Shown: piece after piece, positions 1 through 64,000 of the stretch | How positions within the stretch are numbered: position 1 is the stretch's first letter | How the letters are laid out: each line of letters starts with the position of its first letter | Made by a program: the position numbers and the translations under genes | NCBI GenBank assembly: GCA_024709105.1 | Contig: JANJXJ010000047.1 | Span: 1-64,000 of the forward strand | Source: Lentimicrobium sp. | GTDB taxonomy: Bacteria > Bacteroidota > Bacteroidia > Bacteroidales > Lentimicrobiaceae | Direction: 5' to 3' | DNA length: 64,000 nt | The notes under the pieces: generated by a model | Told to the model about the DNA's origin: nothing | Database searches by the model: none | What the model saw: the letters and a program-made list of their open reading frames with translations, nothing else

Positions 1-113
1 AAGTAAAAAAATCTTTAGATTTGGGGTTACTAATTGCATAGTTTTGCAATAAAACATTTTAATAAAGATTTGAGCAGTACATTGCATTGTAAAAACCGGT
101 AAAACCCGCAAAA

Positions 114-2948
114 TTGAGTCTTTTTAATAAACTGAACCAATATTTTTACAGCAGAAGCATATCTTTTCAATTAAAGATAGGCACAGTCATGTTTGCTATT
201 GTTGCTGCTCTGGTAATTGGAATAGTATGGTCGTTTTTTGAAGGCCGTAAACTTAAACAAGAGCTGGCTGACGAGGAAGAGAAATTCAGACAATCCAAAA
301 ACATTGAACTGGAAACTGAAATAAGGTCAGCCATTGACTATATTGAATACAACCGTTCCAATGCGCAGGCCCGCATGAAACTTGAGCTTCAGATGCGTGT
401 TGATGAAGCATGGAAAATAGCTGACAATATATATAAAGAAAATGCAGGCAAAAAAAGCAGGGCTGAAATCGAGAAAATGATCAAGGATGCAATTCGTCCG
501 ATTCGTTTTGCCAATGAAAGGGGAGATGTTTTTATTTATAATCTTAATGGTGTTTCGGTATTATTGCCTCGTAGCCCCGACAAGGAAGGTACAAATAGTA
601 TAAATCATCAGGATAACAAAGGAAATCCTGTAGTAAAAAAAGAAGTTGAACTGCTGAAGCAAGTTGACAGGGGCTATCTTGAATATTACAATAAAAATGA
701 ATTCAGTAAAGGAGATTCAATTCTGCAAAAAAGCACTTATGTCAGAAAATTTGAACCTCTGGGATGGTATTTGGGTAGTAAAGATTATCTGGCTGATTTT
801 GAAGCAGATTTGAAAAAGGATATTCTGGAGCGTTTATCAAAAGTAAGATTTGGTGTTGATGGATACGTATTTGTAAATACGGTTGATGGTTATGCTCTGG
901 TTTCTAATGGTGAGCGCTACACAAAACCTTACAATATACTTGAATCGGACGACCAAAACTGGAAAACAGTTTTTAAAAATCAGCAGCAATTGTTTCATGG
1001 ATCCGGAAAAGGTTATCTTGAATATAGTTTCAAACGATTGTCAAGCAACGATCTTGAAGAAAAAATAACCTATTTTTCGTCCGTTAAATCCTGGGGATGG
1101 ATTGTAGGAGCTGGTTATTACAAATCCGAGATTACAGACCACATGAAGGCAAAATTGGCCGGTATTCAGGAATTGAAAAGAAAAGCATTTTTCCAGATTA
1201 TCATTGTTATGATTCTGTTGGTGTTTATTATTTGGCAGTTTGCCGGTTTCATGTCGAACAGAATTCTGCAAGGCTTTAAACTTTTTGAGCTTAATTTCAG
1301 AAAATCTACCACAGAAAGCAGCGAATTAGATACCAATGAACTGGCATTTACCGAATTCAGGCAATTGGCCTCCTCTGTCAACGAAATTACCAGACAACTC
1401 AATATTACCAGCAAAAACCTCATTAAAGAGCAGTCTTTGCTCAGGTCGCTGATTGATTCAAATCCCGATTTTATTTTCTTTAAAGACCTTAACAGCAATT
1501 ATGTAGGTTGTAATCGTGCATTTTCTGAGTACCTGGGAATCAGCGAAAATGAGTTGATCGGCAAAAACGATTTTGATTTCTTCTCACGGGAATATGCCGA
1601 GAAATATCATGAAAATGACAGAATTATTGTAAAAGAACAAAAACCCATCAGAACTGAAGAATGGATCACCCTGGCGGATGGCAGCAGACACCTGATGGAT
1701 ACCTTTAAAGTACTCTATTACGATAAAAGCGGGAAAGCCTTGGGCATTATGGCCATCAGCCGCGATATCACCGAACTCGAAGAAACCCGCATCAATCTTA
1801 AAACCGCTAAAGACAAAGCCGAAGAAGCCGATAAACTAAAAACAGCATTTCTGGCCAATATGAGCCACGAAATCCGCACACCGATGAATTCTATTATTGG
1901 CTTCTCAAATCTGCTTATTGAGGAAAATCTTACTGCCGGTGAAAAAGAAGAATATGTCGGACATATCAACCATGGTAGCGAAACCCTGCTAAAACTGATT
2001 GACGATATTATTGACATTGCTAAAATAGAAGCCGGTCAGCTGAGTGTTTCTTTCGACTCCTGCAATCTGAATGATGTAATGAATGAATTGTATGTTACTC
2101 ATGCCAGTTTGCTATCCAGGCGGCACAAAAATCACATCAGACTTATCAAAGAAGTATCTGTACTCTCAAAAGGTGCTGAGATTCACACCGATGAGTTCAG
2201 GCTAAAACAGGTACTTTCCAATTTGTTGGTAAATGCTATTAAATTTACCGATGAAGGAAGCATTACTTTTGGGTTTAATCAATTGGGTGATTTTCTGGAG
2301 TTTTACGTAAAGGATACAGGCATAGGCATCAGCCCCGAAGGGCAACAGGTGATTTTCGACCGCTTCAGGCAAGATAACCAGAATGGTATAAAACATGCCG
2401 GAGGGACCGGTTTGGGATTAGCCATATCGCAACACATTGTTAATCTGCTGGGTGGACAAATAAAAGTTGACTCAATCTATGGGCGAGGTTCAGTATTCTC
2501 ATTTACAATTCCTTATTCTCCCGGTGAAAAGAAACAAACTGTAATTGTTGATAATCAGCCGCGTAAATTTGATTACAACTGGAATGGGAAATCTCTGCTG
2601 GTGGTAGAGGATATTGAGTCTAATTTTAAATTTATTTACGCTGCACTCTTCAGAACTGGTATAAAAATACTTCGCGCTGTTGATGGACTTGAGGCCCTGA
2701 ATCTGGTAAAGAATAACCCTGAAATTGATATTATTCTCATGGATGTTAATATGCCTGTGATGAATGGTTACGAAGCCACCACCGAAATTAAAAAATTACG
2801 GCCCGAACTCCCGGTTATTGCTCAAACTGCCTATGCCATGCAGGGCGAAGCCCAAAAAAGTGCCAATGCCGGTTGCGATGCCTATCTCTCAAAACCTGTT
2901 GACCTGCAATCGCTGTTTGATGTAATGAGCAGGTATCTGAACACATAA
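114..2948 (+). CDS. Hybrid sensor histidine kinase with tandem Cache domains
   Basis: A membrane sensor kinase that senses outside the cytoplasm and relays phosphate internally. Visible in order: TM1 (about residues 19-41); two similar Cache-type sensor repeats (about 115-230 and 238-345, each ending in a GYLEY segment and a W-G pattern before the membrane); TM2 (about 356-378); a PAS domain (about 440-562); a HisKA H-box with phospho-acceptor His585 in SHEIRTP; HATPase motifs (NAIKFT, DTGIGIS, GGTGLGLAIS); and a C-terminal receiver with Asp877 in MDVNMPVMNG and a conserved SKP lysine. The start is TTG at 114; the first in-frame ATG (residue 26) lies inside TM1 and would truncate it. No output regulator is adjacent, so its targets are unknown. 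The ligand cannot be inferred. Confidence 0.93.
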   Translation: MSLFNKLNQYFYSRSISFQLKIGTVMFAIVAALVIGIVWSFFEGRKLKQELADEEEKFRQSKNIELETEIRSAIDYIEYNRSNAQARMKLELQMRVDEAWKIADNIYKENAGKKSRAEIEKMIKDAIRPIRFANERGDVFIYNLNGVSVLLPRSPDKEGTNSINHQDNKGNPVVKKEVELLKQVDRGYLEYYNKNEFSKGDSILQKSTYVRKFEPLGWYLGSKDYLADFEADLKKDILERLSKVRFGVDGYVFVNTVDGYALVSNGERYTKPYNILESDDQNWKTVFKNQQQLFHGSGKGYLEYSFKRLSSNDLEEKITYFSSVKSWGWIVGAGYYKSEITDHMKAKLAGIQELKRKAFFQIIIVMILLVFIIWQFAGFMSNRILQGFKLFELNFRKSTTESSELDTNELAFTEFRQLASSVNEITRQLNITSKNLIKEQSLLRSLIDSNPDFIFFKDLNSNYVGCNRAFSEYLGISENELIGKNDFDFFSREYAEKYHENDRIIVKEQKPIRTEEWITLADGSRHLMDTFKVLYYDKSGKALGIMAISRDITELEETRINLKTAKDKAEEADKLKTAFLANMSHEIRTPMNSIIGFSNLLIEENLTAGEKEEYVGHINHGSETLLKLIDDIIDIAKIEAGQLSVSFDSCNLNDVMNELYVTHASLLSRRHKNHIRLIKEVSVLSKGAEIHTDEFRLKQVLSNLLVNAIKFTDEGSITFGFNQLGDFLEFYVKDTGIGISPEGQQVIFDRFRQDNQNGIKHAGGTGLGLAISQHIVNLLGGQIKVDSIYGRGSVFSFTIPYSPGEKKQTVIVDNQPRKFDYNWNGKSLLVVEDIESNFKFIYAALFRTGIKILRAVDGLEALNLVKNNPEIDIILMDVNMPVMNGYEATTEIKKLRPELPVIAQTAYAMQGEAQKSANAGCDAYLSKPVDLQSLFDVMSRYLNT

Positions 2949-2952
2949 AAAA

Positions 2953-2980
2953 ATCTCCGGCCTGTTTCCAAACCGGAGAT
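2953..2980 (-). terminator. Rho-independent terminator for the DUF1015 operon
   Basis: Perfect 8-bp stem (ATCTCCGG/CCGGAGAT) with a 12-nt loop. Read on the minus strand it is followed by a run of seven T, so it ends the leftward operon. It may also slow rightward transcription from the kinase gene, but that side has no T-run. Confidence 0.8.
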
Positions 2981-3000
2981 ACTCGCCACTTTTTCAGTGT

Positions 3001-3177
3001 TTATTTCGGTTGATAATAACAAACTTTGGGAGAAACAATCTTTTCTTCCTTTTTCAGTTTTTTAATCGCATTATCAACGTCTTTTTTGTCAATACCAGCT
3101 ATTTCAGCTATTTCAGCACCCTTCAGGGGTTTGCCGGCTTCGGCTAAGGTTTTTAAAACCAGTTCGGTTGTTTCCAT
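3001..3177 (-). CDS. 58-residue helix-turn-helix (winged-helix-like) protein
   Basis: A complete 59-codon frame opening METTELVLKTLAEAGKPLKG and ending CYYQPK. The order helix, then AEIAEIAGIDKKDVDNAIKK, then a lysine-rich turn and a short strand (EEKIVSPKVCYY) is the layout of a minimal winged helix-turn-helix such as those found in MarR-like or small replication-type regulators. It starts 12 nt after the DUF1015 stop and precedes the operon terminator, so it is probably cotranscribed with DUF1015. No dimerisation or ligand domain is present. DNA binding is inferred from the helix pattern only; it could instead bind a protein partner. Confidence 0.7.
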   Translation of the reverse strand: METTELVLKTLAEAGKPLKGAEIAEIAGIDKKDVDNAIKKLKKEEKIVSPKVCYYQPK

Positions 3178-3189
3178 AATTGATTGGGT

Positions 3190-4437
3190 TTATTCAAGTG
3201 AATGTACAACAAGTCCGCTTCGCAGTTTGGGCTCAAACCAGGTGGTTTTCGGAGGCATAATATTTCCTGAATCGGCAATATCAATCAATTGCTGAAGAGA
3301 AACAGGATAAAGCGCAAAAGCAGCTGCCATTTCTCCGTTGTCAACCCTGCGTTTTAATTCACCAAGTCCTCTGATTCCGCCCACAAAATCAATGCGTTTT
3401 GAGGTTCTTAAGTCTTTGATGTCAAGTATTTCGTCGAGCACCAACTGCGAGAGTACGGTAACATCAAGCACCCCGATCGGGTCGTTGTCATTATAAGTTC
3501 CTTCGCGGGCTGTGAGCGAATACCATTTTCCATCAATATACATGCTGAAGTTGTGCAAAGCAACGGGCTTGTATATCTCAGCACCTTTTTCCTCAATGAT
3601 AAAAACTGTGTTAAGCTTTTCAATAAAAGCTTCCTTACTTAATCCATTCAAATCAGTAACTACGCGGTTGTAGTCAATAATGGTGAGCTGATCTGAAGGA
3701 AAATGCACTGCCAGAAAGAAATTATACTCTTCATTTCCGGTATGACCGGGATTGGCATTCTTTTTTTCGTTTCCAACCAAAGCTGCTGCTGCAGTACGGT
3801 GATGCCCGTCAGCAACATAAGTATAAGGCACTTTGGAAAACAGCTCAGCAATTCTGTCAATAATTTCTTTATCTCTTATTGTCCAGAAATGGTGGCCAAA
3901 ACCATCATCAGCGGTAAAATCATAGTCAGGTGCCTGATTTTTTACCACATCTGCTACAATGGCATCTATTTCAGCTACAGATGGATAGGTAAAGAACACA
4001 GGCTCCATGTTGGCATTGGTTACCCTTACATGTTTCATGCGGTCTTCTTCCTTATCTTTGCGGGTAAGTTCGTGCTTTTTAATGATGCCGTTCATGTAAT
4101 CCTCAACTCCGGCACAGCCAACAATCCCGTACTGGGTTTTGCCGTTCATAGTCTGGGCATAGATATAGAGGTACTCTTCGGTATCCATAACCAGCCATCC
4201 TTTTGATCTGAAAGCAGCAAAGTTCTCAGCAGCCTTGTTGTAAACCTGCTCATCATGCTCGTCAAGATCAACGGGCAGATCAATTTCTGGCTTGATGATG
4301 TGCAGCAATGAATAAGGATTTCCTTCGGCTTCAACGCGCGCTTCGGCTGAATTAAGCACATCGTAAGGTCGTGATGCAAGTTCTTTTGCAATTTCAACAG
4401 GCGGACGCAGCCCTTTGAATGGTTTTAAAATTGCCAT
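3190..4437 (-). CDS. DUF1015 family protein
   Basis: A 415-residue soluble protein of the DUF1015 family, whose biochemical role is not established. In Bacteroidota these genes commonly sit next to serC and serA, as serA does here, which suggests a link to serine metabolism. The N-terminus MAILKPFKGLRPPVE is the family signature, and a central YVADGHHRTAAA motif, typical of the family, resembles a nucleotide-binding ParB-like motif. I chose the ATG at 4437 because a TACTTTTG promoter element (4536-4543) predicts transcription from about 4529, so an upstream in-frame ATG at 4533 would not be in the mRNA. The downstream neighbour is the 58-residue helix-turn-helix gene. Confidence 0.9.
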   Translation of the reverse strand: MAILKPFKGLRPPVEIAKELASRPYDVLNSAEARVEAEGNPYSLLHIIKPEIDLPVDLDEHDEQVYNKAAENFAAFRSKGWLVMDTEEYLYIYAQTMNGKTQYGIVGCAGVEDYMNGIIKKHELTRKDKEEDRMKHVRVTNANMEPVFFTYPSVAEIDAIVADVVKNQAPDYDFTADDGFGHHFWTIRDKEIIDRIAELFSKVPYTYVADGHHRTAAAALVGNEKKNANPGHTGNEEYNFFLAVHFPSDQLTIIDYNRVVTDLNGLSKEAFIEKLNTVFIIEEKGAEIYKPVALHNFSMYIDGKWYSLTAREGTYNDNDPIGVLDVTVLSQLVLDEILDIKDLRTSKRIDFVGGIRGLGELKRRVDNGEMAAAFALYPVSLQQLIDIADSGNIMPPKTTWFEPKLRSGLVVHSLE

Positions 4438-4535
4438 AAAATTTTGTGGTTGATGGTTTATATTGATTTGTTTATTCCCAAAAAAACATACCTCTTGCAC
4501 TCCGCAAATACGGCGTAAAAGAGGTTTAAGCACGG

Positions 4536-4543
4536 CAAAAGTA
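4536..4543 (-). promoter_or_regulatory. Promoter -7 element of the DUF1015 gene
   Basis: TACTTTTG on the minus strand matches the Bacteroidetes TAnnTTTG consensus. Predicted leader is about 90 nt. Confidence 0.6.
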
Positions 4544-4591
4544 AAATTTATTCGATAAAAAAGTGTGTGTGAATAATGTTTTTGACAAAAA

Positions 4592-5002
4592 TTAATCAGG
4601 ATCTTCAGGACTTAGGTCGGCAGCGCGCTGAAGTGACCCGATAAGTGCCCCTATCATTTTGGTCATTTCCATTAGTTGTCCGCGCGAATCGTCAACTTCA
4701 ACCTGAGTGAAATAATTTAGTTTGCCAGCCAGTGTAGTAAATACAACACATTCGCGAACAGCACTTTTGGCCATTTTTAAGTAATAAATAAACTGGCTTT
4801 TGTTACGTGCTGACCCTTCTGAAATGTTTAACGAAATGGCCTGAGCTGATAACATAAACCGGCTGCCAATTCCGTTGGGGTTATCATTCGGGAATAAATC
4901 ACTGTGCCTGACAAGCCATTCAATGTAATCCAGAGATTTGTGGTATATCCTTAAATCTTCAAATCTAAAGAAGGTAACCGCTTTTTCGAGTTCAGAATCC
5001 AT
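4592..5002 (-). CDS. Four-helix bundle protein (S23 / 23S intervening-sequence family)
   Basis: A 136-residue all-helical protein. The motifs FEDLRIYHKS near the start, NISEGSARNKSQFIYYLKMA in the middle and a C-terminal helix match the TIGR02436 four-helix family, first noted inside 23S rRNA intervening sequences but often a free-standing accessory gene. Its molecular function is unknown. It starts at the ATG at 5002; a TACTTTTG element (5063-5070) gives it its own promoter with a leader of about 55 nt. It lies between serA and DUF1015, which in relatives are often neighbours, so it may have inserted there. Confidence 0.87.
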   Translation of the reverse strand: MDSELEKAVTFFRFEDLRIYHKSLDYIEWLVRHSDLFPNDNPNGIGSRFMLSAQAISLNISEGSARNKSQFIYYLKMAKSAVRECVVFTTLAGKLNYFTQVEVDDSRGQLMEMTKMIGALIGSLQRAADLSPEDPD

Positions 5003-5062
5003 AGTGTGTGTGGTGTGTTTGGTGATTAATGTGTTATTGAATTGCTTAACAATCAGACAATA

Positions 5063-5070
5063 CAAAAGTA
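5063..5070 (-). promoter_or_regulatory. Promoter -7 element of the four-helix bundle gene
   Basis: TACTTTTG on the minus strand, just downstream of the serA terminator hairpin, so the gene can be transcribed independently of serA. Confidence 0.6.
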
Positions 5071-5071
5071 A

Positions 5072-5110
5072 GGGACAGAACACGTTGTGCCTTAGGTCAT
5101 GTTCTGTCCC
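5072..5110 (-). terminator. Terminator hairpin after serA (11-bp perfect inverted repeat)
   Basis: GGGACAGAACA (5072-5082) pairs perfectly with TGTTCTGTCCC (5100-5110) around a 17-nt loop. On the minus strand it lies 10 nt after the serA stop and is followed by TTACTTTTG, a modest T-rich tail. Confidence 0.65.
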
Positions 5111-5120
5111 ACTCTTGCGC

Positions 5121-6044
5121 TTATTTATTTACTTTGAAGGTGGTAATGCCTTTTTCAAAGAAATCAACAATCTGTCTGGCTGCTGCCAATCCTGCATTTA
5201 TATTGGCTTCGGATGTCTGTGCACCCATTTTCTTTGGAGTAAAGAAGTATCTTCCGCTGTATTTTTCAGCAATCTCTGCTTTATTATCAGGTTCAATATC
5301 GCTGAGATATTTAAAATCTGGCCTGTTTTCGAAAACTTTAAGTAAGCCATCCTCGTCAATTACCTCTTTGCGGGCTGTGTTTACCAATGTGGCCCCCTTG
5401 GGCATCAACGACAATAAATTTTCTCCGATTGATTTTTTGGTTTGTGCATTTGCAGGAATATGCAGTGATATGTACTGACAACCTGAATAGAGTTTCTCAA
5501 TGGTATCAACAGGTTTAACTCCGTCTTTCTCCATTGCTTCTGCAGAAACAAAGGGGTCAAAGGCAAACACATCCATGCCAAATCCTTTGGCAATTAAAGC
5601 AACGTATTTGCCTACATTTCCGTAGGCATGTATACCAATATTTTTGCCTCTTAGTTCGGTACCTGAGGCTCCGCTGAAATTAGCCCGTGCTGAATAAACC
5701 ATCATTCCGAATACAAGCTCGGCTACAGCGTTGGAGTTCTGACCGGGTGTATTCATCGCTACAACACCTTTTTCGGTTGCAGCTGCCAGATCAATGTTGT
5801 CATATCCGGCACCAGCTCTTACCACAATTTTGAGATTTTTGCCGGCTTCAATCACTTCGCGGCTGGCAATATCGCTGCGAATAATCATAGCGTCAACATC
5901 TTCAACAGCCTTAATCAGGTCATCCTGAGAGGTATACTTCTCAAGTAACCTCAGCTCATAGCCTGCTTTTTCAACAATTTCACGAATTCCGTCAACTGCA
6001 ACCTTTGCAAATGGTTTGTCGGTAGCAACAAGAACTTTTTTCAT
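5121..6044 (-). CDS. serA: D-3-phosphoglycerate dehydrogenase
   Basis: Catalyses the NAD-dependent oxidation of 3-phosphoglycerate, the first step of serine synthesis, in the cytoplasm. At 307 residues it is the short SerA type without a C-terminal ACT domain, usual in Bacteroidota, so feedback inhibition by serine through an ACT domain is not expected. Visible are the substrate half with RAGAGYDNID (about residue 77), the NAD-binding glycine motif in HAYGNVGKYVALIAKGFG (about 139-156), the catalytic Arg in NTARKEVIDE and a C-terminal GAQTSEAN segment. The common partner serC is not adjacent; upstream there are 137 non-coding bases with a near-consensus TACTTTTA element at about 6074-6081. 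Confidence 0.93.
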   Translation of the reverse strand: MKKVLVATDKPFAKVAVDGIREIVEKAGYELRLLEKYTSQDDLIKAVEDVDAMIIRSDIASREVIEAGKNLKIVVRAGAGYDNIDLAAATEKGVVAMNTPGQNSNAVAELVFGMMVYSARANFSGASGTELRGKNIGIHAYGNVGKYVALIAKGFGMDVFAFDPFVSAEAMEKDGVKPVDTIEKLYSGCQYISLHIPANAQTKKSIGENLLSLMPKGATLVNTARKEVIDEDGLLKVFENRPDFKYLSDIEPDNKAEIAEKYSGRYFFTPKKMGAQTSEANINAGLAAARQIVDFFEKGITTFKVNK

Positions 6045-6181
6045 AGTAGGGTAGGTTTGAAATAGGTTATAAAAGTAAGAAGGTTTATCATGCTAACCAA
6101 ATTTTTTGAAAAAAATATGTACGAATCCGACCAAAAACCTGTTTTGATGTTCAATAACGTACATAATTCGTTAATTTTTTG

Positions 6182-6835
6182 TTAAATTCTTTGTCTGCGG
6201 TAATTTTTTAACTCAGATAACGCTTCAAAAGGTATGGTTTTTAGTGAGTTACTGTTTTTAGTAATTATTTCGCAGCACAACTCAAAAAATACTGCCCTTT
6301 CAATACTTTCTTTCAGACCTGGGGCAACAACAACCTGTCCGTGATTTTCCATCTGAATTATATTATTATCTGCAATAACTGCCGCCACCGTTTCAGCCAA
6401 AGCTGCTGAACCAGGCATGAGATAAGGTATATGAACTATACTGCCAATATAAACCGGAACTTCAATAATCACATTATAATTAGGTTTTTCTGCAAAACAA
6501 GCTACCGCTGTAGCACAGGGACTCTGGAAATGAAGCACGGCTCCGGCATCGGGTCTTGCTTTGTAAACTTCCAGATGAAGACGCCACTCACCGGAAACCT
6601 TCACCTGGTTTAACGGATTTCCTCGGGCATCTATAACACAAATCTCATCAACAGTTAGTTTTTCGAGCCAGGTACCGCTCCCCGAAATCAATATATTACC
6701 ATCTTTCAGCCGCATGGAAATGTTACCGCTCGAACATCTTACCAACCCGAGCCGGCCTGCTTCCCTGGCCCAATAACATAAACTCTCTTTTTCTGCTTTA
6801 TACTCAGTATTGCTCATTGTTTTTTTGCTTTCCAT
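6182..6835 (-). CDS. Class II aldolase/adducin family protein with an altered metal site
   Basis: A 217-residue protein of the L-fuculose-1-phosphate aldolase / adducin fold, a family of zinc aldolases and epimerases that act on sugar phosphates. The SSGNISMR and SGSGTWLEKL phosphate-binding loops, the catalytic-type Glu83 in SGEWRLH and His165 in MENHG are visible. The family His-x-His zinc pair (HTH in FucA) reads HFQ here: His102 is kept but the second His is Gln104. The enzyme may use another ligand or may no longer be a zinc aldolase. It may start at Met7 instead, because a near-consensus TACTTTTA element lies only 2 nt before the first ATG. No sugar-pathway genes are adjacent. Confidence 0.82.
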   Translation of the reverse strand: MESKKTMSNTEYKAEKESLCYWAREAGRLGLVRCSSGNISMRLKDGNILISGSGTWLEKLTVDEICVIDARGNPLNQVKVSGEWRLHLEVYKARPDAGAVLHFQSPCATAVACFAEKPNYNVIIEVPVYIGSIVHIPYLMPGSAALAETVAAVIADNNIIQMENHGQVVVAPGLKESIERAVFFELCCEIITKNSNSLKTIPFEALSELKNYRRQRI

Positions 6836-7046
6836 TGTAAAAGTAGCACTTTTCCTTCAGGTATCAATAATCTGGTTGAATAGAATTCATAATAATCGTA
6901 AACTTAATTGCAACTGATACGTTTCTTATTCGTTTCTTTTTAATTACCTTTGATAATCTTTTTGTTTTTCGGAAAAACAACTCCTGATTTTAACTGGAAA
7001 TTTGACAGGCGTAAACGCAAAAAAAATCAATTTCAATAATTTACAC

Positions 7047-7775
7047 ATGAAGAAAGCTACTCTTGGTTTATTGCTGCTGGTGATTGGGTTAACGGCTCAT
7101 ACCCAAACCTGGTTCGATATCGGATTGAAAGGAGGCATCGGAACTTCATTCTGGTATAACAAACAGATATTTGATGACCAGAAGATCGTGCACAAATTCC
7201 AGCCGGGTTACACCTTCGGCGGAAAATTCGGGTTTAATTTCATTCAGGAGCATCAGATTACCTTCGATATTCTGAAATCATCTTTCAGTCAGGACTTTAC
7301 ATACCGGCCCGAAGGCTGGACAGCCGTTTCGGATGCCCGCCGCGAATTTACGATAGGAGGGTTGGATATGTTGCTGATGTATCGTACCAATCGCAACGGT
7401 ACTTATTTCGAAATCGGCCCTCAGTGGTCGAAATACTCTTCGGTTGAATATGCCGACAACGGAGGCGATTTTATCACTCCACTTGAACCGGCCGACCTGG
7501 TGAATAAAAGCAATTTTGGCATTGCCATGGGCTTTGGTGGTTATATCTTTGGAACTGATAATTTTGGAGTTTCTACCGGCCTCAGATTCAATTATATGTT
7601 TAATGATCTTGCATCGTCCGACGCCCGGGATGCCAATTTCCCGATTTTTATTCCTAAAGAATCTACCAATCCTACCAATAACCTTGGAGTGATTTTTATG
7701 ATCGAACTAAACTACGATTTTGGATACCTGGTTAGTCCACGATGCGGAACACGGGGAAAATTATTTGTGCTGTAA
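7047..7775 (+). CDS. Outer-membrane beta-barrel protein (PorT-like)
   Basis: A 242-residue exported protein. The ATG at 7047 opens a clean signal peptide, MKKATLGLLLLVIGLTAHTQ, whereas a longer in-frame reading would bury it. The mature part has alternating aromatic/hydrophobic strands typical of small barrels (GFNFIQEHQITFDIL, IGGLDMLLMYRTN, FGVSTGLRFNYMFND, GVIFMIELNYDFGY), as in the outer-membrane-protein beta-barrel families of Bacteroidota. It resembles PorT-like barrels only at the level of architecture; no specific function can be read. It stands alone between divergent and convergent neighbours and ends at a strong terminator. Confidence 0.8.
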   Translation: MKKATLGLLLLVIGLTAHTQTWFDIGLKGGIGTSFWYNKQIFDDQKIVHKFQPGYTFGGKFGFNFIQEHQITFDILKSSFSQDFTYRPEGWTAVSDARREFTIGGLDMLLMYRTNRNGTYFEIGPQWSKYSSVEYADNGGDFITPLEPADLVNKSNFGIAMGFGGYIFGTDNFGVSTGLRFNYMFNDLASSDARDANFPIFIPKESTNPTNNLGVIFMIELNYDFGYLVSPRCGTRGKLFVL

Positions 7776-7790
7776 TGATTTAAGAAATAA

Positions 7791-7824
7791 AAAAAATCCC
7801 GCCCTCTCCCGGGCGGGATTTTTT
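7791..7824. terminator. Strong bidirectional terminator
   Basis: A 14-bp stem (A-run plus TCCCGCCC pairing with GGGCGGGA plus T-run) with a 6-nt loop. It has A and T runs on both sides and so serves the barrel gene rightward and the leftward transcript coming from the T9SS-tail repeats. Confidence 0.9.
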
Positions 7825-7960
7825 TTAGTGAATGATCAGCACTTTACTTTCTGTGGTTTTCTGTCCTCTTAGTTTTATGATATAAGTGCCTGGTAGCAAG
7901 GAACTATCATCCAACGAACTTAGGCTGTGCGTATAATGCTAATTTATAAATAGAGACGCT

Positions 7961-7983
7961 GAGCGGAATTTTCAATTCCGCTC
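7961..7983 (-). terminator. Hairpin in outer repeat copy
   Basis: GAGCGGAATT pairs with AATTCCGCTC across a 3-nt spacer. It lies at the same place in the unit as the hairpin at 8151-8173. Position after the encoded tail suggests a terminator, but no T-run follows closely. Confidence 0.5.
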
Positions 7984-8150
7984 AATGTAATGTACTTTTA
8001 TATTAGCCCCGGTTTTAGCGAAAAATCAGCACTTTACTTTCTGTGGTTTTCTGTCCGGTTAGTTTTATGATATAAGCGCCTGGTAGCAAGGAACTAACAT
8101 CCAGGGAACATTGACTGAGCGTTTAATGTTAATTTATAAATAGAAGCGCT

Positions 8151-8173
8151 GAGCGGAATTTGAAATTCCGCTC
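8151..8173 (-). terminator. Hairpin after the T9SS gene / inner repeat copy
   Basis: The same GAGCGGAATT/AATTCCGCTC inverted repeat, about 32 nt past the stop of the intact T9SS gene on the minus strand. The arms are identical to the outer copy while the loop differs, so the pairing rather than the loop is conserved. Confidence 0.55.
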
Positions 8174-8204
8174 AATGTAATGTACTTTTATATTAGCCCC
8201 GGTT

Positions 8205-9254
8205 TTAGCGAATGATCAGCACTTTACTATCTGCGGTTTTCTGTCCGGTTAGTTTTAAGATATAAGCGCCTGGTAACATGGATCTAACATCCAGCGGACT
8301 CATAATTTTATAGTTGTTGTTTTTCCTCACTATTTTTCCTGACTGATCCATGATTTCCAGTTTGTAATACTCATCTGCATCCTGACTTTTGATATTTATT
8401 CTTACAACATCAGAAGCTGGATTTGGCAGAACAATCAGATTGCTTTCAGATGATTTTCTGTAGCTTACGCTGTATGGAACAAGATTCTGAAAAAATCTGG
8501 TTATTCCGGAAAACAACATCTGCCTGTCACTTTCTTCAAGTATAAAAGCCGGGTCAAACATCAGGGAAACCGAAGCGCCATATGATTTTGAATCAATATA
8601 TGACAGTCCGCTGACATAGCCGGCCAAAGCATAATCAGCAGGACCCATCCTGTAAAATGGAATTGCATTGTTTACACCAGTGCATCCATCGGCCCACCAT
8701 AATGTCTCATAAATCCACACGAGTGTGTCAGGCACATTCGTAACCGGAAAATTTTCCTCATAAATCATCATGGGAACACCCAGTCCACCATCATCACCAT
8801 AAGACTGAACATTGTATTCGGCAATGCCAAGAAAATAGCTTGCAAAGTCACCCTCCGAAAAAATTACAGGAGCCGCTCCATAACGGTCATAAAGAAAATC
8901 GTTGCCCATTACCCACAACATTCCTCCCGATTCCAGGTATAACATCAGTTCCTGATTATCAGAATCATCTCCATTCCAGAAATACCGCCCTACGCCATCG
9001 GAGGAGGTGTACCAGATCACTAAACGGTAATCTGACATTTCTGCGTAGGTTGGGCCGCGCAGGCTGTCGATGGCATTAAAAAATTTCAGTTCATCAAACT
9101 CATTGGTCGCCTGCAAAGAGTTAAAAACAGTTTCGGTATTCGGAAAAAATACCGAGTTATCGTGCACAAACATTGCTCTTATAGGTCCAACTGCATGTGC
9201 AGACCTGAAAGCAATAAACATAATGACAATGAACATTGTAAATTTACCTTTCAT
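8205..9254 (-). CDS. Secreted protein with type IX secretion C-terminal domain
   Basis: A 349-residue exported protein with a signal peptide (MKGKFTMFIVIMFIAFRSAHA). The central part (about 25-260) has a pattern reminiscent of glutamine-amidotransferase/ThuA-like folds (AMFVHDNS, YRLVIWYTS, YLESGGMLWVMGNDFL), as seen in Bacteroidota surface proteins, but no catalytic triad is evident. The last 80 residues are a T9SS type-A sorting domain: VLPNPASDVVRINIK, LEIMDQSGKIV, and LPGAYILKLTGQK...KVLIIR. It should be exported across the outer membrane by Por machinery and attached or released. Its 3' end is present in two further orphan copies just downstream. Function unknown. Confidence 0.85.
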   Translation of the reverse strand: MKGKFTMFIVIMFIAFRSAHAVGPIRAMFVHDNSVFFPNTETVFNSLQATNEFDELKFFNAIDSLRGPTYAEMSDYRLVIWYTSSDGVGRYFWNGDDSDNQELMLYLESGGMLWVMGNDFLYDRYGAAPVIFSEGDFASYFLGIAEYNVQSYGDDGGLGVPMMIYEENFPVTNVPDTLVWIYETLWWADGCTGVNNAIPFYRMGPADYALAGYVSGLSYIDSKSYGASVSLMFDPAFILEESDRQMLFSGITRFFQNLVPYSVSYRKSSESNLIVLPNPASDVVRINIKSQDADEYYKLEIMDQSGKIVRKNNNYKIMSPLDVRSMLPGAYILKLTGQKTADSKVLIIR

Positions 9255-9272
9255 AACTTATTGGTTTTGTGG

Positions 9273-10148
9273 TTAATTGATTTTAAACTGAATGGTTACC
9301 GGCAGATGGTCAGATAAGTAAGGCCATTGATCCCTGAAATCGGTAATATTATTGGAAATCACTTCAACATCCCAGGTGGTAAACAGATAGTCAATTATTC
9401 TGTCGGGCACAAAACTGCGGTCAAATCCGGTAAAAGTGAAATCAGGTCCCGAAAGTAATACTCCGTTTCTTTTGCGGCTGTCAGAGAGTACAATTTCGTT
9501 ATCTGCGTATGTTAGAATTCTGTATGCCCGGTGTTGGGCTGTAACATTAAAATCCCCTGCAACAACCACTGGTAAATTATTATTCGACAATTCTGCAGCT
9601 TTTCTAATCAGCAGTGCTGCACTTTCAATACGTGCAGTATCTCCCTGATGGTCAAAATGGGTATTCATAAAAATAAATCTCTTTTTGCTGCTTTTTACTT
9701 CAAATTCAGCCCAGGTTACTACCCGGTTGCAGGCAGCATCCCAACCGCGGCTTCCGGCAATATCAGGGGTTTCAGATAACCAGAAAGTACCCGATCTGAT
9801 TGGCTTTACAACCGATGAATTATAAAACACAGCGCTGAATTCTCCGCCATTTTTTCCGTCGTCGCGCCCGACACCAATGCTTTTAAAACCTTTCAGCTTT
9901 TTTCTCAGGAATTTCATCTGATTGTACAATGCTTCCTGAACACCAAGAACATCGGGCTGCTGCCGCATAATTTCAGCCGCGAGTCCGTCTTTTCTGAAAC
10001 GCCAGGCGCACTCGCCATCCGAATCTGTGTCAAGTCTTATATTCCAGGTCATGGCAGAAAGCAGCCCTGTTTCCTGAGCAGGTGATGAAAAACTTATCAA
10101 CAGTACCGGCAATAATGCAAGTAAAATCAGGATCTTCTTAGTTCTCAT
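9273..10148 (-). CDS. Secreted endonuclease/exonuclease/phosphatase family protein
   Basis: A 291-residue member of the EEP fold (DNase I-like hydrolases), which cleave phosphodiester or phosphate monoester bonds with a divalent metal. The signature pieces are present in order: TWNIRLD after the signal peptide, the metal-binding Glu in LGVQEAL (about residue 70), NTHFDHQGD, VVAGDFNVT and the C-terminal catalytic SDHLPVTIQF. The hydrophobic N-terminus (ILILLALLPVLLISFSSPAQ) predicts export. The substrate is not determinable; in Bacteroidota these secreted members act on sugar or lipid phosphates as often as on nucleic acids. It lies 18 nt upstream of the T9SS gene on the same strand, so the two may be cotranscribed. 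Confidence 0.9.
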   Translation of the reverse strand: MRTKKILILLALLPVLLISFSSPAQETGLLSAMTWNIRLDTDSDGECAWRFRKDGLAAEIMRQQPDVLGVQEALYNQMKFLRKKLKGFKSIGVGRDDGKNGGEFSAVFYNSSVVKPIRSGTFWLSETPDIAGSRGWDAACNRVVTWAEFEVKSSKKRFIFMNTHFDHQGDTARIESAALLIRKAAELSNNNLPVVVAGDFNVTAQHRAYRILTYADNEIVLSDSRKRNGVLLSGPDFTFTGFDRSFVPDRIIDYLFTTWDVEVISNNITDFRDQWPYLSDHLPVTIQFKIN

Positions 10149-10234
10149 TTAATTTGAATTGAAAAAGCAGCTATAAAATTACAAAATTTAATCATGAATT
10201 AATCTCTGAATCCTGCAGGATTATACAATAAAAG

Positions 10235-10990
10235 TTAGTTCGCTTTTGCTGAGCACAACTTAACAATCTCTTCAACCATCAAGCGGTCGGTTTGTACCGT
10301 GGCAAACTCATCCAAACCCTTACCTGCCATATAAACTCCGGTTTTTTTGTACGACATTCTGCCAGATATGCTGCGGCTGGCCGATAAATGGAATTCACTG
10401 GCACCGGTTGCTTCTGCCAGCTGAAGTATATTACCGGCATTAATTCCGCTTCCCGGCATAATAATGATCCGGCCGGTAGCTTTTTCAATCAGCTGTTTAA
10501 TTATTTCTGCTCCTTCCATAGCTTTATTGGCCTGTCCAGAAGTAAGGATTCTGTGGCATCCCAGCTCAATAATTGCTTCCAGGGCTTCATACGGATTGCG
10601 TACCATATCAAATGCTCTGTGAAAGGTTACCTGCATGGGGGCTGCCATTTCTATCAGGTCTTTCATCCGGCAGGTGTCCACTGTGCCATCGGTATTAAGC
10701 ATTCCCGTAACTATTCCGTGAGCACCGTTCTTTTTAGCTGTTAAAATGTCGGCCTTCATAATATCAAACTCAGCCCGGGTGTAGTTAAAATCTCCGGTGC
10801 GCGGCCTGATCAGCACAAAAACCTTTAATTTGAGATTTCTGCACGAATAATGAATCATTGCCTCGGAAGGAGTAAGGCCGCCTTCGCTGAGTGCAGAGCA
10901 AAGCTCAATTCTGTGGGCTCCTCCGCGGTTTGCAGCAATGGCTGACTCAATGGTTCCTGCACAAATTTCTATAATCCTTATGTCGTTCAT
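10235..10990 (-). CDS. cutC: CutC family protein
   Basis: A 251-residue TIM-barrel protein. The family landmarks are EICAGTIESAIAANRGGAHR at the N-terminus, RIELCSALSEGGLTPS, VLIRPRTGDFNYT, the FHRAFDM motif and ILTSGQANKA. CutC was first linked to copper handling in E. coli, but that role is disputed and the true reaction is unsettled, so copper homeostasis should not be taken from the name. No copper transporter or chaperone is nearby. The gene ends 86 nt before the start of the EEP gene on the same strand. Confidence 0.9.
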   Translation of the reverse strand: MNDIRIIEICAGTIESAIAANRGGAHRIELCSALSEGGLTPSEAMIHYSCRNLKLKVFVLIRPRTGDFNYTRAEFDIMKADILTAKKNGAHGIVTGMLNTDGTVDTCRMKDLIEMAAPMQVTFHRAFDMVRNPYEALEAIIELGCHRILTSGQANKAMEGAEIIKQLIEKATGRIIIMPGSGINAGNILQLAEATGASEFHLSASRSISGRMSYKKTGVYMAGKGLDEFATVQTDRLMVEEIVKLCSAKAN

Positions 10991-11191
10991 CGGGTTAATT
11001 CAGATTAATGGTGGTAGCAATTTTTGGGTGATCAATCTCCTCGTGATGATTGATTACACAAAGGTCATACTTTAAATTTTTGTCTGCAAGGAAAATAAGG
11101 TTTAATCAAAAAATCAAATGCTGTGTGCTTAAAATCATTTTCTGGTATCGTAAAAAATGGTAATATTGTACACCGAAACAGCTGCATAAAA

Positions 11192-12001
11192 TTGAAAGGT
11201 AAAGTTGTGATAATCACCGGAGGATCTTCCGGTATAGGTTTGTCTCTGGCACACGAATTCGGACGGCAGGGGGCATTTGTGGTTATTTCAGCCCGAAATG
11301 CTGAGCGACTGAATGCCGCACTGAGCGATCTTCACTGGCAGGGTATTGAGGCTATGGCAGTGGTGGCAGACGTTAGTAAAGAGGAAGATTGTAAAAATCT
11401 GATTCAAAAAACTTTTGATGAAAAAGGCAGAATAGATGTACTGGTTAATAACGCCGGAGTTTCCATGAGAGCCGCTTTTAAGGATACCGATTTAAAAGTG
11501 CTGAAAACGCTGATGGATATTAACTTCTGGGGAACAGTATATTGCACAAAATATGCATTGCCGCACTTGCTTGAAACCAGAGGTTCGGTGGTGGGAATTA
11601 TATCCATTGCCGGTTACATCGGGCTTCCCGGACGCACAGGTTATGCAGCTTCCAAATTTGCCATTCGCGGTTTCCTCGAAACTGTAAGGTGTGAAAATCT
11701 CAAGACAGGTTTACATGTGCTAATAGCAGCTCCCGGCTTTACTTCAAGCAACATCCGGAAAAGTGCGCTTACCGCCGATGGCACCCCGCAGGGCGAAACT
11801 CCCCGCGATGAAGCCAGTATGATGTCGTCGGAAAAAGCAGCTTACAAGATTGTTAAAGCTGTAAAAAAACGTAAAAATGAACTTATCCTCACTTTTCTGG
11901 AAGGTAAGTTTGCCGTAACCTTAAATCATTATTTTCCATCTCTGGTCAATATGCTGGTATTTAATCAAATGTCGAAAGAACCAGATTCACCGATCAGGTA
12001 G
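11192..12001 (+). CDS. Short-chain dehydrogenase/reductase
   Basis: A classical SDR of about 269 residues, an NAD(P)-dependent oxidoreductase. The cofactor motif TGGSSGIG directly follows the start, NNAG follows at about residue 90, and the catalytic Ser and YAASK (Tyr, Lys) follow at about residues 142-160. The reading frame is open upstream to an ATG at 11123, but a TTG at 11192 puts KGKVVIITGG at the usual distance from the N-terminus, and a near-consensus TAATATTG (11161-11168) would start transcription between the two; I therefore prefer 11192, with moderate certainty. The substrate is unknown. The hypothetical gene at 12030 begins 28 nt after its stop and may share its transcript. Confidence 0.85.
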   Translation: MKGKVVIITGGSSGIGLSLAHEFGRQGAFVVISARNAERLNAALSDLHWQGIEAMAVVADVSKEEDCKNLIQKTFDEKGRIDVLVNNAGVSMRAAFKDTDLKVLKTLMDINFWGTVYCTKYALPHLLETRGSVVGIISIAGYIGLPGRTGYAASKFAIRGFLETVRCENLKTGLHVLIAAPGFTSSNIRKSALTADGTPQGETPRDEASMMSSEKAAYKIVKAVKKRKNELILTFLEGKFAVTLNHYFPSLVNMLVFNQMSKEPDSPIR

Positions 12002-12029
12002 TACAAAATTATTTTAATCATCAACACCC

Positions 12030-12512
12030 ATGAAACAACTAAAACTTGAAATCGGCCTGCTGGATGGTTTGGACGAATTGAAATTCGGCGATAGCCCTGA
12101 AACTGTTAAAACCATGGTAGGTGAGCCTCAGGAAATTGAAGGCCCCGACAATACCGACGAAGACCTGGATACCATCATCTGGAGCTACGACGAAATTGGC
12201 CTTACAGTATTCTTTGAAGGAAGAAACAACCATGTGCTTTCATGCTTCGAAACCGATAATCCACAAACTACCTTATTTGGTAAGAAGGTTTTTGAAATGA
12301 CTGAAGATGAGATCATTGAACTTATGAAAGCCAATGAGTTTTCTCAAATCGACTCAGAAGTTGAGGAATGGGGTGAGAAAAGGGTTTCTTTTGACGAAGG
12401 CCTGATTGATTTTTATTTTCAGGAAGGAAAACTGGTAACTGTAAACTGGGGCGTTTTTGTAAATGAAGACGGCGAAATCGAAGAATTCGACGATTTCGAA
12501 GACGAAGACTAA
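12030..12512 (+). CDS. Acidic hypothetical protein
   Basis: A 160-residue cytoplasmic protein with a very acidic C-terminus (NEDGEIEEFDDFEDED). The N-terminal FGDSPETVKTMVGEPQEIEG followed by a predicted strand (TIIWSYDEIGLTVFFEG) looks like the small alpha/beta repeats of OmlA/BLIP-like modules, which appears to recur once (EMTEDEIIELMKANEFSQID then RVSFDEGLIDFYFQEG). No catalytic motif or signal peptide is visible and I cannot name a function. It follows the SDR gene by 28 nt, and its stop lies only 4 nt from the stop of the convergent xerD, with no visible terminator between them. Confidence 0.75.
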   Translation: MKQLKLEIGLLDGLDELKFGDSPETVKTMVGEPQEIEGPDNTDEDLDTIIWSYDEIGLTVFFEGRNNHVLSCFETDNPQTTLFGKKVFEMTEDEIIELMKANEFSQIDSEVEEWGEKRVSFDEGLIDFYFQEGKLVTVNWGVFVNEDGEIEEFDDFEDED

Positions 12513-12516
12513 AACA

Positions 12517-13422
12517 TTAATCCATAAACTGACGCGGGTGATACTTCAGGATATTCATCCTGAGGTATTCCCTGTCTATATGAGTGTAAATTTCTGTGGT
12601 TGTGATGGATGCGTGTCCCAGCATCTCTTGCACCGAACGCAGATCTGCTCCGCCTTCAACCAGATGTGTTGCAAAACTATGCCTTAAAGTGTGCGGACTG
12701 ATGGATTTATTGATGCCCGCCAGTTTTACCTGATTCTTTACAATATTAAAAATCATGGCCCGGGTAAGGCCTGTGCCCCGGTTGTTCAGAAAAACAATAT
12801 CAGCAGCAGCCTTTTCTGCCTTTTGATGTACTCTTATTTCTTTAATGTAGCGGGTTACCTGATGAATTGCTTCTCTTCCTGCCGGAACTAACCGCTGTTT
12901 GTCGCCTTTACCGGTTACTTTTATAAAACCTTCATTAAAGTATAGATCTGATAATTTCAGGTTTACAAGTTCCGAAACCCTTAGCCCGCAACCATATAGC
13001 AATTCAAGAATGGCTTTATTCCGCTCGCCGTTCGGAAGACTCAGATCAAACGATTGTAAAATTTTCAGTATTTCATCCTGACTCAACACATCAGGCAGTT
13101 TGCGTCCTATTTTAGGCATTTCGAGCAACTCTGTAGGGTCCGATTTAATCTCGTTTTCCAGAATAAGATAATTGTAGAAAGCTCTGATTCCTGAAATTAT
13201 TCGTGATTGAGAGCTTGCTTCCAGGCCAAGTTCATGAAGGGCAGCCACAAAATCCTGAAGCAATGCCAGATTAACATTCTCAGGATGAGTAACTCCTGAG
13301 TTCAAAGCAAAATCTCGCAATTTCGAAACATCGCGTTCATAAGCATCCACCGTATTTGCAGGCATTGATTTTTCAACCTGCAAAAATGCCCTGAAACCTT
13401 TTATGTAAATTTGCCAGTTCAT
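12517..13422 (-). CDS. xerD: Tyrosine recombinase XerD (or XerC)
   Basis: Resolves chromosome dimers at dif together with a second Xer protein and FtsK. The 301-residue protein has the N-terminal SAM-like core-binding domain (residues 1-90) and the catalytic domain with the R-K-H-R-H-Y set: Arg in YGCGLRVSEL, Lys in GKGDKQRLVP, HTLRHSFATHLVEGG (His and Arg), LGHAS (His) and the nucleophile Tyr in TTEIYTHID. XerD-like spacing and a complete active site fit the housekeeping enzyme rather than an integron or phage integrase. No dif-like site was identified in this window. The gene runs convergently with the acidic hypothetical gene. Confidence 0.93.
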   Translation of the reverse strand: MNWQIYIKGFRAFLQVEKSMPANTVDAYERDVSKLRDFALNSGVTHPENVNLALLQDFVAALHELGLEASSQSRIISGIRAFYNYLILENEIKSDPTELLEMPKIGRKLPDVLSQDEILKILQSFDLSLPNGERNKAILELLYGCGLRVSELVNLKLSDLYFNEGFIKVTGKGDKQRLVPAGREAIHQVTRYIKEIRVHQKAEKAAADIVFLNNRGTGLTRAMIFNIVKNQVKLAGINKSISPHTLRHSFATHLVEGGADLRSVQEMLGHASITTTEIYTHIDREYLRMNILKYHPRQFMD

Positions 13423-13622
13423 GTTTGATATCAGCGGCTAAGTTAGTGAGTATTGAAGTAAATTTGCCTCAGGTTTTAAATGCCTGAATCTGTTTTTTTT
13501 AACAATGCGATGTTTATATTTTTACCAGGCATTATAAAATGCAGTAAATCAATGTAATAGATACTTGTAATTAGTCAAGTGCAGCAAAATCAATAAAATA
13601 TAAAGATTTTTGTGCATTAGCC

Positions 13623-13653
13623 TTTGGTGAAATAAAAAATAGTTGTATTTTTG
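13623..13653 (+). promoter_or_regulatory. Promoter of the rpmG operon
   Basis: TTTG (13623-13626), exactly 19 bp, then TATTTTTG (13646-13653): a textbook Bacteroidetes sigma-70 promoter. Predicted leader is about 20 nt. Confidence 0.85.
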
Positions 13654-13680
13654 CAGTCCCAAATTTAAAGGCTTACAACA

Positions 13681-13869
13681 ATGGCTAAGAAGACTAAAGA
13701 AGCAAGGATTCAGGTAATTCTGGAGTGCACTGAGCACAAAGCCAGCGGAGTTCCCGGAATATCCAGGTATATTACCACCAAGAATAAAAAGAATACTCCT
13801 GAAAGGCTTGAGCTTAAAAAGTTCAATCCCATTTTAAGGAAAGTAACTGTTCACAAAGAAATTAAATAA
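13681..13869 (+). CDS. rpmG: 50S ribosomal protein L33
   Basis: A 62-residue ribosomal protein of the large subunit. [20 protein letters not shown] and [20 protein letters not shown] are characteristic of L33. It has a single cysteine, so it is the zinc-independent (C-minus) form. In many Bacteroidota rpmB (L28) precedes it, but here a strong promoter lies directly ahead and no rpmB is present in this window. DUF4295 follows after 9 nt, and ftsY and rimO follow beyond a terminator. Confidence 0.95.
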
Positions 13870-13878
13870 TATAGTACC

Positions 13879-14034
13879 ATGGCAAAGAAAGTAGTTGCAA
13901 CCCTGAGGACTTCATCGGGTAAAGATTTTGCAAAAGTAATCCGTATGGTGCGTTCGGAAAAAACCGGAGCCTATACTTTTAAGGAAACCATCGTTCCCAA
14001 CGATTCTGTTAAAGATTTTCTGGCAAAGAAGTAA
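13879..14034 (+). CDS. DUF4295 small basic protein
   Basis: A 51-residue basic protein (MAKKVVATLRTSSGKDFAKV followed by IRMVRSEKTGAYTFKETIV and a lysine-rich end). It matches the DUF4295 family, which sits just after rpmG in Bacteroidota. Its fixed place in a ribosomal operon, small size and charge suggest a ribosome-associated protein, but this is inference from context. It begins 9 nt after the rpmG stop and is followed by a strong terminator, so rpmG and this gene form one transcript. Confidence 0.9.
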   Translation: MAKKVVATLRTSSGKDFAKVIRMVRSEKTGAYTFKETIVPNDSVKDFLAKK

Positions 14035-14055
14035 TCGCTTCTTATCACGATACAG

Positions 14056-14092
14056 CAGGGCCTTTTCTTCCTATTGAAAAGACCCTGTTTTT
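14056..14092 (+). terminator. Terminator of rpmG-DUF4295
   Basis: CAGGGCCTTTTC pairs with GAAAAGACCCTG (one mismatch) over an 8-nt loop and is followed by TTTTTT. Confidence 0.9.
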
Positions 14093-14123
14093 TATTTCCT
14101 GCAAGCGGTATCCTTCCTTTTTA

Positions 14124-14131
14124 TAATTTTG
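14124..14131 (+). promoter_or_regulatory. Promoter -7 element of ftsY-rimO
   Basis: TAATTTTG, exact consensus, 34 nt before the ftsY ATG. Confidence 0.55.
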
Positions 14132-14165
14132 CAACTGATTTCATCAATAACATCATATTTTCTGC

Positions 14166-15119
14166 ATGGGTATTTTTTCTTTTTTCTCTCGCGATAAAAA
14201 ACAAGACCTTGAAAAAGGCCTTGAAAAAACCAAAACCAGTTTCTTCGGGAAACTGTCAAAGGCTATTATAGGCAAGTCAAACGTTGATGACGAAGTGCTC
14301 GACAACCTGGAAGAAATTCTGGTTACTTCGGATGTTGGCGTTGAAACCACCCTCAAAATCATTGATCGCATTCAGCAACGGGTAAGCCGAGATAAGTATC
14401 TGGGTACATCAGAACTTAACCGAATACTGCGCGAAGAAATTACAGCCTTGCTCGACGAAAATAACGGCGACCATTTGATTACCGGATTCGATTTTCCCAA
14501 ACGCGAACAACCTTATGTAATTATGGTAGTTGGCGTTAATGGAGTCGGAAAAACCACAACCATTGGCAAACTGGCTTATCAGTTCAAACAAGCCGGTAAA
14601 AATGTGGTATTGGGCGCTGCAGATACTTTCAGGGCTGCTGCCGTTTCGCAGCTTGAAATATGGGCCGAAAGGGTAGGTGTCCCATGCATTTCGCAGGGAA
14701 TGGGAGCCGATCCGGCATCGGTAGCCTTCGACACACTCAAATCTGCCATTGCCAGAAACGCTGATGTGGTAATCATCGACACAGCCGGCCGCTTGCACAA
14801 CAAAGTAAATCTGATGAATGAACTTTCCAAAATCAGGAAAGTAATGCAGAAACTCCTGCCTGATGCCCCCAACGAAATATTACTCGTTCTGGATGCATCA
14901 ACCGGACAAAATGCCATTGAACAGGCGCGGCAGTTTACAGCTGCAACCGATGTTAATGCTCTGGCACTAACCAAACTCGATGGCACAGCCAAAGGAGGTG
15001 TGGTTATCGGAGTTTCCGACCAGTTTAAAATTCCGGTCAAATACATCGGAATTGGTGAAAAAATGACTGATCTTCAGCCATTTGTTAAGGAAGAATTCGT
15101 TGACTCCCTCTTTAGTTAA
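14166..15119 (+). CDS. ftsY: Signal recognition particle receptor FtsY
   Basis: GTPase receptor at the inner membrane that docks SRP-ribosome complexes for cotranslational membrane insertion. The 317-residue protein lacks the long acidic A domain of E. coli FtsY and has a short basic, hydrophobic N-terminus (MGIFSFFSRDKKQ). The N domain (about 20-100) is followed by the G domain with GVNGVGKTTTIGKLA (G1), DTFRAAAVSQLE, DTAGRLHNK (G3) and TKLDGTAKGG (G4), ending in the C-terminal KYIGIGEKMTDLQPF. It has its own promoter after the rpmG terminator, and rimO follows after 32 nt. Confidence 0.96.
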   Translation: MGIFSFFSRDKKQDLEKGLEKTKTSFFGKLSKAIIGKSNVDDEVLDNLEEILVTSDVGVETTLKIIDRIQQRVSRDKYLGTSELNRILREEITALLDENNGDHLITGFDFPKREQPYVIMVVGVNGVGKTTTIGKLAYQFKQAGKNVVLGAADTFRAAAVSQLEIWAERVGVPCISQGMGADPASVAFDTLKSAIARNADVVIIDTAGRLHNKVNLMNELSKIRKVMQKLLPDAPNEILLVLDASTGQNAIEQARQFTAATDVNALALTKLDGTAKGGVVIGVSDQFKIPVKYIGIGEKMTDLQPFVKEEFVDSLFS

Positions 15120-15151
15120 TCTTCCGCATTTTTCTTAAAGATTCAGCATTC

Positions 15152-16465
15152 TTGAAAACCAGACTTTCAAAAAACCAAACGGTTAACATACTTACGCTGG
15201 GCTGCTCAAAAAATTTGGTAGACTCAGAAGTACTTCTCAGACAACTGCAGGCCGCAGGCTTTAAAATTTTGCATGATAGTGATAAACAGGCCGATGTGGT
15301 AATAGTGAATACCTGCGGCTTTATTCACGATGCCAAAGAGGAATCCGTAAATACCATTCTTCAGTACACGCAGGCCCGTAAAAACGGTGATCTGCAAAAA
15401 CTTATTGTAATGGGTTGTCTGTCTGAACGCTACAAAGAGGAGCTTATCCGCGAAATACCTGAAGTGGATGCATTCTTTGGCGTGAACGATGTAAACGCCA
15501 TACTGCAATCACTAAATTCCGAATTTAAAGATGCACTTCTTGGAGAAAGGGTAATTACTACATTGCCGCATTATGCCTATCTCAAGATTTCGGAGGGATG
15601 CGATCGTACTTGCTCTTTCTGTGCAATTCCGGGAATCAGAGGAAAAAATATTTCCAGATCTGTTGAGAGTCTGGTAAAAGAAGCTTCTTTCCTTGTTGAT
15701 CAGGGGGTTAAAGAATTAATGCTTATAGCTCAGGATCTTACTTATTATGGTATTGACCTCTACGGAAAAAGAATGTTGCCTGACTTGCTTGAAGAATTGG
15801 TTAAAATCAATGGATTGGAATGGATCAGACTTCATTATGCCTATCCGGCCGGTTTCCCGGTTGAATTGCTGGATGTTATGGCCCGGCATGATAAAATCTG
15901 CAAATACATTGATATTCCGCTACAGCATGTGAATAGCCGCATCTTAAAATCAATGAGAAGAAACATTGACGGGGAAGGCACACGAAAACTGGTGAAAACC
16001 ATCCGCGAAAAAGTTCCCGGAATAACCATTCGCAGTAGCTTTATTGTAGGTTATCCGGGCGAAACAGCAGCTGAATTTGCTGAACTGCGCGATTTTATTG
16101 CTGAATCTTCATTTGAGAGGGTAGGGGTGTTTACCTATTCACACGAAGAAAATACACCTGCCTGGCAATTGCAGGATAATGTAAGACCAGCCATAAAAGC
16201 CCGGCGAGCCGAAGAAATTATGCTTCTGCAACAAGATATTTCTGCCAGCCATAACAATTCATTTGTTGGCAGAAAAGTGAAAATCATGGTTGATAAGCAA
16301 GAGGGTGATTACTGGATTGGCCGGACTGAGTTTGACTCTCCGGAAGTTGACAATGAGGTAATTGTAAAAAAATATCCCGGAAAACTGGTACCCGGAGATT
16401 TTACAGAAGTATTAATTACTTCTGCCGATATGTACGACCTTATTGCAGATTATTCAGCTGAATAA
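15152..16465 (+). CDS. rimO: Ribosomal protein S12 methylthiotransferase RimO
   Basis: Radical SAM enzyme that adds a methylthio group to the aspartate of ribosomal protein S12. Present in order: the N-terminal UPF0004 domain with the cluster cysteines (LGCSKNLVDSEVL, VNTCGF, MGCLSERY), the radical SAM CxxxCxxC in CDRTCSFC (about residues 150-157), and a C-terminal TRAM domain (about 375-437). LGCSKNLVDSE identifies RimO rather than MiaB. The start is the TTG at 15152: no ATG is available before the conserved N-terminus. It lies 32 nt downstream of ftsY and is probably cotranscribed, matching the usual Bacteroidota order. Confidence 0.95.
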   Translation: MKTRLSKNQTVNILTLGCSKNLVDSEVLLRQLQAAGFKILHDSDKQADVVIVNTCGFIHDAKEESVNTILQYTQARKNGDLQKLIVMGCLSERYKEELIREIPEVDAFFGVNDVNAILQSLNSEFKDALLGERVITTLPHYAYLKISEGCDRTCSFCAIPGIRGKNISRSVESLVKEASFLVDQGVKELMLIAQDLTYYGIDLYGKRMLPDLLEELVKINGLEWIRLHYAYPAGFPVELLDVMARHDKICKYIDIPLQHVNSRILKSMRRNIDGEGTRKLVKTIREKVPGITIRSSFIVGYPGETAAEFAELRDFIAESSFERVGVFTYSHEENTPAWQLQDNVRPAIKARRAEEIMLLQQDISASHNNSFVGRKVKIMVDKQEGDYWIGRTEFDSPEVDNEVIVKKYPGKLVPGDFTEVLITSADMYDLIADYSAE

Positions 16466-16487
16466 TCGCTGAAACTTTCATTTTGAT

Positions 16488-16495
16488 TAACTTTG
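16488..16495 (+). promoter_or_regulatory. Promoter -7 element before the MORN-like gene
   Basis: TAACTTTG, exact consensus, with a predicted leader of about 60 nt; no clear -33 element. Confidence 0.5.
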
Positions 16496-16562
16496 TAATA
16501 CTGTTCGGACTGCTTTACATCAGTTTCAACAGGCAATTTTGTAAATTTTATACCAGTAGCTT

Positions 16563-17327
16563 ATGAAAAGATTTACCTGTTTGATGATTGTTGCAATGTT
16601 GTTTGTTTTAACAACTCAGGCCCAGAAATTGGCTGATAACAACAACTTAACTGATGCAAAAGGCCTTCGTCAGGGCTTTTGGATTGAAAGTGACGGAAAC
16701 TTTTCCTCTCAGGGTCATTATATTGACAATCAGAAAGATGGAACATGGGTAACTCGTTTTATTGAAAATGGTTTTATCTACAAAATTGAGAATTATGATA
16801 ATGGCAGGAAAAATGGATTGTTTCTTGAGTTTACCAAACGCGCAAATCTGGTTCTGGAGCAAAATTTCAAGAATAACCTGGAAAATGGAGTCAGACGGAC
16901 ATTTACCCAATCGGGAATGCTTTTAACCGAAGGCAATTTTATTGATGATTTACCCGATGGCATTCAAATAACCTATTACGAAAATACATTCAACAAAAAA
17001 TCAGAGGAAGCCAATTACAAGAATGGTGTCAAGAATGGTACTTCTAAATGGTTTAATATGGAAGGCCACGTAATTGCTGAATACAATTATGTAAATGGAT
17101 TGCTCGAAGGGGAGCAGAAAACCTTTTATCCGGGAAACAAGATTCGTTCTTCTGAATTCTATGCGAACAATCAATCTCATGGCACTTCAACTGAATACCA
17201 TGAAAACGGAAAAATCAAAGTTACCGGCGAATATCAGAACGGTCTCAAACATGGCAAATGGACTGAGTTTGACGAAAATGGAAATGTTATTCTGACCGAA
17301 ATGTACAACAAGGGAAATAAAAAATAG
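16563..17327 (+). CDS. Exported MORN-variant (YwqK-like) repeat protein
   Basis: A 254-residue protein with a signal peptide (MKRFTCLMIVAMLFVLTTQA). The mature part consists of about ten copies of an approximately 23-residue MORN-like unit of the form Y-x-N-G-x-x-x-G-x-W-x-x-(F/Y) (for example ENYDNGRKNGLFLEFTKRA, GEYQNGLKHGKWTEFDENG). Such beta-hairpin repeats form an extended sheet and usually mediate binding. Annotation pipelines label this family a YwqK antitoxin, but here there is no toxin gene beside it and the protein is exported, so that label is not supported. The function is unknown. Confidence 0.85.
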   Translation: MKRFTCLMIVAMLFVLTTQAQKLADNNNLTDAKGLRQGFWIESDGNFSSQGHYIDNQKDGTWVTRFIENGFIYKIENYDNGRKNGLFLEFTKRANLVLEQNFKNNLENGVRRTFTQSGMLLTEGNFIDDLPDGIQITYYENTFNKKSEEANYKNGVKNGTSKWFNMEGHVIAEYNYVNGLLEGEQKTFYPGNKIRSSEFYANNQSHGTSTEYHENGKIKVTGEYQNGLKHGKWTEFDENGNVILTEMYNKGNKK

Positions 17328-17465
17328 AAGTTTTGTTCCCATATTCATTCTTTTTTAAACTCTGGTCTGTAGATTTGAAAGTCCTGGCGATTGAGACTCT
17401 CACTTTGATATAGAACTGGTTCAAAACTTCATTTAATTGCAATTCCCTGATGTTAAATTTATTGA

Positions 17466-17945
17466 ATGATGAAAAAACTCAACAATCCATTTACCCGGCT
17501 CGAAGGGTACAGGTGTTTTGGCTGCTCACCCGATAATCCGCTGGGACTTGGGCTAACTTTTTCGGAAGATGGAGAGTATATCGTTTCAACATGGTCTCCG
17601 AAAGCGCATTTTCAGGGATGGTTAAATGTGCTGCATGGTGGTATACAGGCAACCATGATGGACGAAATTGCCAGTTGGCTGGTTTTTGCCAAACTGAAAA
17701 CTTCGGGCGTTACATCAAAAATGGAAGTACGTTTAAAAAAGACTGTCTACACCAATAAGGGAGATATTAAATTGAAAGCCAGGCTAAAAGAGATGAATCG
17801 TAACATTGCCGTTATTGAAACCTGGCTGTATAATTCCGATGATGAGTTATGTGCTTCGGCTTTGATGCATTATTACACCTATTCCAGAGAAGTGGCCAGA
17901 GAAAAACTTTGGTATCCGGGAGAAGATGCATTCTATTCTGAATAA
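17466..17945 (+). CDS. PaaI-family hotdog thioesterase
   Basis: A 159-residue single hotdog domain protein, likely hydrolysing an acyl-CoA thioester. The family features are the N-terminal CFGCSPDNPLGLGLTF segment, the central helix signature LNVLHGGIQATMMDEIASW (about residues 55-75, with HGG and the catalytic-type Asp/Glu in MMDE) and the strand VTSKMEVRLKKTVYTNKGDI. The natural acyl-CoA is not predictable; the cysteine-bearing N-terminus (CFGCS) is found in a subgroup of these enzymes. It is transcribed alone, converging with the KamA-like gene 16 nt downstream. Confidence 0.88.
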   Translation: MMKKLNNPFTRLEGYRCFGCSPDNPLGLGLTFSEDGEYIVSTWSPKAHFQGWLNVLHGGIQATMMDEIASWLVFAKLKTSGVTSKMEVRLKKTVYTNKGDIKLKARLKEMNRNIAVIETWLYNSDDELCASALMHYYTYSREVAREKLWYPGEDAFYSE

Positions 17946-17961
17946 TACGGTCCGGATAATT

Positions 17962-19299
17962 TTATTCTTCATCCTGATGTATCGCATTTGCGAGTCTGAT
18001 TCTGGTCATTTCTTCAAAATCATCCTGCCAGAAAAACTTCTCCTCACCAAATGCCGGCTTTAATTCGTTGAGCCACGATGCATCGGCATTGTATTCTGCA
18101 AAAAACGGCCTTTTTACCCAATCAGCTTGCCTTCCCTGAATAAATTGTAAAACAAAAACTTTTTTACCGGAAACTTCACTTACTCCAACCATATGCACTT
18201 TTCCGGGCGCAGCTGACATAACCGGCCCTCTGGCAGTTCTGGCAAGACCGCTGACTTTGCTGTATGCTTCCCTGAATATGTTGTAAGCGTTTTCGAGCGA
18301 AACATCAAAGTATTGTTTGGCTCCGGTGTCTCTGGCCATAAACATATAATAAGGACTGCAACCCAATGCAACCTGCTGACGCCACATTTTTGCCCAGGCA
18401 TGGGCAGAGTCATTGATGTGTTTTAAAATAGGCGATTGAGTCCTGATTTCAACCCCTGTTGACCTGATTAACCTGATGGCTTGTTTTACGGCTTTTGTGC
18501 TTAATTCAACCGGATGGTTAAAATGTGCCATCAGAGCCAGATGTTTCCCTGATTTGGTAACTCGTTCAAATAGCCTGAGCAAATCTTTTGAATCGGTGTC
18601 AGTTAAAAAGCGGTAAGGCCAGTAAGCCAATGCTTTTGACCCGATTCTTATGGTATGAACATGATCAAATTCAGGGGCCAGCAATGGCTCAATATATCCT
18701 TCGAGAATCTTCGTTTTCATTACCAGCGGATCTCCTCCTGTAAACAGAAGGTTTGTAACTTCCTTATGGGCTTTCAGGTATTCACTCAAATCATTGGATT
18801 GCTTGGATGCAATTTTCATTCCTTCTAATCCGGAAAACTGCGGCCAGCGGAAACAAAAAGTGCAGTATGCATGACATGTCTGGCCCTGAGCCGGGAAGAA
18901 TAAAACTGTTTCGGAATATTTATGCTGAATGCCTTCTATTTTTCGTCCATCTAAAACCGGTATATTCATTTCAAGTTGTCCGGCAGGATGGGGATTCAAT
19001 TCGAGGCTGATTTTATTGCATAAAGATTTAAATTGATTCGACTCCATGTTTGAATCCAGCGCTTGCTCAATTGACTTGAAATGTTCTTCTGATAACATCT
19101 CCCTTACCGGGAAAGTTAACTTAAAAATAGGATCCTGCTCAAAATTTTCCCAGTCAATGAGCTCATTTACAACATAAGAATTTGATTTAAATGGCAATAC
19201 AGCCGCAACAATCTCCATATCCTTTCTGAATCTTTCCGGAAGGTTTGCAATTTGGGGGATTGTACGAAAATTGCGTGATGTAAAAGCTTTATACTCCAT
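17962..19299 (-). CDS. KamA-like radical SAM enzyme (lysine 2,3-aminomutase family)
   Basis: A 445-residue member of the lysine 2,3-aminomutase family, which uses [4Fe-4S]/SAM radical chemistry with PLP. The cluster motif is CHAYCTFC (Cys142, Cys146, Cys149), followed by LLFTGGDPLVM, IRIGSKAL and a C-terminal PGKVHMVG segment at the place of the PLP-lysine motif of KamA. The N-terminal 120 residues and the region around the motif (QGQTCHAYCTFCFRW) differ from canonical lysine aminomutase (CSMYCRHCTR), so the substrate may not be lysine. No other lysine-fermentation genes (kamDE, kdd, kce, kal) are near. It has its own promoter (19367-19374). Confidence 0.85.
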   Translation of the reverse strand: MEYKAFTSRNFRTIPQIANLPERFRKDMEIVAAVLPFKSNSYVVNELIDWENFEQDPIFKLTFPVREMLSEEHFKSIEQALDSNMESNQFKSLCNKISLELNPHPAGQLEMNIPVLDGRKIEGIQHKYSETVLFFPAQGQTCHAYCTFCFRWPQFSGLEGMKIASKQSNDLSEYLKAHKEVTNLLFTGGDPLVMKTKILEGYIEPLLAPEFDHVHTIRIGSKALAYWPYRFLTDTDSKDLLRLFERVTKSGKHLALMAHFNHPVELSTKAVKQAIRLIRSTGVEIRTQSPILKHINDSAHAWAKMWRQQVALGCSPYYMFMARDTGAKQYFDVSLENAYNIFREAYSKVSGLARTARGPVMSAAPGKVHMVGVSEVSGKKVFVLQFIQGRQADWVKRPFFAEYNADASWLNELKPAFGEEKFFWQDDFEEMTRIRLANAIHQDEE

Positions 19300-19366
19300 G
19301 GCTTCAGGGAAATTTGCAACCCAAAATGTGGTGGAAAGTGGTCGGTTGCTGATTAAACTTGTTTGG

Positions 19367-19374
19367 CAAAGTTA
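19367..19374 (-). promoter_or_regulatory. Promoter -7 element of the KamA-like gene
   Basis: TAACTTTG on the minus strand; predicted leader about 60 nt. Confidence 0.55.
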
Positions 19375-19523
19375 ATAAAAATAAATCAATTTTTCTAATA
19401 TTTATAGTTGAATAATAGCTGAATAGTTATTAATATCCTGATAATAAAGACTATATACAAGTACAAATTTCAGTCATCGAAATGTGTATAATTATATACA
19501 GTTATATAAAATAAATATATACT

Positions 19524-19553
19524 AAAAATTACTGATCTTTATCAGTAATTTTT
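19524..19553. terminator. Terminator after the NUDIX gene
   Basis: AAAAATTACTGAT pairs perfectly with ATCAGTAATTTTT across CTTT, four bases from the NUDIX stop. The rest of 19375-19523 is very AT-rich non-coding sequence with several ATATA-type short repeats and nothing else recognised. Confidence 0.85.
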
Positions 19554-19556
19554 GAA

Positions 19557-20231
19557 TTAACATTGCCTGCAACCATTGATAAATATATCCAAAAACTCAC
19601 TAAAAATCATGGCAGTAGCTCCCCAGATGAAGTAATCCTCATAAATATAACCAGGTATACCTACTTCTGAACCATCGGCCAATAAGTAATTTCTATATTC
19701 AATAGCTGATGTTTTCATAAAATGAGATAACGGAGGAGTAAAAATCCTGCTTACTTCCTGTGGGTCAGGATTAAAAGCAGGGGCTTCCGGAAGTACGGAA
19801 ACGAAAGCAGAAATAATGAAATTACTAGGTGGAACGTATAAATCGGTAAGTTTTCCTATTACATCCCGGGTGCTCAATTGTACTCCGGTTTCTTCAAAAG
19901 TTTCTCTTATGGCAGTCTGAATCAGATCATTGTCATGCTTCTCGGGTTTACCTCCCGGAAATGAAACCTGCCCGCCATGAACTCCTTTGTATTCGACGCG
20001 TTTTGTAAATACAACATGCCAAGTATCATTTACCGGGAAAAGAATAATCATTACGCTGCCCGGTTTTGCATCATGCCTGTTTGAATTGGCCTCAATCAAT
20101 TCCCTGCGATGTGGAGGCGACATTTTTTCCTGTGCACTAAACCCCGGTAATTCCCTGCTAAGTTGCTCCTTCAGCATGGCAATCAGGTTTGTGTATTCTA
20201 TGGTATTTCTTTTATTTTTCATGGTTGCCAT
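19557..20231 (-). CDS. NUDIX hydrolase, CoA pyrophosphatase type
   Basis: A 224-residue enzyme. It carries the CoA-pyrophosphatase (UPF0035) signature KGVHGGQVSFPGGK immediately before a NUDIX box ending in IRETFEETGV (about residues 110-126), where the REx2EE glutamates bind Mg. Such enzymes split CoA or related nucleotide-linked pyrophosphates into 3',5'-ADP and 4'-phosphopantetheine. It may start at Met1 (20231) or Met4 (20222): the TATCTTTG element (20237-20244) lies only 5 nt before Met1, so the mRNA would be leaderless or nearly so. Confidence 0.88.
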   Translation of the reverse strand: MATMKNKRNTIEYTNLIAMLKEQLSRELPGFSAQEKMSPPHRRELIEANSNRHDAKPGSVMIILFPVNDTWHVVFTKRVEYKGVHGGQVSFPGGKPEKHDNDLIQTAIRETFEETGVQLSTRDVIGKLTDLYVPPSNFIISAFVSVLPEAPAFNPDPQEVSRIFTPPLSHFMKTSAIEYRNYLLADGSEVGIPGYIYEDYFIWGATAMIFSEFLDIFINGCRQC

Positions 20232-20236
20232 TTCAA

Positions 20237-20244
20237 CAAAGATA
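20237..20244 (-). promoter_or_regulatory. Promoter -7 element abutting the NUDIX start codon
   Basis: TATCTTTG on the minus strand, 5 nt from the ATG, so the predicted transcript starts at or within a few nt of the start codon. Confidence 0.6.
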
Positions 20245-20296
20245 AAACGTAAAAGTTATCTCTGTTGATCTGCGAAAGGTTAATTATGTAAAAATA

Positions 20297-21079
20297 TTAA
20301 GGTTGCCCTTCCTTTGATTGATTACTCTTTTTCCAGCTGTCGGCGCAATTGTTTAGTTTACTTACTATGTAGTAGGGCTTGTGTATTTCAATGTCACCCA
20401 GGCTGATACCACAGAATTCCAATAATTCATCTATTTCATCTTCGGTTTGGCAATTGAATTTTATTTTAAGTGTTTCCCCGGTGATGAGTTCAATAAACTT
20501 TTCTCTTAAATTATTTTTTCGGTTAATTTCAGCCATTTTTTTCTTTTGTTTGGCTTCCTTTGAAAAATTATCATACAGCAGACTAAATGGGCCAGGAAGC
20601 AACAAACCGCCTTCGGGATTTTCATATTTTCTTCTGAATGGCTCAGTAGGCAGGTTCATGTCTTTAATTATTTTTTCTTCCGGTGTTTTCATAGTAACAA
20701 ATTCCTGTCTGAATTCAGCATACGTTGCAGGATATGGCCTGATTTCAGTTTCCTGCAAAATAAGGGTATCTGCCATTAATGTAATGTTCATGCTATAGTT
20801 TAATCCTTGTAATTTTTCAGGAACTCTGAAAATAAAAGGCTTAAATCCTACCATACTAACTTTAAGTGTGTCTTTTTTTGCGAGAATTAATGTAAACTTT
20901 CCGCCATAATCAGTAAATGTTCCATAGTTCCTGCTGATATTTACAGCATTTGCGCCCGGCAATGTTTCACCCTTGAGGTTATAAACCGTGCCTTTGATCA
21001 TAATGTAGTCCTGCCCTTTTAGTTCAAAAGTGACCATTATGAGCGAAAAAATAAGAAATATTGTAAAACGCAAATTCAT
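20297..21079 (-). CDS. Exported carboxypeptidase-regulatory-like domain protein
   Basis: A 260-residue protein with a signal peptide (MNLRFTIFLIFSLIMVTFELKGQ) followed by a CarboxypepD_reg-like beta-sandwich (about 28-110: IKGTVYNLKGETLPGANAVN, TDYGGKFTLILAKKDTLKVSMVGFKP). This is the domain found at the N-terminus of TonB-dependent receptors and surface proteins in Bacteroidota. The remaining 150 residues are charged and helical (IIKDMNLPTEPF, KEAKQKKKMAEINRKNN) with no recognised fold or barrel, so it is not a receptor. Likely periplasmic or surface-facing; function unknown. A TACATTTG element (21095-21102) gives a leader of about 9 nt. Confidence 0.8.
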   Translation of the reverse strand: MNLRFTIFLIFSLIMVTFELKGQDYIMIKGTVYNLKGETLPGANAVNISRNYGTFTDYGGKFTLILAKKDTLKVSMVGFKPFIFRVPEKLQGLNYSMNITLMADTLILQETEIRPYPATYAEFRQEFVTMKTPEEKIIKDMNLPTEPFRRKYENPEGGLLLPGPFSLLYDNFSKEAKQKKKMAEINRKNNLREKFIELITGETLKIKFNCQTEDEIDELLEFCGISLGDIEIHKPYYIVSKLNNCADSWKKSNQSKEGQP

Positions 21080-21094
21080 GGGCTTTAATCACTG

Positions 21095-21102
21095 CAAATG
21101 TA
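21095..21102 (-). promoter_or_regulatory. Promoter -7 element of the CarboxypepD-like gene
   Basis: TACATTTG on the minus strand, 15 nt from the start codon. Confidence 0.55.
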
Positions 21103-21289
21103 CTTCCTTAGCCTGTTGCAATGCAGTTAATTATTGTTAAAGGTAAGCCTTTATGTTATAAAAAAGTTAAAATTCTATCTTTTGTTTAAGATGTTTGAAC
21201 AAAAAATAAACAGGTACGTTATTAACCTCGTCTGAGTAAAATTACTTAGAACGATTCTAAATTATTTTTCCAATTAACACAAAAAAGAA

Positions 21290-21949
21290 ATGAGAAATTT
21301 TGGTAAAGTCCTTAGTTTTATTGCAGTAGCAGCCTTTTTAGCTTCATGTGGCGGCCCTCAGGGTGACAAAGCACAGACAGGCGAGGCTCAGGAAGTGTCA
21401 GTTAAGTCTGGTGATGTTACATTAAATGTTGATCTTGCTGCTTCCAATGTTGAGTGGATTGGAACCAAACCCACTGGTCAGCACAATGGTACAATCAGTA
21501 TTTCGGAAGGTAATCTCTTACTTGCAAACGGAGCTGTTGTTGGCGGCAAATTCACCATTGATATGAATTCCATAGTTTGTCTTGACCTTACCGATGCTAC
21601 TGATAATGGCAAATTGGTTGGCCATCTGAAATCACCCGACTTTTTCGAAGTTGAAACTTACCCCACAGCTGTTTTTGAAATCACTTCTGCCGAAGCAGTT
21701 CAGGGAAATCCTGCTGCAACCCACAACATCACCGGAAATCTTACCATGAAAAACGTTACAAAAAGCATAACTTTTCCTGCAATGGTAACTGTTTCTGACA
21801 ATGGTGTTACAGCTTCAACTCCGGCTTTCCTAATTGACCGTACACAGTGGAATGTGCAATACGGATCAAAAACCTTATTTGCTAACCTGAAAGATAATTT
21901 CATAAACGATGAAATTTCTTTGGTTATCAATCTGAAAGCATCGCTGTAA
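21290..21949 (+). CDS. YceI-family lipoprotein
   Basis: A 219-residue lipoprotein with the lipobox AFLASC at about residues 15-20 and a mature YceI lipocalin-like barrel, which binds long-chain isoprenoid-type ligands in its characterised members. The family landmarks are WIGTKPTGQHNGTISISEG, the GGKFTIDMNSI strand, LKSPDFFEVETYPTAVFEIT and NLTMKNVTKSITFPA. It should sit on a membrane facing the periplasm. It stands alone, with a leader of more than 60 nt of AT-rich sequence and a strong terminator downstream. Ligand not predictable. Confidence 0.9.
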   Translation: MRNFGKVLSFIAVAAFLASCGGPQGDKAQTGEAQEVSVKSGDVTLNVDLAASNVEWIGTKPTGQHNGTISISEGNLLLANGAVVGGKFTIDMNSIVCLDLTDATDNGKLVGHLKSPDFFEVETYPTAVFEITSAEAVQGNPAATHNITGNLTMKNVTKSITFPAMVTVSDNGVTASTPAFLIDRTQWNVQYGSKTLFANLKDNFINDEISLVINLKASL

Positions 21950-21970
21950 ATCTGAATTTTATCTTTGAGA

Positions 21971-21996
21971 AAGCCTCTGATTTTCAGAGGCTTTTT
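21971..21996 (+). terminator. Terminator of the YceI gene
   Basis: AAGCCTCTGA/TCAGAGGCTT stem with TTTTTT following. Confidence 0.9.
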
Positions 21997-22154
21997 TATG
22001 AATGGAAATTGCATATCAGATACTGAATTTCGTTTTCTTTAAACACTGCGGTAATTATCACTGCGAAAAATTAAATTACATAATTATTTGATTTATTAGT
22101 ATTTAAGTTTATTCATCTTATGTTCTGATTAAATTAAAGTATGTAAAGTCAGAA

Positions 22155-22730
22155 TTAGTAATTTTCAGCCAGAATTTCGAAATAGGCCTGAGGGTGTTCA
22201 CAACCCGGACAATTTTTTAATGCCCGTTCGCTTTCATAAATCAAGCCACATTTTCTGCAAATCCATTTAACTTTCCTGTCTTTTTTAAAAACTTTTCCTT
22301 CTTCCAGATTTTGAGCGAGTTTCAAAAATCTTCCATGATAAAATTTTTTGATTCTTATAAAAAGCTTGAATTTGGTGGCAATTTGCTTAAAACCTTCTTC
22401 CCAGGCTATTTTTTCAAATTCAGCAAAAAGCTCTTCTGCCTCTTTAATCTCATTTAACTGCGCAGTCATTAGTGCATCCAAAGTAGTACTGGATTTCACT
22501 GACCGAAATCTAATGTTTAAATCAGTTTCACTGTCTGACAGGAATTTCATAAATGTTTTGGTATGCGATCTCTTTTGTTCAGCTACTTCAAGAAAAATAG
22601 CAGCCATTTGTTCATAACCTTCCTTCTTTATCTGTTTTGCCAGAATCTCGTACCATCTTATGTTTGCGGATTCAATAAGCCAGGCCTTTGCAAGGTTGGC
22701 TTCAGTTTTACTTCCTTTTAAAGAATTCAT
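22155..22730 (-). CDS. Rubrerythrin homologue lacking the diiron site
   Basis: A 191-residue protein colinear with Desulfovibrio vulgaris rubrerythrin (same length and numbering), peroxide-reducing in that species through a diiron centre and a rubredoxin. The start at 22730 gives the family N-terminus MNSLKGSKTE. The C-terminal rubredoxin is intact (Cys158, Cys161, Cys174, Cys177). In the ferritin-like domain Glu20, His56, Glu94 and Glu97 remain, but position 53 is Lys, 128 is Lys and 131 is Tyr (His is shifted to 132), so both ExxH motifs are broken. It is therefore probably not a conventional peroxidase; it may be an electron carrier, a rubredoxin-like scaffold or a metal-binding protein of another kind. 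Confidence 0.85.
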   Translation of the reverse strand: MNSLKGSKTEANLAKAWLIESANIRWYEILAKQIKKEGYEQMAAIFLEVAEQKRSHTKTFMKFLSDSETDLNIRFRSVKSSTTLDALMTAQLNEIKEAEELFAEFEKIAWEEGFKQIATKFKLFIRIKKFYHGRFLKLAQNLEEGKVFKKDRKVKWICRKCGLIYESERALKNCPGCEHPQAYFEILAENY

Positions 22731-22853
22731 TTTCCTTGGTTTATATAAAACGATGTTTCCCTGAGGCTCAGACTTTTTTCTGCTTCCGGGATAGTAAAAG
22801 TACACAATATAAATTAAAAAGCCACCGGGTTGCGATGGCTTGGCTTTGCGAAT

Positions 22854-23396
22854 TTAGTGGGATTCAATCCAACTAATAATTTTTTCCGACATCGGACTCT
22901 CTCTTGGACTTGCATAATCCACCAGATTACCATGTTCATCAATCATAAATTTTTGAAAATTCCAGGTTACTTCTGCATCGATCTTGCCGTTTTCGATCTT
23001 GCTGGTTAGCCATTTATAAATGGGATCCTGATCTTTACCTTTCACTGATATCTTTGACATCATGGGGAAAGTAACACCATAATTGGACTCACAAAACTCA
23101 GCAATTTCCTCATTGGTTCCTGGCTCCTGACTCAGGAAATTGTTGGCAGGAAATCCTATTATAACAAAATTTCTATCCTTATATTTTTTGTAAAGCGCCT
23201 CAAGGTCTTTGTATTGAGGTGTTAACCCACACTTTGATGCAGTATTGACCACCAGCACTTTTTTACCTTTGAGCGAAGCAAGATCGAATGTCTTGCCGTC
23301 AATGGTTTTGGTTTTGAAACTATGAAAACTTTTCTGTGCTGATGAAATTGTGGCGACCGAAATCATGAACAATAAAACGAGCGTAAGATTTTTCAT
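22854..23396 (-). CDS. Exported glutathione peroxidase-family protein
   Basis: A 180-residue thiol peroxidase of the glutathione peroxidase fold. The peroxidatic Cys is in NTASKCGLTPQY (about residue 49); the second family motif is GFPANNF where FPCNQF is usual; the C-terminal WNFQKFMIDEHG contains the conserved Trp-Asn. The Cys of FPCNQF is absent, so the usual resolving Cys of thioredoxin-dependent members is missing. A signal peptide (MKNLTLVLLFMISVATISSAQ) places it in the periplasm. It lies beside the rubrerythrin homologue, 123 nt apart on the same strand, which suggests shared oxidative-stress roles, though cotranscription is not shown. Confidence 0.9.
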   Translation of the reverse strand: MKNLTLVLLFMISVATISSAQKSFHSFKTKTIDGKTFDLASLKGKKVLVVNTASKCGLTPQYKDLEALYKKYKDRNFVIIGFPANNFLSQEPGTNEEIAEFCESNYGVTFPMMSKISVKGKDQDPIYKWLTSKIENGKIDAEVTWNFQKFMIDEHGNLVDYASPRESPMSEKIISWIESH

Positions 23397-23490
23397 CTTT
23401 TTAAAATTTGATACGATACTAACAACTTTAGAATGGCTTTGTTCATAAAAAACTATTGTTCTGAAAACAGTTTTCAGGTACTTTATATTC

Positions 23491-23498
23491 TAAATTTG
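23491..23498 (+). promoter_or_regulatory. Promoter -7 element 4 nt before the MFS start codon
   Basis: TAAATTTG followed by CAGC and the ATG. The predicted mRNA is leaderless. Confidence 0.65.
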
Positions 23499-23502
23499 CA
23501 GC

Positions 23503-24828
23503 ATGAACCCTTTACTACAATTGCTGGCTGGAAGGAAGTTGTATGAGAATCTGGGCACAAATGAGAAAAGAACATTTGGTCTTCACCTTGGCTATACTGT
23601 TCTGGATAATTTTGTGGCCGGAATACTTACTCTGAATGAATTCGTCTTTCTCCGCAGCCTGCAAGGTTCATCTTATCAACTCAGTTTCCTGTTTCAGTTT
23701 TCTGTACTGGTTTTTATCTTTCTTGTTTTCATTTCTGAATGGCTGAAAAGAGTCAATAACAAACAAAAACTTATAAGAATTACCGGATTCCTGACTAGAG
23801 CCCCGCTTGCAATATTGTTATTCTTTCCGCGCAATGAAGCTGCTATGGAGGCAACTTCTGTTTATCATCTGATATTTCTGGTAATTTTTTTAGTTTATTA
23901 TCTGGGTAACCCAATCATTTTTCCAAATATTAACCTCTTTCTTAAAGGCAATTATCAGCACGAGAATTTTGGCAGATTATACAGCCTGGCAACTGTAACC
24001 GGAAAGGTTTTTATGCTGTTGACTGCATTTGCTTATGGTGTTATTCTTGACCTTGACAAGTTTGCTTTTACGTGGGTATTTGCACTCGCTGCAATTGCTG
24101 GCATCACTTCAACGTACTTATTGTCAGGCATTAATTTTAAAGAAGAATTAGCTGAAACACCGAAAGATAGCTTTTGGAAATCGGTTATCAAATCTGCTAC
24201 CGGTATGCGGGCAATTCTAAAAAACAATGTTCCTTTCAGGCACTTTGAACTGGGTTTCCTGTTTTATGGTTTCGCATTTATGAGCACAGTTACCGTTATG
24301 ACGATTTTTTTTGAAAAACAGCTCGGCCTTAATTACTTTAGCGTTGCAACCTATAAAAATGCCTATAACATTCTTGCATTATTTATGATTCCGGTTTTTG
24401 GAAAACTACTTGGCAAAATTGATCCCAGAAAGTTTGCAGCCATCACGTTTACTTCTATAATGCTTTACCTGCTGAGTCTCGTTCTGACCTATTATTATCC
24501 GGGAAGCACAAATATTGGAAGTTTCAGGTTTTATTATGGTATGATTCCTTTTGTGTTGTTTCATGCAGTTTTTGCAGCAACCATGTCTCTGCTTTGGAGC
24601 ATAGGCTCTGCTTATTTCTGTAAACCTCACGAAGCCGGCGAATATCAGTCAGTCCACTTGTTCTTAACAGCAACCCGGGCCATATTTGCACCACTATTGG
24701 GTGTAATCTTTTATGAATTATATGGTTTTGTATTCACTTTTTCGCTGGGTGCAATTTCTCTTTTTGCCGGTATACTAATTATGATCTGGTCATATAAAAA
24801 GGACAAGCACTGGTATAAGCAGACTTAA
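23503..24828 (+). CDS. Major facilitator superfamily transporter
   Basis: A 441-residue membrane protein with about twelve hydrophobic helices and a cytoplasmic loop between the halves (about residues 210-235, NFKEELAETPKDSFWK). Visible pieces include FVFLRSLQGSSYQLSFLFQF and repeated glycine-rich helices. There is no marker of a particular substrate class. The start ATG follows a TAAATTTG promoter element by only 4 nt, so the transcript is probably leaderless. It converges with the thioredoxin-like gene, with 30 nt between the two stops and no obvious terminator. Confidence 0.82.
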   Translation: MNPLLQLLAGRKLYENLGTNEKRTFGLHLGYTVLDNFVAGILTLNEFVFLRSLQGSSYQLSFLFQFSVLVFIFLVFISEWLKRVNNKQKLIRITGFLTRAPLAILLFFPRNEAAMEATSVYHLIFLVIFLVYYLGNPIIFPNINLFLKGNYQHENFGRLYSLATVTGKVFMLLTAFAYGVILDLDKFAFTWVFALAAIAGITSTYLLSGINFKEELAETPKDSFWKSVIKSATGMRAILKNNVPFRHFELGFLFYGFAFMSTVTVMTIFFEKQLGLNYFSVATYKNAYNILALFMIPVFGKLLGKIDPRKFAAITFTSIMLYLLSLVLTYYYPGSTNIGSFRFYYGMIPFVLFHAVFAATMSLLWSIGSAYFCKPHEAGEYQSVHLFLTATRAIFAPLLGVIFYELYGFVFTFSLGAISLFAGILIMIWSYKKDKHWYKQT

Positions 24829-24858
24829 AAGTAATCAATACCCGTAAAAGCTCAGCAA

Positions 24859-25191
24859 TCAACTGAAAATCAAATTATAATACCTGCGGATTCTTCCAGC
24901 AAGTTCATCAACAGAAATATATTTACTCACCCTGAAGGTTTCTTTGCCATCAAACATGACTACTATGGTAGGACTGGCAAAAACACCGTTTGATGCTGAT
25001 AGCTCTGGGAACTGCGCTGCATTGATATAGGAATGCCTCATCTCGGGAAATTCCTCCGAAACCATGGTCTCTATCTTTGGTCTGAGTGCAACACAAGGTG
25101 CACAACTGTCGTTGTAAAAGTACAATAACAGGGCAGGAGATGTTTGATTGATACTATCCAGCTCTTCCTGTGATTTGATTTCCATTTTCAT
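24859..25191 (-). CDS. Thioredoxin-fold protein (CAPC active site)
   Basis: A 110-residue cytoplasmic thioredoxin-like protein. The active site is CAPC at about residues 32-35 in place of the usual CGPC, followed by the cis-proline segment ASPTIVVMFDG. It may start at 25191 or two codons later at 25185; both ATGs are within 10 nt of a TACTTTTG element (25196-25203), making a leaderless mRNA likely. It lies 28 nt downstream of the E1 dehydrogenase start-side neighbour but has its own promoter. A role in disulfide exchange is inferred from the active site. Confidence 0.82.
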   Translation of the reverse strand: MKMEIKSQEELDSINQTSPALLLYFYNDSCAPCVALRPKIETMVSEEFPEMRHSYINAAQFPELSASNGVFASPTIVVMFDGKETFRVSKYISVDELAGRIRRYYNLIFS

Positions 25192-25195
25192 CGTG

Positions 25196-25203
25196 CAAAA
25201 GTA
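25196..25203 (-). promoter_or_regulatory. Promoter -7 element 4 nt before the thioredoxin-like start codon
   Basis: TACTTTTG, then CACG, then ATG on the minus strand. Predicted to give leaderless mRNA. Confidence 0.65.
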
Positions 25204-25219
25204 CTTAGTCTTGATAAAG

Positions 25220-27646
25220 TTAAAAAATCTTGGGATATTTTTCCGGGTTGTAATCATGCATCAGATTGTAAACAGCATCAAAAACGTCTTCGGCATTGGG
25301 ATTGGAAAAGTAATCGCCATCTGTGCTGTAAGCCGCCCTGTGCGCTTTACCGGTAACAGTGCGGGGAGGTGCATCAAGATAGAGATAGCCATTTTGCTCT
25401 TCCAGAACTTTTTGCATCATAAATGCTGTAGCACCGCCAGGCACATCTTCATCAAAGAAAACAATCCTGTTTGTTTTACGCAGCGATTTCACAATTTCAT
25501 GATTAAGGTCAAAAGGTATCAGCGATTGTACATCTATCAATTCGCATGAAATATTAAATGCTTTTAACTGATCAGCTGCATCTTCGGCTATTCTGACACA
25601 AGAACCGTAGGTTACCAATGTTACATCGGTTCCCTGCCTGAGAACTTCGGGGTAACCAGGCAGTATCCGGTATTCTCCGATATTTGACGGGCGTTTTTCG
25701 CGTAACCTGTAACCATTGAGCGGTTCAATAATAATGGCAGGTTCATCTGATGCCAGCATAGTGTTGTAGAAACCTGCAGCCTGAGTCATATTCCTCGGAA
25801 CAAGTACATGAACACCACGTACGGAATTTATTACCATACTCAAAGGAGAGCCTGAATGCCAGATGCCTTCAAGCCTGTGGCCGCGGGTGCTGATGATCAT
25901 AGGGGCTTTTTGCCCGCCTTTTGTCCTGTATTGTAAGGTAGCAAGATCATCGCTGATAACCTGAAGGCCATATAATAGATAATCGAAATACTGAATCTCG
26001 GCAATTGGTCTGAAACCTCTCATTGCCAGTCCAATACCTTGTCCAATAATGGTAGCTTCCCTGATGCCGGTATCAAAAATGCGGTTCTCTCCGTACTTTT
26101 CCTGAAGGCCTTCCCAGGTTTGATTTACACCACCGATTTTCCCAACATCTTCACCAAAAACAACCAATTGCGGATATTTTGACATCAGTGCATCAAAATT
26201 ATCTCGCAAAATTTCGCGACCGGGCACCATCACTGACTTTTCATCAAAATGTGGATCAACCGCCTTTATATTTAAAACCCTTTCATCCGAACCACTGTAC
26301 AGGTATGAATTGTAACGGTCAGCATTATCAGCCATTTCCTTTTCAAGCCACTGGCTAACATTGATTTTCAGCGAATTATGAGGGTTGCTGCAAGAATCGC
26401 ATATGAGTCTCAGAATCTTTCGGGCCGATGAAATAATATCTTTTCTGATTGGATCGGCAATCAGGCGCAAATCCTCCTTTATTGCCTCTATTTTATTGGT
26501 TTTAGCGCAATTGCAGGTGGTTACATCTGCCATTTTCAAAAACTCGTCTCTGCGGGCCTTAACGGGATTGGTATAATTATCCCAGGCTTTTTTCCTGGCC
26601 TGTTTAACTCTTTCGGAAGCAGCTGTTTCAATGCTGTCAAGCTCTTCAGCAGTAGCTAACATATTGCTGATTATCCAGCTCCGCATCTGGCTTAATCCAT
26701 CAAATTCCTTTTCCCATTCCAGCCGCTCTTTTGATTTGTAGCGCTCATGCGAACCACTGGTTGAGTGTCCCTGTGGCTGAGTAAGGCCTGATATGTGGAA
26801 CAAAACCGGTACATGTTCATTCCTGCATAAGTCAATCCCTTCTTTGTATATTCTTACCAGTTCAGGATAATCCCATCCGTTTGCCCTGTAAATTCTGTAA
26901 CCAGGTCCTTTTTCATCGGCCTCAAACCCCTTGAGTATCTCTGAAATGTTTTGTTTGGTGGTTTGATATTTATTCGGAACCGAAATTCCCCATCCATCGT
27001 CCCAAACAGAAATGGCCATAGGTACCTGCAAAACCCCTGCTGCATTTATAGTTTCGAAGAAATGGCCTTCCGAAGTAGAGGCATCGCCAATTGTACCAAA
27101 AGCAACTTCATTCCCTGCATTGCTGAATCCTTCCTGAATCAAAGGATTTCCAGTCTCTTTGAACAACCTGGAAGCCAGAGCCAGGCCCAATAACCTTGGC
27201 ATTTGGCCGGCAGTTGGGGAAATATCTGCCGAGCTGTTTTTTTGTGATAATAGGTTCTTCCAATTTCCATGTTTATCCAGGCTCCTGGTCGCAAAATGAT
27301 TGTTCATTACCCTGCCTGCAGTTCCCGGATTAAATAAATCGTCAGTATCTCCGTAAATCTGAGCAAAAAACTCCTCAAGGCTCATCATGCCCGATGCAAG
27401 CATAAAAGTCTGATCGCGGTAATAGCCCGAACGCCAGTCACCGTTTTTAAAAACTTTAGCCATTGCCAGTTGCGGGATTTCCTTGCCATCTCCAAAAATT
27501 CCGAATTTCCCTTTCCCGGTCAAAACTTCGCGTCTGCCCGTCAAACTTGCCTGACGACTTTCAAAAGCGATACGGTAATCGTTCAGAATTTCTTCAACCT
27601 CAATGCCCGCAATGGGGGATGTTCGTTTATTTACTTCAGATTTCAT
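25220..27646 (-). CDS. Fused E1 alpha-beta subunit of a 2-oxoacid dehydrogenase
   Basis: A thiamine diphosphate-dependent decarboxylase that joins both E1 subunits in one chain of 808 residues. The alpha half carries the ThDP/Mg motif GDASTSEGHFFETINAAG...DDGWGIS (about residues 200-235) and SGSHERYKSKERLEWE; a linker with a CNC cysteine pair (TTCNCAKTN) separates it from the beta half, which has FGEDVGKIGGV, GIREATIIGQG and a C-terminal DYNPEKYPKIF. The layout matches the branched-chain type E1 fusion of Bacteroidota rather than pyruvate dehydrogenase. The start at 27646 (MKSEVNKRTSPIAG) is chosen because the upstream stretch to 27757 has no family resemblance; this is not certain. No E2 or E3 gene is in the window. 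Confidence 0.87.
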   Translation of the reverse strand: MKSEVNKRTSPIAGIEVEEILNDYRIAFESRQASLTGRREVLTGKGKFGIFGDGKEIPQLAMAKVFKNGDWRSGYYRDQTFMLASGMMSLEEFFAQIYGDTDDLFNPGTAGRVMNNHFATRSLDKHGNWKNLLSQKNSSADISPTAGQMPRLLGLALASRLFKETGNPLIQEGFSNAGNEVAFGTIGDASTSEGHFFETINAAGVLQVPMAISVWDDGWGISVPNKYQTTKQNISEILKGFEADEKGPGYRIYRANGWDYPELVRIYKEGIDLCRNEHVPVLFHISGLTQPQGHSTSGSHERYKSKERLEWEKEFDGLSQMRSWIISNMLATAEELDSIETAASERVKQARKKAWDNYTNPVKARRDEFLKMADVTTCNCAKTNKIEAIKEDLRLIADPIRKDIISSARKILRLICDSCSNPHNSLKINVSQWLEKEMADNADRYNSYLYSGSDERVLNIKAVDPHFDEKSVMVPGREILRDNFDALMSKYPQLVVFGEDVGKIGGVNQTWEGLQEKYGENRIFDTGIREATIIGQGIGLAMRGFRPIAEIQYFDYLLYGLQVISDDLATLQYRTKGGQKAPMIISTRGHRLEGIWHSGSPLSMVINSVRGVHVLVPRNMTQAAGFYNTMLASDEPAIIIEPLNGYRLREKRPSNIGEYRILPGYPEVLRQGTDVTLVTYGSCVRIAEDAADQLKAFNISCELIDVQSLIPFDLNHEIVKSLRKTNRIVFFDEDVPGGATAFMMQKVLEEQNGYLYLDAPPRTVTGKAHRAAYSTDGDYFSNPNAEDVFDAVYNLMHDYNPEKYPKIF

Positions 27647-27917
27647 ATGAGATTCATTTGATAAAATTGAGCAATCAGAGTTCATTTGCTTGTTTCCCTT
27701 AACAAATATCGTAAATATTGGTTCAGCCCGATGCTTTTCTTTTGAATTATCAGACAAATTTTTCGAAATACCGAAATTTCTGATCGCTTTATCAGTTTTT
27801 TAGTTATTTAACTGGCATTTAATTGTAAAAAATGAAATTTTTAGTAAAAAGTATAGAAAATGATTACAAAATAATTGTTTTTTTGTATTTTTAGCACTTG
27901 TAAACCGATTGCAAAAA

Positions 27918-28202
27918 ATGTCAACTTTCATGACAAGAGAAAAACCAGGAATTATAGACAACCCTAAGGAACTTCTGCAAGACAGTTCTGAACTCATTTT
28001 ATACAACGACGATGTCAATACCTTCGATTTTGTAATTGAAACTTTAATCGAAGTTTGTAAAATTGAACCTGTTCAGGCTGAACAAATCACACTCATAGTT
28101 CATTACAAAGGAAAATGCGGCGTGAAATCAGGCACAGTAACCGAATTGATGCCCGAGTATAACGAAATGATCAACAGAGGTTTAACAGCATCAATTGAAT
28201 AG
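27918..28202 (+). CDS. clpS: ATP-dependent Clp protease adaptor ClpS
   Basis: Small adaptor (94 residues) that delivers N-end-rule substrates to ClpA/ClpC-ClpP. The core LILYNDDVNTFDFVIETLIEVC (strand then helix) and VHYKGKCGVKSGTVTELMPEY match ClpS, and the hydrophobic pocket-forming residues and DDV N-degron-binding segment are present. Start ATG at 27918; a TTG three codons upstream is less likely. The matching unfoldase is probably clpC at 41.5 kb in this window. A near-consensus TATTTTTA lies about 30 nt upstream. Confidence 0.92.
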   Translation: MSTFMTREKPGIIDNPKELLQDSSELILYNDDVNTFDFVIETLIEVCKIEPVQAEQITLIVHYKGKCGVKSGTVTELMPEYNEMINRGLTASIE

Positions 28203-28267
28203 CTGTCTGAATCATTCAAAGCATTAAAACAAAACAATGTTGTTTCTTACAGCTTTAATTCAGGTCT

Positions 28268-29068
28268 ATGAGAAAAGTGGCTGTTATTGAATTACTTGCT
28301 GCATTGCTTATACTGGTTTCCTGTGCAAAAGTACCTTTGACAGGGCGCAGGCAGCTAAATTTTATTCCTGACAACATGCTTACACAAATGAGCTTAACCA
28401 GTTATCAGGAATTTTTATCAGCCAATCCGCCTTTGCCAAAAAATAATTCTCAGGCAGCACTTGTAAATCAGGTCGGTGTGAAGATATCACAGGCCGTTGA
28501 AGAGTATCTCCGACAAAATAATCTGTCATCAAAGGTTGGGAAATTTTCCTGGGAATTCAATCTTGTAGAAGATCCCACAGTCAACGCCTGGTGTATGCCG
28601 GGAGGCAAAGTTGTTTTTTACACTGGCATTTTGCCTTACACCAAGGATGAAGCGGGGCTTGCTGTGGTTATGGGTCACGAAATTGCCCACGCAGTAGCCA
28701 ATCATGGCGGAGAAAGAATGAGTCAGCAGCTGGCTGTTCTGTTGGGAGGTGTTAGTCTGGATGTTGCAATCCAGAAAGAGCCAGCGCTCACCCGCGATAT
28801 TTTTAATGCTGTGTATGGAGTAGGATCTCAACTCGGTACTTTGGCGTATTCACGCACTCACGAATACGAAGCCGACAAACTGGGAATGATTTTTATGGCA
28901 AAAGCAGGCTATGATCCTGCCCGGGCACTTTCGTTCTGGAGCGATATGGCAGCAATTCCCGGACAAGCGCCCCCGGAATTTTTAAATACTCATCCTTCCA
29001 ACAGCAACCGAATCAAGGCTATACGCGATTTTATTCCGGAAGCAAATAAATATTTAAAAAATCAGTGA
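28268..29068 (+). CDS. M48-family peptidase lipoprotein
   Basis: A 266-residue zinc metalloprotease of the M48 family with the HExxH motif in GHEIAHAVANHG (about residues 137-148) and the distal glutamate in SRTHEYEADKLG. The lipobox is at LILVSCAKVPLTGRRQL (Cys about residue 19), a form seen in LoiP/BepA-like outer-membrane quality-control proteases. The C-terminus HPSNSNRIKAIRDFIP is the conserved family end. It is likely to act in the periplasm on misfolded envelope proteins; specific substrates are not known. Confidence 0.92.
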   Translation: MRKVAVIELLAALLILVSCAKVPLTGRRQLNFIPDNMLTQMSLTSYQEFLSANPPLPKNNSQAALVNQVGVKISQAVEEYLRQNNLSSKVGKFSWEFNLVEDPTVNAWCMPGGKVVFYTGILPYTKDEAGLAVVMGHEIAHAVANHGGERMSQQLAVLLGGVSLDVAIQKEPALTRDIFNAVYGVGSQLGTLAYSRTHEYEADKLGMIFMAKAGYDPARALSFWSDMAAIPGQAPPEFLNTHPSNSNRIKAIRDFIPEANKYLKNQ

Positions 29069-29086
29069 CAATCAGCAAATGATTGT

Positions 29087-29094
29087 TAACTTTG
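29087..29094 (+). promoter_or_regulatory. Promoter -7 element of nfeD-floA
   Basis: TAACTTTG, exact consensus, 23 nt before the nfeD start. Confidence 0.55.
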
Positions 29095-29116
29095 TAGAAA
29101 GCAAAATCAGGCATTT

Positions 29117-29584
29117 ATGTCATTAACTCTTATCATCATTCTCATTGTAGCCGGGTTGTTATTCCTGCTGCTTGAAGTTATGGTTATTCCGGGAACAACT
29201 GTAGTTGGAGTTGCTGGTTTTGCCCTCATCGCTTTTTCCGTTTACGAATCGTATCATGTTTTTGGAACTCCCACCGGGCACTTTATCCTGCTGGGAACCA
29301 TTTTTTTTACTATTCTTACCATTTACCTTTCTCTGAAGTCAAAAACATGGAACAGAATCATGCTAAAAACCGAAGTTGATGGCAGAGTAAATGAAATTGA
29401 TGAAAATGTTGTAAAAGCAGGTGATTCAGGAATAACAGTATCCCGGTTGTCACCGAGTGGAAAAGCCATCATCAACGATGAGTATTTTGAAGTTCACACC
29501 AACGGAGAGTTCATTGATCAGGAAACTGAAGTTGTTGTTACTCAGTTATTTGATAATAAAATTTTTGTCAAACGTAAAATTTAA
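29117..29584 (+). CDS. NfeD-like membrane protein
   Basis: A 155-residue short-form NfeD, with about three hydrophobic helices (residues 3-24, 29-48 and 53-70) followed by a small beta-barrel OB-type domain (about 85-155: VVKAGDSGITVSRLSPSGKAI...VVVTQLFDNKIFVKRKI). Short NfeD proteins pair with flotillin-like proteins, with which they are often cotranscribed. The floA gene starts 4 nt after this stop, so the two form one operon. Role: membrane microdomain organisation, inferred from its partner. Confidence 0.85.
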   Translation: MSLTLIIILIVAGLLFLLLEVMVIPGTTVVGVAGFALIAFSVYESYHVFGTPTGHFILLGTIFFTILTIYLSLKSKTWNRIMLKTEVDGRVNEIDENVVKAGDSGITVSRLSPSGKAIINDEYFEVHTNGEFIDQETEVVVTQLFDNKIFVKRKI

Positions 29585-29587
29585 ACC

Positions 29588-30595
29588 ATGGAATCATCAT
29601 TTATTGCAATTGTTGCCATTGGCATAGCCTCGTTGTTCGGGCTGTGGATAATACTTTACTTTATTCCGGTAGGGCTTTGGTTCTCGGCTTTACTATCAGG
29701 GGTCAGAATTTCACTCATTCAGCTCGTTTTTATGCGCTGGAGAAAAGTTCCACCCTCAGTTATAGTAACAGCCATGATTAATGCCACCAAAGCCGGTCTT
29801 ACAATCACCCGCGATGAATTGGAAGCACACTATCTGGCCGGCGGTCGCGTAAAACTTGTGGTAAATGCGCTGATTTCTGCTGATAAAGCAAACATTCCGC
29901 TGAATTTTAAAGCAGCAACTGCCATTGACCTTGCAGGACGTGATGTTTTCGAAGCCGTTCAGATGTCAGTTAATCCTAAGGTAATCAATACTCCTCCTGT
30001 AGCAGCAGTTGCTAAAGATGGTATTCAGTTGATTGCCAAAGCAAGGGTTACTGTAAGAGCCAATATTCGCCAACTCGTTGGAGGTGCCGGTGAAGAAACC
30101 ATTCTTGCCAGGGTAGGGGAGGGCGTTGTATCCTCCATTGGTTCAGCCGATTCACACAAATCTGTACTTGAAAATCCAGACTCAATATCTAAAGTTGTTC
30201 TCTCCAAAGGACTGGATAGCGGAACAGCATTTGAAATTCTTTCAATTGATATCGCGGATATTGATGTTGGAAAGAATATAGGTGCTTATCTGCAGATGGA
30301 TCAGGCAAATGCTGATAAAAACATCGCTCAGGCCAAAGCCGAAGAAAGAAGAGCAATGGCTGTAGCCAGCGAACAGGAAATGAAAGCCAAAGCACAGGAA
30401 GCCCGTGCAAAGGTTATTGAAGCCGAAGCCGAAATTCCAAAAGCAATTGCTGATGCTTTCAGAACTGGAAATCTTGGACTTATGGATTATTATAAGTTCC
30501 AGAATATACAGTCTGATACCCGAATGAGAGATTCTATTGCCGATCCCGGTAAGCACAAACAAGGGCCAAAAGAAATCGACAACCCATTGAAATAA
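29588..30595 (+). CDS. floA: Flotillin-like protein FloA
   Basis: A 335-residue membrane-associated scaffold. A hydrophobic N-terminal segment (about 5-45) is followed by an SPFH/band-7-like domain and a long Ala/Glu-rich coiled coil (about 225-285: [20 protein letters not shown]). The sequence [20 protein letters not shown] and the general length match UPF0365/FloA. It organises detergent-resistant membrane patches and assists oligomerisation of membrane complexes in bacteria. It is cotranscribed with nfeD and ends at a strong terminator. Confidence 0.92.
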
Positions 30596-30615
30596 CCCAA
30601 CGGTTCTCAATTTTT

Positions 30616-30652
30616 AAGCGCCCTGTAAAGAAACATATCTTACAGGGCGCTT
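30616..30652 (+). terminator. Terminator of nfeD-floA
   Basis: AAGCGCCCTGTAA/TTACAGGGCGCTT, a perfect 13-bp stem followed by TCTTAATT. Confidence 0.85.
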
Positions 30653-30695
30653 TCTTAATTATCTGTTTTTCCAAATTTCAATCATTAGTTCCGCC

Positions 30696-32903
30696 ATGAA
30701 TGCACAACTTGATCCGGCATATAAAGGATTGGTATTGCTCAAATACAAAAAATTGCTTGTTTCCTTTACGGGAGGACTAAACAAAGAAGATAAATCATTG
30801 CTCAAACGGGCATTTTTAATTGCTTTAAGCAATTATGGTTTTAAACAACATAGCAATGAGGAATCTTATTTCTCACATTCAGTGGATGTGGCAGGAATTA
30901 TTTCTGCAAATATGGGATTGGGTCTTTCTTCGGTTGTGGCGGCTTTGTTGGCCAGAGTTGACGAAAAATTGCCTGAAGTCAATGAACTTTTTAATCATGA
31001 ACGCCTGTATGATTGCAGAACAATAATCAGAAATCTGGATAAAATAAGTAAACTACCTACTGAAAAACTACCTCAGAATTCTGAAAACTTTGTCAGTCTG
31101 CTGTTAAGCCTTTCCTCTGATGTAAGGGTTGTGCTGATTAAACTTGCTGACCGCCTGCAATACATGCGTAATATTCAGTCGTTAAGTCCTGAAGTTCAGA
31201 AATTAGTATCAGTTGAGACATCAAACCTCTATGCACCCCTGGCTCACCGCCTGGGATTGTATAAAATTAAGTCGGAGCTGGATGAACTGTCACTGCACTT
31301 CTCAAAACCAGAGGTTTATAATGATCTGGTCGAAAAAATCCGCAACGAAGAAACCCGTAGCCGCAATTACCTGAATCGGTTTATTGAACCCATAAAAGCA
31401 GAATTAAACAGGTTAAACCTGAAATTTACCATAAAAAACAGGGTGAAGTCGGTTTCTTCGGTTTATTCCAAAATAAAGAAACAAAATATTGATTTTGAGG
31501 AGGTTTTTGATCTGTTTGCCATCAGGATCATTCTTGAAAGCTCAGCTGAAATGGAGAAATCTGATTGCTGGAAGGCTTATTCGGTGGTTACTAATCTTTA
31601 TACCCCGGAAACAAGCCGCATGCGCGACTGGATTACTATTCCCCGCCCGAATGGCTATGAATCTCTCCATATAACTGTTTCAGGGCCTGATGACAGATGG
31701 GTGGAAGTACAGATAAGAACCAAAAGGATGGACGAAGAGGCCGAGATGGGTAATGCTGCTCACTGGAGGTATAAAGGTCAGAAAGGAGCCAAAGACAATA
31801 CTGAGTGGTTGAATAACATTAGAAAAATACTTGAAAATCCTGCAGATTCAGAAGAAGCATTATCTTCCGGCAGCGGTGTGCAGGCACCTGATAATCAGAT
31901 TTATGTTTTTACTCCTGAGGGTGATGTTAAAAAGTTAAGATCAGGCAGTACTCTGCTGGACTTTGCTTTTGAAGTCCACACCAATATTGGTTCAAAATGC
32001 TCAGGTGGCAGGGTTAATGGTAAAAATGTACCTATCAGGCATGTTTTGAAAAGCGGTGATCTGGTTGAAGTTATGACATCAAAAAATCAGAATCCCAATA
32101 TTGACTGGCTGGGATGGGTGGTAACCTCGAGGGCTAAAAACAAAATTAAAAGGTATCTTAAAGAAGCTGAATTTGCTCAGGCTGAAGCAGGTAAAGCAAT
32201 TTTTAAAAGAAAACTCTCGCAAATCAAAAATATTGATCACGAAGAAGCTGTTGCTAAACTGATTTCGCATTTTAAATTATCGGGGCCTTTGGATCTTTAC
32301 CAGCGCCTGGCTGATGAAAGAATTGAACCCAAACAAATTAAGGAGCTGCTCACATTAAAGGAAAAGGAGCAGGAAGCCAAACCATTAAGCAACAGACCCG
32401 TAAAAGGTTCAGATGCCGGCTTAAGCGGAAAAACTTCGGAAAATACCATTATTGTAAATGAACACTCCGAAATTGATGGTTATAAACTGGCCAGATGCTG
32501 TAATCCTGTAATGGGCGATGAAATCTTTGGTTTTATAACTGTGAGTGACGGAATAAAAATTCACAGAACCAGCTGCCCGAATGCTTCCAGAATGAGAACC
32601 CGGTATCCGTATCGTTCAATGGATGCAAAATGGTCTAATCAGGTGGAGGGTTCGTTTTTTATCGCTACTGTAAAAATCAGTGGTTTTGATCAATTGGGCA
32701 TACTTAATACCATAACTAATATGATTTCGCAGGAACTTAAAATGGATGTGCGGGGAATATCCCTTGACAGCAAAGGCGGGAAATTCGATGGCATAGTAAA
32801 AGTAAGCATCCGGGATAAAAAACATCTGGAGTTCCTTATTAAAAAGTTGCTGTCAATCAAGGGTGTGATAAAGGCTTCTAGATTAAGCAGTTCATCGCAT
32901 TAG
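30696..32903 (+). CDS. Rel-family (p)ppGpp synthetase with a degenerate hydrolase domain
   Basis: A 735-residue stringent-response enzyme. The N-terminal hydrolase fold is recognisable (HSVDVAGIISANMGLGLSSV, then LIKLADRLQYMRN with a conserved Asp) but the catalytic His-Asp pair of LLHDVVED is replaced by Ala86-Arg87 (ALLARVDEK), so ppGpp hydrolysis is not expected. The synthetase is intact (RVKSVSSVYSKIKKQ, FDLFAIRIIL, RMRDWITIPRPNGYESLH, EVQIRTKRMDEEAEMG). A TGS domain (about 415-480), a zinc-finger-type segment with ARCCNP and HRTSCPN, and a C-terminal ACT domain complete the regulatory half. This is a RelA-like monofunctional synthetase; a hydrolase should be elsewhere in the genome. Confidence 0.9.
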   Translation: MNAQLDPAYKGLVLLKYKKLLVSFTGGLNKEDKSLLKRAFLIALSNYGFKQHSNEESYFSHSVDVAGIISANMGLGLSSVVAALLARVDEKLPEVNELFNHERLYDCRTIIRNLDKISKLPTEKLPQNSENFVSLLLSLSSDVRVVLIKLADRLQYMRNIQSLSPEVQKLVSVETSNLYAPLAHRLGLYKIKSELDELSLHFSKPEVYNDLVEKIRNEETRSRNYLNRFIEPIKAELNRLNLKFTIKNRVKSVSSVYSKIKKQNIDFEEVFDLFAIRIILESSAEMEKSDCWKAYSVVTNLYTPETSRMRDWITIPRPNGYESLHITVSGPDDRWVEVQIRTKRMDEEAEMGNAAHWRYKGQKGAKDNTEWLNNIRKILENPADSEEALSSGSGVQAPDNQIYVFTPEGDVKKLRSGSTLLDFAFEVHTNIGSKCSGGRVNGKNVPIRHVLKSGDLVEVMTSKNQNPNIDWLGWVVTSRAKNKIKRYLKEAEFAQAEAGKAIFKRKLSQIKNIDHEEAVAKLISHFKLSGPLDLYQRLADERIEPKQIKELLTLKEKEQEAKPLSNRPVKGSDAGLSGKTSENTIIVNEHSEIDGYKLARCCNPVMGDEIFGFITVSDGIKIHRTSCPNASRMRTRYPYRSMDAKWSNQVEGSFFIATVKISGFDQLGILNTITNMISQELKMDVRGISLDSKGGKFDGIVKVSIRDKKHLEFLIKKLLSIKGVIKASRLSSSSH

Positions 32904-32996
32904 GTGTTTAAGTGTACAAGAATATTTCTGAAGTTTTATTAACAATTGTTAATAACTCTGGTTGATTTTCTGTTGATGTAAAATATCAAAAAATCC

Positions 32997-33027
32997 TTGA
33001 CAAAGGCCTCAGATTATTGTATCTTTG
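32997..33027 (+). promoter_or_regulatory. Promoter of the structured RNA
   Basis: TTG (32997-32999), 20 bp, then TATCTTTG (33020-33027): a full Bacteroidetes promoter that predicts a start at about 33032-33034. Confidence 0.8.
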
Positions 33028-33032
33028 TTTCA

Positions 33033-33347
33033 TCAGGCCAGCGATACGGTGAGAAACTGCGGGAGGCAACAGCAAAGGACCTAACGGTAACCATGTAGAA
33101 GCCAAACGGCCGGAAAAGTTCTAAGCCAACCGAAAGGAAAGCTGAAAACAATTCAGGTACAAACACCAAAGTCCTGACAGATGCCCTACACCTGTAGATA
33201 AAGCACTGTCAAAGGTAAGTCGGAAAGAACCCCATGGGGTGAAACATGACAAAGCACCGGAACAGTAACCTGAGGCCCCCGGAAAACTACGGTTTACCGG
33301 ACAGGCGAAAAGGGAGCAACTCGTCAAGAGTAGTTCCCTTTTCTGTT
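33033..33347 (+). ncRNA. Unidentified structured non-coding RNA, about 315 nt
   Basis: A region between rel and the HEAT-like gene with no plausible protein, a strong promoter in front and a strong terminator behind, and clearly RNA-like composition: GC-rich short helices separated by A-rich linkers (CCGAAAGG tetraloop, GAAA, AAAG). Helices I can draw include GACAG (33176-33180)/CTGTC (33206-33210) enclosing TGC/GCA and CTAC(ACCT)GTAG; CCTG (33269-33272)/CAGG (33302-33305) enclosing CCGG...AAAC(TACG)GTTT...CCGG (33279-33300); a GAAA-capped CC/GG at 33130-33137; and the palindrome ACCCCATGGGGT. I could not match it to RNase P RNA, tmRNA, 6S, SRP RNA or a known riboswitch. Its independent promoter and terminator argue for a free-standing RNA rather than a leader. 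Confidence 0.7.
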
Positions 33348-33349
33348 TT
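33307..33349 (+). terminator. Terminator of the structured RNA
   Basis: GAAAAGGGA (33307-33315) pairs with TCCCTTTTC (33335-33343), continued inward by a second short helix with one A-A mismatch, then CTGTTTTT. Confidence 0.9.
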
Positions 33350-33462
33350 TATTTGCTTCTAAAACTTTTGATTGATGAAATTTTTCACCTCCTCATGTTT
33401 CAAGTTAAATTTTCTTATAGATTAGCCTGATAATAATCAGTGTTTAAATTACCTGACAATCA

Positions 33463-33987
33463 ATGAATCCCGAAAATTATAGTCTTGAAGAGTTGCTGCT
33501 TGCCGAGCAATCAAGAGCAAATACTGATATGCTTGTGGATATTCTTAGGCAGAATCCTGCGACTTTTCCTCACTTCTGGGAAATATTTATGAAAAATTCC
33601 GATCCTGTTAGTCGCAGGGCTGCCTGGGTTATTGATTGTTTTACTGAAACCATGCCAGACTATATCAACTCCAGAGTTGAAGAACTATGTAAAAACCTTC
33701 CGGTTTTTAAAACCGATGGATTAAAACGTCATTCGATGAGGATGTTGGCGAGGTCACCTCTTCCGGAAGAAAATCTGGGAATACTTATAGATGTTTCATT
33801 CAGGTGGCTTGAATCACGAACTGAATCTGTGGCTGTGAAAATGTATTGTATACTATTACTTGAAAGAATATCAGCACTTTATCCCGAAATAAAACCTGAA
33901 CTACGCGATTTAATTGAAATTCAGATGAATGAGGCTACCCCGGGATTTATAAATATATCAAAAAAAGTACTTAAAAGACTTAAATAG
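33463..33987 (+). CDS. Helical-repeat (HEAT-like) hypothetical protein
   Basis: A 174-residue all-helical protein with paired helices of HEAT type (HFWEIFMKNSDPVSRRAAWVI, LKRHSMRMLARSPLP, AVKMYCILLLERISALYPEI, ISKKVLKRLK). No catalytic residues, signal peptide or membrane segment are visible; a protein-binding role would fit the fold. It follows the structured RNA, with 115 AT-rich non-coding bases between. I cannot name a function. Confidence 0.75.
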   Translation: MNPENYSLEELLLAEQSRANTDMLVDILRQNPATFPHFWEIFMKNSDPVSRRAAWVIDCFTETMPDYINSRVEELCKNLPVFKTDGLKRHSMRMLARSPLPEENLGILIDVSFRWLESRTESVAVKMYCILLLERISALYPEIKPELRDLIEIQMNEATPGFINISKKVLKRLK

Positions 33988-34039
33988 AAATACCAAGGGA
34001 AGAAAAGAAAATAGCTGAAAAGGACTGGTTAAAAATGCA

Positions 34040-34513
34040 TTATAAAGTTTGAAAAACTCCTGCCATTCCGGCTCCAAAAACAACAAGAACAGCTATGGCA
34101 ATGAGGTAAACAGCAATTGATACTATAGTGTAAATGCCAATAACCCTGTAATGAAGTGCAAGGTTGTGAAAAGCAACACCTAACATGTATTGGTCGTTGT
34201 TTTTGAGCGCTTTATTTAGTTTAGTGCCAAACTGCAAAAGATAAACCACAGGTAAAATCATTAAAACACTCATTATAAGATAAATATAGCCAATGAAACC
34301 CACAGAATAGGGGATATTCTCCATATTGTTATAATGGGGGAGTACAATAATGAAAACAAGGCCTGCAATAACCATAAACACTGAACCAATGATTCCCAGT
34401 ATGGCGAAAAAGGTCGTCCATTTCCTGGTTTCGGATAAGTATTTAATTGCTGCTGAATTAAGCTCCAAAGTATTTGATGGCATGCCATCTTTGCCGGATG
34501 CCTGAGTATTCAT
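34040..34513 (-). CDS. Small membrane protein (DUF5362-like)
   Basis: A 157-residue protein with a polar N-terminal tail and four hydrophobic helices (about residues 31-55, 70-93, 110-130 and 132-155). The sequence SAAIKYLSETRKWTTFFAILG and FGTKLNKALKNNDQYML matches a family of Bacteroidota membrane proteins that I believe is DUF5362; this is recognition from memory, not a search. Function unknown. It shares the minus strand with the next gene upstream, 43 nt away. Confidence 0.7.
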   Translation of the reverse strand: MNTQASGKDGMPSNTLELNSAAIKYLSETRKWTTFFAILGIIGSVFMVIAGLVFIIVLPHYNNMENIPYSVGFIGYIYLIMSVLMILPVVYLLQFGTKLNKALKNNDQYMLGVAFHNLALHYRVIGIYTIVSIAVYLIAIAVLVVFGAGMAGVFQTL

Positions 34514-34556
34514 AAAATAAATAATTTGGCAGTAATTTCTGCCTGTAAAATGTTAG

Positions 34557-34856
34557 TTATTCTTCGGTTTCTGTTGAAGGTTCATTTTCAGGGAAGGTAT
34601 CCTCTGAATCCTTTTCGTCGTTGATGTCATCCAATGGATCTTCATCAGCCAGGCCCTTGGTGTCAATCTTTACAGGAACCTTAACCAGATAACTGGCATC
34701 TTCGGTATCAACTGTAATGGCATAAAAAAACTCATCACCCCGGGTTTTGACTTTGATAACATGATTGGAATAACCCAATGGATACTTCTTCCTGATTGCC
34801 TCAAGTACCTCAGGGGAGACATTGCTATAACTTACAACCAAACGCTTCTTGTCCAT
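34557..34856 (-). CDS. Small hypothetical protein with an acidic tail
   Basis: A 99-residue protein: a compact alpha/beta N-terminal part (MDKKRLVVSYSNVSPEVLEA, KVKTRGDEFFYAITVDTEDAS, YLVKVPVKI) followed by a disordered acidic tail (DDINDEKDSEDTFPENEPSTE). I chose the ATG at 34856 because the preceding stretch is AT-rich and unlike protein. There is a small conserved feel to the N-terminal half but I cannot assign a family. It lies between glgB and the DUF5362-like gene on the same strand. Confidence 0.7.
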   Translation of the reverse strand: MDKKRLVVSYSNVSPEVLEAIRKKYPLGYSNHVIKVKTRGDEFFYAITVDTEDASYLVKVPVKIDTKGLADEDPLDDINDEKDSEDTFPENEPSTETEE

Positions 34857-34976
34857 ATAAAACTGGTTAAAAAAAAGTTTACAATAATACGACGGCTTAC
34901 TCAAAAATTGTGCAAAAAGTTTGTTAAATTTTCAATAATTCTCATTTTTTTTCAGCGAGCCGGACGTTTTACAAAA

Positions 34977-36995
34977 TTAATCATTCAAACACTTGAAAAC
35001 CAATGCAGTACGGTTTGTGTTGTAAATACTTAGTTCAAACCGCTCCAATTCATGGTTATATCTCGCCGGGTAAACAATACTGGCGTCAATTCTTCCTAAA
35101 CCACCGGTTTCAACAGAATCTGTGCTCAGCACCAATTGATAATTACCCTGTTCTGTAACAGGAAAGATATAATCAGGAATACTGTGAAACGGATGGAAAT
35201 TAAAAACAAATGTCAGATTGCCACGCTTAAAAGCAATAGTTTTGTTTAATTCATCCATTTGTAATTGTTCACCGTATTCATGGTCAAAAACAAAATTTTG
35301 TTTAATCAGTTCAATCATCTGTCTGTCAAATTCGGCCAGATATTGAAATTTCAGTTCGGGATTGAAAACCAAAGACCATTGCCTGCGGGCATAAAAATAA
35401 CTCCAGTTGTTTCCGGCACGGGGAAAATCTATCCATTCGGGATGCCCGAATTCATTTCCCATAAAATTCAGGTATGCGGTTCCACCAAGTGATATGGAAA
35501 ATAATCTGATCATCTTATGTAATGCCATGCCTCTCTCAACAACAAGATTTCTGTCATCCTTATGCATATGGTAGTACATTTCTTTATCCATAAGCCAGAA
35601 AGCTATGGTTTTATCGCCTACCAGCGCCTGGTCATGCGATTCGGCATATGCTACGGTATTTACGCCCGGAAGACGATTCGACATCACATTCCAAAGTTCA
35701 AATATATTCCAGTCTTCGTCTTTATACTCTTTAAGAAGTTTTATCCAGAAGTCGGGGAGTCCCATTCCCAGGCGATAATCAAAAGCTATGCCTCCTTCTT
35801 TTACAGCTGCAGTAAGGCCTGGCATCCCGGTTACATCTTCAGCAATGGTAATAGCTGTTGGATATAGCTTATGAACCAGATAGTTGGCTAGCTGAAGGTA
35901 AGTAATGGCATCCCATTCCACACCATCTCTAAAATATTTTTCGGGAGAATCAATAGTGGCATGTCCGTGATGAAAATACATCATTGAACCAACTCCATCA
36001 AATCTGAAGCCATCAAAATGGAACTCTTTTAACCAATATTTTACATTTGACAGCAAAAACTGCTGAACTTCGAGTTTGCCATAATCAAATAACAATGAAT
36101 CCCAATCGGGATGAATACCTCTGGAACCGGGATGAAAGTACTGAGAATCAGTTCCATCAAACATATTCAATCCTTCATTCACATTCTTAACAGTATGAGA
36201 ATGCACAATATCCATAATAACAGCAATACCCATACTGTGGGCTGTCTTAATCAGGCTTTTCAGTTCTTCAGGAGTCCCGAATTTTGATGAGGGTGCAAAA
36301 AAGTTTGATACATGGTAGCCAAAAGACCCATAATATGGATGTTCCTGAATTGCCATCATTTGAATGGCATTGTATCCGGCTTGTTTTATCCAGGGAAGCG
36401 TTTTTTCTTCAAATTCGCGGTATGTTCCCAAACCTTCCCGTTCCTGAGCCATTCCTGTATGGCATTCATAGATAAACAGCTTCTGGCCGGGGCTTACCTT
36501 AAATTTATCATCTTTCCAATCAAATTGACCGAACCACAACTGCCCTGAAAAGTTTAGTGTATCAGCATCCTGAACAACACGTCTGATATAGGCCGGAATG
36601 CGCGCCTGAAAGCCGTTTGAGCTCTCAACCCACACTTTTATCTTACTGCCATGAATAAAACTGTCTTTATACTGAGCGTATGGCAAAAATATTTCCCAGA
36701 TACCATATTCTTTTCTTTGCAATGGATGGGAGTGAGGATTCCAATCATTAAAATCTCCCGAAAGGTACAACTGATGAGCTCCCGGTGCCCATTCCCGGTA
36801 ATACCAGCCTTTGGCCTTTTTATCATAATTTACCCCGAAGTATTCATAACCATCAGCAAATTTGCTTAATGAACCGAAATGCTGTGTTATAAAATCAAGA
36901 CGATCTTTAAATCGCTGAAACCTGTGTTTAACATCTTCAACTACAGGTAATAACCAGGGGTCTGTTTTTACAATGCCAGGAATTTTGTTTTTCAT
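34977..36995 (-). CDS. glgB: 1,4-alpha-glucan branching enzyme
   Basis: Introduces alpha-1,6 branches in glycogen. At 672 residues it is of the eukaryote-like GH13_8 type usual in Bacteroidota, with an N-terminal CBM48 domain (about 40-130: YYREWAPGAHQLYLSGDFNDW) and the GH13 barrel: DIVHSHTVKN, the nucleophile Asp in FRFDGVGSMMYFHHG, the general acid Glu in AEDVTGMPG and the third Asp in AESHDQALVGDKT. The end is a C-terminal all-beta domain. I chose the ATG at 36995 as the start of the family N-terminus. No glgA, glgC or glgP is adjacent. Confidence 0.95.
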   Translation of the reverse strand: MKNKIPGIVKTDPWLLPVVEDVKHRFQRFKDRLDFITQHFGSLSKFADGYEYFGVNYDKKAKGWYYREWAPGAHQLYLSGDFNDWNPHSHPLQRKEYGIWEIFLPYAQYKDSFIHGSKIKVWVESSNGFQARIPAYIRRVVQDADTLNFSGQLWFGQFDWKDDKFKVSPGQKLFIYECHTGMAQEREGLGTYREFEEKTLPWIKQAGYNAIQMMAIQEHPYYGSFGYHVSNFFAPSSKFGTPEELKSLIKTAHSMGIAVIMDIVHSHTVKNVNEGLNMFDGTDSQYFHPGSRGIHPDWDSLLFDYGKLEVQQFLLSNVKYWLKEFHFDGFRFDGVGSMMYFHHGHATIDSPEKYFRDGVEWDAITYLQLANYLVHKLYPTAITIAEDVTGMPGLTAAVKEGGIAFDYRLGMGLPDFWIKLLKEYKDEDWNIFELWNVMSNRLPGVNTVAYAESHDQALVGDKTIAFWLMDKEMYYHMHKDDRNLVVERGMALHKMIRLFSISLGGTAYLNFMGNEFGHPEWIDFPRAGNNWSYFYARRQWSLVFNPELKFQYLAEFDRQMIELIKQNFVFDHEYGEQLQMDELNKTIAFKRGNLTFVFNFHPFHSIPDYIFPVTEQGNYQLVLSTDSVETGGLGRIDASIVYPARYNHELERFELSIYNTNRTALVFKCLND

Positions 36996-37267
36996 TTGCC
37001 TTTGTTGATTTGTACCAAACACAATAAATTTAATTCTGTTCAGGGTTTACTGAAATAATGCATAAAGTTATGCAGATTTAATCTGGAATCCTAAGGTAAA
37101 TTTTTAGATCATGTATAGTTTTAAACTAAAGAATATAAAAGCGAAACCTAAACACAATATATTCAAATTATTCAGTAATAAATGTTGTATAATTTATATT
37201 ATGTCAAATTACAGTTTAAACTACTCCCCTTATTTAAGCCAGTTATCGTTTAAGTCAAACAATAAAA

Positions 37268-37292
37268 AAGCTGCCCCGAAAAGAGGCAGCTT
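37268..37292 (-). terminator. Terminator after the TPR gene
   Basis: AAGCTGCC/GGCAGCTT stem; on the minus strand it ends in TTTTTT, 22 nt past the TPR stop. The other 240 bases up to glgB are AT-rich and hold nothing I recognise; a short open frame on the plus strand there has no protein character. Confidence 0.8.
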
Positions 37293-37314
37293 GATAAATT
37301 CAACTTAATAAATT

Positions 37315-38463
37315 TTACATACTTTCCAGTTTCTCGTTTACCACCTTCATTTTCTCATACATCTGAAGCCTGGTATAAATTTCTTTTAACGAAAGCAAAG
37401 TACTTTTGTCATTGGGATCAAGTTGACTGGCTGTTTCAAGATATGGCAGTGATTTCTTAAGAATTTCATCAGCTCTTGCCTTCAGTTCGTCATACTCTTT
37501 TGTAGCAGATAATGGCAGTTTATTGGCTTGTTCAATAAAACCTGCGGCCTGGTTGACATACAATGCACCAAGGTTATAATTGGCTTCAAAATAATCATTT
37601 TTAAGCTCAACAGCTTGTTTATAAGCAGCTTCTGCTTCAGCCTCTTTTCCCATGCCTGCATAGGTAACTCCTACAGCATAATGAATGGTTGGATTCATGG
37701 GGTCTTTTTCAACGGCTGCAGTTAAGTTATTGATAGCCTTGTCGTTCTGCTTTGTAGAAAGATAAATATTTGTTTCTGCAATCAGAATGTCGAAATCTTC
37801 GGGATATTTTTCACGTCCTTCTTTTATAATACTCAAAGCAGCTGTGGTATCTTTCTCCTCCAGGGCAATATTTGACAGAGCGTTATAAATTCTGGGTTGT
37901 TTGTATCCCAGAGTTCTTGCTTTGTTATAATACAGTTTGGCATTGCTAAAATCTTTACCGTTATCAGCTGACATAGCAGCATTAAACATAGCCAGAGTAT
38001 CCGTATTGCCAAATGATTCACTAACCTTAACAGAACCCTCAAAAGCTTTGAAAGCTGAAGAATAATCGGCTGGGTCAGCAGTAAAGAATTTCACACCCTG
38101 ATTGTAGAATTGCTCGCTTATAATCAGCAGATTCTGAATGGTTTCGGTATAAAACTCCTTTTTAGTATCAAGTTCAAGTGATTTTTGATAAGATTCATAG
38201 GCTTTTGCCAGAGCATCCTGATCAAGAGCTTTAAAATCAGCATTTTCACTCATATGTATCTGCAGGTAAATGTTTCCACGATAGAACCAGGTTTTAGGAT
38301 CATTCATGGTTGTAGCGTCTTTGATGGTAGGCTCAATGTTCTGCAAAGCCTTATCCAGCTCACCTTTTCTCAGGTTGTTAAAAGCAGTGGTTCTCAGTGC
38401 TTTTTGTCCGAATGCTACGGTCACCATCATAATAACGGTGAGCAGCAAGGTTACTTTCTTCAT
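37315..38463 (-). CDS. Exported tetratricopeptide repeat protein
   Basis: A 382-residue protein with a signal peptide (MKKVTLLLTVIMMVTVAFGQ) and about seven TPR helix pairs, e.g. AFNNLRKGELDKALQNIEP, AMSADNGKDFSNAKLYYNKA, NPTIHYAVGVTYAGMGKEAEAEAAYKQAVEL. TPRs bind proteins; its partner is unknown. It follows gyrA directly on the same strand (61 nt), an order that recurs in Bacteroidota. It has its own promoter (TTG, 20 bp, TATTTTTG at 38502-38532), so it need not depend on gyrA transcription. Confidence 0.88.
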   Translation of the reverse strand: MKKVTLLLTVIMMVTVAFGQKALRTTAFNNLRKGELDKALQNIEPTIKDATTMNDPKTWFYRGNIYLQIHMSENADFKALDQDALAKAYESYQKSLELDTKKEFYTETIQNLLIISEQFYNQGVKFFTADPADYSSAFKAFEGSVKVSESFGNTDTLAMFNAAMSADNGKDFSNAKLYYNKARTLGYKQPRIYNALSNIALEEKDTTAALSIIKEGREKYPEDFDILIAETNIYLSTKQNDKAINNLTAAVEKDPMNPTIHYAVGVTYAGMGKEAEAEAAYKQAVELKNDYFEANYNLGALYVNQAAGFIEQANKLPLSATKEYDELKARADEILKKSLPYLETASQLDPNDKSTLLSLKEIYTRLQMYEKMKVVNEKLESM

Positions 38464-38501
38464 TTTTCAGATTTTAGGTTTGTTGTTGATTCCTTTTTTT
38501 G

Positions 38502-38532
38502 CAAAAATAATGTCTTTAGCACAGTTATACAA
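38502..38532 (-). promoter_or_regulatory. Promoter of the TPR gene
   Basis: On the minus strand TTG (38530-38532), 20 bp and TATTTTTG (38502-38509); it overlaps the last codons of gyrA. Confidence 0.7.
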
Positions 38533-41173
38533 TTTCCGCGCCATCTTCGTCAGATTCATCATCTTCAACCTCATCATCTACCTCATCCTCTTCAATTTCA
38601 TCATCTTCCGGATCAAAAATTTCTGAGTCTTCGGTAAATTCATCTACCCCGGCATCTACAAACTGTGCATTATTATCCTCAGTGTCAATACCCATAATTT
38701 CAGGGTTCTCAGCCTGTTCTTCCTGGTCAACTTCAACTTTTGTTACAGCGGCAATAGAATCGCCATCACGCAGATTGATTAACCTGACGCCCTGTGTAGC
38801 CCTGCCCATAACCCTGAGATTTGCAACCGCAAGTCTTATAATGAGTCCTGAGCGATTGATAATCATCAGATCGTCATTATCAGTTACTGCATCAATTGAA
38901 ATCAATTGTCCGGTTTTTTCAGTAACATTAATTGTTTTTACACCTTTTCCACCTCTGTTGGTGATGCGGTAATCGTCAAGTTTTGACCTTTTGCCATAAC
39001 CATTTTCCGAAACCACGAGAATTTCAGCGTTTTCATTTTCGGGGCAAATCATTCCAACAACTTCATCTTTTTCTGAAGCCAGGGTTACTCCCCTAACTCC
39101 CGATGCATTTCTGCCCATTGGCCTCACGGCGGTTTCCTTGAATCTGATTGCCCTTCCTGAGCGTAACGCCATGATTACTTCATTGCTTCCATTGGTTAGT
39201 CTAGCTTCAAGCAGCTGATCGTCTTCGCGAATGGTAATTGCATTGATACCATTTTGCCTTGGCCTTGAATAGGCTTCAAGCGAAGTTTTCTTGATAATAC
39301 CTTTGCGTGTGCAGAGTATTATGAAGTTATTATTGATATACTCCTGATCTTTAAGGCTTTTTAGATTGATAAACGCTCTTACTTTATCATCGGGCTCAAT
39401 ATTAATCAAATTCTGAATGGCCCGGCCTTTTGAAGTTTTCGTTCCTTCAGGAATTTCGAAAACCCTCATCCAGAAGACTTTACCCTTTTCGGTAAAGAAG
39501 AGCATATAATTATGCATTGTAGCCACAAAGAGATATTCAAGGAAGTCCTCATCACGGATATCGGAGCCCTTTGCTCCTCTCCCACCCCTGTTTTGCCTGC
39601 GGTATTCTGTTAAAGGAGTCCTTTTAATATATCCCATGTGCGAAATTGTAATTACTACATTTTCGTCAGCAATGGTATCTTCAATGCGGAAATCGCTGGC
39701 AGAATATACTATTTCTGTCCGGGCTTCGTCCCCATAGTTGGCTTTAATCTCAATCAGTTCATTTTTGATGATTTCCATTCTCAAACCTTCATCGGCAAGC
39801 ACCGATTTGTAATATTCTATTTGTTTGAGAAGTTCATCATATTCTTCACGGATTTTTTCGCGTTCGAGTCCGGTAAGACGCTGTAAACGCATGTCAAGAA
39901 TTGCCCGGGCCTGTATTTCAGAAAGCTGGAAACTTTCAATAAGGCCGTTTCTGGCTTCTTCGGGGGTTCTGGCAGCTCTGATTAATGCAATTACTTCATC
40001 AAGATGATCTAATGCAATAAGTAAACCCTCAAGAATATGTGCTCTTTTTTCAGCTTCATTCAGTTCATATTGAGTGCGCCTGATCACTACCTCGTGTCTG
40101 TGTTCAACGAAATAGTGGATAAGCTGTTTCAGATTTAACAACATTGGTCTGCCTTTTACCAGGCAAATGTTGTTTACACTGAAGGAAGTCTGCAATGCGG
40201 TAAGCTGATATAACTTATTCAAAACCACATTGGTAATGGCATCCCTCTTCAGTTCATAAACGATTCTGAGTCCGTTTCTGTCAGATTCATCCCTGATATC
40301 AGAAATACCTTCAATTTTTTTCTCATTAATCAGGTCAGCAGTTTTTTTGATCATTTCTGCTTTGTTTACCTGATAAGGGATAGATGTAACAATTATATTT
40401 TCGCGACCGTTGGCTTCGGTTTCAATCTTGGTTTCACCGCGCATCACAATCCTGCCTCTACCGGTTTCGTAAGCATCCTTTACGCCTTCATAACCATAGA
40501 TGAGTCCACCGGTTGGGAAATCGGGAGCTTTGATGAATTTCATCAACTCAGGAATAGTAATATCGTGATTGTCAATATATGCCACTACACCATCAACTAC
40601 TTCGCTCAAATTATGAGGAGGCATATTGGTTGCCATACCAACAGCAATACCTGAAGCACCATTTACCAAAAGGTTTGGAATCCGCGCAGGAAGTACTACC
40701 GGCTCTTCCAGAGAATCGTCAAAGTTGAGCTGAAAATCAACAGTATCTTTGTTAATATCAGCAAGCATTTCTTCTGCAATTTTTCTTAGCCTGGCTTCGG
40801 TATAACGCATGGCAGCAGGGCTGTCGCCGTCAATAGAACCAAAGTTTCCCTGGCCATCAACCAGAGGATATCTCAGTGACCATTCCTGAGCCATACGTAC
40901 CATGGCATCATAAACAGAACTATCGCCGTGAGGGTGATATTTACCAAGCACTTCTCCGACAATTCTGGCACTCTTTTTATAAGGACGGTTTGACAGTACC
41001 CCAAGGTCGAGCATTCCATAAAGCACCCTGCGATGAACTGGTTTCAGGCCATCTCTTACATCGGGTAAGGCACGCGAAACAATAACCGACATAGAATAAT
41101 CTATGTAGGCGGCTTTCATCTGGTTTTCGATGTTTACCTTAACAATTTTTTCTTCACCTGATTGATTTTCCAT
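38525..41173 (-). CDS. gyrA: DNA gyrase subunit A
   Basis: Catalytic breakage-reunion subunit of gyrase, 882 residues. The active-site Tyr124 is in AMRYTEARL; the QRDR reads [11 protein letters not shown], with Ser85 and Asp89 at the positions of E. coli Ser83 and Asp87, the unmutated quinolone-sensitive form. The GyrA-box at [14 protein letters not shown] supports gyrase rather than topoisomerase IV. The C-terminal pinwheel is followed by an acidic tail of about 60-70 residues ([20 protein letters not shown]). A near-consensus TACCTTCG element lies about 50 nt upstream. Clp C is divergent. Confidence 0.96.
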
Positions 41174-41356
41174 TACTTAGCTAATTCCGTTAGGTCAATT
41201 CCCTTTTACCTTTAAAAGTGCACGAAGGTACGATTTTTTTCAATGCAAGCGGCACTAAATCGGCAATCAAATTGCAGTAATTTTTATTAACATCATGCTG
41301 TTGATTTAAAACGGCATTGATTTTGATCACCAATGAAAAATCAAGCAAAAAAAGCT

Positions 41357-41364
41357 TAAATTTG
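41357..41364 (+). promoter_or_regulatory. Promoter -7 element of clpC
   Basis: TAAATTTG, exact consensus. Predicted start near 41371; the interval 41174-41511 between gyrA and clpC otherwise shows no gene and is AT-rich. Confidence 0.6.
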
Positions 41365-41511
41365 TAATCGCAGACCAGTCAGCATCATGATGATTTGTCT
41401 CAATTTTAAAATGTTTGATCAGAACATATTACAACTGATCATTGTTAATACGGAATGGTTGCTACCGTTGATAAATCCGATGCAGGCAACGTTCAAAAAC
41501 TGACTAAAACT

Positions 41512-44058
41512 ATGGAAGCTAAATTTTCACAACGGGTAAAAGACGTGCTTACTTACAGCCGTGAAGAATCATTGCGCCTTGGCAATGATTACATTGGAGT
41601 GGAACATTTGCTTCTGGGAATCATACGTGAAGGAGAAGGAATGGCAATCCAGATCCTCAATCTGTTAGGTGTCGAGCCTGCTGAAATCAGAAAGATTATT
41701 GAGAAAGCCATAGGCAATTCCGGCAAACGTGACAAAACGGCAGAAAATCTGCCATTAGTAAAACAAGCCGAAAGAGCACTCAAACTTACGTACCTGGAAG
41801 CCAAAATGTTCAACAGCGATTTGATTGGAACAGAGCACCTGTTGCTTGCAATTCTAAAGGACGAAGACAATCTTGTAACATCTACCCTGGTGAAATTCGG
41901 TGTAGATTATGATGCTGTTCGCGATGAACTAAAATCTATCATGAGCAACAGAGATGAGCGGCAATCTGAAGAGCCCAGAGCTGAACTCCCTGGTAGTTCC
42001 TCTGATGATGATGAAGAAGGCCGCAGTTATGGTACGCCTAAAAAAGTTGCCGATTCTAAATCGAAAACACCAGTTCTCGACAACTTTGGCCGCGATCTTA
42101 CCAAAGCTGCTGAAGAAGGTCGTTTAGATCCTATTGTGGGCAGAGAAAAAGAGCTTGAAAGAATTGCACAAATTCTAAGCCGCCGCAAAAAGAACAACCC
42201 GATTCTTATCGGAGAACCAGGTGTTGGTAAATCTGCTATTGCTGAAGGCCTTGCTCTTCGTATAGTTGCCCGTAAGGTTTCAAGAGTGCTTTTTAACAAG
42301 AGAATATTTACGCTGGATCTTGCCTCGCTTGTGGCTGGCACAAAATATCGCGGACAGTTTGAAGAGCGCATGAAAGCAGTGCTTAACGAACTGGAGAAAA
42401 ACAGAGACATCATTCTCTTTATAGATGAAATCCATACAATTGTTGGCGCAGGAAATGCTTCAGGGTCGCTTGATGCCTCGAATATGTTCAAACCAGCGCT
42501 GGCCAGAGGTGAAATTCAGTGCATTGGCGCAACTACACTTGATGAATACCGTCAATATATTGAAAAAGACGGAGCATTGGAAAGGAGATTTCAGAAGATT
42601 CTGGTAGATCCTACCTCAATGGATGAAACCGTTGAAATTCTGAATAACATCAAGGAGAAATATGAAGACCATCATTTGGTTAAATATTCAGAAGATGCTA
42701 TAAAGGCCTGTGTATCACTAACTAACCGTTATCTTACTGACCGCTATCTTCCGGACAAAGCCATTGATGCACTGGATGAAGCCGGAGCCAGAGTGCATAT
42801 TACCAATATGCAGGTTCCGCTTGAAATTCTTGACCTTGAAGCTCGAATTGAAGAAGTTAAGTTGCTTAAGAACAAAGCTATACATAGTCAGAAGTTTGAA
42901 GAAGCTGCAAAATACCGCGATAGTGAGCGCAAACTTCAGATTGAGCTTGAATCAGCTAAAAAACGCTGGGAAGATGAATCAAAAATCAATCGCGTTGAAG
43001 TTAGCGAAGACAACGTAGCTGAAGTTGTGGCTATGATGACAGGTGTGCCTGTTCAGCGAATTGCCCAAAATGAGAGCGACAGGCTACTGAATATGGCAGA
43101 AGATTTGCAAGGCTCAGTAATCGGGCAGGATGATGCTATAAAGAAAATAGTAAAGGCAATCAGAAGAAACCGCGCCGGATTAAAGGATCCGAATAAACCC
43201 ATTGGAACTTTTATCTTCCTGGGTCCTACGGGTGTTGGAAAAACCCATCTGGCCAAGGTTCTTGCAAAATATCTGTTTGATACTGAGGATGCTCTGGTTC
43301 GTATTGATATGAGTGAATATATGGAAAAATTTGCTGTATCAAGATTGGTGGGAGCTCCTCCGGGCTATGTTGGATACGAGGAAGGCGGACAGTTAACTGA
43401 AAAAGTCAGAAGAAAGCCCTATTCCATTGTATTGCTCGATGAAATTGAAAAGGCTCATCCTGACATTTTCCATATCCTGCTGCAGGTACTTGATGATGGC
43501 GTGTTAACCGATAGTCTGGGCCGAAAGGTAGATTTCAAGAATACCATTGTTATCATGACATCAAACATAGGTTCGAGGCAGCTCAAGGATTTCGGACAAG
43601 GCGTTGGATTCGCTACCAATGCAAAACTCTCCGGAAGTTCTTCGCATGCCCAGGGCGTAATTGAAAATGCACTGAAACGCTCGTTTGCTCCTGAATTCCT
43701 GAACAGAATTGATGATGTTATCATTTTTGATAACCTTGAACGTGAAGATATCCACAAGATTATTGACATTGAACTAAGAAACCTCTTCAAACGCATTGCT
43801 GAAATGGGTTATATTATGGAGGTTACTACTTCTGCCAAAGACTTTATTGTGGAAAAAGGCTGGGATGCTCAATTTGGTGCAAGGCCATTAAAACGAGCCA
43901 TTCAAAAATATATTGAAGACTCTCTGGCCGAAGAAATCATCAAATCAAGAATACATCAGGGCGATAAAATCCTGATTGACTATGAAGAAAACGCTGCCGA
44001 GTTGAAGATTACAATCAATAATCCTGAGATTCAGACAGAAACGGAAGTTGTTAATTAA
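41512..44058 (+). CDS. clpC: ATP-dependent Clp protease ATPase subunit ClpC
   Basis: AAA+ unfoldase that feeds proteins to ClpP. It has an N-terminal Clp repeat domain (KDVLTYSREESLRLGNDYIG), two Walker A sites (GEPGVGKSAIAEG and GPTGVGKTHLAK), a UVR-type coiled middle segment (residues about 400-450) and a C-terminal D2-small domain. I prefer the ATG at 41512 (MEAKFSQRVKDVL), the normal family N-terminus, although the frame is open back to an ATG at 41455 that would add 19 residues. The adaptor clpS is at 27.9 kb. It ends at a strong terminator shared with mpl. Confidence 0.94.
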   Translation: MEAKFSQRVKDVLTYSREESLRLGNDYIGVEHLLLGIIREGEGMAIQILNLLGVEPAEIRKIIEKAIGNSGKRDKTAENLPLVKQAERALKLTYLEAKMFNSDLIGTEHLLLAILKDEDNLVTSTLVKFGVDYDAVRDELKSIMSNRDERQSEEPRAELPGSSSDDDEEGRSYGTPKKVADSKSKTPVLDNFGRDLTKAAEEGRLDPIVGREKELERIAQILSRRKKNNPILIGEPGVGKSAIAEGLALRIVARKVSRVLFNKRIFTLDLASLVAGTKYRGQFEERMKAVLNELEKNRDIILFIDEIHTIVGAGNASGSLDASNMFKPALARGEIQCIGATTLDEYRQYIEKDGALERRFQKILVDPTSMDETVEILNNIKEKYEDHHLVKYSEDAIKACVSLTNRYLTDRYLPDKAIDALDEAGARVHITNMQVPLEILDLEARIEEVKLLKNKAIHSQKFEEAAKYRDSERKLQIELESAKKRWEDESKINRVEVSEDNVAEVVAMMTGVPVQRIAQNESDRLLNMAEDLQGSVIGQDDAIKKIVKAIRRNRAGLKDPNKPIGTFIFLGPTGVGKTHLAKVLAKYLFDTEDALVRIDMSEYMEKFAVSRLVGAPPGYVGYEEGGQLTEKVRRKPYSIVLLDEIEKAHPDIFHILLQVLDDGVLTDSLGRKVDFKNTIVIMTSNIGSRQLKDFGQGVGFATNAKLSGSSSHAQGVIENALKRSFAPEFLNRIDDVIIFDNLEREDIHKIIDIELRNLFKRIAEMGYIMEVTTSAKDFIVEKGWDAQFGARPLKRAIQKYIEDSLAEEIIKSRIHQGDKILIDYEENAAELKITINNPEIQTETEVVN

Positions 44059-44060
44059 TA

Positions 44061-44090
44061 AAAAGGGAGAAAGCTGTTTCTCCCTTTTTT
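44061..44090. terminator. Bidirectional terminator between clpC and mpl
   Basis: AAAAGGGAGAAA/TTTCTCCCTTTT, a perfect 12-bp stem with a 4-nt loop and A/T runs at both ends. Confidence 0.9.
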
Positions 44091-44105
44091 ATTTGATACA
44101 ATCAA

Positions 44106-45449
44106 CTATTTTATAAGATCAAGTTTTAACCCATCAAAATTACCTGAGCTCATCATTAGCAAGCTGGATTCATTAGTAAAAACTGATTCCAGCAGGGTTT
44201 GCAGTTCCTGAGAGTTATTCAAAACATGCAGGTTTTCATTGGCAAACGCACTTTTTACCTCTTCAACTGTAAATAAAGGTAACCTTTTAATTTCCAGGGC
44301 ATGTTTGCTATAAAAAACAATTGCTACATCAGCTTGATTCATGGTATTCCTGTATTCTTTCATAAACTCCGTATTCAGGCTGCTGTATGTATGCAATTCC
44401 ATGCATGCAATTAATTTGCGTTGTGGAAACTGCTCTCTTACAGCATTAATTGTAGCCTTGAGTTTTGAAGGACTGTGGGCAAAATCCTTATAAATGGCGC
44501 GCGTTTCATCTTTGGCAATAAGCTCCAATCGTTTAGATGCACCAGAGAATGAAGCAATGGCATTATAAAAATCCTGAGAACTTACGCCAATTGATTCACA
44601 CACCAGCCTCGCTCCTTCCAGGTTTTGCATGTTGTGCCTGCCAAAAATTTTCAATTCAGTTTTATTATTATCATGAGAAATAAAAGTGATTCCATTCTGA
44701 ACATAAAATTCGGGCAAAAAGTAGGGTTTCAGTATCACTCCTTCTCCTGCAGATTGGCTCACCTGTTTAACTATTTCATCTTCAGCACAATAAACCAGGC
44801 TTCCACCGGCTGGAATCATTTTGGTAAAAATCCTGAATTGTTCTATGTAGAAATCCAGGGTAGGGAAAACATTTACATGATCCCATGCAATCCCGCTTAT
44901 TAGCGCAATATCTGGCTGGTAAACGTGGAATTTCGGGCGTTTATCGAGTGCTGAAGTTAAATACTCATCACCTTCAATCACCATAAATTTTGCTTCATGG
45001 CTTAGTTTAACCATTACATCAAAGCCTTCAAGCTGTGCTCCTACCATATAATCAGCATCAACTCCGGTTTCTTTAAGAACATGGAGTATCATGGCTGTAA
45101 TTGTAGTTTTGCCGTGGCTACCTCCAATTACAACTCTGGTTTTATCTTTTGCTTGCTCATAAAGAAACTCTGGATAAGAATAGATTTTGAGTCCAAGTTC
45201 CCTGGCTTTCTGCAATTCAGGATTATCTTCCTTTGCATGCATACCCAGGATTACAGCATCAAGCTCATTACTTATTCTTGAAGGAAACCATCCTATTTCA
45301 TCTGGCAGCATTCCCAACTTCTCTAACCTCGATTTTGCAGGATCAAAAATTTCATCGTCGGAGCCGGTGATTATATATCCTTTGCGATGCAATGCAATAG
45401 CCAGATTGTGCATAGCACTTCCACCTATAGCAATAAAATGAACTCTCAT
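44106..45449 (-). CDS. mpl: UDP-N-acetylmuramate:L-Ala-gamma-D-Glu-meso-DAP ligase
   Basis: Murein-recycling ligase that attaches a reclaimed tripeptide to UDP-MurNAc. The 447-residue sequence is a Mur-ligase with the nucleotide motif GGSHGKTTITAM (about residue 104), the DEYLTSALDKRPKF segment, and the last-domain FAHSPSKLKATINAVRE. It is MurC-like, but the start (MRVHFIAIGGSAMHNLAIAL) and GDEYLTSALDK fit the Mpl subgroup. A TATTTTTG element (45466-45473) gives a very short leader (about 10 nt). Confidence 0.9.
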   Translation of the reverse strand: MRVHFIAIGGSAMHNLAIALHRKGYIITGSDDEIFDPAKSRLEKLGMLPDEIGWFPSRISNELDAVILGMHAKEDNPELQKARELGLKIYSYPEFLYEQAKDKTRVVIGGSHGKTTITAMILHVLKETGVDADYMVGAQLEGFDVMVKLSHEAKFMVIEGDEYLTSALDKRPKFHVYQPDIALISGIAWDHVNVFPTLDFYIEQFRIFTKMIPAGGSLVYCAEDEIVKQVSQSAGEGVILKPYFLPEFYVQNGITFISHDNNKTELKIFGRHNMQNLEGARLVCESIGVSSQDFYNAIASFSGASKRLELIAKDETRAIYKDFAHSPSKLKATINAVREQFPQRKLIACMELHTYSSLNTEFMKEYRNTMNQADVAIVFYSKHALEIKRLPLFTVEEVKSAFANENLHVLNNSQELQTLLESVFTNESSLLMMSSGNFDGLKLDLIK

Positions 45450-45465
45450 ATGAATTAGTTTTCAG

Positions 45466-45473
45466 CAAAAATA
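45466..45473 (-). promoter_or_regulatory. Promoter -7 element of mpl
   Basis: TATTTTTG on the minus strand, 16 nt before the ATG. Confidence 0.6.
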
Positions 45474-45562
45474 AGGGGATTTTAACTAAATTATTACCAA
45501 CAATGGAAAGTTTAATCAGAAATGCATTTATCTGTCATTATAAAAATTCGACAGCAATTGAT

Positions 45563-45570
45563 TATTTTTG
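45563..45570 (+). promoter_or_regulatory. Promoter -7 element of the MBL-cysH operon
   Basis: TATTTTTG, then 7 nt, then ATG: leaderless or nearly so. It lies inside an upward extension of the open frame (to 45503), which argues that the extension is not translated. Confidence 0.6.
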
Positions 45571-45577
45571 CAGCATT

Positions 45578-46426
45578 ATGAGCATTATAAAATTAACTGT
45601 ACTAATTGCAGATTATTGGAAAATGGATGGCGGAGTTGCTTTTGGAGTGGTTCCAAAATCGCTGTGGACAAAAGTTTACCCTGAAGACACTGATAATCTG
45701 ATTAATATTTGCACCAGATGTCTTCTGATAGAAACAGAAAACAGAAAAATACTGGTTGATACAGGAATGGGGAATAAGCGCGGGGACAAATATTACGCTT
45801 ATAAATATCGCACAGGTACTGGTGGTATTGCAGAACAACTTCACAAAATTTCAATAAACCCTGAAGAAATAACCGATGTGGTTTTTACGCACCTTCATGA
45901 TGATCATGTTGGAGGAGCTACAGAACTGGATAAAGACGGAAATTTAAAGCTGATCTTTGAAAATGCAAGCTACTGGTGTTCTGAGTCACACTGGAAATGG
46001 TCAGAATACTCAAATAAAAGGGAAGCTGCTGCATATTTTACTGACAATCTGAATCCGATTAAGGAATCGGGCAGGCTGAATCTCATTAAAGAATCAGGCA
46101 ATTGGCTGGATGGCATTGAATTCAGAATTTTTAATGGACATACCCGGGGTCAATTAATTCCTCTAATCAGGAAAGCTGATCAAACATATGTATTTGCCGG
46201 CGATTTTATTCCTTCCAAAGCACATATTCCTTTGCCCTACGTTCCGGCAGTTGATATTGAACCCTTGTTGACATTAACAGAAAAAGAATCTTTTCTTGAA
46301 GAAGCACTTGAAAATCAATACATAATGATTTTTGAGCATGATTTTTACAATGAAGCATGCCAGTTAATTAGCACTGAAAAAGGAGTTGCTGCAGGAGAAA
46401 CTTTCACAATTGAATCTGTAAACTAA
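45578..46426 (+). CDS. Metallo-beta-lactamase-fold hydrolase
   Basis: A 282-residue enzyme of the MBL superfamily with the zinc motif THLHDDHVGGAT (HxHxDH, about residues 103-110), a mid-domain NGHTRGQL histidine and the Asp in FAGDFIPSKAH. MBL enzymes hydrolyse many ester, thioester or phosphoester bonds; nothing here fixes the substrate. Because cysH follows after 6 nt they form an operon, which suggests a sulfur-related thiol or persulfide substrate, but this is inference. The start is 45578: the alternative ATG at 45503 lies upstream of the -7 element. Confidence 0.86.
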   Translation: MSIIKLTVLIADYWKMDGGVAFGVVPKSLWTKVYPEDTDNLINICTRCLLIETENRKILVDTGMGNKRGDKYYAYKYRTGTGGIAEQLHKISINPEEITDVVFTHLHDDHVGGATELDKDGNLKLIFENASYWCSESHWKWSEYSNKREAAAYFTDNLNPIKESGRLNLIKESGNWLDGIEFRIFNGHTRGQLIPLIRKADQTYVFAGDFIPSKAHIPLPYVPAVDIEPLLTLTEKESFLEEALENQYIMIFEHDFYNEACQLISTEKGVAAGETFTIESVN

Positions 46427-46432
46427 AGAATT

Positions 46433-47143
46433 ATGAGTAAAACAGAAGAAATCAACCGTTTAAACGACTTGTTGCAGGACAAAGCTCCGGAAGAGGTAAT
46501 ACATTGGTTTTTAACTTCTTTTGATGGAAAAGTTGCGTTTTCAACCAGTCTGGGAGCTGAAGATCAGGCCATAACCTATATGATCTCACAAATAGACAAA
46601 AACGCCCGCATTTTTACGCTTGATACTGGCCGTCTTTTTGCAGAAACCTATGAATTGCTTGATCTTACATCAAAAAAGTACAGTTTGAATATTGATGTTA
46701 TGTTTCCCGATTCAACCCGGGTTGAAGAAATGGTTAATACAAGAGGAATCAATCTGTTTTACGATAGCATCGAAAATCGAAAATTGTGCTGCCATATAAG
46801 GAAAATTGAGCCACTTAAACGTGCTTTTGAAGGATTGGATGCATGGATTTGTGGTTTAAGGCGAGAGCAGTCGGTGACAAGAAAAGACATGAGATTGGTT
46901 GAATGGGATGACAACAATGGATTAATAAAGATAAACCCATTGATTGACTGGAAAGAACCACAACTCTGGGAATATTTAAAATCCAACCATATCCCATACA
47001 ATAAACTGCATGATCAGGGTTTCCCGAGCATAGGATGCCAACCATGCACCAGAGCTGTTATGCCTGGAGAAGATGTAAGAGCCGGCCGTTGGTGGTGGGA
47101 AAACCCGGAAACCAAAGAATGTGGATTGCATAAAAAGAGTTGA
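46433..47143 (+). CDS. cysH: Adenylyl-sulfate (APS) reductase
   Basis: Thioredoxin-dependent reductase of the assimilatory sulfate pathway. The 236-residue sequence has the PAPS-reductase fold (FSTSLGAEDQAI) and all four [4Fe-4S] ligands (Cys119-Cys120, Cys202, Cys205) plus the catalytic Cys230 in KECGLHKKS, so it uses APS rather than PAPS. Its usual partners cysD and cysN (ATP sulfurylase), sulfite reductase and thioredoxin are not adjacent. It is in an operon with the MBL-fold gene (6-nt spacing). Confidence 0.93.
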   Translation: MSKTEEINRLNDLLQDKAPEEVIHWFLTSFDGKVAFSTSLGAEDQAITYMISQIDKNARIFTLDTGRLFAETYELLDLTSKKYSLNIDVMFPDSTRVEEMVNTRGINLFYDSIENRKLCCHIRKIEPLKRAFEGLDAWICGLRREQSVTRKDMRLVEWDDNNGLIKINPLIDWKEPQLWEYLKSNHIPYNKLHDQGFPSIGCQPCTRAVMPGEDVRAGRWWWENPETKECGLHKKS

Positions 47144-47166
47144 AATTTCGGTTGAAAGAATTATTT

Positions 47167-47192
47167 AAACCCCGAACCTGAGTTCGGGGTTT
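47167..47192 (+). terminator. Terminator of the MBL-cysH operon
   Basis: AAACCCCGAAC/GTTCGGGGTTT, an 11-bp stem with loop CTGA, followed by ATTGTTATT. Confidence 0.8.
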
Positions 47193-47348
47193 ATTGTTAT
47201 TTAAATATTTCAAATAATTGGTAATATGAAATTAAGCTGCTTTTATTTTCATTATAATTCAATGAGATAGTGTAATTTACACACTTTAGAAATTATTAGA
47301 ATTAACAATTTAATAACAAGTAAACAATTTTTGCATTGTAGTTTTTTG

Positions 47349-47356
47349 TACTTTTG
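47349..47356 (+). promoter_or_regulatory. Promoter -7 element of the CBM48 gene
   Basis: TACTTTTG, exact consensus; predicted leader about 38 nt. Confidence 0.65.
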
Positions 47357-47400
47357 CGCCCGATTTTAACCAATCCAATGTTTAACCAAACCTTATTTGA

Positions 47401-47709
47401 ATGAGTATCAAAAAGCAATTCCTGAAGAGCAAACCTGTTTGCAAAGTCAGCTTTAAATTATCAAAAGCTCAGGTTAACAATGCCACTAAAGTCAGTTTGG
47501 TAGGCGATTTCAATAACTGGGATATCTCTGCTGACGAATTCAGCAAGTTAAAAGATGGTTCTTTCAGCTATTCACTTGAACTTGAAACCGGAAAAGAATA
47601 TCATTTTCGTTATGTTGCTGATGGCAGCGAGTGGTTCAATGATGATGAAGCCGACCGTTTTGAGGCAAGCGGGCAGGGCGAAGCACGGAACGGAGTTTTA
47701 TCTCTTTAA
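47401..47709 (+). CDS. Stand-alone CBM48 (isoamylase early set) glycogen-binding protein
   Basis: A 102-residue protein that is essentially one CBM48 carbohydrate-binding domain: VSLVGDFNNWDISADEFSKL, SYSLELETGKEYHFRYVADG and the C-terminal DEADRFEASGQGEARNG. CBM48 domains of branching and debranching enzymes and AMPK-beta bind alpha-glucans. No catalytic domain is attached. A role in binding or targeting other proteins to glycogen is plausible (glgB is at 35 kb), but has not been shown. It sits alone between promoter and terminator. Confidence 0.85.
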   Translation: MSIKKQFLKSKPVCKVSFKLSKAQVNNATKVSLVGDFNNWDISADEFSKLKDGSFSYSLELETGKEYHFRYVADGSEWFNDDEADRFEASGQGEARNGVLSL

Positions 47710-47721
47710 TAATTTCAGGAG

Positions 47722-47750
47722 AAAGGCAGCCTAAACGAGCTGCCTTTTTT
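47722..47750 (+). terminator. Terminator of the CBM48 gene
   Basis: AAAGGCAGC/GCTGCCTTT stem with a T-run; A-rich on the other side too. Confidence 0.85.
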
Positions 47751-47751
47751 C

Positions 47752-48972
47752 TTAATCGTACCTTAATGCAGATACCGGGCTGATAAACTTAACAACCACG
47801 GAAGGCAACAACATCATCAGTGTACAAACTCCTACGGTGCCTGCATTAATGGTCAAAATTTCTGCAATACCAATATTTACGGGTACCTGGTCAATAAAGT
47901 ATGAGTCAGCAGGTAGTGGTGTTAAACCGGTTTCTGATTGCAGGAAAATCAATCCCAAAGCCAACAGGTTTCCCCATAATAATCCATAACCTGTTATATA
48001 AACAGAAGCGTAAATAAAGATTTTTCTGATACTTGATGTCTTTGCTCCCAGCGATTTAAGAATACCAATGTCGCGTGTTCTTTCCAGAATGAGAATGAGC
48101 AAAGTTGAAATCATTGTTATTCCAGAGACTAAAACCATAATAATCAGTATTATAACAACATTCATATCCTGAATCTCAATCCAATCGAATATTTGCGGAT
48201 ACATTTGCTTGATTGTCTGGCTGTTCAGGTTATATCCAATGGTTTCGTATATTTTTTCTGATATTTCATCAAGTTTGTCAAAATTACTGATATTTACCTC
48301 AATACCAGAAACTGTAATGCTGTCCCAGTTATTCAATCTGCTGATCTGCCTGAAATCACCAAACACATAGGTTTCATCAAATTCTGCTAGTCCGGTTTTG
48401 TAAACGCCGCTTACTTTCAACCTTCGCGCCCTTGCAGTATTATCAATAATGAAATACATACGCAGATCATCTCCTGCATTGAGGTTGAGCATTTTCGAAA
48501 CTTTTTCCGAAATAAGCACATCTGCAGAAACAGCAGAATCATGAAATTGAGGCAATGTTCCTGAAACAAGTTTATCGTTGAAAAAACTCCAGTCGTAAGT
48601 ATTGGTAACCCCTTTAAGCACAACTCCGTGAATTTCGTCGGTTGTTTTTATAATGCCGGCTTTGAGAGCAAAGGGTTGAATATTTGTAATTCCTTCTATT
48701 TTAATAAGTTCTCCTGTGTTGATATCTGCCAGCGATACAGGGGTTGGCTCATAGGAATTGTTTGAATTAAAACCCGTGATTTGAATATGAGCACCAAATC
48801 CTGATACTTTATCTCTCACCTGCAACTGGAATCCCTGCAATATTGCAACAGAAATAAGCATAACTGCCAATCCCAGCGCAATTCCTGCAATTGACACCCT
48901 GATGATTGGTTTCGAAAATGAATGACCATTCCCTGACCTGAGCCTACGGCTTATAAAATATTCGAAATTCAA
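47752..48972 (-). CDS. FtsX-like ABC transporter permease (LolC/LolE type)
   Basis: A 406-residue permease with one N-terminal TM helix (about 25-48), a large periplasmic domain of about 230 residues and three C-terminal TM helices (about 275-400), including the ERTRDIGILKSLGA motif before TM2-3. This MacB/FtsX topology is shared with lipoprotein-releasing LolCE and peptide or cell-division permeases. The ATPase partner (LolD-like) is not adjacent. The Lol assignment is likely but not proven from sequence alone. Confidence 0.85.
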   Translation of the reverse strand: MNFEYFISRRLRSGNGHSFSKPIIRVSIAGIALGLAVMLISVAILQGFQLQVRDKVSGFGAHIQITGFNSNNSYEPTPVSLADINTGELIKIEGITNIQPFALKAGIIKTTDEIHGVVLKGVTNTYDWSFFNDKLVSGTLPQFHDSAVSADVLISEKVSKMLNLNAGDDLRMYFIIDNTARARRLKVSGVYKTGLAEFDETYVFGDFRQISRLNNWDSITVSGIEVNISNFDKLDEISEKIYETIGYNLNSQTIKQMYPQIFDWIEIQDMNVVIILIIMVLVSGITMISTLLILILERTRDIGILKSLGAKTSSIRKIFIYASVYITGYGLLWGNLLALGLIFLQSETGLTPLPADSYFIDQVPVNIGIAEILTINAGTVGVCTLMMLLPSVVVKFISPVSALRYD

Positions 48973-48991
48973 AATCCTGTTTTGTTTTCGG

Positions 48992-48999
48992 CAAAATTA
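48992..48999 (-). promoter_or_regulatory. Promoter -7 element of the FtsX-like gene
   Basis: TAATTTTG on the minus strand, 19 nt before its ATG and back-to-back with the namZ promoter. Confidence 0.55.
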
Positions 49000-49011
49000 A
49001 CAGATTAAAAC

Positions 49012-49019
49012 TAATTTTG
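49012..49019 (+). promoter_or_regulatory. Promoter -7 element of namZ
   Basis: TAATTTTG on the plus strand, 12 nt from the oppositely oriented element; the two genes are divergently transcribed. Confidence 0.6.
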
Positions 49020-49046
49020 AGGTTTGAAAAACAACATTATCACTTT

Positions 49047-50273
49047 ATGAAGATGAAGCATTTGCCAGTACAATTTCTTTTGATACTTGTTTTTACCTTG
49101 CAGGGAGCATGCAGTGATCATACCTACCGGGTTTCTGAGACACAAAATACAGAGAAAGATTTTGGTACCATAATCACAGGAGCTGAGCGCTTGAGTGTTT
49201 ACGTTGATAAGTATTTGAATAATAAGAACATAGCGGTAGTTGCCAATCAAACCTCATTGGTTGGAGAGGTGCATTTGATTGATACCTTACTTTCATCTGG
49301 CGTTAACATCATTAAAGTTTTTGCTCCTGAACATGGATTCAGAGGTGAAGCTGAGGCCGGAGCTGTTATTAAAAGCGGTGTAGATATTAAAACAGGTCTG
49401 CCGGTTACATCCTTGTATGGCAAAAAGAAAAAACCATTGCCTGAAGACCTACTGGATATAGATATTGTTGTATTTGATATTCAGGATGTTGGAGCAAGAT
49501 TTTACACCTATATCTCCACTATGACATATGTGATGGAGGCTTGCGCTGAAGCCGGAATTGAGTTTTTGGTTCTTGACAGGCCCAACCCGCATGGTTATTA
49601 TATTGATGGCCCGGTTTTAAAGGATGGATACCAGTCTTTTGTCGGGTTACATAAAATTCCTGTGGTGCATGGAATGACAATTGCCGAATACGCAAGAATG
49701 GTTAATGAAGAAGGTTGGTTAAAAAACGGAATCAAGTGCAGGTTGAGCTGGGTAAGTTGTGAAGGCTATACTCACAGCACACGATATCAGTTGCCTGTTC
49801 GCCCCTCCCCTAACCTTCCTGATATGGAAGCGATTTATCTGTACCCTTCGCTTTGTCTTTTTGAAGGAACACAGATAAGCGTTGGCCGGGGAACTTCAAA
49901 ACCTTTTAAAATAATCGGACATCCTGATTATTCTTCTGGAAACTTAAAATTTATCCCGGAATCTATTCCCGGTGTAAGCGAAAAACCACCACATCTGGGA
50001 AAAGAATGCAGAGGAATAGACCTGTCAGGGTATGCTGCTGTAATTTCTGAAACCGGCAAACTCGAGTTAAGATGGCTGATTGAAATGTATAATCGTGTAA
50101 AAAATGATAAACCATTTTTCGATGCTTTTTTTGATAAACTTGCTGGCAGCGATGAACTGAGGAAACAAATTTCGGCAGGTATGGCAGAAGAAGAAATCAG
50201 GCAGAGCTGGAAAAACGATTTGGCAAATTTTCAGAAAATCAGAGCCAAATATTTGTTATATCCTGATTTTTAA
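49047..50273 (+). CDS. namZ: Exo-beta-N-acetylmuramidase NamZ (DUF1343)
   Basis: A 408-residue exported murein-degrading enzyme of the DUF1343 family, shown in Bacillus to release MurNAc from non-reducing ends. Signature segments: VVANQTSLVGEVHLIDTLLS, FAPEHGFRGEAEAGA, VFDIQDVGARFYTYISTMTY, VLDRPNPHG and YLYPSLCLFEGTQISVGRGT. The N-terminus MKMKHLPVQFLLILVFTLQGACSD is a lipoprotein signal (Cys about residue 22). The start is ATG 49047. It is divergent from the FtsX-like permease. Confidence 0.9.
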   Translation: MKMKHLPVQFLLILVFTLQGACSDHTYRVSETQNTEKDFGTIITGAERLSVYVDKYLNNKNIAVVANQTSLVGEVHLIDTLLSSGVNIIKVFAPEHGFRGEAEAGAVIKSGVDIKTGLPVTSLYGKKKKPLPEDLLDIDIVVFDIQDVGARFYTYISTMTYVMEACAEAGIEFLVLDRPNPHGYYIDGPVLKDGYQSFVGLHKIPVVHGMTIAEYARMVNEEGWLKNGIKCRLSWVSCEGYTHSTRYQLPVRPSPNLPDMEAIYLYPSLCLFEGTQISVGRGTSKPFKIIGHPDYSSGNLKFIPESIPGVSEKPPHLGKECRGIDLSGYAAVISETGKLELRWLIEMYNRVKNDKPFFDAFFDKLAGSDELRKQISAGMAEEEIRQSWKNDLANFQKIRAKYLLYPDF

Positions 50274-50321
50274 GAATCTGACAAATCATCCTGACAACTT
50301 TTCTTACCAGAAATTGCAAAA

Positions 50322-50349
50322 AAAAGGAGAACCATCCGATTCCCCTTTT
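50322..50349. terminator. Likely terminator between namZ and the aminotransferase
   Basis: AAAAGGAGAA/TTCCCCTTTT (one mismatch) over an 8-nt loop between convergent genes. Confidence 0.6.
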
Positions 50350-50367
50350 CGATTCAGTATTTGTTGT

Positions 50368-51564
50368 TTATTTCCTTCCCGGATAAACTTTCAAAGCTTC
50401 TTCCAGGCATTTTACAGCATTTTTAAGATCTTCTTTTTTAAGAACATAGGCGATGCGGGCTTCATTCTTACCTAATCCCGGGGTTGCATAAAAGCCTGAT
50501 GCAGGGGCAAGCATAACTGTTTGTCCTTCATAGCTGAAATCCTCCAGCAGCCATTGGCAGAAATCATCGGCATCCTCAACCGGCAGACTGATTACCGAAT
50601 AAAAAGCGCCTTTGGGCATGGGTGCAAATACCCCGGGAATTTTATTGAGTTCTTCAATAACCAGATTACGGCGCGAGATGTATTCATCATAAACTTCCTT
50701 AAAATATGAGGGAGGTGTATCCAATGAGGCCTCTCCTATTACTTGTCCCAGTGAGGGTGGACTCAAACGGGCCTGAGCAAATTTTAATGCGGTGGCCATA
50801 ACTTTCTTGTTCTTTGATACCAATGCACCAATTCTAACCCCGCATTCACTGTATCTTTTTGAAACAGAATCCATTAGCACTGCATTCTCTTCAAGCCCGT
50901 TAAGGTTCATCACAGAAAAGTGGGTATTTCCGTCGTAGCAAAATTCGCGATATACTTCATCGGCAAAAAGATACAGATCGTGTTTAAGAACTACTTCGCG
51001 CAATTGCTCAAGTTCTTCTTTGCTGTAAAGATATCCGGTTGGGTTATTGGGGTTGCACACCATAATAGCCCTTGTCTTTGGAGTTATGGCTTTTTCAAAT
51101 TCACTTACCGGGGGCAAAGCAAAACCATCTTTAATATTGGAAGTAATAGGTATTACCTTTACTCCTGCTGATAAAGCAAATGCATTGTAATTGGTGTAAA
51201 ACGGCTCAGGGATAATAACTTCATCACCAGGATTAAGGCATACTTTAAATGCTATAGAAATGGCTTCAGAACCACCGGTGGTAATGATGATGTCGTTGTG
51301 GTCAACATCTATTCCGATGCCCTGATAGTAACCTGCCAGTTTTCTGCGATAACTTTCATTGCCTGCAGAGTGGCTGTACTCAATTACTTTAAGATCGAAA
51401 TTTTTGATGGCTTGCAAAGCCACTTCAGGAGTTTGAATATCGGGCTGACCAATATTCAAATGATAAACCTTTACTCCTTTTTTCTTGGCAGCTTCGGCAA
51501 ACGGAACCAGTTTTCTGATGGGAGAAGCGGGCATCTGACAGCCTCTTTCTGAAATCTTTGGCAT
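50368..51564 (-). CDS. Pyridoxal phosphate-dependent aminotransferase (class I/II)
   Basis: A 398-residue fold-type I aminotransferase of the aspartate aminotransferase group. The PLP lysine is in SVSKRYSECGVRIG (about residue 238), with the pocket residues TTGGSEA, CNPNNPTGYLYS and the C-terminal ARIAYVLKKEDL substrate Arg region. The amino donor cannot be fixed; related Bacteroidota enzymes transaminate aspartate or aromatic/branched amino acids. A TACCTTTG element (51600-51607) gives a leader of about 29 nt. Confidence 0.88.
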   Translation of the reverse strand: MPKISERGCQMPASPIRKLVPFAEAAKKKGVKVYHLNIGQPDIQTPEVALQAIKNFDLKVIEYSHSAGNESYRRKLAGYYQGIGIDVDHNDIIITTGGSEAISIAFKVCLNPGDEVIIPEPFYTNYNAFALSAGVKVIPITSNIKDGFALPPVSEFEKAITPKTRAIMVCNPNNPTGYLYSKEELEQLREVVLKHDLYLFADEVYREFCYDGNTHFSVMNLNGLEENAVLMDSVSKRYSECGVRIGALVSKNKKVMATALKFAQARLSPPSLGQVIGEASLDTPPSYFKEVYDEYISRRNLVIEELNKIPGVFAPMPKGAFYSVISLPVEDADDFCQWLLEDFSYEGQTVMLAPASGFYATPGLGKNEARIAYVLKKEDLKNAVKCLEEALKVYPGRK

Positions 51565-51599
51565 ATCTTTATGTTTTTTAAAGTTTCCTGATTTGAGGG

Positions 51600-51607
51600 C
51601 AAAGGTA
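51600..51607 (-). promoter_or_regulatory. Promoter -7 element of the aminotransferase gene
   Basis: TACCTTTG on the minus strand, exact consensus. Confidence 0.55.
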
Positions 51608-51708
51608 TAAGCAATTTTCAGATCAGCAACAGGAAAATGACAGGGTTACAACTAATATTTTGAAACTAGGCGATAAATTTTGAAACTGGAACGTTTACAA
51701 AACAAAAA

Positions 51709-51725
51709 AGCCGGGAAACCCGGCT
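51709..51725 (-). terminator. Terminator after the DUF1573 gene
   Basis: AGCCGGG/CCCGGCT stem with a 3-nt loop, followed on the minus strand by TTTTTTG. Confidence 0.85.
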
Positions 51726-51747
51726 CTTTGGCTTAATAATACTGCTG

Positions 51748-52221
51748 TTACTTTGCAGCTGGAGCTGCTGCTGAACTCATTGGTTTTTCAGGAATTGTGT
51801 TATCATCTGGTTTCTTAACAATATTTCCTGATATTCTAAGCACCTCAGCTGAGTTTTTTGCATTTGACATTACAGTAATGGATTTATTGATAGGACCCAT
51901 ACGGTTGGTGTCATACTTAACGGTAATTTTTTCCTTTTTGCCAGGAAGAATTGGTTCACGTGGCCAGCTTGGAACTGTACAACCGCAGGAAGAGCGGACA
52001 CTGGATAGTATCAGAGGTTCTTTACCGGTATTGGTAAATTCAAATTCACAGTTGCCATCACCGCCAACAAACAAAGTACCATAATCATGAACACTTTTTG
52101 TGAATGTAATTACCGGAGCATTGGGATTCTCGGCTGCGGGTTTTGGTGTGGTTTCCTGAGCAGTAGCTGCTGTAAAAGCAAATACTACTGAAGCAGCAAG
52201 GGTTAACAACTTTTTCATCAT
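51748..52221 (-). CDS. DUF1573 exported protein
   Basis: A 157-residue secreted protein with a signal peptide (MMKKLLTLAASVVFAFTAATAQ) and one DUF1573 immunoglobulin-like domain (ITFTKSVHDYGTLFVGGDGN, EFEFTNTGKEPLILSSVRSSCGCTVPSWP). The conserved Cys-Gly-Cys in SSCGCTVP is retained. The family is abundant in Bacteroidota; a binding role (protein or carbohydrate) is assumed, with no defined ligand. The end is proline/alanine-rich (EKPMSSAAAPAAK) and probably disordered. Confidence 0.88.
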   Translation of the reverse strand: MMKKLLTLAASVVFAFTAATAQETTPKPAAENPNAPVITFTKSVHDYGTLFVGGDGNCEFEFTNTGKEPLILSSVRSSCGCTVPSWPREPILPGKKEKITVKYDTNRMGPINKSITVMSNAKNSAEVLRISGNIVKKPDDNTIPEKPMSSAAAPAAK

Positions 52222-52261
52222 TAAACTATTTTGAGTTAGGGAAAAGTTTTTTCTGTGGTCA

Positions 52262-52269
52262 CAAAATTA
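52262..52269 (-). promoter_or_regulatory. Promoter -7 element of the DUF1573 gene
   Basis: TAATTTTG on the minus strand, exact consensus. Confidence 0.55.
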
Positions 52270-52402
52270 ACACATACAAATCAATTGTGTTCTGATTTTT
52301 GCTTTTTTTTTGATTTATCAAAGATTGTGCCACACATCCTTTAAAAAAAAGTGTGCAGTAACAATAAAAATCAGTTACTTTACCCCATTAATCACTTTCT
52401 TT

Positions 52403-52906
52403 ATGAGAAGTTACTCCATTTTTGTGCTTTTTCTTTCATTTTTAGGCATTTTGACTGCCTGTAAGAGCAAAGCCCCGGTTGAAAAATCACGTAATCAGGC
52501 TATGGTAAGTAGTCCTCGTGTGATTATTTACCAAACAAATGACGACTATTTTATGCATGTTCCTGTGGAATTGTCTGAAGATAAGAAATCATTGGTATCG
52601 TATCCGGCTCCGGGTGATGTATTTTATAAAGGAGATCTGGCCTATCCTGTTAGGCTTGAAGGTAATTTTTTACTCGACCGCCGTGGAATAGGACCACAGA
52701 CAGCATTTTTAAAATGGACCTACTACGAATACAGCCGGCTAGCAAAAACTCCGTCACAGGAAGAAATATTTAAAATGATGCTGGATAAGAATCCCATAAA
52801 AGTTATGTACGATTGTGGAAGACAATCTTCATTTAAGGATTTGGAACAAGAACTGAATGCCAAAATTCTGGCCGGTGATTTCTCAGGATTTAAACAACTG
52901 AAATAG
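52403..52906 (+). CDS. Small hypothetical lipoprotein
   Basis: A 167-residue lipoprotein with the lipobox ILTACKSK (Cys about residue 20), preceded by a hydrophobic signal (SIFVLFLSFLGIL). The mature protein has mixed strands and helices (MHVPVELSEDKKSLVSYPAP, RRGIGPQTAFLKWTYYEYS) with no family I recognise. The start ATG at 52403 sets the signal peptide at the N-terminus; a longer frame to 52310 has no signal. Periplasmic, membrane-anchored, function unknown. Confidence 0.75.
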   Translation: MRSYSIFVLFLSFLGILTACKSKAPVEKSRNQAMVSSPRVIIYQTNDDYFMHVPVELSEDKKSLVSYPAPGDVFYKGDLAYPVRLEGNFLLDRRGIGPQTAFLKWTYYEYSRLAKTPSQEEIFKMMLDKNPIKVMYDCGRQSSFKDLEQELNAKILAGDFSGFKQLK

Positions 52907-52993
52907 AGCTACATACCCATTCTTCTGCATTAAAATATCATTAAAAAGAAGCATATGTTGAATTGATTTGCTCATGTAAGGGAAAAATAGTAT

Positions 52994-53001
52994 TATTTTT
53001 G
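52994..53001 (+). promoter_or_regulatory. Promoter -7 element of the FakA-DegV gene
   Basis: TATTTTTG, with a predicted leader of about 135 nt containing a TACCTTAAGGTA palindrome (53061-53072). Confidence 0.55.
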
Positions 53002-53144
53002 CGCTGCAAACCAGGGACACTACAAACTACTTTTAACTACTTTGTTGATTTTCAACTTGATACCTTAAGGTACCAAACAATTACCAGTGTGGTTTGTTTT
53101 GAATATGCCAAAGCGGCAAATAGTAATTATTAATCTTACACACC

Positions 53145-54956
53145 TTGACCAAATCTGTAAAATCAATCACCGAGCTCGATGGTAAAACGCTATATTATAG
53201 TTTTTTAGCCGGGGCCCAGAAGATTTTCGAAAATCAGGTACTCATCAACAAAATCAATGTATTTCCGGTGGCAGATGCCGATACCGGAACTAATCTGGCT
53301 TCAACCATGAGGTCAATAGTTGAGAGTCCGATACCTACTTCCGATTTAAGAGTAACAGCCGCAGCTCTTGCCGACGCTGCATTGACCGGAGCAAGAGGCA
53401 ATTCCGGGATTATTTTTGCACAATTTATTTATGGTTTCAGTACTGAAATTCAGAAACATGAAACCGTAAGTGTGGAAACTTTTGCTGAAATTCTGCGTAA
53501 AGCAGTTAATTATGCTTATGAAGCCATTGCCAATCCTGTGGAAGGTACAATGATAACTGTGATCAGAGAATGGGCAGAGTTTATTTACATTCTGAAAGAT
53601 TCAATTCAGGATTTTATTGAATTACTGGCAAAAGCATACCAAAAAGCACTTGAATCTCTTCAGGCTACCACAGGAACACTTGCTGTACTGGCAAAATCAA
53701 ATGTTGTTGATGCCGGTGCCAAAGGTTTTGTGGTATTTCTTCAGGGTATGGTTGAGTTTGTCAAGGCGGGCGAACTCCGTAAATTGCTTTCAGGGAGGGA
53801 AACCGTAGTTATAGCAGACTCAGAAGTGGTTTCGCACGATGTAATTACCTTCAGGTATTGCACCGAAGCCATGCTTTTGCTTGACGAAAAGAAAAAAGTT
53901 GACCTTCAGCAGATTCGCAAATCAATTGCTCATATGGGTGATTCCATGGTTGTTGCCGGATCTGCGAAAAAAATGAGAGTTCACATTCACAGCGATCATC
54001 CTGCCAAAGTGATGAAAGTGCTGTCAAAATACGGCAATATATCGTTCCAGAAAGTTGACGATATGGTTATGCAACAGGAAATTACCAGCAATGCTAAATT
54101 TCCGGTTGCCATTGTTACTGACTCTACATGTGACCTCCCTCAGGAACTGATAGAAAAATATCAGATTCATGTTGTGCCTCTCAGTGTACATTTCGGAGAA
54201 ACCTACTTTCTTGACCGGCTTACCATTCAGCCTGCTCAATTCTATTCGATGATTGACAAATCATCAGTTTACCCTTCCACAGCTCAGCCTGCCTATAAGG
54301 ACTTCTTTAACCGGTATTCATATCTTGCCAGTCATTACGAAAGCATAATTGGTATTCACATCAGTGCAGGATTAAGTGGTACCTGGAGCAATAGTTCCAA
54401 AGCTTCTCATGCCGTTGCCGAGCACAGTGGAAAAAGGATAAATGTTTTGAATTCCAAGAGGTTGTCAAGTGGTCTGGGGCTGTTGGTTTACCGCGCTGTA
54501 AAAGAACTTGAGAATGGTGCTTCTCACGATTATGTGGTAGGCAACATGGAGAAATGGTCACAAAATACCAAAATGCTGGTTTCTGCAAAAACTATAAAAT
54601 ATATGGTGAAGAGCGGAAGAGTCAGCCATACCAAAGGTTTGATAGGTTCGCTACTGAATTTAAAACCAGTAGTTACCGTAAACAATGAAGGTAAAACTGA
54701 AGCATTTGGCAAACCATTTACCGAGAAGGGCAGCATGGAGTTAATTATCAATAAGATAAAAAGCATGGCTGCTGAGAAAAAAATCTGGGGTTATTCCATC
54801 TCTCATGCCCGTAACCTTTCTGTTGCCAATTGGTATGCAGACCAGATGCGCGAGATTAGCGGCCTGGATCCGGTTTTCATCAATGATGCTTCTCCTGTGC
54901 TTGGAGTAAACGTTGGACCTGGTGTTGTGGCACTTTCTGTAATGTTTGAAGATTAA
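53145..54956 (+). CDS. FakA-like kinase fused to a DegV (FakB-like) domain
   Basis: A 603-residue fusion. The N-terminal half (about 1-300) is a DhaL/FakA-type domain with the metal-nucleotide motif NVFPVADADTGTN and GARGNSGI, then a middle domain ending VHIHSDHPAKV. The C-terminal half (about 315-603) is DegV: AIVTDSTCDLPQEL, IHVVPLSVHFG, STAQPAYKDF and HISAGLSGTW. In Gram-positives FakA phosphorylates fatty acids bound to FakB (DegV); fusing both suggests acyl-phosphate formation in one chain, inferred for this organism. The start is a TTG at 53145: no ATG occurs before about residue 56, within the domain. Confidence 0.88.
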   Translation: MTKSVKSITELDGKTLYYSFLAGAQKIFENQVLINKINVFPVADADTGTNLASTMRSIVESPIPTSDLRVTAAALADAALTGARGNSGIIFAQFIYGFSTEIQKHETVSVETFAEILRKAVNYAYEAIANPVEGTMITVIREWAEFIYILKDSIQDFIELLAKAYQKALESLQATTGTLAVLAKSNVVDAGAKGFVVFLQGMVEFVKAGELRKLLSGRETVVIADSEVVSHDVITFRYCTEAMLLLDEKKKVDLQQIRKSIAHMGDSMVVAGSAKKMRVHIHSDHPAKVMKVLSKYGNISFQKVDDMVMQQEITSNAKFPVAIVTDSTCDLPQELIEKYQIHVVPLSVHFGETYFLDRLTIQPAQFYSMIDKSSVYPSTAQPAYKDFFNRYSYLASHYESIIGIHISAGLSGTWSNSSKASHAVAEHSGKRINVLNSKRLSSGLGLLVYRAVKELENGASHDYVVGNMEKWSQNTKMLVSAKTIKYMVKSGRVSHTKGLIGSLLNLKPVVTVNNEGKTEAFGKPFTEKGSMELIINKIKSMAAEKKIWGYSISHARNLSVANWYADQMREISGLDPVFINDASPVLGVNVGPGVVALSVMFED

Positions 54957-54979
54957 ATCCTCCCGTAACAAAATCTATT

Positions 54980-55010
54980 AGCCGGAAAGTCATTGATTTT
55001 CCGGCTTTTT
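54980..55010 (+). terminator. Terminator of the FakA-DegV gene
   Basis: AGCCGGAAA/TTTCCGGCT stem followed by TTTTTTTT. Confidence 0.9.
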
Positions 55011-55057
55011 TTTAAGTAAAAATCTGTTGTTAATTGTTTATTCAATAAAAAATAAAA

Positions 55058-55822
55058 ATGTTTGGATATCTTGTTGAATCAGCATTACTGATTTTTGTTT
55101 TAATGACATTGGTTTTCTTAATTGCTCTGAAGCTTAAGGATAATTCAATTGTCGATATTTTTTGGGGACTTGGCTTTATTGCATTGGTGATTTTTTCGTT
55201 ATTGAACTCAGAATCAATAGACACTACAAAAATTTTAACCTCAATACTTGTAATTATCTGGGGGCTCCGGCTTTCCGGGCATATCTTTCTTCGAAACCGG
55301 GGCAAAGGCGAAGACTTCAGATATGCAAACTGGAGGCGAACCTGGAAGTATTTTATCTTAAGAAGTTATTTTCAGGTATTTATGCTTCAGGGCTTTTTCA
55401 TGTTGATTATTGCCTGGCCTGTTTTACATATCTTAAACAACCCTCAGATTAATGACATTGGAGTAGTTTATATGTCAGGATTCATAATTTTTCTCACCGG
55501 ATTTACATTTGAATCAGTTGGTGATTATCAGTTGGGCCGGTTCAAAAAAGCTGAAGAAAACAGAGGAAAAATAATTACTACTGGCCTGTGGAAATATACC
55601 CGTCATCCCAATTATTTTGGTGAAGCATTCCTTTGGTGGGGTTTTTGGTTAATGGCGGTTCCTGTGATGGATGGTATATTCACCATAATTAGTCCATTGG
55701 TTATCACCTGGTTACTACGATATATTTCGGGTGTACCCATGCTTGAAAAAAAATATGAAGGCCGGGAAGACTGGGAAGAATACAAACGAAAAACTCCTGT
55801 TTTCGTGCCATTTATAAAATAA
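55058..55822 (+). CDS. DUF1295 membrane protein (steroid 5-alpha-reductase-like)
   Basis: A 254-residue integral membrane protein with about six to seven helices. The C-terminal signature GLWKYTRHPNYFGEAFLWWGFWL and LEKKYEGREDWEEYKRKTPVFVPF matches the DUF1295/ERG4-ERG24/isoprenylcysteine methyltransferase group, whose Arg-His-Pro-Asn-Tyr segment binds NADPH or SAM. The substrate may be a polyprenyl or sterol-like lipid. Spacing from the preceding gene (101 nt with a terminator) indicates separate transcription. Confidence 0.88.
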   Translation: MFGYLVESALLIFVLMTLVFLIALKLKDNSIVDIFWGLGFIALVIFSLLNSESIDTTKILTSILVIIWGLRLSGHIFLRNRGKGEDFRYANWRRTWKYFILRSYFQVFMLQGFFMLIIAWPVLHILNNPQINDIGVVYMSGFIIFLTGFTFESVGDYQLGRFKKAEENRGKIITTGLWKYTRHPNYFGEAFLWWGFWLMAVPVMDGIFTIISPLVITWLLRYISGVPMLEKKYEGREDWEEYKRKTPVFVPFIK

Positions 55823-56025
55823 TGAACGCCAGTCTCTAGTATAGGAAAGAGTTCTTTTCATGATTCCGGTGCACTATTGATTTCGCTTGTCTGTTTTCAA
55901 GAATTGTTAAAATTGAATCAATTAAATAAGCTGTGAATGCTATGCATATTTAGTGCTTTTTATACCTTCGCAGCAAAATTCAGTATTGTCTTTTATTGTT
56001 GTACCAAATAAATTGCCCTAATCAC

Positions 56026-58083
56026 ATGATAAACCAGCAACTTATCAATCCACGCAGTATTGTGGTAATCGGAGGTTCAAATGACATTACCAAGCCCGGA
56101 GGAAAAGTTCTAAAAAATCTGATAGATAACAACTATTCAGGTAAACTTTATGTAACTAATCCTAAGGAGACTGAAATACAAGGAATTAAGTGTTATCAAA
56201 ACCCTGAAGAACTACCTGAATGTGATCTTGCTATACTTGCAATTGCAGCGCGGTTTTGTCCTGATACAGTTGAATTATTGGCCAAAACAAAAAATACCAG
56301 GGCATTTATCATCCTATCAGCTGGTTTTCATGAAGAAAGTGAAGCGGGTGCAAAACTTGAACAACAAATTGTTGAAACCATCAACAGTGTAAATGGCTGT
56401 TTGATAGGCCCCAACTGCATAGGTGTTATGAATCCTAACCATGCATCGGTATTCACCACTCCTATCCCTAAACTGGATCCCAAAGGAGTTGACTTTATTT
56501 CAGGATCGGGAGCAACTGCGGTTTTTATTATGGAATCTGCTATGCCTAATGGTTTGTCATTTTCGAGTGTATATTCTGTTGGCAACAGTGCACAAATGGG
56601 TGTTGAAGAAGTACTTAAGTACCTTGATGAGAATTTTGATCCCGAAAACAGCTCCAGAGTAAAGCTGCTGTATATTGAAAGTATTAACAAGCCTGACTTG
56701 TTGCTTAAACATGCCAGTTCACTGATAAAAAAGGGATGTCGCATTGCAGCGATAAAATCTGGCAGTTCAACAGCCGGAAGCAGAGCAGCTTCATCGCACA
56801 CCGGGGCATTGGCCAGCAGCGACTCGGCTGTAGATGCACTGTTCAGAAAGGCTGGAATAGTAAGGTGCTATGGCCGTGAAGAATTGGCTACTGTGGCTGC
56901 AATCTTTATGCATAAACCATTAACAGGCAAGAATATTGCAATCATTACCCATGCCGGCGGTCCTGCTGTTATGCTCACCGATGCTTTGTCAAACAACGGA
57001 CTTGAAGTACCACATATCGAGAGCCCTGAGTTGCTTGCGAAGTTATTACCCGGATCATCCGTTGCAAATCCGATAGATTTTCTGGCAACCGGAACTGCTG
57101 CAAACCTGGGGGATATAATAGATTATTGCGACAATACTTTTGATCAGGTTGACGCAATGGCAGTAATTTTTGGAAGTCCCGGACTTACAGAGGTTTACGA
57201 CGTTTATAAATTGCTTGATGAAAAAATGAGTACCTGCCGGAAACCAATTTTCCCAATTCTCCCTTCTGTAATAAATGTGAAGAATGAGATTGATTATTTC
57301 CTTTCGATGGGAAGAATAAACTTCCCTGATGAGGTAGTTTTTGGCAATGCCTTAGCCAAAGTATACAATACCCCGGCTCCGGCCAACGAAGCTCAATTGC
57401 CTGATGTTGATATTAATACAATCAGAAAAACAATAGAAAGTGAACCAGATGGATATCTTTCTCCTGAAAAGGTGCAGGAACTTCTGGATGCCGCTGGTAT
57501 TCCGAGGGCTGGCGAAGCTGTAGTTACTCATGCAGATGAAGCCAGGGCTGCAGCTGAAAAATTAGGCTATCCGGTTGTTATGAAAGTAGTTGGACCGGTT
57601 CACAAATCAGATGTCGGAGGCGTTGTCCTTAATGTAAATGACCCGGAAACTGTCGAGCTGGAATTTGAAAGGATGATTAAAATCAAGGATACAACCGCCA
57701 TTTTGCTTCAGCCCATGCTTAGTGGAACTCAAATCTTTGCAGGAGCTAAATCTGAGCCTAAATTTGGTCATATGATTTTGTGCGGGTTAGGTGGAATTTT
57801 CATTGAAGTGCTGAAGGATGTACAATCAGCATTATCACCAGTTTCTGTGGAAGAAGCAGGCGAAATGATACGGAATCTGAAATCATACAAAATCATACAG
57901 GGTGTCAGAGGACAGGAAGGTGTGAATGAAGTTGCTTTTGCTGATGCTATCTCCAGGTTATCAGCATTATGCAAAGCGGCTCCTGAAATTGCAGAAATGG
58001 ACATCAATCCATTACTGGGCAACTCAAAGGGTGTGGTAGCAGTTGATGCAAGAATAAGAATTGAAAAACAAGCTGCTGACTGA
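56026..58083 (+). CDS. ADP-forming acyl-CoA synthetase (acetate-CoA ligase type), fused alpha-beta
   Basis: A 685-residue enzyme that makes ATP from ADP with acyl-CoA cleavage (or the reverse). The alpha half has a CoA-binding Rossmann domain (SIVVIGGSNDITKPGGKVL), the ligase-CoA flavodoxin-like domains and the phosphohistidine in SSHTGALASSDSA (His about residue 258). The beta half is an ATP-grasp domain (VVMKVVGPVHKSDVGGVVLN, with catalytic-type MDINPLLG). The start is ATG 56026, where the family sequence begins; an upstream TTG is available. The preferred acyl group cannot be set from sequence. A TACCTTCG near-consensus element lies about 60 nt upstream. Confidence 0.92.
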   Translation: MINQQLINPRSIVVIGGSNDITKPGGKVLKNLIDNNYSGKLYVTNPKETEIQGIKCYQNPEELPECDLAILAIAARFCPDTVELLAKTKNTRAFIILSAGFHEESEAGAKLEQQIVETINSVNGCLIGPNCIGVMNPNHASVFTTPIPKLDPKGVDFISGSGATAVFIMESAMPNGLSFSSVYSVGNSAQMGVEEVLKYLDENFDPENSSRVKLLYIESINKPDLLLKHASSLIKKGCRIAAIKSGSSTAGSRAASSHTGALASSDSAVDALFRKAGIVRCYGREELATVAAIFMHKPLTGKNIAIITHAGGPAVMLTDALSNNGLEVPHIESPELLAKLLPGSSVANPIDFLATGTAANLGDIIDYCDNTFDQVDAMAVIFGSPGLTEVYDVYKLLDEKMSTCRKPIFPILPSVINVKNEIDYFLSMGRINFPDEVVFGNALAKVYNTPAPANEAQLPDVDINTIRKTIESEPDGYLSPEKVQELLDAAGIPRAGEAVVTHADEARAAAEKLGYPVVMKVVGPVHKSDVGGVVLNVNDPETVELEFERMIKIKDTTAILLQPMLSGTQIFAGAKSEPKFGHMILCGLGGIFIEVLKDVQSALSPVSVEEAGEMIRNLKSYKIIQGVRGQEGVNEVAFADAISRLSALCKAAPEIAEMDINPLLGNSKGVVAVDARIRIEKQAAD

Positions 58084-58107
58084 CATCAGATAAAGTATTA
58101 ACTTTGG

Positions 58108-58136
58108 AAAGCCGGCTACAGTTGTACCGGCTTTTT
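58108..58136 (+). terminator. Terminator of the acyl-CoA synthetase gene
   Basis: AAAGCCGG/CCGGCTTT stem, inner TAC/GTA pairs, then TTTTT. Confidence 0.85.
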
Positions 58137-58159
58137 AATTGAACTTTAGCTGAATAAAT

Positions 58160-58876
58160 ATGAGAAACTTCAGAATTCAAAGGATAATCATTTTAGTATT
58201 TTCTCTCCTTTTCTTATTTTCCTGCACTCCAAAACTTTGGTATGCTGGTAGCCCGGAGGTGACAAAATGGGAAATTGAGGTTGCGGCCCTTGAACAATTG
58301 CATGTTTCGGAAATTGAACAAGCAGTTTTAATGACAGGAAGTTCAAGTATACGGTTATGGGACAGTATTTCGCGCGATATGCTGCCATATCAGGTTATAT
58401 CAAGGGCTTACGGAGGTTCCAGGCTAGGTGATTTCAGGCATTATGTGCACCGGATTGTAACTCCAAACAAAGCAGGTGCCATTGTTATTTTTCTTGCCAA
58501 TGATATAACCGGAGATTACCGTGATATTTCTCCACGAACAGTACTTAAATACTTTAAATCAACCATCAGAAGCATCAGAGAAGTTCATCAAGCTACGCCC
58601 ATTTTCTGGATAGAGGTCACTCCTACCCCTGCCCGCTGGCATGTGTGGCCAGAAATAAGCCGGGCAAGCGAATTGATTGAAGACTATTGCAACAGTACCG
58701 AAAATCTTTATTTCATTAAAACCCGTGAATATTTCCTCAACGGGAATAAAGAACCTGATATAAGGCTCTTTGCAGATGATAAATTACATCTGAACGAAGA
58801 AGGTTACAGAATCTGGAGCAGATGCATTAAACAGGACCTGGATAAGCATACAGGTTATTTAAGAATAATGCAATAG
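58160..58876 (+). CDS. SGNH/GDSL-like hydrolase lipoprotein
   Basis: A 238-residue lipoprotein (lipobox LLFLFSCTPK, Cys about residue 22) with an SGNH hydrolase fold: the serine block GSSSIRLWDS, Gly in YGGSRLGDF, the Asn block FLANDITGD and the Asp-His pair DDKLHLNEEGYRIW. Such enzymes deacylate or deacetylate lipids, sugars or murein. The substrate is not predictable. Membrane-anchored in the periplasm or on the outer membrane. It ends 12 nt before the stop of the convergent C69 dipeptidase gene. Confidence 0.88.
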   Translation: MRNFRIQRIIILVFSLLFLFSCTPKLWYAGSPEVTKWEIEVAALEQLHVSEIEQAVLMTGSSSIRLWDSISRDMLPYQVISRAYGGSRLGDFRHYVHRIVTPNKAGAIVIFLANDITGDYRDISPRTVLKYFKSTIRSIREVHQATPIFWIEVTPTPARWHVWPEISRASELIEDYCNSTENLYFIKTREYFLNGNKEPDIRLFADDKLHLNEEGYRIWSRCIKQDLDKHTGYLRIMQ

Positions 58877-58888
58877 ACTGCAATGCAG

Positions 58889-60622
58889 CTATTTCTCTTC
58901 AGGAACCCTGAGTCTGTCGCCGGTTTGTTCGATCACTTTCTGTTTCCAGGCATCGGGATAACCGGGGAACGATGGGGATTGCGGGTAGCCCCATGGATTT
59001 CTGAGAAATTCACCATCTTTTTCCTTCTTTACATTGCCATCAAGATATTTTACCAATAGAAACTCACCCAATTTTCGCCATTGATTTACAGTAGATTCAG
59101 CTGTATTCTTACTGTATTCAGTAAGAAAAAGGCGGGCTTTGCGCGAGTCGTAAGCATAATATTCGAGAGCTTTTTTGTCGGTATTTGAAATTTGTTGAAT
59201 AAACCCTGTCTCAAGCTCGTTTTGCAGTTTTCTTAGATCGGGCATTACCCGGTTATAAAACAGATAAGTAAAATGAGCAACCCTGTTAAAGACCCAAAAA
59301 GCTGCAGTTTCTGAATAGGTGAGAATATCACCGTTTCCTTCGGCAACACAATTGGGCACGCTTTCTATTCCACAATAAAAAGGCATATATACAGTTGATC
59401 CTGCATCATCAACACCGAACCAGAAAATGCCCCCAATGGGATCGGGTAACCAATTGCGCATCTGAGCAATAAATGAGAATCCTGTTTGTTGTGTAGCGGT
59501 AACTCTTTCATTAAAATACTCCTTTCCTTCGTATTTCCAGGTAAGCGGCCTCCAGCGGTAAGGTAATCCGAAAGGCCCCGCTCCTATGTCCTGCGACATA
59601 TCGAGCGCTGTTCCCTGCAGATAATCCCTTTTGAAATTCATTAAATCATGCACACCAAGCTTTCTGTCTGGTTTGATGTATAAAGGCATTCGCTCCGAAG
59701 CAGAATATCCGGCTGCATAATCATAGTATTTGCTCATCTGGTCATTTACCTGATTAAACACAGACCATACCCTTAGTTCGCAAAAACGGGCTGCTCCAAA
59801 GTTGAGTGGAGCATACACGTCGCTAAAACTGAACTCATTGTCTTTTCCTGTGAAATATCCTTTTCTTCTGGCAAAACTGATGACATCATGGGCATAAATA
59901 ACTTCAACATCAGGAAGGTTGATCTGTTTCCAGTTTTTGCTGCTTATTGAACTTTTTCCGTTTTCAGCAGGAAAAGATGTAATTCTGGCATGGTTTGCGT
60001 GAGCTGAAATGTAACCATCAGGTATACGAATGGCTACCCAAACAGCACCTTTGTCAGCATTGACCAATTGTCCGGTGGTTTTATCTGTAACCATCCTGTT
60101 ACCTTTGCCAATGATTTCCATAATCCAGACTTCGTTGGGATCGGCAATAGAGAAAGATTCTCCGCTGCTGGCATAGCCATATTTTTCAACCAGATCTGCA
60201 ATTGTTTTTATAGCTTCACGTGCTGTTTTTGAACGCTGAAGGGCAAGAAACATCAGGCTGCCATAATCAACAATACCTGTGGTATCTACCAATTCTGTCC
60301 GGCCATCGAAAGTGGTTTCGCCAATGGCTACCTGAAACTCATTCATAAATCCTATCACCTGATAGGTTTGGCTTACCTGAGGAATTTGTCCCAGGGGTTT
60401 GGCAGTGCCGCGATCATAAAGAGTAACCATACTGCCCTCTGGCCAGTTGGCTGCAGGGCGCCAGTAAAGTTCGCCATATCTGATGTGAGAATCTGCAGCA
60501 TAGGAAATCATGGTACTACCATCAACTGAGGCTCCTTTGGTTACCAGATAGTTGGTGCAGGCTAACGCAGAAAATGCTGTAAGCAATAAAGATGCGGTGG
60601 TTAAGACAAACTTTTGTTTCAT
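58889..60622 (-). CDS. Exported C69-family dipeptidase
   Basis: A 577-residue Ntn-type cysteine peptidase of family C69 (PepD-like). The nucleophile is Cys22 in SALACTNYLVTKGAS, exposed after cleavage of the signal peptide (MKQKFVLTTASLLLTAFSA). Landmarks include GSTMISYAADSH, DYGSLMFLALQRSKTAREA, VWIMEIIGKG and the C-terminal NPWGYPQSPSFPGYP. It is expected to cut dipeptides or N-terminal residues in the periplasm. It is long compared with PepD, as is usual for the exported forms of Bacteroidota. The 200 bases upstream are AT-rich and non-coding. Confidence 0.9.
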   Translation of the reverse strand: MKQKFVLTTASLLLTAFSALACTNYLVTKGASVDGSTMISYAADSHIRYGELYWRPAANWPEGSMVTLYDRGTAKPLGQIPQVSQTYQVIGFMNEFQVAIGETTFDGRTELVDTTGIVDYGSLMFLALQRSKTAREAIKTIADLVEKYGYASSGESFSIADPNEVWIMEIIGKGNRMVTDKTTGQLVNADKGAVWVAIRIPDGYISAHANHARITSFPAENGKSSISSKNWKQINLPDVEVIYAHDVISFARRKGYFTGKDNEFSFSDVYAPLNFGAARFCELRVWSVFNQVNDQMSKYYDYAAGYSASERMPLYIKPDRKLGVHDLMNFKRDYLQGTALDMSQDIGAGPFGLPYRWRPLTWKYEGKEYFNERVTATQQTGFSFIAQMRNWLPDPIGGIFWFGVDDAGSTVYMPFYCGIESVPNCVAEGNGDILTYSETAAFWVFNRVAHFTYLFYNRVMPDLRKLQNELETGFIQQISNTDKKALEYYAYDSRKARLFLTEYSKNTAESTVNQWRKLGEFLLVKYLDGNVKKEKDGEFLRNPWGYPQSPSFPGYPDAWKQKVIEQTGDRLRVPEEK

Positions 60623-60796
60623 TCTGATTGGTTTTTAAATTGAAAACCCGACTTGATTTTTGTATCATTTGAGTCAAAAAAAGTCAGTATTCTGATATTT
60701 TTTTGTGTGATTTGGTAAACTTAAAGTCAAGGATTGACTGTCAGGTTGTGTAACATTGCCAATAACCTTTAATTGAAGTGGTTATTCAGATAAACA

Positions 60797-60819
60797 AATT
60801 ATCTTCTTGTAAGATAATT
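60797..60819 (-). terminator. Weak AT-rich terminator after the small hypothetical gene
   Basis: AATTATCTT/AAGATAATT stem with a 5-nt loop, close to the stop at 60827; few GC pairs, so the strength is uncertain. Confidence 0.5.
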
Positions 60820-60826
60820 ATTTATG

Positions 60827-61138
60827 TTATCTGTATTTTCTGGCTTCCTCTTCAATTAAGGGCATGAGTTCAGGACTTGCATAACATGAAATGTGCAACA
60901 AATCACCTTCCGACGCAGTAACTTGTGTTACGATCAGCATAATAATTTTGCGGCCCTGTTTATCTTCATAAACCTCAAGTTCAGCTTCATCACCCCTGAG
61001 ATTTGCGATCTCGTGATACCTTACCATATCAAAACCCAAAGAAGTTATAAACTCTTGAGACACATTAATATATGCATGTTGCAGCCCTGCAGTTTCTGAA
61101 TCAAACAGAAGCTGTTGCTCCGGAGTTAAGGTTTTCAT
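60827..61138 (-). CDS. Small hypothetical cytoplasmic protein
   Basis: A 103-residue protein beginning MKTLTPEQQLLFDSETAGLQ with alpha/beta structure (TSLGFDMVRYHEIANL, LEVYEDKQGRKIIMLIVTQV). I see no signal peptide, membrane segment, cysteine motif or known domain; function unknown. The ATG at 61138 is preferred over one 14 codons upstream because the upstream peptide (MKDCILATCLTACI) is unlike a soluble N-terminus, though it could be a short signal; uncertain. Confidence 0.65.
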   Translation of the reverse strand: MKTLTPEQQLLFDSETAGLQHAYINVSQEFITSLGFDMVRYHEIANLRGDEAELEVYEDKQGRKIIMLIVTQVTASEGDLLHISCYASPELMPLIEEEARKYR

Positions 61139-61290
61139 AATACAAGCTGTTAAACAAGTTGCTAATATACAATCTTTCAAAGAAATGATTCATGCATAAA
61201 TTTCTTCAGCTCTACTTCTTCGTTTTCAATATTAATTACTTATCATTGCATACATTTTAAACTCAAAGTAACCCTCTTATTTTCAGGTAT

Positions 61291-62334
61291 ATGATAATTA
61301 GTGATGAGGCCACACTCAACAGGTTGGTCATACATAAAACTGGCAACAAAAGCCGCGAAGAAGGTGTAAAGTTTTCAAAATCAACCATTCAGGTGAGTGA
61401 AGCTATAAAAGACCTGCTGCTGAGGTATTTTCTGGCTCCTTTTAAAAACAACGAGTATTTTAACCTTTATCATGATGCTGACCTTGATCTTAACGAAGTG
61501 TATCACTTTGCTTCTGCTATGTTTGATGATACAGGTAGTTTTTACCTGAACTCAGTGAATCTTGCGAATCATCTGTATGAACAATCGGTGCACCCAAAGG
61601 TGAAAGCCGGTGAATTTTATGTGGTGCATTTTGCTGGCTTACTACTTGATGGCGAAGAAGTTGATGCCATCGGACTTTTTAAGTCTGAATCGAAAGAAAC
61701 ATTCCTGAAAGTATATCCGGATGCTGATAATTTTAAAGTTGACCACGAAGATGGCATAAACATCAACAAGCTGGATAAAGGCTGCCTGATTTTCAATACC
61801 GAACGCGAAAACGGTTATGTTGTTGCCAGTATTGATAATCTGAACAAAGGCAATGATGCTCAGTACTGGACAGATAATTTTCTGAAACTGAGGCAACGGA
61901 ACGATGAGTTTTTTCAAACCAACCAGGCTCTGTCGTTGTGCAAACAATTTGTTACAGAAAAACTGCCTGAAGTATTCGATATTGACAAACCTGGTCAGGC
62001 TGAATTGCTGAACAAGAGCATGAAGTTCTTTAAGGAGAATGATAATTTTGTGATGGAAGAATTTGTTAGTGAAGTGTTTCAGCAGCCCGAAGTAGTTGAA
62101 ACCTTCAATGATTACCGAAGGGATTTTGAAGCAGAACGGGAAGTGAAAATTCAGGATGATTTTGATATTTCGGGACAGGCAGTGAGAAAACAATCGAAGT
62201 TTTACAAAAGTGTAATCAAACTCGACAAAAATTTCCACATCTATGTACATGGAAACCGGGAAAATATAGAGAAAGGTTTTGACGATGCGCGTGGAATGAA
62301 CTTCTACCAGCTCTTTTTTAGAGAAGAAGAATAG
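61291..62334 (+). CDS. 37-kDa nucleoid-associated protein (NdpA/YejK family)
   Basis: A 347-residue protein of the nucleoid-associated NdpA group. The N-terminus MIISDEATLNRLVIHKTGNK, YHDADLDLNEVYHFASAMFD and SIDNLNKGNDAQYWTDNFL, and the length, fit the family. Members bind the bacterial chromosome; biochemical role unclear. The protein is acidic overall, so direct DNA binding is not obvious here. It ends 9 nt from the stop of the convergent DUF5995 gene. Confidence 0.82.
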   Translation: MIISDEATLNRLVIHKTGNKSREEGVKFSKSTIQVSEAIKDLLLRYFLAPFKNNEYFNLYHDADLDLNEVYHFASAMFDDTGSFYLNSVNLANHLYEQSVHPKVKAGEFYVVHFAGLLLDGEEVDAIGLFKSESKETFLKVYPDADNFKVDHEDGININKLDKGCLIFNTERENGYVVASIDNLNKGNDAQYWTDNFLKLRQRNDEFFQTNQALSLCKQFVTEKLPEVFDIDKPGQAELLNKSMKFFKENDNFVMEEFVSEVFQQPEVVETFNDYRRDFEAEREVKIQDDFDISGQAVRKQSKFYKSVIKLDKNFHIYVHGNRENIEKGFDDARGMNFYQLFFREEE

Positions 62335-62343
62335 TTTTCACTG

Positions 62344-63102
62344 TCAACTGGAAATCGCACGCACTACTTTTTCTACATTCTGATTTTCAGCCATTCTGAT
62401 TGATTTGATGAGAAACTTAATCAGTTTTCCGGTGGGAAAAGTCAATTGAATTCCCAGGTTTGATATTGTTTTATCTCTGGCAGCCAAAGTCTTAGGTGTG
62501 GGGCTATGAGAATATTGGTTGGCAAATTGCCAGGCTCCTTCTCTTGCCAGCTCAATGCTGAAGTTAACAAGCAGAGTATCAGAGTTTCCGCCCAATCTAT
62601 CCAAAAGTCCAAGCAAAGGGGAAACACCTGTTATTTTATTTTGAACTTCATCAGACATTTCAGATAACAATCTGTTGATGGCATTAAAGTCGTTATGAAT
62701 TGCTGTTAACTCCTTATTCTTCATGGTTTCAGAGGCAGCAATTCCCAGGTCAAGGTTTATATGGGCATTCATGCCCAGCAATAAATGCTGAAGAATCAAC
62801 AGAGATTTGTTGCCAGCCTCAAAAGCAACTCTCCAGCTGCTTGTTAGCGGCCTGCCATTTCTGAAAGCGATATATGCATCAATATATCTGTTGGCAAAAA
62901 CAACATCCAGAAATTCCATACGCAAATTGTCTTCAAATTCCTGATTAAGAATACCTTGTTTTACTCTGCGCGTTACTTTAAGGTACAATGCCGGAAAATA
63001 TGCGAGTTTACTTTTGCGCCTGATTTCCCCGGCAACTATGGCGTCAAGCACATCAATAACTTCGTCAATACTGTTAGCAGTTTTAATCATAAGCGTTTTC
63101 AT
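62344..63102 (-). CDS. DUF5995 family protein
   Basis: A 252-residue helical protein. It shows MKTLMIKTANSIDEVIDVLD followed by AYFPALYLKVTRRVKQGI, MEFLDVVFANRYIDAYIAFR and the conserved block LQHLLLGMNAHINLDLGIA, which I recognise as DUF5995 from memory. His and Asn in the last block (HxxxGMNAHINLDLG) could form a metal or catalytic site. Function unknown. Its start region lies only about 60 nt from the divergent promoter at 63164, so the two may be coordinated. Confidence 0.8.
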   Translation of the reverse strand: MKTLMIKTANSIDEVIDVLDAIVAGEIRRKSKLAYFPALYLKVTRRVKQGILNQEFEDNLRMEFLDVVFANRYIDAYIAFRNGRPLTSSWRVAFEAGNKSLLILQHLLLGMNAHINLDLGIAASETMKNKELTAIHNDFNAINRLLSEMSDEVQNKITGVSPLLGLLDRLGGNSDTLLVNFSIELAREGAWQFANQYSHSPTPKTLAARDKTISNLGIQLTFPTGKLIKFLIKSIRMAENQNVEKVVRAISS

Positions 63103-63142
63103 TTATTTAAATATCAGTCAATTACAACAGACTTAAAAAGTT

Positions 63143-63178
63143 TTTGCGGCAAAACAAAATCCATATCTTTGCCGCAAA
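63143..63178 (+). promoter_or_regulatory. Promoter with two palindromic 11-mers overlapping the -33 and -7 elements
   Basis: TTTGCGGCAAA (63143-63153) and TTTGCCGCAAA (63168-63178) are perfect inverted copies and each is itself palindromic (TTTGC-S-GCAAA), centred 25 bp apart. The TTTG of each copy coincides with the -33 TTTG (63143-63146) and the end of the -7 TATCTTTG (63164-63171). A dimer bound at each site would block both elements, so this is a plausible operator; direct evidence is lacking. Confidence 0.6.
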
Positions 63179-63209
63179 ATTGAATTTGCAGGTTTAAATA
63201 TTTGTCCAT

Positions 63210-63260
63210 ATGCACATTGTTGATGCCAATTGCATCAAACATTACAGAGCCGGCTTATAA
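63210..63260 (+). other. Possible 16-codon leader ORF
   Basis: ATG...TAA encoding MHIVDANCIKHYRAGL, within the approximately 110-nt leader of the membrane-protein gene and ending 30 nt before its ATG. It could be a regulatory leader peptide or chance. Confidence 0.2.
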
Positions 63261-63290
63261 AACTTGTAAAACCACCAATCCAATACACAA

Positions 63291-63977
63291 ATGAAACGCA
63301 TTGACCTCTACTTTGTTTCCGGCCTTATTCTGTTCTTTCTGCCATTTTTTATTTTTGACCAGGTTTATAATGCTTACAACAGCTTCAACAGCGATCACGG
63401 AATGATTATGAGCTTCATAAAATTCGCTGTTTTGGCAACGCTGGGTGAAGTGATAGGATTGCGCATAAAAACCGGCAAATACAATACACCGGGATTTGGA
63501 ATTCTGCCCAGGGCTATTGTATGGGGATTTCTTGGACTAACCATAAAACTTGCATTTGTCATTTTCAGCAGTGGAACAGTTTCATTTCTGGCATACATGG
63601 GTATGGAAAATGCATCAGAGGTCATTCGCGGAGGATTTAGCCTTCAAAAATTATTTGTAGCTTTCTGCATCAGTGTTTTTATGAATTCAATTTACGCTCC
63701 GGTAATGATGACATTACATAAAATTACTGATACACACATACTTAACACCGGTGGTACTGTAAAGGGGTTATTTACTCCCATTGACTTCAGAGGAATAATT
63801 TCACGATTAAATTGGGATGTACAATGGAGTTTTGTATTTAAAAAGACAATTCCTTTTTTCTGGTATCCTGCACATACCATCACATTCCTGTTGCCAACAG
63901 ATTTTCAGGTTCTTTTCGCAGCACTTCTGGGTATTGCTCTGGGTTTGATTCTGGCGTTGGCATCAATGAAAAAGTAG
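63291..63977 (+). CDS. Integral membrane protein (Mpv17/PMP22-like topology)
   Basis: A 228-residue membrane protein with about five hydrophobic helices (residues 6-25, 40-58, 74-96, 115-138 and 195-225). The C-terminal FWYPAHTITFLLPTDFQVLF has the W/P-P/A-x-x-x-x-x-F-x-x-P spacing of Mpv17/PMP22 proteins, a weak similarity. Function unknown. It is probably complete: its stop at 63977 is followed by the window end. The promoter carries two palindromic 11-mers. Confidence 0.7.
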   Translation: MKRIDLYFVSGLILFFLPFFIFDQVYNAYNSFNSDHGMIMSFIKFAVLATLGEVIGLRIKTGKYNTPGFGILPRAIVWGFLGLTIKLAFVIFSSGTVSFLAYMGMENASEVIRGGFSLQKLFVAFCISVFMNSIYAPVMMTLHKITDTHILNTGGTVKGLFTPIDFRGIISRLNWDVQWSFVFKKTIPFFWYPAHTITFLLPTDFQVLFAALLGIALGLILALASMKK

Positions 63978-64000
63978 ATTTTTTTTTGAGAAGTTTCCTT

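Follow-up and report, generated by a model that had tools for sequence, protein, structure and literature searches.

What is encoded in the gap downstream of the rel gene on this Lentimicrobium contig? In the 64,000-nucleotide stretch of DNA that we analyzed (the window), a gene for a bifunctional RelA/SpoT protein (30696-32903, + strand; matches to the HD, RelA_SpoT, TGS and ACT domains) is followed on the same strand by a gene for a 174-amino-acid protein that has no Pfam match (33463-33987, +) and is kept beside the gap within the genus. The first-pass annotation had placed between them a free-standing structured RNA of a class that it could not name, possibly specific to this lineage. Sequence comparison indicates that positions 33033-33349 are an independent, conserved, structured transcription unit, and that its product is almost certainly a genuine structured RNA that acts in trans.

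The RNA gene has its own predicted promoter and terminator. The predicted transcript runs from the first helix (P1) to the T-run of the terminator (33033-33349, +); these ends are those placed by R1, a covariance model made from sequences of the genus, and they agree with the covariation described below. A TTG at -33 (32997-32999, +) and a -7 element, TATCTTTG (33020-33027, +), make up a sigma-A-type promoter, TTG-N20-TATCTTTG, with the predicted RNA start at 33033, 5 nt after the -7 element. The same geometry is kept in homologues: TANNTTTG ends 5-6 nt short of the RNA start in 113 of 117 (background rate 0.4%) and TTG lies 19-21 nt upstream of it at 100 of the 117 homologous loci, counts to be read knowing that most loci were retrieved with a TTTG-containing pattern that did not preselect the TA, the -33 TTG or the exact gap. 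The TTG/TANNTTTG arrangement matches the sigma-A-type promoter of Bacteroidota (PMC7366714; PMC9723704). At the other end, an intrinsic terminator (33307-33349, +), comprising helix 13 of the genus consensus and a T-run, is found across the family. The longest open reading frames in homologous RNAs are not conserved from species to species, which argues against a protein-coding reading. The promoter, the terminator and the noncoding character of the stretch are all as the first-pass annotation had described them. The RNA of the window also folds more stably than expected, with a minimum free energy of -96.1 kcal/mol (z = -4.45) that none of 100 dinucleotide shuffles reached.

The fold of the RNA is supported by compensatory changes. 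The first-pass annotation had suggested a covariance-model search in related Bacteroidota, and the alignment within the genus (A1, n = 11) has two-sided changes in 34 of 60 pairs, compared to 16.8 in shuffled alignments and at most 15 when the structure was slid along the alignment. The consensus is 93% paired, and at most 49% when slid. P1 joins UCAGG at the 5' end (33033-33037, +) to CCUGA (33269-33273, +), and P2 joins CGGUG (33047-33051, +) to CACCG (33255-33259, +), both with covariation. Inside P2 is a variable middle (33053-33254, +; helices 3-10 of the genus consensus) of short hairpins, some of them GNRA-capped, and A-rich linkers; it includes a GACAG/CTGTC hairpin (33176-33180 / 33206-33210, +) and a CCCC/GGGG hairpin (near 33230-33240, +). 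Between the 3' strands of P2 and P1 is a conserved single-stranded core, GAACAGUAA (33260-33268, +; AAUAACNGUA family-wide), whose alignment columns are invariant or nearly so. Beyond P1 is a 3' hairpin with a UACG tetraloop (33275-33306, +; helices 11-12), in which 8 of 10 pairs have two-sided changes. Much of the earlier description of the helices survives in the genus consensus, most of it with compensatory changes: GACAG/CTGTC with its inner CTAC/GTAG, the GAAA-capped CC/GG, CCCC/GGGG, the UACG hairpin and the terminator. One helix had to be redrawn. CCTG (33269-33272), thought to enclose the UACG hairpin by pairing with CAGG (33302-33305), instead pairs with TCAGG at the 5' end (33033-33037) to form P1, and the UACG hairpin is closed by GCC/GGC (33275-33277 / 33304-33306).

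The closing helices are conserved throughout the family and the middle is not. Among 68 sequences, P1 (YCARGY/RYYUGR) is 96.6% paired, with two-sided changes in 4 of 6 pairs, and P2, taken as GRC/GYC, is 99% paired. For the two helices together (68 distinct members), pairing is 97.4%, compared to 90.0% in shuffles and at most 48% when slid; the covariation score is 0.487 versus 0.319 in shuffles, and there are 95 two-sided cells versus 26, where the search patterns had preset purine or pyrimidine at the P1 positions, not which one, and had imposed nothing on the two inner P2 positions. The internal loop between P1 and P2, GAGNGAUAAAA / AAUAACNGUA, hardly varies. The class consensus is YCARGYGAGNGAUAAAAGRC at the 5' end and AAUAACNGUARYYUGR at the 3' end. 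The RNA of the window has P1, P2, the 3' core, a UNCG-type hairpin, the terminator and the sigma-A promoter, and its 5' core, UCAGGCCAGCGAUACGG, departs from the 5' consensus in a way peculiar to the genus. Total length ranges from 279 to 881 nt (median 488), and this variation sits in the middle, which can be aligned within a single clade only. In the R1 matches that were inspected, both ends are conserved and the middle varies, its linkers differing between lineages. Hairpins with GNRA loops are enriched 3.1-fold and those with UNCG loops 7-fold over shuffles in 70 non-redundant members, and control loops are not enriched. A separate fold of ten compact RNAs from Cyclobacteriaceae gave the same plan of P1, multibranch, UNCG hairpin and terminator.

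The first-pass annotation thought the RNA possibly specific to this lineage, but its range is wider, taking in many Bacteroidales and also Cyclobacteriaceae. By blastn, relatives were confined to the same genus (approximately 70% identity). R1 found the RNA in 17 of 19 genomes of the genus, including all 13 of good quality; at the level of the order, 34 of 198 genomes had it. A model of the 3' end (R2) detected it in 56 of 247 Bacteroidales genomes, representing 40 of 173 genera. With the same model, a further family, f128, was clearly positive in a sample of the phylum. We also scanned GTDB genomes with a pattern for the 5' motif and a remnant of the promoter, TTTGN{3,7}YCARGYSAGNGATAAAAG, and obtained at least 119 stretches; among the matches listed, nearly all are from Bacteroidota, and those that have the RNA are in that phylum or in a few metagenome-assembled genomes (MAGs) labelled Chlorobiota. 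The carriers among the matches listed include Draconibacterium, Maribellus, Sunxiuqinia, Tangfeifania, Lentimicrobium and many MAGs in Bacteroidales, and Cecembia, Mariniradius, Cognataquiflexum, Aquiflexum and Pleomorphovibrio in Cyclobacteriaceae. Approximately ten pattern matches lacked the 3' core and were discarded; most of them came from unrelated bacteria, among them Acinetobacter and Lacticaseibacillus. R1, trained on the genus of the window alone, recovered the RNAs of Cyclobacteriaceae and Draconibacterium with rough E-values down to 1e-19, matched the compact Cyclobacteriaceae RNAs end to end (1e-17 to 1e-19, also rough), and had zero matches in 13 unrelated viral control loci.

We rejected a phage or mobile origin: no IMG/VR viral stretch had the 5' pattern and INPHARED gave no match. 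Among 13 genomes taken from named records, eight have one copy, four have two, and one has three, the third weak. Paired copies 0.5 to 2 kb apart were seen at L145, L170, G172:C1 208861-209449, G089:C28 15403-17065 and G055:C55, and such adjacency suggests tandem duplication. Approximately three-quarters of the sampled Bacteroidales genomes had no match under strict filters that lose weak matches, so that absence from any given genome is uncertain; the patchy distribution indicates that the RNA is not universally essential. Separately, RNAs from f121, a bacterial family of the same taxonomic class (L193, L196, L198 and L231-L234), differ in their conserved 5' end, TCAAGAACGANGTACTTTGACA, but share the plan: a P1 of TCAAG/CTTGR (3' end ACTTGR), a UACG hairpin and a terminator, with no Rfam match. 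They may be distantly related, or they may make up another family that has yet to be named.

A palindrome that the first-pass annotation did not mention is conserved upstream of the promoter. The 20-bp perfect palindrome TTATTAACAATTGTTAATAA (32936-32955), a putative operator centered at approximately -87 from the RNA start, is the sole match within 3 mismatches in the 64 kb (0.03 expected). Its half site, TGTTRATAA/TTATYAACA, is present in 104 of 124 upstream regions compared to 2 of 202 background regions; nearly all of these half sites lie at -85 to -98 and together form GTTATTAACAATTGTTAATAAC. The palindrome is followed by half-site-like repeats, GGTTGATTT (32960-32968) and TGTTGATGT (32971-32979; both +), and 82 aligned Bacteroidales loci have weaker half sites in the same place, with the consensus tGTt.ata....GT..A.a. 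In Cyclobacteriaceae, 9 of 13 loci have TGTGGATAA or TGTGAATAA at a similar position, and we take these to be DnaA boxes (canonical form TGTGNATAA). The palindromic element is very likely an operator to which a protein binds.

We think that the gene probably specifies a trans-acting structured noncoding RNA of a new Bacteroidota class, working by means of its fold and controlled from the operator. Action through the three-dimensional fold is itself a probable, not a certain, part of this proposal. Binding or catalysis would take place at the invariant internal loop, GAGNGAUAAAA / AAUAACNGUA, which might be sarcin-ricin-like, and the variable arms would be a stabilizing periphery. The RNA would then serve as a scaffold, as the RNA of a ribonucleoprotein or as an RNA-only assembly, in the style of OLE, raiA/ModT or GOLLD, and not as an antisense regulator, and its amount would be set by a transcription factor at the palindrome approximately 87 bp upstream. 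In Cyclobacteriaceae the site equals a DnaA box, which makes it plausible that the RNA is tied to growth or replication state; DnaA itself is a conceivable but doubtful binding protein for the operator.

The strongest competitor is an antisense small RNA, in which the structured body would confer stability and pairing with mRNAs would be left to a variable stretch that is exposed. A free-standing gene with its own promoter and terminator, a conserved putative operator, close duplicates in some genomes and linkers that vary by lineage would all suit such a regulator. However, lengths of 280-880 nt are long for a small RNA, the invariant positions do not form an open seed but lie in the internal loop that P1 and P2 close off, and the enrichment of GNRA and UNCG hairpins points to a tertiary architecture. 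We consider antisense regulation unlikely.

Less likely still is that the locus serves the control of replication, with the DnaA-box-like array as the functional part, for DnaA titration or reactivation, and the RNA modulating the array. The array of half sites is at a fixed position, and the canonical box, TGTGNATAA, is in 9 of the 13 Cyclobacteriaceae loci. Additionally, in 2.54 Mb of the complete chromosome CP070687.1 (86% of which was covered) the exact palindrome occurs just twice, at 1,085,644 and 2,146,799; one occurrence precedes the RNA and the other, at 2,146,799, is in an AT-rich cluster of four boxes, which could be another regulated promoter or a candidate oriC. That cluster is between LOG-family-like and BatD-like genes, near an smpB-like gene. 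On the other side, the Bacteroidales half site, TGTTRATAA, differs from the canonical DnaA box, and the RNA is conserved at least as well as the array. A more far-reaching proposal, an RNA class of up to 0.9 kb wired to DnaA through the upstream box array and coupling replication or growth state to physiology through a fold-based ribonucleoprotein, is speculative and on present comparisons unlikely.

A diverged housekeeping RNA (6S, RNase P RNA, tmRNA or SRP RNA) is highly improbable. Vertical inheritance and copy number are housekeeping-like, and the Rfam 6S models are silent in the genome, although the controls make that silence uninformative: RF00013 and RF01685 gave no match here, RF00013 was silent in the Bacteroides control and RF01685 in every control. 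The fold argues against 6S, since the consensus is a multibranch closed by P1 and P2 with eight inner helices, unlike the 6S rod with its central bubble. The RNase P RNA model (RF00010) had no match in the window, and the genome encodes its RNase P RNA on another contig (C98:8459-8856; 246 bits, E 9e-81). ARAGORN found no tmRNA or tRNA in the window, and with no tRNA-like part there we rejected tmRNA as well. Most relatives have no detected copy, unlike a universal RNA. Nor did Rfam offer any other identity. A cmscan of the window at the gathering thresholds of Rfam 15 gave no match, a permissive scan of the region gave only a resemblance to the terminator and chance-level matches, and scans of 18 homologue loci gave nothing at E <= 1. 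The best of these, a minus-strand match to STnc320 (E 0.18), covers the terminator only and was set aside. The raiA motif (RF03072) was not among the matches to the region at E <= 10 or to the 18 homologue loci at E <= 1, and the OLE, ROOL and GOLLD models had no match in the window or homologue scans. Our search, which covered open literature, found no description of the RNA. The cmscan proposed in the first-pass annotation returned no family in the window or the scanned homologues. This result, the conserved promoter and terminator, and the covariation bear out the view taken there of a free-standing structured RNA whose class has no name. Judged by these model searches, the RNA family is new, with no kinship found to any of 4227 Rfam families.

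As a cis-acting element, a 3' untranslated region or a leader, the RNA would instead serve the rel operon or the gene downstream. This would fit its place between rel and the 174-amino-acid gene, on the same strand and conserved within the genus, but is largely refuted by its own promoter and terminator and by the different neighbors, in varying orientation, that it has in other lineages. Among those neighbors, named by sequence inspection and not by a family scan, are rplQ-eno together with a UbiD-like gene (one clade), a fucosidase-like gene (Draconibacterium) and a biotin-carboxylase-like gene. The ppGpp synthetase neighbor noted in the first-pass annotation is indeed RelA/SpoT by its domains. 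It recurs in several families, and rel adjoins the RNA on either side in genus g1 and at six other loci of the order (L030, L032, L035, L041, L046 and L049); it is not universal, and adjacency alone does not establish a functional link. We found no gene neighbor common to all loci, and the RNA is therefore most likely trans-acting. In the window, a flotillin-like floA gene (PF12127, E 1e-162; 29588-30595, +) is directly upstream of rel, and a second small protein with no Pfam match (34557-34904, -) is conserved near the RNA in the genus.

Free-standing, broadly conserved classes of large structured bacterial RNA are rare, and most of those that have been characterized were surprising. The family may have escaped notice because it is conserved at its ends and not in its middle, and because it is found mainly in environmental Bacteroidota. 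Since cultured organisms are among its carriers (Draconibacterium orientale, Aquiflexum, Mariniradius and Cecembia), expression and structure are directly testable, as are partners and the phenotype of a deletion, and the conserved putative operator is an immediate handle on the regulator.

The broad kind of molecule is already known: large structured bacterial RNAs of unknown function, as in OLE, ROOL, GOLLD and raiA/ModT (PMC12286853, PMC11706538). Flavo-1, Bacteroidales-1 and Bacteroides-1 (PMC2864571) are, like the new RNA, orphan RNA motifs of Bacteroidota, and none of them matches it in Rfam scans. 6S RNA, including 6S-Flavo (RF01685; PMC2864571), is also trans-acting, structured, transcribed from its own promoter and present in Bacteroidota. 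However, 6S RNA is rod-shaped, with a bubble at its center, whereas the new RNA is a closed multibranch with GNRA hairpins and no covariance-model match. The raiA motif RNA, or ModT (RF03072; PMC11706538), is likewise free-standing, structured and widely conserved within its phyla, with a function that is only partly known. It has been reported mostly in Bacillota and Actinomycetota (PMC11706538), whereas the new RNA is in Bacteroidota and has no match to it in Rfam scans. ROOL and GOLLD are found in phages and prophages, often near tRNA islands, in contrast to the new RNA, which was not in the phage and viral sets and has no tRNA in the window. OLE, ROOL and GOLLD RNAs assemble into homo-oligomers. 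The new class also differs from OLE, ROOL and GOLLD in having no covariance-model match, no constant protein neighbor and mostly shorter members; what it has in common with these three (PMC12286853) is that it is large, structured and free-standing, with many hairpins and conserved cores.
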